From Treponema sp. (GTDB taxonomy: Bacteria > Spirochaetota > Spirochaetia > Treponematales > Breznakiellaceae): a stretch of DNA of 36,077 nt. This document shows positions 1-36,077 of the stretch, in pieces. The notes beneath the pieces were generated by a model that saw nothing but the letters and a program-made list of their open reading frames with translations, was not told the origin of the DNA and did no database searches. Positions within the stretch are counted from its first letter, which is position 1; each line of letters opens with the position of its first letter. The translations under genes were made by a program, and so were the position numbers. The DNA is taken from assembly GCA_031286095.1 (NCBI GenBank), contig JAITUY010000213.1, positions 1-36,077 of the forward strand, read 5' to 3'.

Positions 1-8
1 TCGAGTTG

Positions 9-135
9 GTTGTCGAATAAGTCTTGCGGTTTTTCAGGCTATAAGCCTGCGAACGCGGACTTTAGTCCGAAAGTTCGGCAAAACCGCGTTTTTTATATGA
101 AGTTGTTCAGAAACTGAAGGTTCCGAACAACTCTA
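9..135. repeat. Dispersed hairpin repeat, copy R1
   Basis: Begins with a GTTGTCGAATAAGTC arm and ends with a stem-loop at 102-131 (GTTGTTCAGAA / TTCCGAACAAC around a CTGAAG loop). Between them are a CAGGCT-ATA-AGCCTG hairpin (35-49), a CGGAC/GTCCG hairpin, and an enclosing GCGGTTTT / AAAACCGC stem. Related sequences occur near 2054, 2374, 11180, 30997 and 32906. It abuts the stop codon of the nucleotidyltransferase gene, so it would form the 3' end of that transcript. Nature (mobile element or transcript-end structure) is unknown. Confidence 0.8.
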
Positions 136-891
136 TTAGTACAATTCAAAAGGATCAGTAAAATTATTCATGAACACATTATGATCTTTCGGGTAATCAT
201 AAGAAGTCCATGATTCATAACTTTCCACTATTGATATACAATCGTCATCGGACAAAGTCTGCATGAAACGTCGGCACTTATTTATTATGTCTTCAGGTTT
301 ATTGGGCGCTCGTTCTACATATTCTTCCAGTTTTCGCATAGAAGGAAACAGGATTTTATTTTCTAACAAAATTAAACGGTAAACGCTGTAGATAATGCTG
401 TCCATCGCATGAACTCTTGAGTGCCATTGAGGTTTGCAAGTTTTCCAATAGTAGTTGTAAAGCATTCTTAACATACAATAAAATTTAAATTGTTTCTGGA
501 CAACATTGATTTTAGCGAATACAGGAATTTTTGCCGTCAACTGTGGCAGGCTGGGATCGTCGCAAAAAAGAGGTTTTGCGCAGAAAAACATATTCCGCAT
601 TGGTTCTGTCCCATTTTCGGCGATTTCTTTTAATATTTTATGGGACATGTAGTGAATATTGAAATAGCCGCCTTCATAGGTGCATTTACCATAGTATACT
701 TCTTCTAATCCCTCGTTGTTTTTTTTCTGTTCGTAGTAATTTTTTGAGACTATTGCTACTCCGTCAATGTCAGAGTCAGGGCGCTCCGTCCCTGTTGCGA
801 CGGAACCGATTAGAAAAAGCGCAATTATCGCCTTGTTTTCACGGTAATGGCTTATCATATTCTCTATTGATTCTGCGTGGTGTTTATACAT
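136..891 (-). CDS. Nucleotidyltransferase-fold protein
   Basis: A 251-residue cytoplasmic protein of the polymerase-beta-type nucleotidyltransferase superfamily. Residues 28-44 carry the signature GSVATG followed by SDIDG, in which the two Asp residues should bind the catalytic metal; the rest is a mostly helical C-terminal part resembling those of aminoglycoside or minimal nucleotidyltransferases. The substrate cannot be told. The start has a good GGAG-type ribosome site (GAGGGAGAA before ATG). It follows the HAD gene by 7 bases and is the last gene of a VOC-HAD-nucleotidyltransferase run. Its stop codon is immediately followed by hairpin repeat R1. Family confidence is high, function low. 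It lies in a low-GC accessory block, consistent with recent acquisition. Confidence 0.8.
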   Translation of the reverse strand: MYKHHAESIENMISHYRENKAIIALFLIGSVATGTERPDSDIDGVAIVSKNYYEQKKNNEGLEEVYYGKCTYEGGYFNIHYMSHKILKEIAENGTEPMRNMFFCAKPLFCDDPSLPQLTAKIPVFAKINVVQKQFKFYCMLRMLYNYYWKTCKPQWHSRVHAMDSIIYSVYRLILLENKILFPSMRKLEEYVERAPNKPEDIINKCRRFMQTLSDDDCISIVESYESWTSYDYPKDHNVFMNNFTDPFELY

Positions 892-898
892 TTCTCCC

Positions 899-1597
899 TC
901 ATTTATCTTGGATTATTTTCCCGTTAATTATTTTTTCAATAACTTCATAAAAATCATTTGCTGTTATATTAGGAATCGCATTTGATTTATTCTCATTACC
1001 CTTGCGGTTCAGCCAAATTGACTTAATATTTACATTATTTGCCCCCAATATATCACTGCTTAATGAATCCCCAATATGTATTATCTCATTTGCTTTTAAA
1101 TTATTTTTTTCCATTGCCATTTTAAACATATTTTCATTTGGTTTATAATATAATGTATCTTCGCTTGTTATTACGTTGTTCAAGTCAATTTTATTATAAT
1201 CTATTGCTTCAATTATTTCATTTCTATCTATATTTGACACTATTATTACAGGAAATTGAATTTTTTCCAAGAAAAATATACTATCTGGAAATATTGCTGG
1301 TTTTTCCCAATACTCAAACATCTTTTTTAATTCATTTTCTATATTAATATTTGATTCAAATCTTGTTATTGTATTTGTTAATGAAATATATTCAATTTCT
1401 TTTTGCAGTTTAAAATTTTTTCCATTACATGTATTACATAATGAAATAAATTCTTTTCGCCAAAATTGACCGGCATCGTTATAATTTATTATATTGCTTT
1501 TTGAATTACTGACAACATTTTCTACAATAGAAGATACAATTTTATCGTCTTCTTCAACAAGAGTCCCATAAAAATCTAAAAAAACCGCTTTTATCAT
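899..1597 (-). CDS. HAD-superfamily hydrolase
   Basis: A 232-residue haloacid-dehalogenase-type hydrolase, probably a phosphatase acting on a small phosphorylated metabolite. Visible motifs: motif I LDFYGTL near residue 8 (nucleophile Asp; the +2 position is Tyr as in true haloacid dehalogenases, not the Asp usual in phosphatases), motif II IIVSN near 120, motif III Lys in YKPNENMF near 152, and motif IV HIGDSLSSD near 175. The length fits a HAD with a helical cap inserted after motif I. Very AT-rich, with many Asn, Ile and Lys codons, unlike the hprK operon. Ribosome site GGAG is rather far (about 13 bases) from the ATG. Substrate unknown. Confidence 0.85.
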   Translation of the reverse strand: MIKAVFLDFYGTLVEEDDKIVSSIVENVVSNSKSNIINYNDAGQFWRKEFISLCNTCNGKNFKLQKEIEYISLTNTITRFESNINIENELKKMFEYWEKPAIFPDSIFFLEKIQFPVIIVSNIDRNEIIEAIDYNKIDLNNVITSEDTLYYKPNENMFKMAMEKNNLKANEIIHIGDSLSSDILGANNVNIKSIWLNRKGNENKSNAIPNITANDFYEVIEKIINGKIIQDK

Positions 1598-1642
1598 AAT
1601 TGATTATTATCTCCGTATTCCAACAAGATGATTACTTTCTTC

Positions 1643-2017
1643 TTAAGGGGTTGTTGATTTTGGAATACTCCTAAAGTATATGTGATTTCCATCAGGATCA
1701 ATAAAATGCATATTTTTTGCGCCCCACGGCTGAATTTTTGGCGGCTCAATTATTTTTACGCCAATTTTCAATAATCTATTATATTCTTCATCAACATTAT
1801 CTACAGTAAATGCCAAGCATATATTTTCATTATTGTTATTTTTATATTTCCCATTATTATATACGGTTAATCCTACACCTTCAGTTAAAATAAACTGATG
1901 AACTTCATTTCTGTATTTGTCTGAATTTTCTTTAATTTCTATTTTTAATAGTTTTCTATAAAATTCAGATAATTTTACAACATCATTTGTTTGTAAACTA
2001 ACCTCGCCTAAAACCAT
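1643..2017 (-). CDS. VOC (glyoxalase/bleomycin-resistance-fold) protein
   Basis: A 124-residue single-domain vicinal-oxygen-chelate protein. It opens with MVLGEVSLQTNDVVKLSEFY, the usual first beta-alpha unit, and ends with PWGAKNMHFIDPDGNHIYF, the typical C-terminal VOC motif containing the metal-ligand region. An in-frame ATG exists upstream at 2065, but those 16 codons come from hairpin repeat R2 (FGNRLSC), while the ATG at 2017 has GGAG six bases ahead; the shorter start is chosen. Such proteins act as dimers in lyase, dioxygenase or drug-binding roles; which one cannot be decided. First of three co-directed AT-rich genes. Confidence 0.85.
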   Translation of the reverse strand: MVLGEVSLQTNDVVKLSEFYRKLLKIEIKENSDKYRNEVHQFILTEGVGLTVYNNGKYKNNNNENICLAFTVDNVDEEYNRLLKIGVKIIEPPKIQPWGAKNMHFIDPDGNHIYFRSIPKSTTP

Positions 2018-2053
2018 ATTATTCTCCAATTGAATTGTTAAGCAACTCAATCG

Positions 2054-2149
2054 GTTGCCGAACAAGTCCTGTTTTTTTTCTGCTGAAGCCCTACAAAAAT
2101 ACTTTTTAAGGAACTTGTTCAGAAACTGAAGTTTCCTAACAACTCTATT
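2054..2149. repeat. Dispersed hairpin repeat, copy R2
   Basis: Same family as R1: GTTGCCGAACAAGTCCTG arm at one end, and at the other the stem-loop at 2114-2143 (CTTGTTCAGAA / TTTCCTAACAAC, loop CTGAAG). The middle is shorter than in R1. It separates the VOC gene from the amputated first codons of a PPOX-type gene, so insertion or recombination at this repeat probably created the present junction. Confidence 0.8.
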
Positions 2150-2253
2150 GTAGAAGCAGTTGGATAACTGTCTAAATCAATAAGTGCCAAGACACAATCC
2201 AGCCTCTTTGCAGAAATAATTTCTATTGCCTTGTCAACAATATTTTGATTCAT
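2119..2253 (-). pseudogene. Truncated 5' end of a PPOX-type (pyridoxamine 5'-phosphate oxidase fold) gene
   Basis: The minus strand has a strong ribosome site (GGAGGTTGAATT) before an ATG at 2253. Its product starts MNQNIVDKAIEIISAKRLD and continues through CVLALIDLDSYPTAST, which matches the N-terminus of small general-stress/FMN-binding split-barrel proteins of the PPOX family. After about 38 codons the frame enters hairpin repeat R2 and stops at codon 45, whereas intact family members have about 130-150 residues. The remainder of the gene is not in the window. Recognition is from memory of the family N-terminus, so the name is moderately sure; truncation is clear. Confidence 0.6.
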
Positions 2254-2394
2254 AATTCAACCTCCATTTGGTCTTCATATGTTATTTTTTGATATATCCA
2301 ATATACCGCAAAATAGAAATACAAAATGAATATTTTTAATCATTTTCTGGACTTTCCCAAAAATAATATATTAGAGTTGTTCGGAAACTTCGAG

Positions 2395-2466
2395 CCTATC
2401 CTGAAAAGTGTGTAAATGAAAATCTCGATTCTTTACCCATTCCCATTTACACAAAAAATAGGATAT
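2395..2466. repeat. Short inverted repeat resembling joined insertion-sequence ends
   Basis: The left arm (2395-2418) reads CCTATCCTGAAAAGTG then TGTAAATG; the right arm (2444-2465) reads CATTTACACAAAAA then ATAGGATA. They are imperfect reverse complements about 25 bases apart. GTGTAAATG-type ends are common in IS256-family transposons, so this may be a miniature derivative or excision scar; no transposase is present. It directly follows a half copy of the hairpin repeat (GAGTTGTTCGGAAACTTCGAG at 2374). The rest of 2254-2560 holds nothing else recognisable. Confidence 0.45.
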
Positions 2467-2560
2467 GTCCCAAAATCAACGGTTTTTCAATAGCTTTTTT
2501 GTTCAAAAACAGTTTTTCTGCAACCTCGTTATTTGTCGTATGACCTTTTCCATATTTTTT

Positions 2561-3280
2561 TTATTTATAATAAAGAAAATAATTAAGTATATTTTCTTTA
2601 TTTATTATGGCTTTTTCTATATATAAATTATATTTACTTTCTTTAATGTATTTATTTAAATATTTACTAGCCCCTTTAAATTCCCAAAACACTACTCCAT
2701 ATCCTAATTCTTCAGAATTAGGCATTAATCCTGGAAATGGGCCTTTAAATATTTCGGTGTTTTCTTCTTGACTATGCGGTCCTTCTCTATAACCATGAAT
2801 GCCTATCTTTTCCCATACAAAATATAATTCAAAAGAATTATTTACAATAGATACAGAAGAAAAATCGAAATATGATTCTATTATTTTATATATATTTTGT
2901 GTCAATTCATGATAATTTTTATATTCAAATATTTTCTTATTGATTTTACAAATTTTATCAAAATCATTACCATCTAATCCCAAAATACCCATACTCCCTT
3001 CAATAATATTAACGTTTTTTTCAGGACCAATACCTATTTCAATATCATCATTCACTGTATTTTCAAGTATTATTTTATTATGTTTTATCCAATTTATAAG
3101 ATCAAAAAACAGACCATCTGCTTTAATCAAATATTCTTGAACAGTATCAGAATTGTATCGTATTGAAATACTGCCTTTTCTATTATTAAAATAAAATCTA
3201 TATCCATCAGAATAAGATGCAAATATATAATTAGAGTTAAAAAAGATAAAAAACAGCCAAATTAGTTTTTTTACATTCAT
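2561..3280 (-). CDS. Exported protein of unknown function
   Basis: Not recognised. A 239-residue product with a clear N-terminal signal: MNVKKL followed by a hydrophobic run (IWLFFIFFNSNYIFA) and a likely cleavage site after FAS/SYS, so it should be periplasmic or surface-located. The mature part is rich in Asn, Ile, Lys and Tyr; a segment near residues 165-190 (GIHGYREGPHSQEE, then FKGPFPGLMPNSEELGYG) is the most distinctive. No Shine-Dalgarno is evident before the ATG. It is monocistronic, strongly AT-rich, and flanked by repeats, all consistent with acquired accessory DNA. Confidence 0.6.
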   Translation of the reverse strand: MNVKKLIWLFFIFFNSNYIFASYSDGYRFYFNNRKGSISIRYNSDTVQEYLIKADGLFFDLINWIKHNKIILENTVNDDIEIGIGPEKNVNIIEGSMGILGLDGNDFDKICKINKKIFEYKNYHELTQNIYKIIESYFDFSSVSIVNNSFELYFVWEKIGIHGYREGPHSQEENTEIFKGPFPGLMPNSEELGYGVVFWEFKGASKYLNKYIKESKYNLYIEKAIINKENILNYFLYYK

Positions 3281-3481
3281 ACTGTAATATTATCTTACTT
3301 TTATATTTTTGCAAGCATTTTCTTGAATGAATTTTGATCATATGGCACATAATTTACAAATAAACGCAATATGACGCGGATAACGATAAAACATCAACTA
3401 AAAGTTCGTAAGCATACCGGAAGGTACGCAGTTCACGTTGGTTCGTGGTAAAAAATATTGCTTTTGGACGCTCCGAACGAC

Positions 3482-3528
3482 ATTGGACTTGTGAGACAAC
3501 TAGCCGGGCTGTCGCACAAGTCCAATGA
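3482..3528. repeat. Perfect-arm hairpin overlapping the end of holA
   Basis: CATTGGACTTGTG (3482-3494) and CACAAGTCCAATG form a 13-bp perfect stem, extended by AGACA/TGTCG. It contains GAGACAACTAGCC, also seen (GAGACAACTAACC) in repeat R4 at 11293, linking it to the dispersed family. There is no T-run on the holA strand, so it is not a canonical terminator. The hairpin encodes the last six holA residues (LVRQPG) and its stop. The rest of the gap 3281-3481 shows only shorter partial dyads (for example around TTCGTAAGCATACCGGAAGG) and no gene. Confidence 0.75.
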
Positions 3529-4456
3529 TTGCCAGAATATATCTGTCCATTAAAATATTTTCAAGAGCGGCGGCTGGAGAGCGCAGTAACATATCATATT
3601 TCGCGGTAAGCGCAAGGCATGCGTCAACGGCGTCAGCGTTATATCTGCGGGCGGCGGACGCAAAATCATCTTTAACTTTGGGCGCGGACAGCCCCAGTCT
3701 TTTTAGTTCGGCGTAATTATTTAGTTCCCCTTTTTCAGCCAAAGTTAAATAACTTTTAAGCTTTCTGAACTGCCACGCGAGACCCGCCAAAATGCCCTGC
3801 GCGCTTTCTTTTGCGCCTGTCATGACAGCCAGAGATTCTAGCGCCTTGGAAATATCGCCCGTAGCAATGCGGGAAAAAAGCGTAAAGGGCGATTCCTCTC
3901 TGTTGTGTGAAAGCCACTTTTCAATATCGTCCGGCATAACATGCCTGTCTTTGGGAAGAAATTGAATAAGACGGGAACATTCCCTTTTCATTGCGTCCGT
4001 ATTGTTTTCCACCATTTCGAGAATTGTAGCGATACAGTCATTGTCTATGTTAAAACCCTCGCGCCTGAAAAATTGCTTTAGCCATTCTGTTTTTTCTCTT
4101 TCAAACATTTCGTAGAAAATCTGCTTGTTGGCTTTTGGAACCGCGTCCTCAAGCCCGCCGGCAAGCCGCGTTTCGTCCGAAAGCAGAATAAGGGCGGTAT
4201 TTTCTTCCATGTTTTTTATGCAGGAAGCAATTAGCTCAATTTCGTCCTTTTTTTTAATAGCGTCCGCGTTTTTAACAATTATAATGCGCGACTCGGCAAA
4301 CAGGCTGTGGTTTTGCAAAGTATCCGCAATTATGCTTACTGTAGTTTCGCCCGCGTAAAAAGTATGTTCTTCGGCATTTGAGAATTTTTCCTTTACAGAG
4401 TCAACGGCGTCCTGTTTTTTGCCCAGTTCAGGGCCAAGATAAATAAATGCGTTCAT
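3500..4456 (-). CDS. holA: DNA polymerase III delta subunit
   Basis: A 318-residue clamp-loader delta subunit, which opens the beta sliding clamp as part of the delta/gamma-tau/delta-prime complex. The N-terminal AAA-like domain lacks a working Walker A, as normal for delta; AESRIIIVKNADAIKKKDE (about 54-72) and ILLSDETRLAGGLEDAVPKANKQIFYEMF (about 90-118) match the family pattern, as do TILEMVENNTDAMKRECSRL and the C-terminal collar helices around AGLAWQFRKLKSYLTLAEKG. Starts one base after the lexA stop with no ribosome site of its own, implying coupled translation. Last gene of the hprK operon. The final residues LVRQPG come from a hairpin repeat, so the native C-terminus may have been replaced. 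Confidence 0.9.
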   Translation of the reverse strand: MNAFIYLGPELGKKQDAVDSVKEKFSNAEEHTFYAGETTVSIIADTLQNHSLFAESRIIIVKNADAIKKKDEIELIASCIKNMEENTALILLSDETRLAGGLEDAVPKANKQIFYEMFEREKTEWLKQFFRREGFNIDNDCIATILEMVENNTDAMKRECSRLIQFLPKDRHVMPDDIEKWLSHNREESPFTLFSRIATGDISKALESLAVMTGAKESAQGILAGLAWQFRKLKSYLTLAEKGELNNYAELKRLGLSAPKVKDDFASAARRYNADAVDACLALTAKYDMLLRSPAAALENILMDRYILAIIGLVRQPG

Positions 4457-4457
4457 T

Positions 4458-5063
4458 TTAATAAGAGCGAATAACGCCGCTAAGCCGCCCTATAATTTTT
4501 ACATCTTTGCTGTATGTGGCTTTATATGCGGGGTTTTCCGGCTGTAACCTGATTCTTGCGCTTTCTTTGTAAAAACGTTTTAATGTTACCGCGTCGTCCA
4601 GCAGAGCTACTACAATTTCGCCGTTACGAACAATGCTCTGTTTTTCGATAATTGCCAGATCGCCGTCCAGTATGCCCGCGCCGGACATTGAATCGCCTTT
4701 AACTTTTAGCGCAAAATATTTTTTATTCTTTTTAAGGAAAGAATCGTGTATAGGTATATTTCTCTCAAAGTTTTCTTCCGCCATAAGAGGAGCGCCGGCG
4801 GCAACGTTTCCAAGAAGGGGAACATCTATCATTGCGGAATGATCTTCTTTTTTGGAATTTGTAAGCTCGAGCGTGCGCGGACGCTTGTCTTCATGTTTAA
4901 TCTGACCTTTCTTTTTTAAAGCGGTAATATGATCGTGCGCGCCCTTAACAGACATGGAAAAATGTTCCGCGATTTCCCTGATTGTAGGAGGAAACGAGCG
5001 TTTGTTTTTGAAATCAGCAATATAAGACAGCACTTCTTTTTGACGCTTTGTCAACTCTTTCAT
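4458..5063 (-). CDS. lexA: LexA SOS repressor
   Basis: A 201-residue LexA. Residues 1-68 form the winged helix-turn-helix ([18 protein letters not shown] through TIREIAEHFSMSVKGAHDHI). The self-cleavage bond is Ala89-Gly90 in NVAAGAPL; the catalytic dyad is Ser125 (VKGDSMSGAG) and Lys162 (AVTLKRF). RecA filaments on damaged DNA should trigger autocleavage and derepression. The ATG overlaps the response-regulator stop by four bases and has AAGGAAG upstream. LexA here sits inside an operon with HPr/HprK, a two-component system and holA instead of having its own promoter; no convincing SOS operator was found upstream. T. pallidum, as far as recalled, has no lexA, so the host is a larger-genome relative. 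Confidence 0.95.
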   Translation of the reverse strand: MKELTKRQKEVLSYIADFKNKRSFPPTIREIAEHFSMSVKGAHDHITALKKKGQIKHEDKRPRTLELTNSKKEDHSAMIDVPLLGNVAAGAPLMAEENFERNIPIHDSFLKKNKKYFALKVKGDSMSGAGILDGDLAIIEKQSIVRNGEIVVALLDDAVTLKRFYKESARIRLQPENPAYKATYSKDVKIIGRLSGVIRSY

Positions 5064-6436
5064 GTTTCTTCCTTAACGTTTGCCGCGGTAATATTGTATT
5101 TTCTTAGTTTTGCGTGAAGGTTGCTTGGGTATATTCCGATAGCCTCCGCCGTTCTTGTAATTATACCATTGTTTTTTAAAAGTTGGAATTCCAAATAGCA
5201 TTTTTCAAAGCTGTCTTTCGCCTCGTTATAATTGCGTTCCAGAATGCCGTCCGGAACATGATTCCCCGTATTTTGCGGCTTTTTGCTCTTTTTATTGAGT
5301 AATTTTTCTAAATCTGAACCTGTTATATCTGTTCCCTGGTGCATAACCGAAATTCGTTCCGCAAGATTTTTAAGTTCCCGCACGTTTCCCGGCCAGTCAT
5401 GCGAGGTAAGAACTTCCAGCGCGCCCGCATCAAGAGATTTTTCCGCTTTTAATAATTTAAGAAAATGACAAAGGAGCATGGAAATATCTTCGGGTCTTTC
5501 CCTTAAAGGCGGAACATGAATAGGTATCACATTCAGCCTGAAAAAGAGGTCCTGCCTAAAGCGCCCTTCTTCGCACGCTTTTTCCAGATCATGATTTGTA
5601 GCCGCGATAATGCGCACGTCGGTTTCGATTGTCTTTTCTCCGCCAAGCCGTTCGATCTTTTGTTCCTGAATAACGCGCAGTACCTTCGCCTGAGCGGAAA
5701 GGCTCATGTCCCCGATTTCGTCAAGGAAAAGGGTTCCGCCGTGAGCCATTTCAAAACGCCCCTTGCGCGTTGACACCGCGTCGGTAAAAGCCCCTTTTTC
5801 GTGGCCAAAGAGTTCGCTTTCTATCAGCGTTTCCGGTATTGCGGCGCAGTTGACGTCTACAAAGGGGTTATCCGCGCGCGCCGAACACTGGTGAATCGCC
5901 CTTGCGATTACTTCTTTTCCAGCGCCGTTTTCGCCCGTTATAAGAATGCGCGCATCGCTTTCTGCGGACTGTTTTACCATTTCGCGTATGTCCCGGATAG
6001 ACGCGCTTGTTCCGATTATATCTTCGCTGGAAATCCCGCTTATTCTTTTTAAACTTTTGTTTTCTTCTTTTAGGTTTTTAATCTCTGCGGCGTTACGGCA
6101 AACTGTAAGAATTTTGTCTAGCGAAAATGGTTTTTCCAGAAAATCGAACGCCCCAAGTTTAACGGCTCGCACCGCCATGTCAATATTCGCGTGCCCGGAA
6201 ATCATAACTATTTCCACAGCCGGCCATTGCGTTTTTATTTTTTCCAAAGCCTCAATGCCGCCAAGTTTCGGCAGAAGCACGTCAAGAAAAACAATGTCTA
6301 TTATTTCGTTTTTTAATATTTCTATGCCGGCCAGCGCGTCTTCCGCGCTAAAGACTTTGTATTTTTCATCTTCAAGACTGGAGGTAAATGTGCGCCTTAT
6401 TCCCGGTTCATCGTCTATTATAAGAATTGAGGCCAT
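5060..6436 (-). CDS. Sigma54-dependent response regulator (NtrC/AtoC family)
   Basis: A 458-residue enhancer-binding protein. Domains: receiver 1-120 with acidic pocket D8-D9 and phospho-acceptor D52 ([12 protein letters not shown]); AAA+ activator about 140-370 with Walker A GENGAGKE, the sigma54-contact loop GAFTDA, Walker B LFLDEIGD, and R-finger region; a Fis-type helix-turn-helix at the end ([23 protein letters not shown]). It would drive transcription by sigma54 RNA polymerase when phosphorylated by the kinase encoded immediately upstream; the kinase stop and this start overlap by one base (TAATG). Targets are unknown. A GAGGAAG ribosome site lies in the kinase 3' end. NtrX-like by order, but the specific name cannot be assigned. 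Confidence 0.93.
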
Positions 6437-8169
6437 TATTTTTCTTCCTCATTTTTTTCCGCGGGCAGGTCAATGTAAAATGTTGTTCCCATGCCTTCCG
6501 CCGAATCAAACCAAATCGCGCCGCCGTGATCGTTTACTATCCTTTCGACAATCGGAAGCCCAAGACCTGTGCCGGATTCTTTTGTAGTATAGTACGGCGT
6601 AAAAACTAGATTACTGTCCTGCTTACCGATTCCCTTGCCTGTATCTTTAACGCTTATTCTACAATAAAGCACATCGCGTTTTTTTACAATATCCGTGCGA
6701 ATTTCAATAGAGCCTGTCCCGTTCATCGCGTCTATCGCATTAATTATAAGGTTAGTAAGAATCTGGGTAATGCGGTGCTTTTCAATTTTTACCGTTATTC
6801 CCTTTTCCACATGGTTAATATCAAATTGAATCTGCGGGTACGAAGTTGAATAGGCGTTTATCAATTCTTCTACGGATTCGCGCAAATCTGTCCATGTTTG
6901 GGAAGGTTCCATCGGTTTTGATAAAGTTCTGAATTCGTTAAGCAGTGTAGAAAGCCCTTCTGTTTCCTGAATAATCGCCATCATCGAACTTTCAAGAATT
7001 TCACCGATCTTGTCCGGCTCATTCCGCCACCTGCGCAGTACGCGCTCAGCGGAAAGTTTAATCGGGGTAAGCGGGTTTTTTATTTCATGCGCAAGCTGTT
7101 GCGCCATATTCTGCCATATCGAAATCTTTTCGCTTTTTACAAGCGCCGCCCGCGATTTTTCCAAATCCTGAACCATCGCGTTAAATGAGCGTATAAGAAG
7201 CCCCAGCTCGTCGTTTCTGCGGGACAGTATTTGAATGGCAAAATCGCCCTCGGCAACGCGCCTTGTCGCCTCCGTCAGTTCCACAATCGGGTGAGTAATC
7301 CGCCGCGTGAACGAAATAGCGATGATTACTGTCATAAGTAAAGTGGGAAGAAAAAACACGCCGTAAAAGAAAAATAAAAGGGGACGCAGATTTTCCCTTA
7401 ATAAATTTACCGTATCAAAACGGGCGGTTTGATTTTCCAAAGCGTCCCTTCCGGTGTCAAAATCCTCGCCAAGATCGTAATTTATAACAATAATAGTATT
7501 CTGCCCCTGCCTTTGCACGTAACGGATTGTATCCCTGTCTCTCGGCAGTTCCCTTACAGGAAAGCCATTTTCGGCAGAGGGCAGAGAATAAAGCCTGAAA
7601 TTTTCTTTTCCGGTAAAAGAACGTTCCTGCCAAATGCCGTCCTTAAAACGGAAAGTCTGCATCGCCGCTATATCCTGCGGCAGTTTTGTGTTTTGTCCCG
7701 AAAAATTGTTTTGCTTAAGTATGTTTTCAAAACGTTCCGTATGCAGTAAATAATTATTTGCCACAAGGTTGTTAGCCGCCGCTGTTGCCGAAGCGGTATC
7801 AACGCTGTGCCAAAAGCGGACAATTTCATTTAACGCACCGATTGTTATAATTATTACAGGAGTTATTGTGAAAACGACGATAATTGTAAAGTACGCCAAA
7901 AGCCTCGCTTTAAATTTGCTTCCAGCCCGGCGCGAAATTATGTCCGAAAAAAGCCCAAACCCCGAAATCCCCAAAATAACAAGCAATCCGGCGGGAATTA
8001 TCATGAATACGATAAAATTTAATCTTTGCGGAACCTCGCCGTTATGAAGGGTATCTATAAAAAAGTTGCGGGAAAATAAAACGGTAAGAACGCAAAGAAT
8101 AGCGTAAATAAGAACTAAAATTCTAATACTTACGATCGAATATTCAGGACGGGATTTACCGTTTTTCAA
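6436..8169 (-). CDS. Membrane sensor histidine kinase (NtrY-like)
   Basis: A 577-residue kinase. Four predicted membrane segments: about 17-37, 53-75, 88-112 and 262-287; the region 113-261 is a periplasmic sensor with no recognised fold. HAMP follows at about 288-340 (RITHPIVELTEATRRVAEGDF), then the dimerisation/phospho-acceptor helix with His361 (LAHEIKNPLTPIKLS) and a GHKL ATPase with N-box NLIINAIDAMNG, DTGKGIG and GTGLGLPIVERIV. The topology and motif spelling resemble NtrY. The start is a TTG at 8169, with GGAG located inside the ptsH end about 11 bases away; no good ATG is nearby. Partner of the downstream regulator; signal unknown. Confidence 0.92.
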   Translation of the reverse strand: MKNGKSRPEYSIVSIRILVLIYAILCVLTVLFSRNFFIDTLHNGEVPQRLNFIVFMIIPAGLLVILGISGFGLFSDIISRRAGSKFKARLLAYFTIIVVFTITPVIIITIGALNEIVRFWHSVDTASATAAANNLVANNYLLHTERFENILKQNNFSGQNTKLPQDIAAMQTFRFKDGIWQERSFTGKENFRLYSLPSAENGFPVRELPRDRDTIRYVQRQGQNTIIVINYDLGEDFDTGRDALENQTARFDTVNLLRENLRPLLFFFYGVFFLPTLLMTVIIAISFTRRITHPIVELTEATRRVAEGDFAIQILSRRNDELGLLIRSFNAMVQDLEKSRAALVKSEKISIWQNMAQQLAHEIKNPLTPIKLSAERVLRRWRNEPDKIGEILESSMMAIIQETEGLSTLLNEFRTLSKPMEPSQTWTDLRESVEELINAYSTSYPQIQFDINHVEKGITVKIEKHRITQILTNLIINAIDAMNGTGSIEIRTDIVKKRDVLYCRISVKDTGKGIGKQDSNLVFTPYYTTKESGTGLGLPIVERIVNDHGGAIWFDSAEGMGTTFYIDLPAEKNEEEK

Positions 8170-8177
8170 AAGAGTTT

Positions 8178-8444
8178 CTACTCCTCTTCAAATTTTGCTT
8201 CAAACAGTTTGACTATGGAGTTTATTGCGGCTTCCTCGTCTTCTCCGTCCGCTATTATTTTTAACTGCGTATTGTAAGCCGCTCCAAGCGTTATAATACC
8301 CATGATAGATTTGGCGTTAATCCTGTCCACGCCTTTTTCAAAATAAATGTTTGATTTAAAATTTTTTGTCGTTTGAACCAGTAACGCCGAAGGGCGCGCG
8401 TGAACGCCTGCTCTGTTTGTAACGGTTACTATTTTTTCTACCAT
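8178..8444 (-). CDS. ptsH: Phosphocarrier protein HPr
   Basis: An 88-residue HPr. His15 (AGVHARPSA) is the residue phosphorylated by enzyme I, and Ser46 (NAKSIMGI) is the regulatory site used by HprK, encoded immediately upstream. Length and fold elements match the family. AAGGAG precedes the ATG at good spacing. No enzyme I or permease gene is in the window, so HPr may serve mainly in regulation via Ser46 phosphorylation and the IIA-like proteins encoded at 15242 and 31746. Confidence 0.96.
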   Translation of the reverse strand: MVEKIVTVTNRAGVHARPSALLVQTTKNFKSNIYFEKGVDRINAKSIMGIITLGAAYNTQLKIIADGEDEEAAINSIVKLFEAKFEEE

Positions 8445-8455
8445 AACAATACTCC

Positions 8456-9472
8456 TTAAATTATATCGTCATGTCCAAAGAAGACAGAGCGGGTGGAATC
8501 GCTTTCTATCCATTTGAGGATATTCTTGTTAAATTCTTTTCCTGCATTATACCCCATGGATTTAAGCCTTTCATTCATGGCGGCAGTTTCGATAATAATC
8601 GGGATATTTCGTCCGGGTTTTACCGGTATCGTTATTGAAGGGATATTAATTCCTAAAAGTTTAACGGTATGATCTTCCGCGCCAAGACGGTCGTAATTTT
8701 TATCGGAATCCCATTCCTCAAGCTGAACAACAAGCTGAATTTCTTTTCTGTCGCGGATTGCCCTGACTCCGAAAAGATGAGTTATATTAATAATACCGGG
8801 TCCGCGAATTTCCATGTGGTGTCCGATGATTTTATTTGCGCCCGTTCCCATAAGCGTATTTCCAAGAGCGTAGATTTCCACGACATCATCGGCGACAAGG
8901 CGGTGTCCGCGGTGGATAAGTTCCAGCGCGGTTTCGCTTTTTCCGACGCCGGAATCTCCCTGTATAAGAATTCCAAGTCCGTAAACTTCTACAAGTACGC
9001 CGTGAACAATCTGGCGAGGAGAAAAAATTCTGGAAAGAATACGCATTATTCTGGCTGAAAAATCGGCTGATCCCAATTCGGTCTGCAAAATAGGGCATTG
9101 AGCCTTTTCGGCTATATCATAAAATTCCTTGTGCGGGCAAAGATTATGCGTAAAAATGCAACAAGGCATTTGATAAGAAAACATTTCTTCGATTGTTTTA
9201 TTTTGACCTTCGTTTTCCAGACGGCGCAGGTATGCCACTTCGCCTCTGCCAAAAAGTTGAATTCTTTGATAGGCAAAATCCTCAAAAAAACCCATTATTG
9301 CGCCCATTGGTCTGTTAAGGTCGGGAATTTCAATTGGGTTGATAAGCCCCTTTCTTCCGCCGATACAGCGCAGACTTATGGAATTATGCTCTTTGAGATC
9401 AAGATTAATAAGATCGAGAACGGTAAATACCTTGTCCACCATAATTGATTTTACAATAAATACGCTGTCCAT
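8456..9472 (-). CDS. hprK: HPr kinase/phosphorylase
   Basis: A 338-residue bifunctional HPr(Ser) kinase/phosphorylase. The N-terminal domain (1-150) is of the HprK type; the catalytic core has Walker A GDSGVGKS (172-179), the following LIHRGHRLVADDVVEI, the family signature EIRGPGIINITHLFGVRAIRD, and the late motif PVKPGRNIPIIIETAAMNERLKSMGYN. It modifies Ser46 of HPr, made from the next gene 11 bases downstream. First gene of the six-gene unit, so its promoter serves HPr, kinase, regulator, LexA and HolA. The start at 9472 has AGGA about 10 bases ahead; a later ATG (codon 11) has none. Slightly longer than the usual 310-320 residues. Confidence 0.95.
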   Translation of the reverse strand: MDSVFIVKSIMVDKVFTVLDLINLDLKEHNSISLRCIGGRKGLINPIEIPDLNRPMGAIMGFFEDFAYQRIQLFGRGEVAYLRRLENEGQNKTIEEMFSYQMPCCIFTHNLCPHKEFYDIAEKAQCPILQTELGSADFSARIMRILSRIFSPRQIVHGVLVEVYGLGILIQGDSGVGKSETALELIHRGHRLVADDVVEIYALGNTLMGTGANKIIGHHMEIRGPGIINITHLFGVRAIRDRKEIQLVVQLEEWDSDKNYDRLGAEDHTVKLLGINIPSITIPVKPGRNIPIIIETAAMNERLKSMGYNAGKEFNKNILKWIESDSTRSVFFGHDDII

Positions 9473-9491
9473 GCAATGTGTTCCTGTAGTA

Positions 9492-9746
9492 CAGCAATTT
9501 AAAGTTTAAGAAAATACTTAAAAACATCGGAAAACTCATCACGCAAAGCTCTCGGAGAACGCAGAGAACGGGACTTAATTACCTTGTTTTGCGTCTGCAA
9601 TATGTTTTTTCTTATCTCTATTACAAGAAGAAGCATGAAAACAGCGATTGGCTTACGCATTACTTATAGCTCCGCGCCTTGCGCCCTCTGTGTGAGAATA
9701 TTAAAAGGTAAGTTCAATATAGAAAGAGATAAATTTAAAATTGCTG
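9492..9746. mobile_element. MITE-like element, CGCAGAG family, copy 1
   Basis: A 255-bp non-coding element with terminal inverted repeats: CAGCAATTTAAAGTTTA on the left and, read in reverse, CAGCAATTTTAAATTT on the right. Inside are purine-rich blocks (ACGCAAAGCTC, GAACGCAGAG) facing CTCCGCGCCTTGCG near 9680. A second, inverted copy lies at 16341-16558; 9526-9746 aligns to it nearly end to end. It encodes no transposase. A short frame shared by both copies would give MKTAIGLRITYSSAP, which may be fortuitous. It occupies the hprK-serC divergent region, so the hprK promoter must lie within or beside it. Confidence 0.75.
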
Positions 9747-9752
9747 GTAATG

Positions 9753-9916
9753 CACGACAAACGCATGAATGAGGAATTTAAACACGAATAGCACGAATAA
9801 CAACAAATGACTACGAATACAGGTATTTATAGAAGTAATTCGCATCCTATTCGCGCCTTATTCGTGTATATTCGTGGTTAAATTCTTCTCTTGGAACCCT
9901 TCATGCGTTTGTCGTG
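9753..9916. repeat. Nested double palindrome with flanking direct repeats
   Basis: Outer arms CACGACAAACGCATGAA (9753-9769) and TTCATGCGTTTGTCGTG (9900-9916) are perfect 17-bp inverted repeats. Inside them a second pair, AATTTAAACACGAATA then GCACGAATAA (9775-9800) and TTATTCGTGTATATTCGTGG then TTAAATT (9858-9884), is also inverted. A 12-bp direct repeat GCTGGTAATGCA flanks the structure (9743-9754 and 9917-9928), as a target duplication would. No coding capacity. It looks like a miniature element inserted in another one. Confidence 0.8.
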
Positions 9917-9935
9917 GCTGGTAATGCAAGGGCTA

Positions 9936-9964
9936 TTGGCAAAACAGTTAAAATTCTGTATAGT
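9936..9964 (+). promoter_or_regulatory. Promoter of serC
   Basis: TTGGCA (9936-9941) and TATAGT (9959-9964) are separated by 17 bases, close to a sigma70 consensus, with TG just before the -10 hexamer. Transcription would start near 9971, giving a leader of about 27 bases ending in AAGGAG before the serC ATG. The promoter begins only 8 bases after the last direct repeat of the nested palindrome. Confidence 0.65.
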
Positions 9965-9997
9965 TGGCTTAAATCCCTTTATTTTAAGGAGAAAAAC

Positions 9998-11095
9998 ATG
10001 CGAGTTTATAATTTTTCCCCCGGTCCTTCGATGCTTCCGTTGCCGGCTCTTGAAAAAGCCGCTAAGGAAATGACGGACACCAACGGCACTGGTCAGTCGG
10101 TTATGGAGATGAGCCACCGTTCAAAGGACTTCAAGCCCATTATCGAGAAAACCGAGGCTTTATTGCGTGAACTTATGGGTATTCCCGCAAACTACAAAGT
10201 TTTATTTTTACAGGGAGGCGCTTCCCTTCAATTTTCTATGGTCCCGCTTAATCTGGCGGCTGGGGATGCTCCCGGCAAGGGAAAGAAAGCCGCCTATATT
10301 GATACGGGCATTTGGTCCGACAAAGCGATAAAAGAAGCGGGAAAATACGCCACTGTAGAAGTGCTGGCAAGCTCAAAGGATAAAGCCTACACTTACATAC
10401 CGGACGCCCCAAAACCGTCCGAAGATCACGCCTATTATCATATTACGCAAAATAACACAATTGTCGGAACAAAGTGGGATAAAGTTCCAGACACAGGCTC
10501 TGTTACTTTGGTTTCGGACGCTTCAAGCAACATTCTTTCCGAACCGCTTGATGTAAGCAAGTACGGTATCATTTACGCCGGAGCGCAGAAAAATCTTGGA
10601 CCCGCGGGAACGACGCTTGTCATTATCCGCGAAGACCTTATCGGCCGCGCGCCGGCATGGACGCCTGTAATGCTTCGTTACGATACTCACGCTGGCGAGG
10701 GTTCAATGTACAATACTCCGCCGTGTTACGGTATTTACATAATCGGTCTTGTTCTGGACTGGTTAAAACAGCTTGGCGGCTTAAACGCCGTTGCAAAAAT
10801 GAATCGTGAGAAAGCGGAGCTGTTCTATAATTACCTTGATAACTCAAAAATGTTTTATTCTCCGGTAGATAAAAAATACCGCAGTTTAATGAACATTCCC
10901 TTTGTGCCAAGAGAAAAGGACGAGGCAAAAAAGAGCGAAATAGAAGCGCGTTTTGTAAAAGAGGCGGCTACTGCGGGGCTTATAAACCTTGCCGGACATC
11001 GTTTGGTAGGCGGCATGAGGGCGAGTATCTACAACGCAATGCCTATTGAGGGAGTAAAAGCGTTGATAGACTTTATGAAGAAATTTGAGAGCTGA
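9998..11095 (+). CDS. serC: Phosphoserine aminotransferase
   Basis: A 365-residue PLP enzyme that converts 3-phosphohydroxypyruvate and glutamate to phosphoserine, second step of serine synthesis. It starts MRVYNFSPGPSMLP, the family N-terminus, has LFLQGGASLQFSMVPLNL for phosphate/cofactor binding, and Lys198 in YAGAQKNLGPAG as the Schiff-base lysine; FVKEAATAGLINLAGHRLVGGMRASIYNAMP is the usual C-terminal substrate motif. An upstream in-frame ATG at 9914 lies in a palindrome; the ATG at 9998 is preceded by AAGGAG and gives the normal N-terminus. serA, the preceding pathway step, follows 306 bases downstream. Confidence 0.96.
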   Translation: MRVYNFSPGPSMLPLPALEKAAKEMTDTNGTGQSVMEMSHRSKDFKPIIEKTEALLRELMGIPANYKVLFLQGGASLQFSMVPLNLAAGDAPGKGKKAAYIDTGIWSDKAIKEAGKYATVEVLASSKDKAYTYIPDAPKPSEDHAYYHITQNNTIVGTKWDKVPDTGSVTLVSDASSNILSEPLDVSKYGIIYAGAQKNLGPAGTTLVIIREDLIGRAPAWTPVMLRYDTHAGEGSMYNTPPCYGIYIIGLVLDWLKQLGGLNAVAKMNREKAELFYNYLDNSKMFYSPVDKKYRSLMNIPFVPREKDEAKKSEIEARFVKEAATAGLINLAGHRLVGGMRASIYNAMPIEGVKALIDFMKKFES

Positions 11096-11179
11096 TCCTT
11101 TTTTAACTCGATCGTACCGAAGGTCAGTTTGCAAAAAAGGCTCTGTATAAACTGTCCAAAAGGTCAGTTTATAATAAAT

Positions 11180-11339
11180 AGAGTTGTTCGGAAGCTTCAG
11201 TTTTCCGAACAACTACCAATAAAAAGTATTTTTGCAAGGCTAAAGCAAGCTTTAGCCCGAAAAAATGCAGGACTGGTCAGCGTAGCTGACCATGAGACAA
11301 CTAACCAGAACCGAAGGTTCGCAGTTGCCGAACAAGTCT
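11180..11339. repeat. Dispersed hairpin repeat, copy R4
   Basis: Four hairpins in a row: GTTGTTCGGAA/TTTCCGAACAAC with the CTTCAG loop (11183-11213), GGCTAAAGC-AA-GCTTTAGCC, GGTCAGC-GTA-GCTGACC, and GAACC-GAA-GGTTC, ending in GTTGCCGAACAAGTC as in R2. It fills most of the 306-base serC-serA gap. Upstream, the motif AAGGTCAGTTT occurs twice (about 11120 and 11159). No terminator with a T-run was seen, so serA may be read from serC or from a weak local promoter. Confidence 0.8.
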
Positions 11340-11348
11340 AATATAAGG

Positions 11349-11386
11349 CAGGTTTTCCAAAAACTGAAGTTTTGGAAAATTACCTG
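11349..11386 (+). repeat. Hairpin directly before the serA ribosome site
   Basis: TTTTCCAAAA and TTTTGGAAAA pair around an ACTGAAG loop, with CAGG/CCTG able to extend the stem. The loop is that of the dispersed hairpin family, but the stem sequence differs completely. It ends about 5 bases before AAGGAT, the serA ribosome site, so it may affect serA translation or mRNA stability; that role is inference. Confidence 0.65.
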
Positions 11387-11401
11387 ACAAAAGGATTAAA
11401 T

Positions 11402-12568
11402 ATGTTTCGTATTCAGACATTAAACAAAATTTCCCCGCTTGGACTTGATCTTTTTCCGCGGGACAGGTATGAAGTCGCCAGCGACATTCCCAACCCCGAC
11501 GCTATTTTGGTTCGTAGCGCGGAAATGAATAACATGGAAATCCCTTCTTCCGTGCAGGCAATTGCAAGGGCGGGCGCAGGGTACAACAATATTCCCGTAG
11601 CGCGTTGCAGTGAAAAGGGGATAGTGGTTTTTAACACTCCGGGCGCTAACGCCAACGCGGTTAAAGAGCTTACCATTGCCGCCATGCTCATTTCCTCGCG
11701 CGACATTGTAGGCGGTATTAACTGGGTTTCTTCCGCCGCGGGTAAGAGCGATATTGCCGAACTCGTAGAAAAAGAAAAATCCAAATTTACAGGACCGGAA
11801 ATAAAAGGAAAGGTTTTAGGCGTAGTGGGGCTTGGCGCGATAGGCGTAATGGTCGCAAATGACGCGATTGCACTTGGCATGGAAGTTATAGGTTACGATC
11901 CTTACATTTCCGTAGACGCGGCGTGGAATCTTTCCCGCGAAGTCGCCCGCGCCGACACTTTGGAAGGACTGCTGGCAAAAGCCGATTATATCACCCTGCA
12001 TATTCCGCAGAGCGAAACAACCAAGGGGCTTATAGACGCGGAAAAATTGCGCATGATGAAAAAAGAAGCGCGCATTGTCAATTTTTCACGCGCCGGGCTT
12101 GTAAAAGACAAGGATATTATCGAGGCGCTGGAATCGGGAAAAATAAGCGCGTATGTTACGGACTTTCCCACAACAGAGCTTTCTAACTGTAAAAGAGTTA
12201 TCAGTATTCCGCACCTTGGAGCGTCCACTCCCGAAGCGGAAGATAACTGCGCGGTTATGGCGGTAAAGCAAATCATGGATTTTCTCGAAGGCGGCGCAAT
12301 ACGCAATTCGGTAAATTTTCCGCGCTGTAAACTTGATCAGCGCGCTCCGTTCAGGCTTCTTGTAATAAATAAGAATATTCCCAACATGGTTGGGCAGATT
12401 ACGACTATTCTTGCCGGAGCGAGCATAAATATCGCCGACTTGATTAACCACCATCGCGATGAATATGCATATAATATTATAGATACGGAGCAAAAGATTT
12501 CCGATTCTGTAATGGAGCAAATCCGTAAAGTAGATGGAATTATCAGAGTTAGAACAATCGCAAAGTAA
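11402..12568 (+). CDS. serA: D-3-phosphoglycerate dehydrogenase
   Basis: A 388-residue NAD-dependent enzyme making 3-phosphohydroxypyruvate, the substrate of SerC. N-terminal substrate domain, then the nucleotide-binding fold with VVGLGAIG (about 140), the TLHIPQSETTKGLI segment, and the catalytic His in SIPHLGASTPEAEDN. A C-terminal ACT domain (RLLVINKNIPNMVGQITTILAGASINIADLINHH, about 315-348) is the usual site for serine feedback. It lacks the extra intervening domain of long-form enzymes. The ATG at 11402 has AAGGAT eight bases upstream; a further upstream in-frame ATG (11372) lies in the hairpin. Normal short-form length. Confidence 0.95.
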   Translation: MFRIQTLNKISPLGLDLFPRDRYEVASDIPNPDAILVRSAEMNNMEIPSSVQAIARAGAGYNNIPVARCSEKGIVVFNTPGANANAVKELTIAAMLISSRDIVGGINWVSSAAGKSDIAELVEKEKSKFTGPEIKGKVLGVVGLGAIGVMVANDAIALGMEVIGYDPYISVDAAWNLSREVARADTLEGLLAKADYITLHIPQSETTKGLIDAEKLRMMKKEARIVNFSRAGLVKDKDIIEALESGKISAYVTDFPTTELSNCKRVISIPHLGASTPEAEDNCAVMAVKQIMDFLEGGAIRNSVNFPRCKLDQRAPFRLLVINKNIPNMVGQITTILAGASINIADLINHHRDEYAYNIIDTEQKISDSVMEQIRKVDGIIRVRTIAK

Positions 12569-12632
12569 ACGTTTGGAAAAGAACAAACCGCAGGAAAAAA
12601 TCCAGCGGAGAGTGAATTTTCGGAATGTTAAA

Positions 12633-13382
12633 ATGGAGATAGTAATCCCCTTGTTTACGGGGGTGCTGGGTTCTCTTTTTTTATGCGCTGTTATTGCCGC
12701 CGATACCGCGGTTTTTTCAAAAGATTACGCGGCAATAAGAACAAGGGGCGATTTTGATGAACTCCCCGAAGACGGCAATTTTTTTCTTGCGGTTACCGAA
12801 AGAGGGCAGGACCCTGTTATGGAATATTACCACAGTTCCGAATATAAAAACTGGGTTATTGATTTTTTTACGGATATTTGCTCAAGCAGGGAAATAGCGC
12901 AGGTAATTTTGCAGAACTCGGATGAATTTGAAGTGCCGGCATCTCTTGCTTTTGCCCTTTGCTGGGAAGAAAGCAGATTTAACCCGCGCGCTGTCAGCAG
13001 ACCGAACCGAGACGGCAGTATCGACAGAGGGTTGTTTCAGCTTAACAACCGTTCTTTCCCCGATTTGGATACGCCTGCCTTTTTTAATGTTCAGTACAAC
13101 GCGCGTTACGGAATAAGCCACTTGCGCTACTGCTTGGATTTTGGCGGCAGTGAAGTTTCCGCGCTTGCCATGTACAATGCCGGGGCGGGGCGCGTTACGT
13201 CCACAGGCGCGCCTAATGTTACTCTTAATTACATAAGCCGTATTTTGGAAAACAAAAGCAAGATAGAAAGCCGTTTTCATACCATGTTGATAAAAGAAGA
13301 AGAAAAAAGATATACCGAAAAAGAACAGAATTCCCCTCAGCTTCAGTTTAACCCGACTTTAAGTATTACTTCTCCGTTATAG
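12633..13382 (+). CDS. Membrane-anchored lytic transglycosylase (SLT domain)
   Basis: About 250 residues with an N-terminal membrane segment (MEIVIPLFTGVLGSLFLCAVIAA) acting as anchor or uncleaved signal, and a C-terminal SLT domain: FALCWEESRFNPRA with the catalytic Glu, RGLFQLNNRSF, YNARYGISHLRYCL, and ALAMYNAGAGRV. It should cleave peptidoglycan glycan strands in the periplasm. The frame is open back to 12534, overlapping serA, but no ribosome site supports that start; the ATG at 12633 has GGAA upstream and places the hydrophobic segment at the N-terminus. Its last 40 bases overlap the 3' end of the convergent GH5 gene. Confidence 0.85.
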   Translation: MEIVIPLFTGVLGSLFLCAVIAADTAVFSKDYAAIRTRGDFDELPEDGNFFLAVTERGQDPVMEYYHSSEYKNWVIDFFTDICSSREIAQVILQNSDEFEVPASLAFALCWEESRFNPRAVSRPNRDGSIDRGLFQLNNRSFPDLDTPAFFNVQYNARYGISHLRYCLDFGGSEVSALAMYNAGAGRVTSTGAPNVTLNYISRILENKSKIESRFHTMLIKEEEKRYTEKEQNSPQLQFNPTLSITSPL

Positions 13383-15226
13383 CCGTCGTTGTAAACAAAC
13401 AGACGTTGTTCTTCGCGCCGGAATTCAGACCGCAGGTTTTTTCCGTTACAAGCGGACGCTTCGACCTTTGGCGATGCGCCCAAAAAATCCGAAGGCAGAT
13501 AAATTATGCTTGGCGAAGTAATTTCGCCGTTGGCGTTAAAGCGGCAGACAAATTTTCTGAGTTTTCTGTTCCATGTAAAAGAAAGCGGTTCGCCAGCGGT
13601 AGCCATTGGGTAGGGGCGCTTCCAGCCGCCGGCCGCTCTTTCTTTGCCTTCGGAAAAAATTGAAAGGTCTTCGTCGTTCCAGCCGTCTCCGTATTTATTT
13701 GAATTGCTTGCCGAGTAATTCCAGATTGTGCAATGCAGTAAATTTGCGTCCACCGCGTCGTAATACATGGACAGGGCTTCTTCGTGCAGTGAATAGCCGC
13801 CTTTTTTAAAACCGCCTCGGTTGTTTAAATCAAAGGGAAGTCCGAACTCTCCAAGAAAACACGGCATATTTCCCATTTTTTCTTTTGTTATTTTAATTCC
13901 CAGCGCAAGGCTATTTCTGAAATACGCGCCTACATTTTTTTTGCCAATAATTATTTTTTTTGTGTCGGGATTTATATTGAACCATGAATGAAAACTTTTT
14001 GTAAAAAGGGATAATCCGTCGTACCAGTGAAAGGCGTTTATCACTCTTTCAGGATCGTTTTTATTCCACGACGGATGGGACTCCGCCCTTGTACTTGCGG
14101 GAATTCCTTCTATAAAGAAAAAGTTTTGCTCGTTAGCCTCTTTCATCGCGTTTATATATTTTATGATAAAGGGCTTTAGGAAGTCATCGGTGAAGACGGC
14201 GGGGCGGTTTTGATAACTGCTAAAGTAACCGCTTTTAATCAGTTTTGGCGCGCCGCCTTCGTCTGTCCAAACCCCCGCCTGTTTCCACGGGCAGGAAAAG
14301 CCTTCTTTGAAAAGCGATATTCTTTCGGTGTTAAATGTTTCGTAATGCGAAATACGCCTGCCCATGGAAATTAAGCCGTATACTGGAATTTCTACCTTGT
14401 AACCTGACGCGGCGCAAATTGCCTGCCATGGAGAAGGGCGAATGCCGACCGGAATAACAGCGTCTTCCGCAATGCTAATGTCTTTATGCCCGATAAAACC
14501 AAAATGAGGTTCGTTCATGGAACCCCAGCCCGTTATGTTAGGGCAATTTTTCAGTCTGCGCTGGACATGTTTAAAGGCGGCAATGTAACGGTTTTGCAAC
14601 CAGTCCTGCACGTTTTCTCCGTCTATGCGTAAATCCTCCGTGTAGGTTTTTCCGCCAAAAAACAAACTGAACATTGTCGCGGCGGCATAGCGGTTGTAAT
14701 TGCTTGGCCAGATCATTTGCGGGTAAGGTTTATCGCGGCAGACGGCGTAACGCTGTTTTGTAACCGCCGCGCTACAACGGTCGAGCATGTCCAAATCCAT
14801 GCCAAGTTTTTCCATTGTCCACGCGGGAGCGCCGTCCCCGCCTGTCCATCTGCTCCACACATCTTGATGAGGATCGATAAATACTCGGATATCTTCTTTT
14901 TCCGCGGCTTGCAGTATCTTTCGCAGATAGGCAAGATAGGCTTCGTCATAAATTCCAGGCCCCTCATGTTCAACGGCTTCCCATGTAACAAGAAACCGCA
15001 GAAAAGTCATTCCCGCTTTTTTCAAACGGCGAAAGTGGTCTTCCGCTGACTCAATGGGGAACGGTCTGCCTGTAAAAGAGACATCTTTTTTTCTGTCAAG
15101 AAAACCGGGCAGGATTTCGCTTCCTGGCGCGCAATAGGGGATTTTTGAATCTCCGCCAAGATTTACCCCGCGGAGAATTAAAGTTCTGCCTTCGTCATCA
15201 AGAATTAGATTATCTTTGACGCGCAT
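13343..15226 (-). CDS. Glycoside hydrolase family 5-like enzyme
   Basis: A 627-residue (beta/alpha)8 glycosidase. It starts with LILRGVNLGG (about 18), as in endoglycoceramidase-like GH5 members, and has the acid/base Glu239 in GWGSMNEPHFG and the nucleophile Glu460 in CFLGEFGLPFD. The C-terminal 90 residues look like a small beta-sandwich. There is no signal peptide, so the enzyme is probably cytoplasmic and acts on imported glycosides or glycolipid-derived sugars. The gene lies 15 bases after the PtsN-like IIA gene, probably one transcript. Substrate specificity cannot be read from sequence alone. Its 3' end overlaps the transglycosylase gene on the other strand. Confidence 0.88.
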   Translation of the reverse strand: MRVKDNLILDDEGRTLILRGVNLGGDSKIPYCAPGSEILPGFLDRKKDVSFTGRPFPIESAEDHFRRLKKAGMTFLRFLVTWEAVEHEGPGIYDEAYLAYLRKILQAAEKEDIRVFIDPHQDVWSRWTGGDGAPAWTMEKLGMDLDMLDRCSAAVTKQRYAVCRDKPYPQMIWPSNYNRYAAATMFSLFFGGKTYTEDLRIDGENVQDWLQNRYIAAFKHVQRRLKNCPNITGWGSMNEPHFGFIGHKDISIAEDAVIPVGIRPSPWQAICAASGYKVEIPVYGLISMGRRISHYETFNTERISLFKEGFSCPWKQAGVWTDEGGAPKLIKSGYFSSYQNRPAVFTDDFLKPFIIKYINAMKEANEQNFFFIEGIPASTRAESHPSWNKNDPERVINAFHWYDGLSLFTKSFHSWFNINPDTKKIIIGKKNVGAYFRNSLALGIKITKEKMGNMPCFLGEFGLPFDLNNRGGFKKGGYSLHEEALSMYYDAVDANLLHCTIWNYSASNSNKYGDGWNDEDLSIFSEGKERAAGGWKRPYPMATAGEPLSFTWNRKLRKFVCRFNANGEITSPSIIYLPSDFLGASPKVEASACNGKNLRSEFRREEQRLFVYNDGYNGEVILKVGLN

Positions 15227-15241
15227 GGGATATCCGGTTTT

Positions 15242-15688
15242 TTACTCTGCCAGTATCTTTTGTATTTCTTCGGGAGTTTTTGCATTAAGAATTTCCTTGC
15301 GCTTTTCCGAACTTTTAAAAAGCAAAGAAACTTCCGCCAGAAATTGCAGATGCGGTCCCGTTTTTTCAACCGGCGAAAGTGTCATGATAAAGATTCTGCA
15401 TGGCTCATGATCCAGCGAATCGAAATCTACAGGCTTTTCAGAAACACCTATGCAGGCGACTAAATCAGGAATAGAGGCGCTTTTACCGTGGGGAATCGCA
15501 ATGCCGTGCTTCATACCGGTAGACATTTTTTCTTCCCTTTCCATAACGGCGGCTAAAGCGGCTTCCCTGTCGCTGATTTTTTCTGTTCTGACAAGAATGT
15601 CCAGCAGTTCGTTGATGATTTCCTTCTTTGTAGAGCCTTTCAGATGAAGGTCTATCGTGTCTGTTGTAATTACTGTTTTGAGGTTCAT
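15242..15688 (-). CDS. PTS IIA-like (PtsN/fructose type) protein
   Basis: A 148-residue EIIA domain of the mannitol/fructose/nitrogen class, with the phospho-acceptor His67 in HGIAIPHGKS and the following VACIGVSEKPVDFDSLDHEPCRIFIMTLSP. Stand-alone proteins of this type (PtsN) regulate instead of transporting sugar. HPr (8178) could be its phosphate donor, directly or through enzyme I elsewhere. It heads a two-gene unit with the GH5 glycosidase, which hints at carbohydrate-linked control. A second IIA with a DNA-binding domain lies at 31746; the two share little beyond the core motif. Confidence 0.9.
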   Translation of the reverse strand: MNLKTVITTDTIDLHLKGSTKKEIINELLDILVRTEKISDREAALAAVMEREEKMSTGMKHGIAIPHGKSASIPDLVACIGVSEKPVDFDSLDHEPCRIFIMTLSPVEKTGPHLQFLAEVSLLFKSSEKRKEILNAKTPEEIQKILAE

Positions 15689-15763
15689 ACTGTAAATTTA
15701 CCCCACAAATTCATAAAAGTCAATGATAATATTGATTTGTGCCTAATTTACAACCAAAAGACG

Positions 15764-15792
15764 AAAAAACTCGCCAGACGGTGAGTTTTTTC
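15764..15792 (-). terminator. Terminator after structured unit B (bidirectional)
   Basis: The stem ACTCGCC/GGTGAGT (15769-15786) has a four-base AGAC loop and a run of A on one side and T on the other, so it could work on both strands. It is a homologue of the two terminators at 15980 and 16159 and would end minus-strand transcription coming from unit B, before the IIA gene. Confidence 0.7.
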
Positions 15793-15805
15793 TTATATTT
15801 TTATT

Positions 15806-15974
15806 GAGCCGCACAGGATTCGCCTTCCATTCGGCGGCGCAACGTCATCGTGTTGCCTCATTACAGGCCGGGGTTATCGCTAAATTAAGAGGGGAACCTC
15901 GACCTGCGGTATAAGTTGAGGTTCCATGTGCGTTTGCCAAAGGCCGCGAAAACCCTTCGAATCCTTTGCGGCTC
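15806..15974 (-). repeat. Tandem structured unit B (candidate structured RNA)
   Basis: A 169-base unit read with the tRNA. The ends form a 17-position closing stem (GAGCCGCAAAGGATTCG with CGAATCCTGTGCGGCTC, one mismatch). Inside: GGGTTTTCGC pairs with GCGATAACCC (one mismatch), an insertion absent from unit A forms GGAACCTC/GAGGTTCC, then GCCT/AGGC, GCAAC/GTTGC and GCC-GAATGGAA-GGC. Long blocks are identical to unit A. The 3' arm differs at one base from the tRNA-Lys 3' end. Transcription is inferred from the terminator that follows; it could equally be a palindromic mobile element. Confidence 0.7.
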
Positions 15975-15979
15975 AAAAA

Positions 15980-16004
15980 CAAAAAAACTCACCGTTTGGC
16001 GAGT
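15980..16004 (-). terminator. Terminator after structured unit A
   Basis: On the minus strand ACTCGCC-AAAC-GGTGAGT (15987-16004) is followed by seven T. It differs from the terminator at 16159 only in the loop (AAAC versus GAAC), showing that the terminator was duplicated together with the structured unit. Confidence 0.8.
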
Positions 16005-16024
16005 TCTTTTGTTTTCTTCTATAT

Positions 16025-16153
16025 GAGCCGCGCAGGATTCGCCTTACATTCGGCAACCTCCTGTTGCCTCTTTTCAGGCCGGGGTTTTCGCTAAACACAC
16101 TTCCATGTGCGTTTGCCAAAGGCCGCGAAAACCCTTCGAATCCTTTACGGCTC
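16025..16153 (-). repeat. Tandem structured unit A (candidate structured RNA)
   Basis: A 129-base unit between two homologous terminators. The closing stem pairs GAGCCGTAAAGGATTCG with CGAATCCTGCGCGGCTC; that 3' arm is identical to tRNA-Lys positions 56-72 encoded 179 bases upstream in the reading direction. Interior: GGGTTTTCGC/GCGAAAACCC perfect, AAACGCAC-ATGGAA-GTGTGTTT, GGCAAC-AGGAG-GTTGCC, and GCC-GAATGTAA-GGC. Unit B keeps every one of these helices, except that its variable hairpin differs. No reading frame of interest is present. An open frame on the other strand is only the antisense of this unit and the tRNA. Confidence 0.75.
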
Positions 16154-16158
16154 AAAAA

Positions 16159-16183
16159 CAAAAAAACTCACCGTTCGGCGAGT
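16159..16183 (-). terminator. Terminator of tRNA-Lys
   Basis: ACTCGCC-GAAC-GGTGAGT (16166-16183 on the minus strand) followed by seven T lies 20 bases past the tRNA 3' end. Intrinsic terminator; first of three homologous copies. Confidence 0.85.
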
Positions 16184-16202
16184 TCTTTTGTTTTCTTCTA
16201 TA

Positions 16203-16275
16203 TGAGCCGCGCAGGATTCGAACCTCCGACCACCGCCTTAAAAGGGCGATGCTCTGCCAACTGAGCTAGCGGCCC
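16203..16275 (-). tRNA. tRNA-Lys (anticodon UUU)
   Basis: 73 bases, no encoded CCA. Acceptor GGGCCGC pairs with GCGGCTC (one G-U); D arm GCTCAGTTGGCAGAGC; anticodon arm TCGCC-CTTTTAA-GGCGG with TTT at 34-36; T arm GGAGG-TTCGAAT-CCTGC. The T stem has one G-G opposition (50-64); if the 3' strand were CCTCC it would pair fully. The segment from position 56 to 72 is identical to the end of structured unit A, so the mismatch may be a trace of sequence exchange with that unit. Confidence 0.95.
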
Positions 16276-16299
16276 ATGTACCCATTGGGATACCGTTTA

Positions 16300-16328
16300 T
16301 ATATATTAAAAAAATCAAAAAAGATCAA
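16300..16328 (-). promoter_or_regulatory. Promoter of tRNA-Lys
   Basis: TTGATC (16323-16328) and TATATA (16300-16305) on the minus strand are separated by exactly 17 bases, an AT-rich strong-looking sigma70 promoter. The start would be near 16293, leaving a short 5' leader of about 17 bases for RNase P removal. Confidence 0.75.
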
Positions 16329-16340
16329 GGGGGCTTAAGA

Positions 16341-16558
16341 CAGCAATTTTAAGTTTACCTCTTTCAACCTCAATCTATATTGAACTTACCTTTAAATATT
16401 CTCACGCAAAGGGGGTCAAGGCGCAGAGCTATAAGTAATGCGTAAGCCAATCGCTGTTTTCATGCTTCTTCTTCTAAAAAGATAAAAAACATATCGTAGA
16501 CACACAACAAGGTAATTAAGTCCCGTTTTCCGCGAGCTTGCGTGATGAATTTTCCGAT
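16341..16558. mobile_element. MITE-like element, CGCAGAG family, copy 2 (inverted, one end missing)
   Basis: Reverse complement of the element at 9492-9746: it begins CAGCAATTTTAAGTTTA and carries the same AAAACAGCGATTGGCTTACG and CTTAATTACCTTGTTG-type blocks. Homology stops at TTTTCCGAT (16551-16558), so the last about 35 bases, including the second terminal repeat, are lacking. It truncates the decayed gene that continues from 16559. Confidence 0.75.
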
Positions 16559-17653
16559 TATGCTTTAGATGGCCTTTCGTGGATTTCCGCTCTTGTTGCG
16601 GCATTTGTTAATACAGGCGCAAATGCCAGCCCAATCGTGTCTTATAGTAATGTATCTTTATTTGTTCTGATTGATGTAGAGGCTAAACTAGTACTCTGTA
16701 ACAACTAAATGTTCACAATAACTTATTACCAGACATCCTCACGCAGAGGTCGCGGAGCCGCAGAGGATCAAGGGTGATTAGCTAACTTGTATCCCTTTCA
16801 TGTTGTTTTTCATTATAAAATAATAAAAAAGCATAGCGGGAAAAGCACAATTAGGTAACAAAGCGCAGTTCTCCGCGCCTTTGCGTCCTCTGCGTGATAA
16901 AAAACAAAGTGTAGTTTTAGTTGTTACAGACTACTAGAAGAAAAATACAAAAATGACAAAGAACGTTTTCTTGCAGGTTTTGATATGCTTAAATTGGGTT
17001 ATGAGCTGTTCCATACTCATGAACCTTATTCTGCGAACGGCTTACACACGTCAGGGGACGGCAGTGTTGCCATGTATATTACTTTTAACCAGTGTACAGA
17101 TGATGAAATACTTGACGAAACATGCGAATTTAAGTCTGCCAATTTTATTTCCCCTTTGCTTTATGGTATTAGAAGTTTCGCGTTGGGAAAAGCGGATTAG
17201 AAGAAAATTTTGCTTTGCGCCATTATCTTACCTCTTTTGACTATGATATTTCCGCGCAGGTGTATCTGAAAAAAGCCAGTTTAACATGATCTTTACTTAC
17301 CACAGTTATATGAATTATAAAAATTATTTCCCAGCTATAGAAGCATAACTTATAGATTACCCGTTGATTATCGGCAAATTGAATACATTGCTTTCCTGCG
17401 CGTATTAATTGGAATGCAACCGGAAGATCAGGTATTTAAAACGGCAAGCCCCGAATTTATTGGACTGTTCAGTTTACGGATGGACTTTAACGCAAGTAAT
17501 TATTTTTTGCCTTATATTGATTTTGCCTTTAAGACAAACGGTTGGGTAGCGGGTTACAAATTCCTTAAAGCAAACGCCAGTAAGGCTGGGAACTTCATTC
17601 CGGTTTTAGAAAGCGGGACAGTCCCCGGCTTACACGGACTTACGTTCCCTTAA
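16559..17653 (+). pseudogene. Decayed gene, probably an outer-membrane beta-barrel protein
   Basis: Not recognised by name. A frame starting in YALDGLSWISALVAAF runs to VEAKL at 16690, is interrupted by a 242-bp element, and resumes LEEKYKNDKERFLAGFDMLKLG in the same frame from 16934 to a stop at 17200. Further in-order pieces are in other frames: SGLEENFALRHYLTSFDYDIS, then MIFTYHSYMNYKNYF, then YRLPVDYRQIEYIAF through MDFNASNYFLPYIDFAFKTNGW to a stop at 17653. At least three frameshifts are needed. Alternating aromatic/hydrophobic residues in the last part suggest barrel strands. The 5' end is lost at the repeat 16341-16558. Confidence 0.65.
16692..16933. mobile_element. MITE-like element with 18-bp terminal inverted repeats and CTAG target duplication
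   Basis: The left end TACTCTGTAACAACTAAA (16692-16709) and the reverse complement of the right end (16916-16933) differ at one base. CTAG flanks both sides (16688-16691, 16934-16937). Internally ACGCAGAGGTCGCGGAG (about 16741) faces CTCCGCGCCTTTGCGTC (about 16873), the same type of block as in the elements at 9492 and 16341. It is non-coding, so it would have moved only with a transposase supplied in trans. Removing the element and one CTAG rejoins the host reading frame. Confidence 0.8.
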
Positions 17654-17950
17654 TTCCGCTTCTTTCTTTTCAATCGCTTCTTTTATAAGCGCGATTTCCT
17701 TTAAGGCGTTTTTAAACTCTGCTTGTTCGCTGTCGATTGTACTTTGCCCCTTTTCCGTAAAGGCGATGTAGGCGTCGTTTCCCATGCGGGTAAGCAGTTT
17801 TTGCGCCTGCCCCTCAAGTTGTTTGATCTCCAGCATAAGAATACCGCGTTCGCCTATGTCCTGCGCTTTTGCGCCTGCTTTTGCCGCGAATTCCTTTGAT
17901 GCCGCCAGACCCTGTTCCATTAACTCTTTCATTCTTTCGCCAAATGTCAT
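17630..17950 (-). CDS. Small coiled-coil protein of unknown function
   Basis: A 106-residue soluble protein, not assigned to a family. Almost entirely helical: an N-terminal stretch rich in Ala, Lys and Glu (ERMKELMEQGLAASKEFAAKAGAKAQDIGERG) is followed by heptad-like coiled coil (LEIKQLEGQAQKLLTRMG and EFKNALKEIALIKEAIEKKEAEL). No signal peptide. It starts 7 bases after the phosphatase stop with GAGGT as ribosome site, so it belongs to the same operon and may be a cytoplasmic partner or substrate of the SpoIIE domain; this is inference. Its 3' end overlaps the decayed gene on the opposite strand. Confidence 0.75.
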   Translation of the reverse strand: MTFGERMKELMEQGLAASKEFAAKAGAKAQDIGERGILMLEIKQLEGQAQKLLTRMGNDAYIAFTEKGQSTIDSEQAEFKNALKEIALIKEAIEKKEAELRERKSV

Positions 17951-17957
17951 AATAACC

Positions 17958-20900
17958 TCACTTCCTCTTAATTCCTAAAATGGTAAGATCGTCGTACTGC
18001 TCGTCTTCCTTAACATGAGTATAATACATATACGCTGGATTTTCAGGGTATTCTTTCGTGTGTATGCAATACCGCCTGTATTGTAAAAAGTGGTTTTTCA
18101 GAAAATCGTCTACTTTCTTATCCACCAAAACGCGCGATTCCTCTCCTGCGGACGGCTTTTTGTAACAGCGGAACATTTTTTCTACCGATACCATCGCCAT
18201 TATTACTTCTTCCGCCGTGCCTTTGCATGTCGAAAAATCAAACTGCAGTTCCGTATCGCCTTCGGGGTTGTGGTATTTTTTTAAGGTATAAATTTTATGC
18301 GCCATTACGCTATTGATGATTTCCTCTACGCGTTCGGGGGTCATTTCCTCGTCGGCTTGTCCGCAAAGATGATTTTCATGGGGCGTATCGAGAGCGCCCT
18401 CCGTACATAATATTTCTATAAAGTTTTCATCGCGGAATTTCCGTTTTGCCTCTTCGATACCGTCAGTGTAGAGTAACAAGATATCGCCGTGATCAACCAT
18501 TATAGTTTGAACATTATAGCCGCCTGTGGACTCAATCATAAAGTTAGGGAGTACGCCGGTAGCGGGTGATTGCGGAAGGGTAATCGTTTTTAATCTGCCT
18601 TCCGAAGCGTCGTAAAGGTGGACAATGTTATCGCCGGCGTTGCAAAAACGCGCCGTTCCTGTCTCGGAGTCAAAAAGGCAGAGCGTAAAGGCGGCAAAGC
18701 GCCCCTTAAACGCCAGGGTCTCAATAAATTCATTTATCTGATACACAACTTCCTCTATGTGCATTCCTTTGGCGTTTTGTTTCCATTGCTTAAAATAGTT
18801 AAGGAACATGGTCGCCACCTGAATCATGATCAGCGCCGCAGGAATTCCTTTTCCCGCAACGTCGCATTTGATAATGGCGTAATAACGGCCGTCCAGGTCC
18901 CTGTAATCAAAATAGTCTCCCGATACGCCCTTTGCTCCTTCGTAGTAGCCAAAGAAACTAAGGTTATCAGCTTCTTTTGAACCGCTTGTCTGTTTGTTGC
19001 CTTGGCTATCCAAATCCAGAGGGATAAATTTCTTTTGAATTTCTTTTCCGATTGAAAGGTCCGAGGCGGCCATTGCCGCTTTTACAAGACCGTGCGTCAT
19101 GTCGTTAATTGTGTTGCCCAAGATAGCAAGTTCGTCTTTAGTGGCGATACGTATGTCTACTCCCTCGAGTTTCGCCTTGTTTTCCGTGTCGCGGATAACT
19201 TCGATATGGCTTACAAGTTTTTTTATGGGTCTTATGATCAGGGTGGAGATAATAAACGCGCCGATGATTCCTATGAGCATTGCCGCAAGTGCGACAATTA
19301 AAATCGTACGCAACAATAATATCTGCTCATCAAGGATAGCGTCCATGATCGAGTCGAGAGACACTTCAAGTCTGATTAATCCGCGGAAATAGTTGTCGTC
19401 CGCTCCCTGCCGGAACATTACCGGCTTGTAAAAAATAAATGTCCTGTTTTTTTCTTTAAAAATACTTTCATTGGAGAATACAGGGTACGAAAGCATCTCT
19501 CCGCCTATTCTTGAAAGCCTTTCCGTCAGGTTTACTTCCAAAGAACGAATCGTTACCTGAATGTCGGCAATGCGCTGTAAGCTCGCAGAATCAAGGCGGA
19601 TCGCGAGGGACTGTCCTTCCTGCAATAGTTCTACAATGCTCTGGGATAGTTCTCCGACTTCGCTTCGCGCGCGGTCGTTCAGGTTCTGGCTAAGCTGTTC
19701 GTAATGAGGAGTAAGAGTATCGGTGATCCGCGATACGCCGGGGCGGAATTCCGTTGTATCAAGTTTGGAAAGAATATTAGGATCATTTGTCGCCCAAACA
19801 TGATCATTATGCGTTGAACCAGGTCTGTAGCCTGTAATAGTAATATAATTTGCTTCGGGAAGCGCGGCGGATTGTGCGGGAAGGAATCCCATTTCCAGCG
19901 TGCCTTGATCTCCCATTGGTAAATACGCTCTTGCGCTGGAGGCAAGCCCCTCAAGCAATACCTTTGAACGCGAATATAATCCGTCCAGCCGCATTTCACG
20001 TTGCGAAGTTGTCATTATGATATACATTGGCGTAGAGATCATTATAATTACCGAAAGAACCAGGGCGATTGTAAAAGACGCAAGCTTAAATCTAATCCCG
20101 ATTCCTCTTTTATTTATCCGCGCAATTTTGTGTTTTTTCTCCATAGGCATAAATTCTCCTGTAATTATAGCAAGCGCTTCGTGTTTTATCGCCGCGCTTT
20201 CCGCGGCAACGCCGGCAATACCCCTTATTGCGGCAACTGTTCCAAGCGCGCAGAAAATGACAAGTACCGCGGCAAGAATTGCGGAGGGGTTAAGCGTTAT
20301 CTTTCTTTGTCCTATTTTCCACGATGAATTCCAAACCTGCGAATAATCGCCGATTTTCACGGTTACGCTTCTTGATACTGAAATGACCGAAGGCGCAGTG
20401 TACCAGCCGCGTGAGGGATGCTGAAGTTTTAATTTGTACTGACCTTCTTCCAAATTTTCAAATTTAAGACCGCCAATTTCTCTGTCCGATAAAATTTTAA
20501 ATGAACCCGGTATAACCTGCCCTGTTTTGTTTTCCAGAACAACCGAAGTTATTTGCCCGCTGTTGGAAAAACCGCGCCCAATTATCCGTATCGAAAGCGT
20601 TCCCTGTACGTCCTGATTTGCGTCTATAAAACTTACGCTTGTGTAAGGGTTAAATTTGTTTGTTCTTATTGTTATGTTAGACTGCGGGCCTATGTTGCCT
20701 GCGCGATCGATAGCGGAAACTGTAAATGCGTATAAACCGTTATCGCTATTTGTGTAACTTACAGATGTATTCGTTCCCATTATTCTGGAAGGGGGAGCGC
20801 TGACCGCCGACTGTTCATTTCCTATAGATTGAAGGTTCCATGTATAACCGGCGGTAAAAGGGTCTGCGGATGGTTGCCACGCAATGTTAAAAGTGTTTGA

Positions 20901-22484
20901 AGTAAGATAGCCTTCGCTGTCTGTTTCAGGCTGAATTATTGTCAGTGCGGGCGGCGGCAATGTTTTCCTTTCATACCTTGCTGTAACGGGAGCAGACCAG
21001 TTCCCGGCATAATCCTGCGCCGATACGCTGAAGTACCATGCGCCGTCCTTGTCCGCGTTAAGTTCCATATTAAGATTTTGTGTGTTGCCGGTGTTGTAGA
21101 TCATAATTTGTTTTGCAGGCTGTGTTTTTGCGTCCTGCGACCAGACCCATGAAAATCCCATAATACCTGAAGTGTCAAAGGGTATATTCCACGAAAAGCG
21201 GGCCTTTTCCGAACGGTTGGGTATAGAAGGATTAAAATTTACCGCAGTAACGCGAGGACCGTTTGCTGAATGATCCGGCGAGAGCAAAATGATTCTTGGC
21301 GTATTCTGCGTTGTGTTTTGCCAGAAAATAAATAAGCCGTCGCGATCGACAACGGGTCTTGCAAAAGATGAATCCGCGCTACCGCTGGAAAGCAGTTGGT
21401 TTTGCCAGCCTATATTATCTTTTTGCGCCATAAAAACACGGTTGTTTCCCCTGCGGTTGTCAAACCAAACTACGATTGGGTTATCTTTGAAAATAAAACC
21501 TACCGGGTTGTTACAATACGCTTCTTCGCTGTTTACACGTTCTACTCGTCCGGTAATATTCCCGCTTGAATCAATTACCGCGCCGTAAATTTGAGGCGAT
21601 TGTGCGGAATAGTGCCGTTCCCAAACCAGTAACAGGTTGCTTCCGTATTTTGAAAGATGAGGGCGCTGGTTGTCAAAGTAATTTGCCGGAGCCTGCGTCT
21701 GCGTTACAGGATCGTTAAATGTTGTGAAACGTTTTGCCTGACTCCATGTTTGTCCGCCGTTGTCGCTGGTCTTAAAATAAAGCTGAAATGATGTCGAAGT
21801 TTCTATGTCGGTGATAAGGGACTGAAAAAAAACAATGTCCCTGCCTCCATAGCTTGCGTGGGCAGGAAGAAAATTTAATGCAAGGTTGTTTTCCGGCGCA
21901 AATAATTCAAAAGGAGACCAGTTTATTCCGTCGTTGGAACGGGCATAATGAATCGCAAGAGATTGCGAAAGCCCCCTTGTTACAAAAAGGAAATAGCCTC
22001 CGTCCGCGCGGACAAAGATGCGCGGAGCTACGGAATTATCCGCATCCGTGTTTATTGTTTGACGCGAAAAAGTTTTTCCCATGTCGCCGGAAATAAGTAT
22101 TTCCGTTCTTGCGCCGGATGCGGCGGCGACTAATATTCTGTTCCGGTTGTCAATTACAAGGCTGATGATAGACGGTTCTGTGCCTAAATAGGCGTAAGGT
22201 CCCGCTATCATTCCCCTTTCCGTCCATTCTTCGCCGGGCATTTTTACTGCCAGAAAGATGTTTGTCTGCCCGCTTGTTCCAATACCTTGATTCCTGCCGG
22301 GTACAGATTCCTGCCACGCTATTACGGAAAAGCTTTCCGAAGATGCGCTGATTGGGAAACTTCCGGTTCTGCCTGTAAAACGCGACGGCTCTTCCCAGAA
22401 GAAATCTGCCGCAAAAAGAGATGACAGCGTAAAAAAAAGAAACAGCGAAAAAAATAAAAAAAGTTTGTTTAAATAGCGTATCAT
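17958..22484 (-). CDS. Receptor-type phosphatase: BNR propeller + HAMP + SpoIIE/PP2C domain
   Basis: A 1508-residue membrane protein. Signal peptide about 1-26; periplasmic beta-propeller about 30-400 with Asp-box repeats (SGDMGKTF, SNDGINW, SDNGGQTW); Ig/Y_Y_Y-like domains about 410-720; membrane segments near 745-770 and 805-830; an extracytoplasmic region to about 1075; another membrane segment, then HAMP (IIRPIKKLVSHIEVIRDTE); and a SpoIIE-type PP2C phosphatase from about 1190 with GVSGDYFDY, KCDVAGKGIPAALIM, FCNAGDN and LLYTDGIEEA. It likely dephosphorylates an anti-sigma-antagonist or similar target when the propeller binds a ligand. ATGA overlap with the upstream gene. The combination resembles one-protein versions of RsbU-type sensing. 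Confidence 0.88.
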   Translation of the reverse strand: MIRYLNKLFLFFSLFLFFTLSSLFAADFFWEEPSRFTGRTGSFPISASSESFSVIAWQESVPGRNQGIGTSGQTNIFLAVKMPGEEWTERGMIAGPYAYLGTEPSIISLVIDNRNRILVAAASGARTEILISGDMGKTFSRQTINTDADNSVAPRIFVRADGGYFLFVTRGLSQSLAIHYARSNDGINWSPFELFAPENNLALNFLPAHASYGGRDIVFFQSLITDIETSTSFQLYFKTSDNGGQTWSQAKRFTTFNDPVTQTQAPANYFDNQRPHLSKYGSNLLLVWERHYSAQSPQIYGAVIDSSGNITGRVERVNSEEAYCNNPVGFIFKDNPIVVWFDNRRGNNRVFMAQKDNIGWQNQLLSSGSADSSFARPVVDRDGLFIFWQNTTQNTPRIILLSPDHSANGPRVTAVNFNPSIPNRSEKARFSWNIPFDTSGIMGFSWVWSQDAKTQPAKQIMIYNTGNTQNLNMELNADKDGAWYFSVSAQDYAGNWSAPVTARYERKTLPPPALTIIQPETDSEGYLTSNTFNIAWQPSADPFTAGYTWNLQSIGNEQSAVSAPPSRIMGTNTSVSYTNSDNGLYAFTVSAIDRAGNIGPQSNITIRTNKFNPYTSVSFIDANQDVQGTLSIRIIGRGFSNSGQITSVVLENKTGQVIPGSFKILSDREIGGLKFENLEEGQYKLKLQHPSRGWYTAPSVISVSRSVTVKIGDYSQVWNSSWKIGQRKITLNPSAILAAVLVIFCALGTVAAIRGIAGVAAESAAIKHEALAIITGEFMPMEKKHKIARINKRGIGIRFKLASFTIALVLSVIIMISTPMYIIMTTSQREMRLDGLYSRSKVLLEGLASSARAYLPMGDQGTLEMGFLPAQSAALPEANYITITGYRPGSTHNDHVWATNDPNILSKLDTTEFRPGVSRITDTLTPHYEQLSQNLNDRARSEVGELSQSIVELLQEGQSLAIRLDSASLQRIADIQVTIRSLEVNLTERLSRIGGEMLSYPVFSNESIFKEKNRTFIFYKPVMFRQGADDNYFRGLIRLEVSLDSIMDAILDEQILLLRTILIVALAAMLIGIIGAFIISTLIIRPIKKLVSHIEVIRDTENKAKLEGVDIRIATKDELAILGNTINDMTHGLVKAAMAASDLSIGKEIQKKFIPLDLDSQGNKQTSGSKEADNLSFFGYYEGAKGVSGDYFDYRDLDGRYYAIIKCDVAGKGIPAALIMIQVATMFLNYFKQWKQNAKGMHIEEVVYQINEFIETLAFKGRFAAFTLCLFDSETGTARFCNAGDNIVHLYDASEGRLKTITLPQSPATGVLPNFMIESTGGYNVQTIMVDHGDILLLYTDGIEEAKRKFRDENFIEILCTEGALDTPHENHLCGQADEEMTPERVEEIINSVMAHKIYTLKKYHNPEGDTELQFDFSTCKGTAEEVIMAMVSVEKMFRCYKKPSAGEESRVLVDKKVDDFLKNHFLQYRRYCIHTKEYPENPAYMYYTHVKEDEQYDDLTILGIKRK

Positions 22485-25400
22485 AAAACTGACTGTATCC
22501 TTCGCTGTAATTCAATCAGCTTTGTAATATTACGGTTTCTTGGGTTTTGCATAAGTTTCTGTACGACCGCAAAAGCGACAAGATTATTTCCCGCCTGTAA
22601 TTCCTTTACAGCCCTTTGATATTCAAGTTCATCTTCACTGGAAAGAACGATAGCCCCCGGAACGCTCATTCTGTTTAAAAGTCTGTCTTTTACCCGCATT
22701 GCTTCCGCGTTTTCAGGATTTAGCGCAATTGCTTCGTTAACCTGTGTTAGGGCGACTTCAAATAATGTTGTGTTATTTGCTTCTACAATTTTGCTTGCGG
22801 CCGCTGACAATTCCCTTGAACGCGCCAAAGCCCGCGGATCGGGCGGCGGCGGACGGTATCCCATATCAATTTCAGCCTGTGTAAGAATACCTCTTAACCC
22901 GGGGTATTTTGGGTTAATTTCCGCAAGGTTTTGCAGTTCCGCAAAAGATTCGATGGAACGCTGTTTTGTCCCCGATATTGCAGTTTTCATGCGCTGTTCA
23001 AAGGAAGCATTAAACGCAGACGGGTCTATGTATTGTTCCATTCTAAGTTCCAAAATACCAGCGTCCTGATTAACGGGGAATATAAGCTTTACTTCTCTTG
23101 TCTGCTGGCGCGCTTCATTGAATTTTGCAAGTCCGGCTGTACGGTTACCGGCGTTTATTAAACGCACTCCTTCCTCATAATTCATTCTGGCCTTGCTCAA
23201 AAGCTGGCTCATCTCTGGATACAAAGGCGCGGTGGGAGAAATTGTTCTGCCTGAACGCGCGGACATTGCGCCTCGGACGATACCAAGCCAATAAATTATT
23301 TCCTCGTTTTCATCGGGGTTTGTTGTACGCCACCTGCTTCTTGCCCTTACAAGCCTGTCTTCCGCCTGTTGAAAATTCCCCTCAAAGTAGACGGCGCGGG
23401 CGCTGTTTACCAGATTACGCACTTCCGTGATTATCATTTCGTTTTCCGCAGAATTGATCGACTGCCCCAAATTAAAAAGCTGTGTATCCCACGACTGTCT
23501 TAACGAAGAAGACTCCTGCACTTCCAGCGAGCTGTTAAAACGTTCCGCCGCCTTTTGAAGCCTGTCCCTTGCGGTGTCGAAGTTCTGCGACTTGTACGCT
23601 GTTTGCGCTTCTTTAAAAAGCCGTTCCCCTTCCTGCCTAAAGGCTTCGGCCTGGGTTGTCCTGCTGTTTGCGGTGGTACGCAGTGAAACAGCCTGACTGC
23701 GGAGCGCGTTCAGTTCACGGACGCTTTTTTCACAACCGGTCAATAAAGCGGAGATTTCTCCGTCAGCCTGTATTGGCTTCGGTTCATTTTTGTAATAAGT
23801 AACAGCGTAATTTCCACGTTCTATGTCGGTTGATAAAGCGGAAAGCATGGAGGTCAGAGTTTCCAGCGCTTCGGCGGGAAACAACTCGGTAACCGTGGAG
23901 CCGTCGGCTCTTTTGCGGGTTTGTCCGTTAAGGAAATTTCTTCCCTTTTCCATTTCGCTGTTTCTTGCGGTTAAACTGCGTTTAAGTTCGGTATCTATAA
24001 CGGTATAGTAATTGTATGCCGACTGGCGTTCCAATACGGATATTTCAGCGCTAATTTTTTCGATTGCGTTAGCCGCTGACGCTAAATATGGAGTTGTATG
24101 ATAATTTTTAAGCGAATTGTCTGTTCGCATTGCGCTGGTTATAACCGCGTCAATCTCGCTTTTAATTCCGGCTGTGCTGTTTCTTGCCTGCAATACGCTG
24201 TTTATCGATGTAACCGTGTCCGCTTTACCTTCCTTCCAAAGTGTAAATGATGAATTACCTGAATTGGCAAGCGTGTTTATGCGCATGGCAATATTTACAG
24301 CCTGTATCAAATGATTGGAAGACTCGTTTAAAGCCCTTAATGTGATAAAGACCGGAATATCGTCTTTCGTAATTACATTGCCGGATATTTCAACATTCTG
24401 CGCGTTTCCGCTTTGATTAAGCGCTCTGCGCTTTTGAAAAAACAACGGCGATAAATTGACATAGTTTCCTGTTCTTTGAAGCGCGGTTACGGCGTTTGAA
24501 TACTGCCCCGCATTAACCGCTGTAAGCCCCGTCGAATTCGCGGTTACGGCATTTTGCGTAATGGCGTTTAGTACCGGATTGATCGAATTTTTCCAGTAAG
24601 TTTCAAAAGCGCCTAACATTCCTTCCTGTATCGGCTCTCCCTGCCGCCCATTAATCAACATTAAAAGGAACGAAAGATGGTTGCGGTCCGCCATTTCGGG
24701 ATCGCTTTTTCTTAATTCGTTAAGGATACTGTCAAATGTTTTTACAGCCGTGTACAGCTCCTGTTTCTGCGCGATAAACCTGTCTATTATAGGCGTAAAA
24801 CGGTTTGTTATTTCCGTAGCAGTGTTAAGAGTGCCGTAATTAATTGTACGCGCCAATTCCGAGGCTGAATTACCCATGTTTGTACTTACCTGATTGAACG
24901 CGCTAACTACGGAATTTATCCTTTCTGTTTCCCGCCGGACATTGTTTTCAACCGTATTGCCGTAGCCAGCCGCAAAGAATTCATCGCGCATTAGATTCAT
25001 TCCGCTGGCGTATGTTTGCATGGCGGCTGAACATTCCCCCCTGTCAAGCTGTGCCCTGCCAGTTTCCATAATGTTACGCAGTCTGTTCTTGAACGCATTA
25101 AACTGCGAGATTTCATGCGTTCTTGATATGAATGATGTTAAAAGCGCGTTTGTCTCATTTTCTGATGATTTTAGCTGTGCCGACAAGCTGTAAATCTTTT
25201 CCGAATTTTCAGGATCATTCAAAAGCGTATTGATCAATTCATCAGCCGAATTTTCAAAATCTTCCCTTGCTTTATATATTTTTCGCAGGCGCTTTTGGGC
25301 ATTGTCAAAATTATCAGGATTACGTCTTATATAGTCGGCTAAAATGCGCATCGCTTCATCGTGTTTTTTTTCTTTTATAAGTTTGTCGGCTTTTACCAGA

Positions 25401-25498
25401 TCAGGGTCGTACATACCTGCCCCGAAAAGCGGTTCAGCAAACAGGCAGAAACATGCGGTAAAGTAAAATATGGCAGATATACGGGCAAAATTAGACAT
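22481..25498 (-). CDS. Large exported helical-repeat (TPR-like) protein
   Basis: A 1005-residue protein with a signal peptide (MSNFARISAIFYFTACFCLFAEPLFGAG). The first 100 residues contain a TPR-like unit (KADKLIKEKKHDEAMRILADYIRRNPDNFDNA), and further ones appear near 640-700 (AEAFRQEGERLFKEAQTAYKSQNFDTARDRLQKAAERF) and near the end (LTQVNEAIALNPENAEAMRVKDRLLNRM, AVKELQAGNNLVAFAVVQKLM). The centre is long helical, Asn/Thr/Ser rich. Periplasmic scaffold, probably working with the propeller-phosphatase whose gene overlaps by four bases. No enzyme motif seen. No Shine-Dalgarno precedes the ATG; a TATAGT hexamer lies six bases upstream. Confidence 0.8.
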   Translation of the reverse strand: MSNFARISAIFYFTACFCLFAEPLFGAGMYDPDLVKADKLIKEKKHDEAMRILADYIRRNPDNFDNAQKRLRKIYKAREDFENSADELINTLLNDPENSEKIYSLSAQLKSSENETNALLTSFISRTHEISQFNAFKNRLRNIMETGRAQLDRGECSAAMQTYASGMNLMRDEFFAAGYGNTVENNVRRETERINSVVSAFNQVSTNMGNSASELARTINYGTLNTATEITNRFTPIIDRFIAQKQELYTAVKTFDSILNELRKSDPEMADRNHLSFLLMLINGRQGEPIQEGMLGAFETYWKNSINPVLNAITQNAVTANSTGLTAVNAGQYSNAVTALQRTGNYVNLSPLFFQKRRALNQSGNAQNVEISGNVITKDDIPVFITLRALNESSNHLIQAVNIAMRINTLANSGNSSFTLWKEGKADTVTSINSVLQARNSTAGIKSEIDAVITSAMRTDNSLKNYHTTPYLASAANAIEKISAEISVLERQSAYNYYTVIDTELKRSLTARNSEMEKGRNFLNGQTRKRADGSTVTELFPAEALETLTSMLSALSTDIERGNYAVTYYKNEPKPIQADGEISALLTGCEKSVRELNALRSQAVSLRTTANSRTTQAEAFRQEGERLFKEAQTAYKSQNFDTARDRLQKAAERFNSSLEVQESSSLRQSWDTQLFNLGQSINSAENEMIITEVRNLVNSARAVYFEGNFQQAEDRLVRARSRWRTTNPDENEEIIYWLGIVRGAMSARSGRTISPTAPLYPEMSQLLSKARMNYEEGVRLINAGNRTAGLAKFNEARQQTREVKLIFPVNQDAGILELRMEQYIDPSAFNASFEQRMKTAISGTKQRSIESFAELQNLAEINPKYPGLRGILTQAEIDMGYRPPPPDPRALARSRELSAAASKIVEANNTTLFEVALTQVNEAIALNPENAEAMRVKDRLLNRMSVPGAIVLSSEDELEYQRAVKELQAGNNLVAFAVVQKLMQNPRNRNITKLIELQRRIQSVL

Positions 25499-25588
25499 TT
25501 TCTTACTATACTATATTATCGTAAATTTGAGGATAAACCTTTGGTTTGACTGTTTTTTTTCTTTTTGTCGATATATAATATACTACAG
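25499..25588. promoter_or_regulatory. Divergent promoter region with start-proximal -10 hexamers
   Basis: On the minus strand TATAGT (25505-25510) is followed by AAGAAA and the ATG; on the plus strand TATAAT (25574-25579) is followed by nine bases and the UPF0164 ATG. Neither gene has a clear ribosome site. No good -35 at 17 bases was found for either; TTGACT at 25546 is too far from the plus -10. Short or absent leaders are suggested. Confidence 0.45.
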
Positions 25589-26869
25589 ATGAATTATCGA
25601 AAAAAAGCGGTCTTTTTAGCCGTTTGTTTAATTTTTTGCTTTCACATTCCGTTTTTGACCGCCGATTCTCATGACAATTATGGTAATTTTGCTGATTATT
25701 TAAATGATATTTACGGAATAGACGATAACGCTGGTTTAACTACTTTTCCTATATTGAATATCCCTATGGGGGGGCGTTCTGAAGGTATGGCGTCGGCTTT
25801 TACGGCGGTTTCGGACGATATTTCATTTATTGAGTATAATCCGGCCGGTTCTTCGATGCTTGAAAGGTCGGAATTTGCCTTCTTCCACAATAACTGGATA
25901 GCGGACAGCAAGATCGAGGGGTTTGCTTATGCCACCCGTTTTGGAGATTTGGGGCTTGCCGCCGGGGCAAAATGGCTGTACACGCCTTTTACAGAGTATA
26001 ATTACTATGCGGAAAGGGTTTCCAACGGCTATTTTTCGGAAGGCGCGGCAATTCTTAACGCTTCCTATAATATTTTTCAGGGGTATTATTTTGGCGGTCT
26101 TTCGCTTGGGATAAGTTTAAAAGGGGCATTCCGTATTATGCCGGACTATACTTCGGATACTGATATAATCACAGGCGGTTCGGGGTTGGCGCAGTCCGCT
26201 GTAATGGGAATGGCGGACGTAGGAATATTAACGCGGTTTAATTTCTTAAAACCTTACGTTGCAAGGGAAAAAAACGCCTCTGCCGCCCTTGTAATAAAAA
26301 ACCTTGGTCCTCCTGTTCTTGGTGAATCTTTGCCCACTGTCGCCAGCGCGGCTATTTCGTATAAACCGATTCGCCCTTTAGTTTTTGCGTTTGATTTTTA
26401 TATGCCTCTTAATATGATGGATTTTGATCTTTCGGAAAACCCGTATTTCGCATTTGGAACAGCTGTTAATGTGGCAAAATTTTTATCAATACGCGCGGGA
26501 GTACAGATAAAATCCGGCGGTAGCCGCGTTACAATAGGTAGCGCCGTCAATTTTAACAAGATTTCGGTTGATATAAACTATACTCTGGATTTGCTTACTC
26601 AGTTACAGCCTTTAAACAGAGTCAGTCTTGGAATGCGTCTGGATTTGGGAGACGGCGGCAGGCAGGAGAAAGCCAATAAAGTTAATGAATTGTATCTTTT
26701 GGGACTAGACGCTTTTTCACAGGGAAATTATTCCGAGGCAAAGGATTACTGGCAGTCAGCGCTAAAACTTGATCCAACGTTTGAACCGGCGCAGGAAGGG
26801 ATTGATATGATCAACAAACGTCAGAGGCTTCAGAATCAGGTTGAGGATTTGTTCAAGCTTGATTTATAG
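25589..26869 (+). CDS. UPF0164 family outer-membrane protein (FadL-like) with C-terminal TPR
   Basis: About 426 residues. Signal peptide MNYRKKAVFLAVCLIFCFHIPFLTA; then the UPF0164 hallmark GGRSEGMASAFTAVSDDISFIEYNPAGSSML (FadL-like N-terminal plug/hatch region), followed by alternating barrel strands such as GLAAGAKWLYTPFTEYNYYAERV. Members in T. pallidum (for example TP0856, TP0858) are modelled as FadL-type long-chain fatty-acid or hydrophobic-compound channels. Unusual is the final 60 residues: a single TPR-like unit (ELYLLGLDAFSQGNYSEAKDYWQSALKLDPTFEPA) after the barrel. The frame opens at a TTG (25565), but the ATG at 25589 gives a proper signal peptide. Divergent from the phosphatase operon. 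Confidence 0.87.
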   Translation: MNYRKKAVFLAVCLIFCFHIPFLTADSHDNYGNFADYLNDIYGIDDNAGLTTFPILNIPMGGRSEGMASAFTAVSDDISFIEYNPAGSSMLERSEFAFFHNNWIADSKIEGFAYATRFGDLGLAAGAKWLYTPFTEYNYYAERVSNGYFSEGAAILNASYNIFQGYYFGGLSLGISLKGAFRIMPDYTSDTDIITGGSGLAQSAVMGMADVGILTRFNFLKPYVAREKNASAALVIKNLGPPVLGESLPTVASAAISYKPIRPLVFAFDFYMPLNMMDFDLSENPYFAFGTAVNVAKFLSIRAGVQIKSGGSRVTIGSAVNFNKISVDINYTLDLLTQLQPLNRVSLGMRLDLGDGGRQEKANKVNELYLLGLDAFSQGNYSEAKDYWQSALKLDPTFEPAQEGIDMINKRQRLQNQVEDLFKLDL

Positions 26870-26886
26870 GCGTACATTTTAACACA

Positions 26887-26915
26887 TTGACTTAAGTTTC
26901 ATTTTTCCCCACAAT
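26887..26915 (+). promoter_or_regulatory. Candidate promoter for the DUF4912 gene
   Basis: TTGACT (26887-26892) and CACAAT (26910-26915) have a 17-base spacer. The ATG lies only ten bases after the -10, and no ribosome site is visible, so the leader would be about four bases. Confidence 0.5.
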
Positions 26916-26925
26916 ATACAAAAAT

Positions 26926-27606
26926 ATGGATAACACGCCCAATGGCCAATTTTCCCGTCACTGGCTGGAAAGTTTGAGTACCGCAGAACTGGTTAAGCAG
27001 GCCGAAGATTTTGGCATTGATATTCCTCCAGGACTGGAAAGAATCTTCATAATAGAAGAGTTGCTTTTGGAAAGCGCATATTTAAGCGAGCCGAAAGCGG
27101 AGGAAGAAATACAGATTATTCCGTCATATACGGAATCTGTAGTCTTGCCCAAGCAGTACAATATTTCCTTTATCGAAGTAATAATCCGCGATCCGCTTTG
27201 GGCTTATGTTTTTTGGGAAATCAAAAGCCACGACAGGGAGATACATGAAAATGAAGATGATTTTAACGGATATTGTTTAAGGGTAATTCCGTTAATCGAA
27301 GGGGAAGATATTCAAAAATCCAAAGAAAATTCATTTACCGTTTCTATCGGTAAAGACGACAGCGCAAGATATTTGGGCTTTGCCGAACATTCGCCGAAAA
27401 CGGAAGGGCGCTATGTTATTAAACTTGGCGCAATCCGAGGCGATTCGGAATTGCAGATTGCCGTTTCCCAGCCCTTCAATATGCCGCGCCTGATAGACAG
27501 CGCGACTCTTTTCGGAATAGACACTAACCCATTCGTGCGCCTTTCCGGGTCTGCGGATTTCTCGACAATAAACAGCACAGATCGCGAATCTAGGGTTAAG
27601 AGGTAA
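26926..27606 (+). CDS. DUF4912 domain protein
   Basis: A 226-residue cytoplasmic protein. The first 50 residues (HWLESLSTAELVKQAEDFGIDIPPGLERIFIIEELL) resemble a short SAP/Rho-N-like helical module. The rest is DUF4912: LPKQYNISFIEVIIRDPLWAYVFWEIKSHDREIHE, then FTVSIGKDDSARYLGF and the beta-rich YVIKLGAIRG. DUF4912 proteins often stand beside GH57-type genes, as here (the stop and next start are two bases apart). The function of the domain is unknown; a carbohydrate-binding or regulatory role for the neighbour is inference. No Shine-Dalgarno. Confidence 0.85.
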   Translation: MDNTPNGQFSRHWLESLSTAELVKQAEDFGIDIPPGLERIFIIEELLLESAYLSEPKAEEEIQIIPSYTESVVLPKQYNISFIEVIIRDPLWAYVFWEIKSHDREIHENEDDFNGYCLRVIPLIEGEDIQKSKENSFTVSIGKDDSARYLGFAEHSPKTEGRYVIKLGAIRGDSELQIAVSQPFNMPRLIDSATLFGIDTNPFVRLSGSADFSTINSTDRESRVKR

Positions 27607-27607
27607 T

Positions 27608-29209
27608 ATGGGCAATCGTTACGCGATCTCTTTTGTTCTGGAGGCTCATGTTCCGTTTGTCAGGGAACACCGCAAGGACGACGATCTGTCTCAAGACGGG
27701 GAAGAGGGACGCTTTTTTGAATATGTTTCGGAAACTTTGCTTCCGCTTCTTGGTGTTTTAGACCGGCTGGAAAGCGATCATGTTCCTTTCTGTATTGGGC
27801 TTGCCGTCTCTCCGATTCTTATGTTCCTGCTTGGCGACGAGCATCTGCAAAATAAATACCTTCATTATACGGACAAACAAATTGAATTCGGCAAACAGGA
27901 AATAGAACGCACCGCCGGAAACGCCGAAATGAACAGGCTGGCGCATGCGTACTACGACGCTTTACTGGAAAGAAGAATCGCCTATACCGAACGTTACGAA
28001 AAAAATATCCTTAAAGCGTTTGATTTTTACCGGCGCAAGGGAAAAGTTGAAATTCTTGCAAGTAGCGCGACAAACGCGTTTTTGCCGTTTATTGCGCATA
28101 ACGCCGAAACATTGCAGGCGCAGATGGAAATACCCGCCGGCGGTTACCGCAGATATTTTGGAAACAGTCCGCAGGGATTCTGGCTGACGGCTTTAGGCTG
28201 GACTTCCGCGATAGAACCGTATTTAAGAGCGTACAATTTTTTATATACAATCGTGGACAGCCACGGTCTGTTGTACGGCAACCCTCCGCCGGAAAAGGGA
28301 AGTTTTCTCCCTGTTAAAACACATAACGGCACTTTTGTACTTGCAAGGGATTTTTATGCCGTACGCGAAATTGAAAAAATATCAAACGATGAACTGTATT
28401 TGGACAATACCCGCGATGTTGGATACGAACTTCCGCCGTCAGCTGTCAGCCTGTTTTTAAGCGCGGAAGGGGAGCGTCATAAAACAGGATACAGGTATTG
28501 GGCGCGCGCGTATAACGGCAAAAATGGTTCTGATACGGTTTACAATCCGCAGGCAGTTTCGGGCAGGATAACGGAACATGCAAGGGCGTTCCTTGAAAAT
28601 ACAATCGCCCGTCTTGAATTCGCATCCAAGCACATGGAAGAAACCCCGGTAAGCCTTTACGCGAATAACGCGGGCATTTTTGGCGGTTTATGGCGCGAAG
28701 GACCGCAGTTTATAGAATCGCTTTTCCGCATGGGCGCGGGCTACAGGGAGTTAAAGTTTGTTACGCCAAGCGATTATATTTTCAGCCAGAAACTTAATTC
28801 TCTGCAGGTTGTCGCGCCCGAATTTTCCTCGTGTGGTGTTAACGGCTACGCCGAAACATGGCTGGACACTTCCAACGACTGGATATACCGCCACCTTACG
28901 CGCTCAATGGAAAGAATGACCGAACTTGCCGAGCGTTTTCCCGACGACACAGGTCTTAAAGAGCGCGCCTTGAATCAGGCCGCCCGCGAGATACTGCTTG
29001 CGCAGTCTTCCGACTGGGCGTGCCTTCTGCACAGGCAGGAGTCCACTGAATTTGCGCGTAACAACGCGGAGAACGCGCTTCGTAATTTTACCACGATATA
29101 TGAAGCTTTGGGCAGTAACTACATCAGCACTGAATGGCTTACAACCCTTGAACGCAGACACAATATTTTCCCGAATATTAACTACCGCGTTTTCAGAAGG
29201 AAAAAGTAG
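27608..29209 (+). CDS. GH57/DUF1957-like protein lacking the usual catalytic residues
   Basis: A 533-residue protein with GH57 organisation: N-terminal SFVLEAHVPFVREH (family: HAHLPFVRH), GGYRRYFGNSPQGFWLTALGWTSAIEPYL, IVDSHGLLYG, YANNAGIFGGLWREGPQFIESLFR, and a helical C-terminal domain as in 1,4-alpha-glucan branching enzymes. Key residues are altered: the first His of HxH is Glu12, the nucleophile Glu of the W-x-P-E-C-A-Y motif is Ala195 (WLTALGW), and D-x-E-x-FGH is N354-A-G-I-FGG. This looks like a folded but inactive, perhaps glucan-binding or regulatory, homologue. GAGGT precedes the ATG; co-transcribed with DUF4912. Confidence 0.8.
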   Translation: MGNRYAISFVLEAHVPFVREHRKDDDLSQDGEEGRFFEYVSETLLPLLGVLDRLESDHVPFCIGLAVSPILMFLLGDEHLQNKYLHYTDKQIEFGKQEIERTAGNAEMNRLAHAYYDALLERRIAYTERYEKNILKAFDFYRRKGKVEILASSATNAFLPFIAHNAETLQAQMEIPAGGYRRYFGNSPQGFWLTALGWTSAIEPYLRAYNFLYTIVDSHGLLYGNPPPEKGSFLPVKTHNGTFVLARDFYAVREIEKISNDELYLDNTRDVGYELPPSAVSLFLSAEGERHKTGYRYWARAYNGKNGSDTVYNPQAVSGRITEHARAFLENTIARLEFASKHMEETPVSLYANNAGIFGGLWREGPQFIESLFRMGAGYRELKFVTPSDYIFSQKLNSLQVVAPEFSSCGVNGYAETWLDTSNDWIYRHLTRSMERMTELAERFPDDTGLKERALNQAAREILLAQSSDWACLLHRQESTEFARNNAENALRNFTTIYEALGSNYISTEWLTTLERRHNIFPNINYRVFRRKK

Positions 29210-29228
29210 GGGCTGTCCGGGGAGTCGG

Positions 29229-29852
29229 TTACTTCTTGGACACCGCCAAAAACGCCTCAAAATAATCAGGCATGGGCGCTGACACGTCAAGTTGAAATTC
29301 AACTTTTATCACAAGCCGTGACGAGTGTAAAAGCAGGCGTTTAAGCCCTGCTTCTTTGCGCAGTTTTTTGTTAAGCGCAAAATCGCCGTATTTATCGTCC
29401 CCAAGAACAGGGTTCCCGTTCATGGCAAGGTGTCTGCGGATTTGGTGCATCCTTCCCGTGCCAAGCGAAAGTTCCAGCACGGAAAAATCTCCGCTTTTTA
29501 AAACCTTGTACCTTGTTTCCGCTTTTTTTAAAGAGCCGCGTATCATTAAATCCTGCGAGATAATTCCTTCTTTTTTTGGGGGGCTTCCGGCGCAAACCGC
29601 GATGTAGTATTTTTCAGCCTGCCTGTCCGCCCCCAAAAGCCGTGAAAAACGGGCGGCATATTCCTTTGTTTTTGCCGTAAGGAGCGCCCCAGACGTGTCC
29701 TTATCCAGACGATGAACCAAAAGCGGCGGCGGCGAGCGCATTTCCGCCAAAATCATGTCTACGGACGACTTAACCCCCTGTCCGCCCTGAACCGCAAGTC
29801 CGGCTGGTTTATCAATTACAAGACAATAATCATCTTCATAGAGAATTTTCAA
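29229..29852 (-). CDS. RluA-family pseudouridine synthase
   Basis: About 208 residues. Motifs: ILYEDDYCLVIDKPAGLAVQGG at the start, the catalytic Asp in LLVHRLDKDTSGALL, AEKYYIAVCAG, and the C-terminal GRMHQIRRHLAMNGNPVLGDDKYG. It isomerises uridine in rRNA or tRNA; whether RluC, RluD or RluA type is not resolved. No S4 domain is present. The frame is open to an ATG at 29912, which would overlap the divergent gene; the TTG at 29852 has CGGAG eight bases ahead and starts right at the family N-terminus, so it is preferred. Confidence 0.9.
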   Translation of the reverse strand: MKILYEDDYCLVIDKPAGLAVQGGQGVKSSVDMILAEMRSPPPLLVHRLDKDTSGALLTAKTKEYAARFSRLLGADRQAEKYYIAVCAGSPPKKEGIISQDLMIRGSLKKAETRYKVLKSGDFSVLELSLGTGRMHQIRRHLAMNGNPVLGDDKYGDFALNKKLRKEAGLKRLLLHSSRLVIKVEFQLDVSAPMPDYFEAFLAVSKK

Positions 29853-29876
29853 GTTTTTCACTCCGATAATATTAAC

Positions 29877-30989
29877 ATGAAAAGAATTTTTATACTTATA
29901 TTGATACTGCATCCGTTTTTTGTTTTTGCCGAGGGACTGTATTCCCCCACATGGGGTTTTAGTTTGGACCTTCCAGAATATTATGAATATACGGAAGGGG
30001 ACGGCAAAGACAGATTTTCCTTTAATGGACCTGAAGGCGCTAAATTTGATTTAATTATATACAACGGAGCTTATGCCAACGTTAAGGAAATGGCGGAGGA
30101 TATAACCAAAAAACTGGGAAGCAAAGGCGAAATTGATTATTTTAAATATCACGAAAAGCAGGCGGCTGTTTTGGAATTGAACTTTGGCGGCGATAAAAGC
30201 GGGTGGGGACTTTGCGTTGAGCTTGCCGAAACCAAAGGAAGCCGCCCGCCGTTTCTTCTTGCGCTCGCTTACGGCCCTGCCGGCAAGACCGATTTGAATT
30301 TGTTTCACTTTTCCGCGCTGGATTCAATCGCGCCCTCGGACGCGGAAAAATTATATCCTGGTCCTATAACGGAATACAGTTATCCCCGCACCGAGCAGAT
30401 AATTATTCCTATTGCCAACAGCGGAGCGACTGCCGCCGTTTACAAAAATGACGCGGAGGCCGCGCAAGTTTTTATAGAACGCGAATATGTAATTTTAACA
30501 ACTTATATGAAAACCCCCGCGTTGCAGAAGGCATGGCTTCGCTATTACAGAGCCATATACCGCGATTCATACGCAAGAGTGGGAAACATCGCTTTAGCAC
30601 TTATAAAAAAATGGGGGCGCGGCACTGTGGACAGGGCGTTTGCGCAAAAAGCGCTTGCTTTTGTGCAGGGATTTAAGTACGAAAGAAACAACGAAGGAAG
30701 CGATTTCTTAAATCTGGTCAGTGCGGCGGGCAACGGCAACGGCGACTGCGACAGCCGCGCGATACTTTGGGCGATAATTCTTAAATACGCCGACATCCGC
30801 GCCGCAATGATGGTTTCTCCCAAATTCAGCCACGCGATGGGTCTTGCGGACATTGCGGGCGCAGGCGCGCGTTTTGAGGCGTACGAAACAAAATGGCTGG
30901 TCGCCGAAACTACGTCGAATGTTGACATTGGATTAATTGACAAGGAACAAGCCGATCCCAAAAACTGGTTCGGGGTTTTGTTTGAGTGA
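29877..30989 (+). CDS. Exported protein with transglutaminase-like C-terminal domain
   Basis: A 370-residue protein with signal peptide MKRIFILILILHPFFVFAEG. N-terminal half (LYSPTWGFSLDLPEYYEYTEGDGKDRFSFNG) is a PsbP/lipoprotein-like beta domain. The C-terminal half has a transglutaminase/papain-like arrangement: Cys291 in GNGDCDSRAILWAIIL, His in FSHAMGLADI about 28 residues later, and WLVAET as third motif. It may be a periplasmic peptidase or amidase. The start is fixed by the signal peptide; the frame itself extends further upstream, opposite the synthase gene. GATAAT lies six bases before the ATG and no ribosome site is seen. Hairpin repeat R5 begins a few bases after its stop. Confidence 0.78.
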   Translation: MKRIFILILILHPFFVFAEGLYSPTWGFSLDLPEYYEYTEGDGKDRFSFNGPEGAKFDLIIYNGAYANVKEMAEDITKKLGSKGEIDYFKYHEKQAAVLELNFGGDKSGWGLCVELAETKGSRPPFLLALAYGPAGKTDLNLFHFSALDSIAPSDAEKLYPGPITEYSYPRTEQIIIPIANSGATAAVYKNDAEAAQVFIEREYVILTTYMKTPALQKAWLRYYRAIYRDSYARVGNIALALIKKWGRGTVDRAFAQKALAFVQGFKYERNNEGSDFLNLVSAAGNGNGDCDSRAILWAIILKYADIRAAMMVSPKFSHAMGLADIAGAGARFEAYETKWLVAETTSNVDIGLIDKEQADPKNWFGVLFE

Positions 30990-30996
30990 CATAATA

Positions 30997-31060
30997 GAGT
31001 TGTTAGGAAACTACAGCTTCTGAACAACTACCTTATAAAAAATGCAATACTTGTTAGGCA
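30997..31060. repeat. Dispersed hairpin repeat, copy R5
   Basis: GTTGTTAGGAA (30999) pairs with CTTCTGAACAAC (to 31028) with a CTACAG loop, followed by a short tail and ACTTGTTAGGCA. It lies between convergent genes: it follows the stop of the transglutaminase-like gene and its other end contains the stop codon of the zinc-ribbon gene. A role as shared transcript end is plausible. Confidence 0.75.
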
Positions 31061-31728
31061 AAATAATTTGTGTTTTTACGTCTGTAATATTTTAATACCG
31101 ATAATAAAAACATTCTTTTATTATCGTTTATATAACTTATTGGTATTTTTATTAACTTGTTTTCTTCACTCATAAATATACTTTTTATAGCGCTACCTTC
31201 TGAATAATGATAGGAATAAGCGTATATATTAATGATTTTCTTCCAGTTTATATAATGTTTTTTCCCGATAATTCCTATTCCGGTAAAAATATAATCTTTA
31301 ATACTTTTGTTTATATTTATGATGATCTCAATCTTTCCGAATAATGAAAAAAATACCTGTATCCACAAATATATTGAAACGGCCACAAACACTGATATAA
31401 ACAATAAACCAATTATCGATTTTGCAGTTAAAATTTGTAAAAATATCAAAAAAGAAATACTGGAAAATACCAATGTAAAAAATATTAAAAATACGGCGCT
31501 TGACGAATGAGTAGATATTTTTATTTTAGTATTTTCATTGTTTTTGCCAATCCAAATGCCTTTCGGAGGATTTCTTAATAAATTTTCAGCCTCATTAATG
31601 TTTTCTTGATCTAATATTTCAGATAATTTAAATAATTCATTACATTTAGAACAAACGTATATGTCTTCTGCTACATTTATATTCGCGCTTTCAATTATAT
31701 TATTACATTTTGGGCAATATATTTTCAT
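31054..31728 (-). CDS. Zinc-ribbon membrane protein of unknown function
   Basis: A 224-residue protein. The N-terminus is a zinc ribbon (YCPKCNN at 4-10 and YVCSKCNE at 28-35, four Cys). Two adjacent membrane segments follow: about 78-98 (AVFLIFFTLVFSSISFLIFL) and 104-128 (IIGLLFISVFVAVSIYLWI). The C-terminal part (KIEIIININKSIKDYIFTGIGIIGKKHYINWKKI) reads like a PH-like/YdbT-type beta domain, which is only a guess. Strongly AT-rich, unlike both neighbours. AGGG seven bases before ATG. Its last codon and stop fall in hairpin repeat R5. Confidence 0.7.
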   Translation of the reverse strand: MKIYCPKCNNIIESANINVAEDIYVCSKCNELFKLSEILDQENINEAENLLRNPPKGIWIGKNNENTKIKISTHSSSAVFLIFFTLVFSSISFLIFLQILTAKSIIGLLFISVFVAVSIYLWIQVFFSLFGKIEIIININKSIKDYIFTGIGIIGKKHYINWKKIINIYAYSYHYSEGSAIKSIFMSEENKLIKIPISYINDNKRMFLLSVLKYYRRKNTNYFA

Positions 31729-31745
31729 ATTTATACCCTGATAAC

Positions 31746-32393
31746 TTAAGCCGTCAACAAATCATAAACTTCCTGCGGAGTCTGCGCATTCAAAAGAGAG
31801 TCGCGCAGTTCCCTGTTTTTAAGGCGCGCGCTGAACCATGAAAGCGTTTGCAGATAATAAGCGTGCTGGTTTCCTGCGGCGGCAATCATAAAAACAAGCC
31901 GCACAGGTTCGTCATCCAACGGGTGAAACCCGATAATGTCCGTACGGCTTATCCCGACGGAAACAACAAGGTCCGTAACAGACGAAAGCCGCACATGTGG
32001 AATCGCTATCCCGCAACCGATGGCCGTACTCATCAATTCCTCGCGCTTAAGAATTTCTACCGCCAGTTCCTGCCCGTTCTTTATTTGCGGGGCGGCGGAA
32101 AGATTTTCCGCCATGGCAAGAAGGGCGTCGCGCTTGCTTGAATGATTAAGAAATATTATGCGGTGCAAAGAAAGAATGGACTCGGCGTGAATTGAACAGT
32201 TTACCGGATTCAAATTGCCCGATGACAACTTGTCGTTAACCCATTTGTCAATTTCTGATTTTTTGAAGCGCCACGATGCCCTTATTTTCCCTGCAGGAAT
32301 TTCACCTTTTTGAGCGCAGTCATAAACCGTACGTTCGGAAACTCTAAGATATTTGGCAACTTCTTCAAGAGTAAGTATATCATCATCTATCAT
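31746..32393 (-). CDS. DNA-binding HTH + PTS IIA fusion regulator
   Basis: A 215-residue fusion. Residues 4-55 form an excisionase/MerR-type helix-turn-helix (LTLEEVAKYLRVSERTVYDCAQKGEIPAGKIRASWRFKKSEIDKW). Residues 65-215 form a PtsN/fructose-type IIA with phospho-acceptor His133 in GCGIAIPHVRLSS and the following VVSVGISRTDIIGFHPLDDEPVRLVFM. It likely binds DNA in a manner governed by phosphorylation from HPr. The ATG at 32393 is preferred over one at 32420, because a near-consensus promoter (32401-32430) lies between; transcription would begin at about the ATG. Similar fusions exist in other treponemes. Confidence 0.88.
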   Translation of the reverse strand: MIDDDILTLEEVAKYLRVSERTVYDCAQKGEIPAGKIRASWRFKKSEIDKWVNDKLSSGNLNPVNCSIHAESILSLHRIIFLNHSSKRDALLAMAENLSAAPQIKNGQELAVEILKREELMSTAIGCGIAIPHVRLSSVTDLVVSVGISRTDIIGFHPLDDEPVRLVFMIAAAGNQHAYYLQTLSWFSARLKNRELRDSLLNAQTPQEVYDLLTA

Positions 32394-32400
32394 AAGGTAA

Positions 32401-32430
32401 ATTGTAACACCGCATGGCAATAAATGTCAA
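32401..32430 (-). promoter_or_regulatory. Near-consensus promoter of the HTH-IIA gene, probably leaderless
   Basis: TTGACA (32425-32430) and TACAAT (32401-32406) with an 18-base spacer. The ATG begins eight bases after the -10, where transcription should start, and there is no ribosome site. Confidence 0.75.
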
Positions 32431-32435
32431 GATTT

Positions 32436-32852
32436 TCAATATTTATCCGCTAAATCGTACAGAGAGTCATACGGCAGTAACTCCCCGATAGTGGAATCCA
32501 CGCGGTTAGGACCGCTTCCTGCAAAACGAACAGGCGCGGATGGCGGCATAAATTCGCTTAACACTTGACGGCAGGCTCCGCACGGACCGACCGGCTCGAT
32601 GGAATCAGGGGTCGAGATTGCCAGAGCGATAAATTTTCGTTTGCCCTGTCCTACGCCCGTGAATACAGCGTTCCGTTCGGCGCAGACAGTAAGACCAAAA
32701 GAACGGTTTTCTACGTTTACTCCTGTGATAATGCTTCTGTCCTCGCACAACAGCGCCGCGCCCACGCGGAACTTTGAATAAACGGCATAAGCCATATTCG
32801 CGGCTTTTTGGGCTTTTGAAAATAAATCGTCCATTTGTTCGTTAGAAATCAT
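32436..32852 (-). CDS. cdd: Cytidine deaminase
   Basis: A 138-residue homotetrameric-type cytidine deaminase of pyrimidine salvage. Zinc site: Cys-Ala-Glu in LTVCAERNAVF (Glu is the proton shuttle) and PCGACRQVLSEF. N-terminus KAANMAYAVYSKFRVGAALLCED is typical for substrate binding. The ATG at 32852 has GGAGG at five-base spacing; longer in-frame ATGs at 32864 and 32906 lack this. A TATAAT sequence lies just upstream at about 32877. Confidence 0.95.
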   Translation of the reverse strand: MISNEQMDDLFSKAQKAANMAYAVYSKFRVGAALLCEDRSIITGVNVENRSFGLTVCAERNAVFTGVGQGKRKFIALAISTPDSIEPVGPCGACRQVLSEFMPPSAPVRFAGSGPNRVDSTIGELLPYDSLYDLADKY

Positions 32853-32905
32853 ACTTGCCTCCATGGTTATTATATTATACACTAAAGCTGTCAGGAAACT
32901 TAACA

Positions 32906-33030
32906 TGGAGTTGTCTAAAAACTTCAGTTTTTAAACAACTTCCTTTAAAATCGTATTTTTGTAAGGCTTTAGCCTGAAAAAATGCATGACTTTTTCAGTA
33001 ACGATACTAGTTATTTAAAAAGTTAGTTTT
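32906..33030. repeat. Dispersed hairpin repeat, copy R6
   Basis: AGTTGTCTAAAAA (32909) and TTTTTAAACAACT pair around CTTCAG with one mismatch; GTAAGGCTTTAGCCTGAAAAAATGCATGAC follows as in R4. Compared with R4 both stem strands have changed, keeping most pairs. It separates cdd from the divergent propeller gene. Confidence 0.7.
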
Positions 33031-33067
33031 CCGTCAATTTTACTGATTTTTGCCGTCGGGGGAAAAA

Positions 33068-34201
33068 TTGGCTCAGCAAAAAAAAAGAATACGAACATTA
33101 ATCATCTTTTTGCTTTTTATCGCCTATTTTATTATTGCCTCAAGACCAATTCCGCGAGAGACTGTTCTTTCGTCCGGCTGGTTAAGTTCGCTGGAGTCCG
33201 ATGCGCCTGTTTCAACCGGAGGCGCGGGGCAGGCGCAAGAGGGGCTTTTTCCGTTCACGCTCGGCGCTCATTTTGGATATGTAAACGCAGATGGGCATTT
33301 TTCGGTTAATAATGTAAAAACGGGCGACATTTACCTTAGCGAAAACCTGTGGACAGAATACGGAGCCGAGCCTGAAATTATCGAAATTAAAGATATAAAC
33401 TCACAGACGGCGGTAAATATAAAAAATCCAAGAGGATATCCTATTTTGCGGAACAACAGGGTTTTTATTATCGCCGGCGAACAGAATGCGTTATCCGAAA
33501 TTGACAAGGACGGCAACATTCTTTGGACTTATGAATTTGGCGCGCCCCTTACCTGTATAGACGCGGCAAGCGGTCTTGTGCTGACGGGTTCGATAGACGG
33601 CGTGGTAGAAATTCTTGACGCCGAGGGAAAGCGTGTTTTTTACTTTGAGCCGGGCGGTTCGCGTTATTCGGTAATTTATGGATGCGCTATTTCGCGTAAC
33701 GGTACGCGGATTGGGATTATAAGCGGCATCGATCAACAGCGGTTCCTGCTTCTTGAGCGTTTTGGCGATAGCGGCGATTATAAGGCGGTCTACCATGAAT
33801 TTATAAGCGAAGGATTTAGGCGGCCTGTATTAATTTCTTTTACGGACGAAGACCGCCGTATTATTTTCGAGCGCGCCGAAGGTCTTGGTTGTTACAACAT
33901 TAAATCCAGACAGGGGTTCAGCATACCGCTGGACGGGAAAATAGCGGCTTTTGACAATTCGGGAGACAAGGGCTTTTTCTTTTTGGTTATTTCACGCGTT
34001 GAAGGGCGAAAAGAGCTTGTTGGCATAAGATTCCCGCAGGATAAAAGAATGGCGGTTTCAAAATACAATGGAAATATGAGAAACGCTATTTTTATGAAAG
34101 CGCCTTTTAAGAGCGATAATGTTTTTCTTGGCAGAAGCGGACAGATGATTGTCGCAGGCGGAGGGAAAAAATTAATTTCCTTTGTTATGGAGGAGAAATA
34201 G
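33068..34201 (+). CDS. Membrane-anchored beta-propeller-like protein of unknown function
   Basis: About 377 residues. N-terminal anchor RIRTLIIFLLFIAYFIIASR after a basic start, so the bulk is periplasmic. The body reads as WD40/PQQ-like blades: NILWTYEFGAPLTCIDAASGLVLTGSIDGVVEILDAEGKRVFYF, then YGCAISRNGTRIGIISGIDQQRFLLLERF. No catalytic motif. The frame allows TTG at 33050, but the TTG at 33068 has GGGGGA at proper spacing, so it is preferred. First of three overlapping or adjacent plus-strand genes (propeller, M23-like, methyltransferase). Confidence 0.75.
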   Translation: MAQQKKRIRTLIIFLLFIAYFIIASRPIPRETVLSSGWLSSLESDAPVSTGGAGQAQEGLFPFTLGAHFGYVNADGHFSVNNVKTGDIYLSENLWTEYGAEPEIIEIKDINSQTAVNIKNPRGYPILRNNRVFIIAGEQNALSEIDKDGNILWTYEFGAPLTCIDAASGLVLTGSIDGVVEILDAEGKRVFYFEPGGSRYSVIYGCAISRNGTRIGIISGIDQQRFLLLERFGDSGDYKAVYHEFISEGFRRPVLISFTDEDRRIIFERAEGLGCYNIKSRQGFSIPLDGKIAAFDNSGDKGFFFLVISRVEGRKELVGIRFPQDKRMAVSKYNGNMRNAIFMKAPFKSDNVFLGRSGQMIVAGGGKKLISFVMEEK

Positions 34202-34202
34202 T

Positions 34203-35072
34203 ATGCGGTGCAAGGCAATTTCTATAACTGTTTTATTTCTTATTTTGACAGGTTTGCTTTCCGCCATGAACTGGCCTTCGGAAACCGCCGTAATGACGCG
34301 CAACTTTGGTTCCAACGACAGGGGCAGACCGGCGCTTGGCATGGTTTTTTCAGGAAACACGCAGGTGCTTTCCGCCGAGGCTGGCGAGGTAATATTTACG
34401 CATAACAGTAGCGATACCGTTTCCCGTCTTCCGTCCCCGTTTGGCGCGTGGATGGCGGTTGATCACGAAGATGGGCTTATTACAATTTACAGCCGTTATG
34501 CGGATAACGCTTCGGACGGCGAGAAAACCGCGCCCCCCGTCCGCGTTCAAAAACAGGAGCCAATCGCGGTTTCAGGGATTTCAGGCTGGTCGGCGCAAAA
34601 CGGATTTTATTTTCAGGTTTACGACAGGCGCGAGCGAAGCTGGATAAATCCCGCTATGCTTGTAACGCCGCAAAGGGAAACGCGCCCTCCGCAAATTCTT
34701 TCGGTAGAGTTACTGAACGCCCAGGGGACTCCCGTTCAATCGTGGAATTTAAGTCAGGGACGTTATACAGTAATAGTTAACACCAACGTCTCTTCTGCTT
34801 CCAGAGGAATTTTTTTCGCGCCTCAGCGCATTATCTGTTTGATAAACGGGGCCGAAGCAGGCTCTCTTAATTTTGAGGCTTTTTCCGCAAGGGACGGAAT
34901 CTTGATGGTTTTCCGCAATGGTCTTGTTCCGGCAAGACAAGTTTATTCAACTTTTCCGGCTTTTGAAGCGGCGACGGTTTTTCTTAACAGGGGACAGGCG
35001 AATCTGGAAGTTATTGTGCAGGATATAAACGGTATTTCCCGCAGTTATTTCAGCAGAATATATGTAAATTGA
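34203..35072 (+). CDS. Degenerate M23 (LytM-like) exported protein
   Basis: About 289 residues with signal peptide MRCKAISITVLFLILTGLLSA. The segment NWPSETAVMTRNFGSNDRGRPALGMVFSGNTQVLSAEAGEVIFTH and GAWMAVDHEDGLITIYSRYAD follows the LytM/M23 fold, but the zinc ligands are absent: HxxxD is replaced by a PALGMVFSG stretch, and the second HxH is YSRYA. The remainder (about 160-289) is Ig-like/beta. Probably non-hydrolytic, acting as a binder or activator as EnvC and NlpD do. GGAGGA precedes the ATG at 34203, one base after the stop of the propeller gene. Confidence 0.72.
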   Translation: MRCKAISITVLFLILTGLLSAMNWPSETAVMTRNFGSNDRGRPALGMVFSGNTQVLSAEAGEVIFTHNSSDTVSRLPSPFGAWMAVDHEDGLITIYSRYADNASDGEKTAPPVRVQKQEPIAVSGISGWSAQNGFYFQVYDRRERSWINPAMLVTPQRETRPPQILSVELLNAQGTPVQSWNLSQGRYTVIVNTNVSSASRGIFFAPQRIICLINGAEAGSLNFEAFSARDGILMVFRNGLVPARQVYSTFPAFEAATVFLNRGQANLEVIVQDINGISRSYFSRIYVN

Positions 35073-35941
35073 AAACATTTTCAATGCCGGTCAGCGGCGC
35101 AAAAAGCGGATTGATTCCATGCAATTACTGCGGCGGTCTAATTTTTAAACCCGCTCTTGAGTGCGAAGGCTTTAATTTTGTCCGGTGTAAAAAATGCGGT
35201 CTTGTACAGAGGAACCCACAGCCTGTAAAAGAGGAAATAATTGCGCGTTACAGTAAAACTTTTGGGGACGATTATTTAAAATACGAACTTGAAAATGAAG
35301 CCGCCTTTCTGAAACTGCAACAGCTCGCTTTGCAGGACGCAGGTTTTTACAAAATAGAGAAAGCGATCTTTTTACGCGCCGGCGGAGAACAACGGGGCGA
35401 ACAGCCCAGCGTCCTTGACATAGGTTGCGCCACAGGAGCGCTTATCGCCTCTCTTCGCGACCGAGGTTGGCGTGTAACGGGAGTGGAAATTTCACCATGC
35501 GCTGTATACGCGCAAAAAGAGCGCGGGCTTGACGTGCGGAACATTCCGCTGGAAGAAGCGAATTTCCCGAAAGAGAGCTTTGACGCGGTTCTTGCGTCCC
35601 ACCTTGTTGAACATTTGAACGACCCGCGTTCTTTTTTTGAGGAAGTACACCGCATTCTTAAAAAGGACGGATATATTTTTATTACCACTCCTAATATCAG
35701 CGGTTTGCAGGCTCGTCTTTTCGGCGGCAAATGGCGCTCTGCGATATTCGATCATCTTTATTTGTTTTCAAAAAGCACATTGCTGAAAATGTTAAAAACC
35801 TGCGGTTTTAAGCCGGAAGGCGTTTACACATGGGGCGGACTTGCAGTCGGAGCTTCGCCCATATGGTTAAAAAAGCCAGCCGACATTCTCGCAAAACGAC
35901 TCGGTTTCGGAGACGTGATGATAATTCGCGCCGTACGCTAA
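35069..35941 (+). CDS. Class I SAM-dependent methyltransferase with zinc-finger N-terminus
   Basis: About 290 residues. Two CxxC pairs at about 18-21 (PCNYCGG) and 40-43 (RCKKCGL) form a zinc site as in sugar/cell-envelope methyltransferases. The Rossmann core has motif I VLDIGCATG, GVEISPCAV, and FDAVLASHLVEHLNDPRSFFEEVHRILKKDGYIFITTPN, typical of Methyltransf_12/23. The start is uncertain: a TTG at 35069 overlaps the preceding stop, and an ATG lies at 35084. Likely target is a polysaccharide or sugar nucleotide. Nothing recognisable follows to the end of the window. Confidence 0.82.
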   Translation: MKTFSMPVSGAKSGLIPCNYCGGLIFKPALECEGFNFVRCKKCGLVQRNPQPVKEEIIARYSKTFGDDYLKYELENEAAFLKLQQLALQDAGFYKIEKAIFLRAGGEQRGEQPSVLDIGCATGALIASLRDRGWRVTGVEISPCAVYAQKERGLDVRNIPLEEANFPKESFDAVLASHLVEHLNDPRSFFEEVHRILKKDGYIFITTPNISGLQARLFGGKWRSAIFDHLYLFSKSTLLKMLKTCGFKPEGVYTWGGLAVGASPIWLKKPADILAKRLGFGDVMIIRAVR

Positions 35942-36077
35942 AAAAGCACAGCAAAGCGCTAGTACAGCATGGCGTAAATAACCCCTCCTAAATCAAACAC
36001 GGAGTAATTTGCCTTTATAATTCCATTGAAAAGGTTTTTTAAAATATAGATTATAATATCCTATAAAACTTTTTATT

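Follow-up and report, generated by a model that had tools for sequence, protein, structure and literature searches.

Insertions of the non-LTR/SINE type are target-primed and are characterized by a precise 3' junction and by a target duplication of variable length. The small element that forms the subject of this work resembles them in both respects and also in its RNA-like interior; it differs from them in that a linked reverse transcriptase is absent and in that its 5' end is an inverted copy of the target, which would be unusual for such insertions. Bacterial MITEs and other small non-autonomous repeats (reviewed in PMC2229807) are short, non-coding, palindromic, present in many copies and flanked by direct repeats, and all of this applies to the element as well. 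In contrast to MITEs, however, the element has terminal inverted repeats that are copies of target sequence, its interior is constrained at the RNA level, a single strict class of targets is used, and the direct repeats are long with one boundary fixed at the T-loop. Integrase islands (Islander, PMC4383910) share with the element the use of tRNA and tmRNA targets, an intact tRNA and, further downstream, a displaced copy of its 3' end. Compared with these islands the element measures 130 bp, which is too short to contain an integrase gene; it has no integrase, retargets any isotype and carries an inverted T-arm copy at its left end. The RNAs CsrB/CsrC and RsmX/Y/Z of Gammaproteobacteria are similar in presenting GGA in multiple hairpin loops, and of the two relevant hairpins of the element, P4 has a loop equal to the CsrB repeat while P3 fits the ANGGA hexaloop (PMC7652899). 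On the other hand, the element has no sequence or Rfam similarity to these RNAs, provides few sites per copy but many copies per genome, is tied to tRNA genes, mobile and devoid of a promoter of its own, and its CsrA sites are predicted ones. As the defining features of small mobile repeats and of CsrA-type RNAs are either absent or beyond the reach of sequence, we place the family beside these two kinds and count it as a member of neither.

The locus is situated in a window (the whole stretch of DNA that was analysed) of 36,077 nucleotides. All of its features lie on the minus strand:

16202-16276, minus strand: tRNA-Lys(TTT), the target gene (ARAGORN; Rfam tRNA, 61.4 bits)
16160-16183, minus strand: terminator-like hairpin in the trailer of tRNA-Lys, ACTCGCC GAAC GGTGAGT followed by a T-run (sequence, alignment)
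16025-16153, minus strand: unit A, the whole element with both tRNA-derived arms (fold, homologues)
16137-16153, minus strand: left arm of unit A, GAGCCGTAAAGGATTCG, reverse complement of the tRNA-Lys T-arm/acceptor 3' half
16082-16134, minus strand: P2 helix of unit A, 16125-16134 pairing with 16082-16091 and enclosing a small hairpin and P3 (fold, pair counts)
16093-16114, minus strand: P3 hairpin of unit A, AAACGCAC-ATGGAA-GTGTGTTT, with GGA in a loop of the ANGGA type (fold, loop statistics)
16039-16081, minus strand: conserved 43-nt core of unit A, including P4 (model R1, 65.8 bits)
16052-16068, minus strand: P4 hairpin of unit A, GGCAAC-AGGAG-GTTGCC, with a CsrB-type CAGGANG loop (fold)
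16024-16041, minus strand: right arm of unit A, CGAATCCTGCGCGGCTCA, the tRNA-Lys 3' end copied from the T-loop on
15981-16004, minus strand: second copy of the trailer terminator, ACTCGCC AAAC GGTGAGT (sequence, alignment)
15806-15974, minus strand: unit B, the second and decaying copy of the element (fold; model R1, 40 bits)
15958-15974, minus strand: left arm of unit B, GAGCCGCAAAGGATTCG (sequence)
15820-15870, minus strand: core of unit B with an 8-nt insertion, its P4 loop altered from CAGGANG to CACGATGACG (alignment, model R1)
15805-15822, minus strand: right arm of unit B, CGAATCCTGTGCGGCTCA, the tRNA-Lys 3' end with one change (sequence)
15764-15786, minus strand: third, diverged copy of the trailer terminator, ACTCACC GTCT GGCGAGT (sequence)

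Units A and B had been recognized in a preliminary description as tandem homologous units, and this was confirmed at the coordinates listed: long identical blocks align, and both units fold well beyond shuffled sequences, unit A with a folding energy of -67.1 kcal/mol (z = -6.9) and unit B with one of -72.4 kcal/mol (z = -5.2), none of 200 shuffles being equally stable in either case. The 17-position closing stem, proposed to copy the 3' end of tRNA-Lys, is formed by GAGCCG(T/C)AAAGGATTCG and CGAATCCTG(C/T)GCGGCTC, and its 3' arm indeed contains the last 18 nt of the tRNA. Folding also recovered the extra 8-bp hairpin ascribed to unit B (GGAACCTC/GAGGTTCC), which is placed within the second hairpin. 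The statement that an identical terminator follows each unit holds for the first two terminators (ACTCGCC/GGTGAGT) and fails for the one behind unit B, which is similar but reads ACTCACC/GGCGAGT. The idea that the element itself carries a terminator had to be abandoned: among homologues at other tRNAs, just 15 of 104 spacers between tRNA and element contain a terminator-like structure, which rules out the terminator as a component of the element. The window terminator belongs to the tRNA-Lys trailer, that is, to the target, and was duplicated together with this trailer. When the units were used in blastn searches of plasmid and phage collections, no similar DNA was retrieved from these collections, and an origin of the units from plasmids or phages was dropped on this ground.

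Units A and B belong to an extensive family of small mobile elements, not listed before, in treponeme-type spirochaetes. With both units as queries, blastn gave matches in 41 of 149 relatives, almost invariably beside a tRNA, the type of which varied. A covariance model termed R1 was derived from the ungapped 43-nt core of 19 copies; at E ≤ 0.001 it has matches in 86 of the 150 genomes from the taxonomic family and in 34 of 296 genomes sampled phylum-wide. The latter matches belong to families f1, f3, f4 and f5 of the order and to f9, f12 and f15 of the class, and none of the matches listed lies beyond the class. At E ≤ 0.01, R1 detects up to 15 copies per genome and six in the genome from which the window stems, i.e. 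the two in the window and one each on four further contigs (C249, C135, C58 and C83). Where a tRNA was recognized next to these additional copies, it was tRNA-Ser, tRNA-Pro or tRNA-Glu. A strict core pattern run against 84,980 GTDB species genomes, one per species, yielded 31 records, all of them titled Treponema, Spirochaetaceae or Spirochaetes and mostly MAGs, the isolate codes of which resemble those of what we take to be termite-gut samples. For the element, no Rfam family, those of the Csr/Rsm RNAs included, passed its gathering threshold, either in the window or across 16 homologous loci, and relaxed E values produced just weak matches in the region of the units, far below gathering and none of them to a Csr/Rsm family; a known Rfam family is thereby ruled out. 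The element is not described in the open-access literature searched.

The element is non-coding and about 110-150 bp long. Read in the direction of the tRNA, it starts with the left arm (NNNNNTYGAA), continues with helix P2, which encloses a variable hairpin and P3, and with P4, a helix with a symmetrical internal loop and a hairpin, and ends with GGC(G/A)A, which leads into the copied tRNA 3' end. The length of the core is constant across the 19 founding copies. In 129 aligned cores 98.6% of the pair cells hold standard pairs, and 8 of the 10 pairs have changed on both sides, with 194 double-changed cells as compared to 43 in shuffles, counts that lack independence because the copies are related; the covariation score is 0.51, with 0.09 at most for slid partners. 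On the tRNA-sense strand, and with the same dependence among copies, G.T pairs outnumber A.C pairs by 32:9 in P4 and by 29:13 in P2. The interior therefore reads as RNA folded from the tRNA-sense strand, and its substitutions are those of an evolving RNA with the same polarity as the tRNA. In the helix formed by the target-derived arms the ratio is 37:36, and the inverted arms are thus unsupported as a selected RNA helix.

These counts are of direct relevance for the view that the family is a purely selfish palindromic DNA repeat of the MITE or REP type, which would be moved in trans and for which the RNA fold and the GGA loops would be by-products. The element is palindromic, non-coding and variable in copy number, some copies such as unit B are decaying, and the palindromic inserts within the elements at loci L010 and L020 would fit as well. 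Nevertheless, we hold this view to be unlikely, while granting it some weight: the interior stems accept G.U on just one strand (61 G.T versus 22 A.C), the loops are better conserved than the stems, the orientation is always that of the tRNA, and the terminal arms are derived from the target, whereas the terminal repeats of MITEs are fixed.

The inserts at L010 and L020 enlarge the respective copies to 207 and 227 nt, and the extra hairpin of unit B is comparable to them. They suggest that other small repeats nest in the loops of the element. Tandem arrays are present at L221 (genome G420), where five copies follow each other with a period of 185 bp, and at L191 (genome G078), with at least three copies and a period of about 205 bp; both have likely grown through unequal recombination.

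Of the 185 copies located in the loci fetched, 163 are preceded by a tRNA on the same strand within 700 nt, 31 anticodon types being represented, and three further copies reside 3' of tmRNA. Most of the copies for which neither tRNA nor tmRNA was called are close to a contig end or have a matching tRNA 3' end in a fragment 100-180 nt upstream. The preliminary description had offered either a structured RNA family that resembles no known one or an element inserting at tRNA 3' ends. Both alternatives proved to be valid together: the former is borne out by the strong covariation, by the homologues with conserved pairing that the covariance search found elsewhere and by the lack of any Rfam match, the latter by the position of the copies.

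Several loci merit separate mention. At L014, L015, L132, L134 and L125 the 3' half of a tRNA alone (Asn, Lys-CTT twice and Glu twice), in all cases beginning at the anticodon loop, is found about 100-200 nt upstream of the core. Introns were not found in these tRNAs and are ruled out as an explanation; the halves were probably displaced as fragments when islands integrated at the anticodon loop. In clusters of at least four tRNA-Ser genes at L207 (G008:C4) and L156 (G058:C6) the genes alternate with elements, one copy per serine tRNA. At L013, L011 and L198, elements are located between tRNA-Trp and an apparent secE-nusG operon and may also be part of the secE leader.

The right arm matches the adjacent tRNA with a per-position identity of 92-99% up to the penultimate tRNA base and of 81% at the last base, and past the tRNA end identity drops to 40-60% in the spacer. 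The right end of the element runs into a second copy of the target 3' end that starts in the T-loop (GG followed by C56-R57-A58 and so on); the left arm, for its part, is reverse-complementary to the T-arm of this target along 8-25 nt. Next to tRNAs with a TTCAA T-loop, the arms of the element read GGCAA and TTGAA. Fixed terminal inverted repeats common to all copies were not found; instead, the arms differ and track the target tRNA. Interiors that are about 90% identical reside at His, Gln, Arg, Lys, Met or Trp tRNAs, combined with arms that fit each of them, which argues that the element moves between tRNAs and that its ends are rewritten. In the element tree the isotypes are mixed and weakly clustered (77 changes versus at least 84 with shuffled labels, in a tree with few columns and many unresolved forks), and one vertically inherited lineage of elements per tRNA isotype is thereby ruled out.

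A direct repeat extending at least 20 nt past the tRNA end is present in 25 of the 85 copies scored as solo. Its boundary in the T-loop is fixed, the other boundary varies from about 20 to 70 bp past the tRNA, and the tRNA is left intact. At L013, L217, L026, L016 and L245 the repeat stops shortly before the left arm, and the sequence beyond is unrelated. At L140, L171 and L228 it reaches the beginning of a second, decayed copy, which means that tandem duplication can account for part of the direct repeats. A subset of the solo copies thus exhibits a target-site duplication, which is unusually long and one-sided. Altogether, we are highly confident that the element is a mobile structured-RNA element targeted to the T-arm of tRNA and tmRNA genes.

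Alternatively, the copies could be cassettes of site-specific recombination. The copied tRNA 3' end would then be the att core at which a tyrosine recombinase acts, crossover would take place in the T-loop, and the mobile circle would consist of tRNA 3' end, spacer, left arm and element. The block that is identical between tRNA and element ends near the tRNA end, as it does in the integrase-made islands of tRNA and tmRNA genes (PMC4383910), and the tandem arrays and the many targets would likewise be compatible with such cassettes. However, a fixed att core cannot give rise to similar interiors with target-fitted arms at unrelated isotypes, and restoration of the same att core at each integration site was not found, interiors of roughly 90% identity carrying different isotype-specific arms. 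Furthermore, the direct repeats of several solo copies cross the spacer and end just before the left arm, the inverted left arm would have no role in the reaction, and a linked recombinase gene is absent from the loci read. We consider this explanation improbable. Little probability is also left for a host-domesticated element in the tRNA trailer that would serve tRNA maturation or stability and not CsrA. It would agree with the invariable position behind tRNA or tmRNA and with conservation of the copied tRNA 3' end while the spacer decays, but the element is patchily distributed, related genomes containing between 0 and 15 copies, most tRNA genes are without it, and the arm helix is free of RNA-level constraint. 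Very improbable, finally, is a guide-RNA element resembling the omega-RNAs of TnpB/IscB, with the interior as scaffold and the 18-19 nt of the tRNA 3' end as a guide that is re-acquired upon each insertion and leads a nuclease to empty tRNA genes: a precise 3' junction is followed by a conserved flank of guide length that matches the empty target beside a fixed GGTTC motif, but the supposed guide would be masked, its first 8-25 nt being paired with the left arm, no nuclease gene is linked, and there is no Rfam match.

For a mobile element targeted to the T-arm, a single insertion would leave the order tRNA, trailer, left arm plus element, tRNA 3' end, trailer. We propose that it could spread by replicative insertion through strand-switching at the T-arm, be it target-primed copying or template switching with snap-back, and that a putative enzyme for insertion would be supplied in trans. 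To our knowledge, no enzyme has been described that generates a duplication starting in the T-loop together with terminal inverted repeats copied from the target. The insertion signature may be new in kind.

Promoter-like sites, defined by three mismatches at most, were detected upstream of 29 of 57 tRNAs. The spacers between these tRNAs and the element contain such sites in 3 of 57 cases as compared to 6 in shuffled spacers, and we rejected a promoter belonging to the element on this basis. Promoters upstream of the tRNA and not in the spacers, taken together with the scarcity of spacer terminators mentioned above, render co-transcription the economical reading, and transcription starting at the tRNA promoter likely reads through into the element, which would then belong to the 3' trailer of the tRNA. 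In the window, the terminator between tRNA-Lys and unit A would limit read-through, such that co-transcription would be partial there.

The GGA loops of the element raise the question of CsrA binding. In CsrB, the repeats CAGGA(U/A/C)G reside in hairpin loops, and selection experiments with CsrA (SELEX) resulted in the consensus RUACARGGAUGU, most loops having six bases and most ligands at most four contiguous pairs (PMC7652899). The P4 loop of the element is CAGGANG in 149 of 185 copies, and GGA-bearing length variants bring this number to about 160; it is CACGANG, without GGA, in 20 copies (about 11%), and the CAGGANG motif has been lost in unit B of the window. In P3 the loop mostly has the form C(A-N-GGA-T)G, where N is free, and it contains GGA in about 116 of the 134 best hairpins, so that the P3 and the P4 loops each possess GGA in about 86% of copies. 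Per element there are 5.9 GGA and 4.2 A(N)GGA motifs, that is 1.5-fold and 2-fold the 3.9 and 2.1 counted in dinucleotide shuffles, and the opposite strand contains 0.44 GGA per element. The stems of P3 and P4, with at least six pairs, are unlike those of most SELEX ligands. As the core is conserved outside GGA too (internal loop GGAATGA/GAANGGA), it may serve another role.

In the genome of the window, csrA directly follows fliW. Its product presumably matches E. coli CsrA at residues L4, R6 and R44. Within the phylum set the element occurs in 33 of 267 CsrA-positive and in 1 of 29 CsrA-negative genomes, with CsrA being nearly universal in the phylum, and CsrA is accordingly encoded in 33 of the 34 element-bearing genomes; one genome of the same order (G431, 99% complete) has one element match and no CsrA match. 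Co-occurrence is uninformative as a test because CsrA is near-universal. In six genomes csrA and an element are found on one contig at a distance of about 4.5-9 kb (G022:C30, G008:C18, G032:C99, G088:C35, G030:C2 and G044:C82), which may be due to a tRNA-His/Arg locus being syntenic with the flagellar operon that contains csrA.

As our leading functional proposal, we tentatively suggest, from sequence features, that CsrA binding could be a main function of the element RNA. Once released, the RNA would offer at least two GGA loops, the ANGGA hexaloop of P3 and the CAGGANG pentaloop of P4, and more GGA in internal loops, roughly six GGA per copy in all. The hairpin loops would bind CsrA, and arrays of copies would act as a CsrB-like sponge with an output that tracks tRNA transcription. 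In Leptospira, homologues of csrB and csrC are not known and FliW is the likely CsrA antagonist, and a CsrA-like non-coding RNA has been reported for L. biflexa (PMC8668096).

On balance, we favour the interpretation that units A and B are tandem mobile non-coding elements giving rise to a structured RNA that is co-transcribed with tRNA and plausibly serves as a CsrA sponge. More speculative is the proposal that they represent a so far unrecognized class of bacterial mobile RNA element, SINE-like in nature, which would rebuild its ends by copying the T-arm and, whether domesticated or serving itself, would function as a CsrA sponge driven by the tRNA. If true, relatives of the treponemes would hold many-copy RNA candidates for a CsrB-type antagonist expressed together with tRNAs, and a SINE-like bacterial element would link the Csr system to tRNA transcription. 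Whatever its function, terminal inverted repeats that are remade from any tRNA or tmRNA entered and a duplication beginning within the T-loop and leaving the tRNA intact constitute a notable insertion signature. The covariance model of the core is ready for use in annotation, and the element accounts for puzzling tRNA-tail repeats in treponeme genomes.
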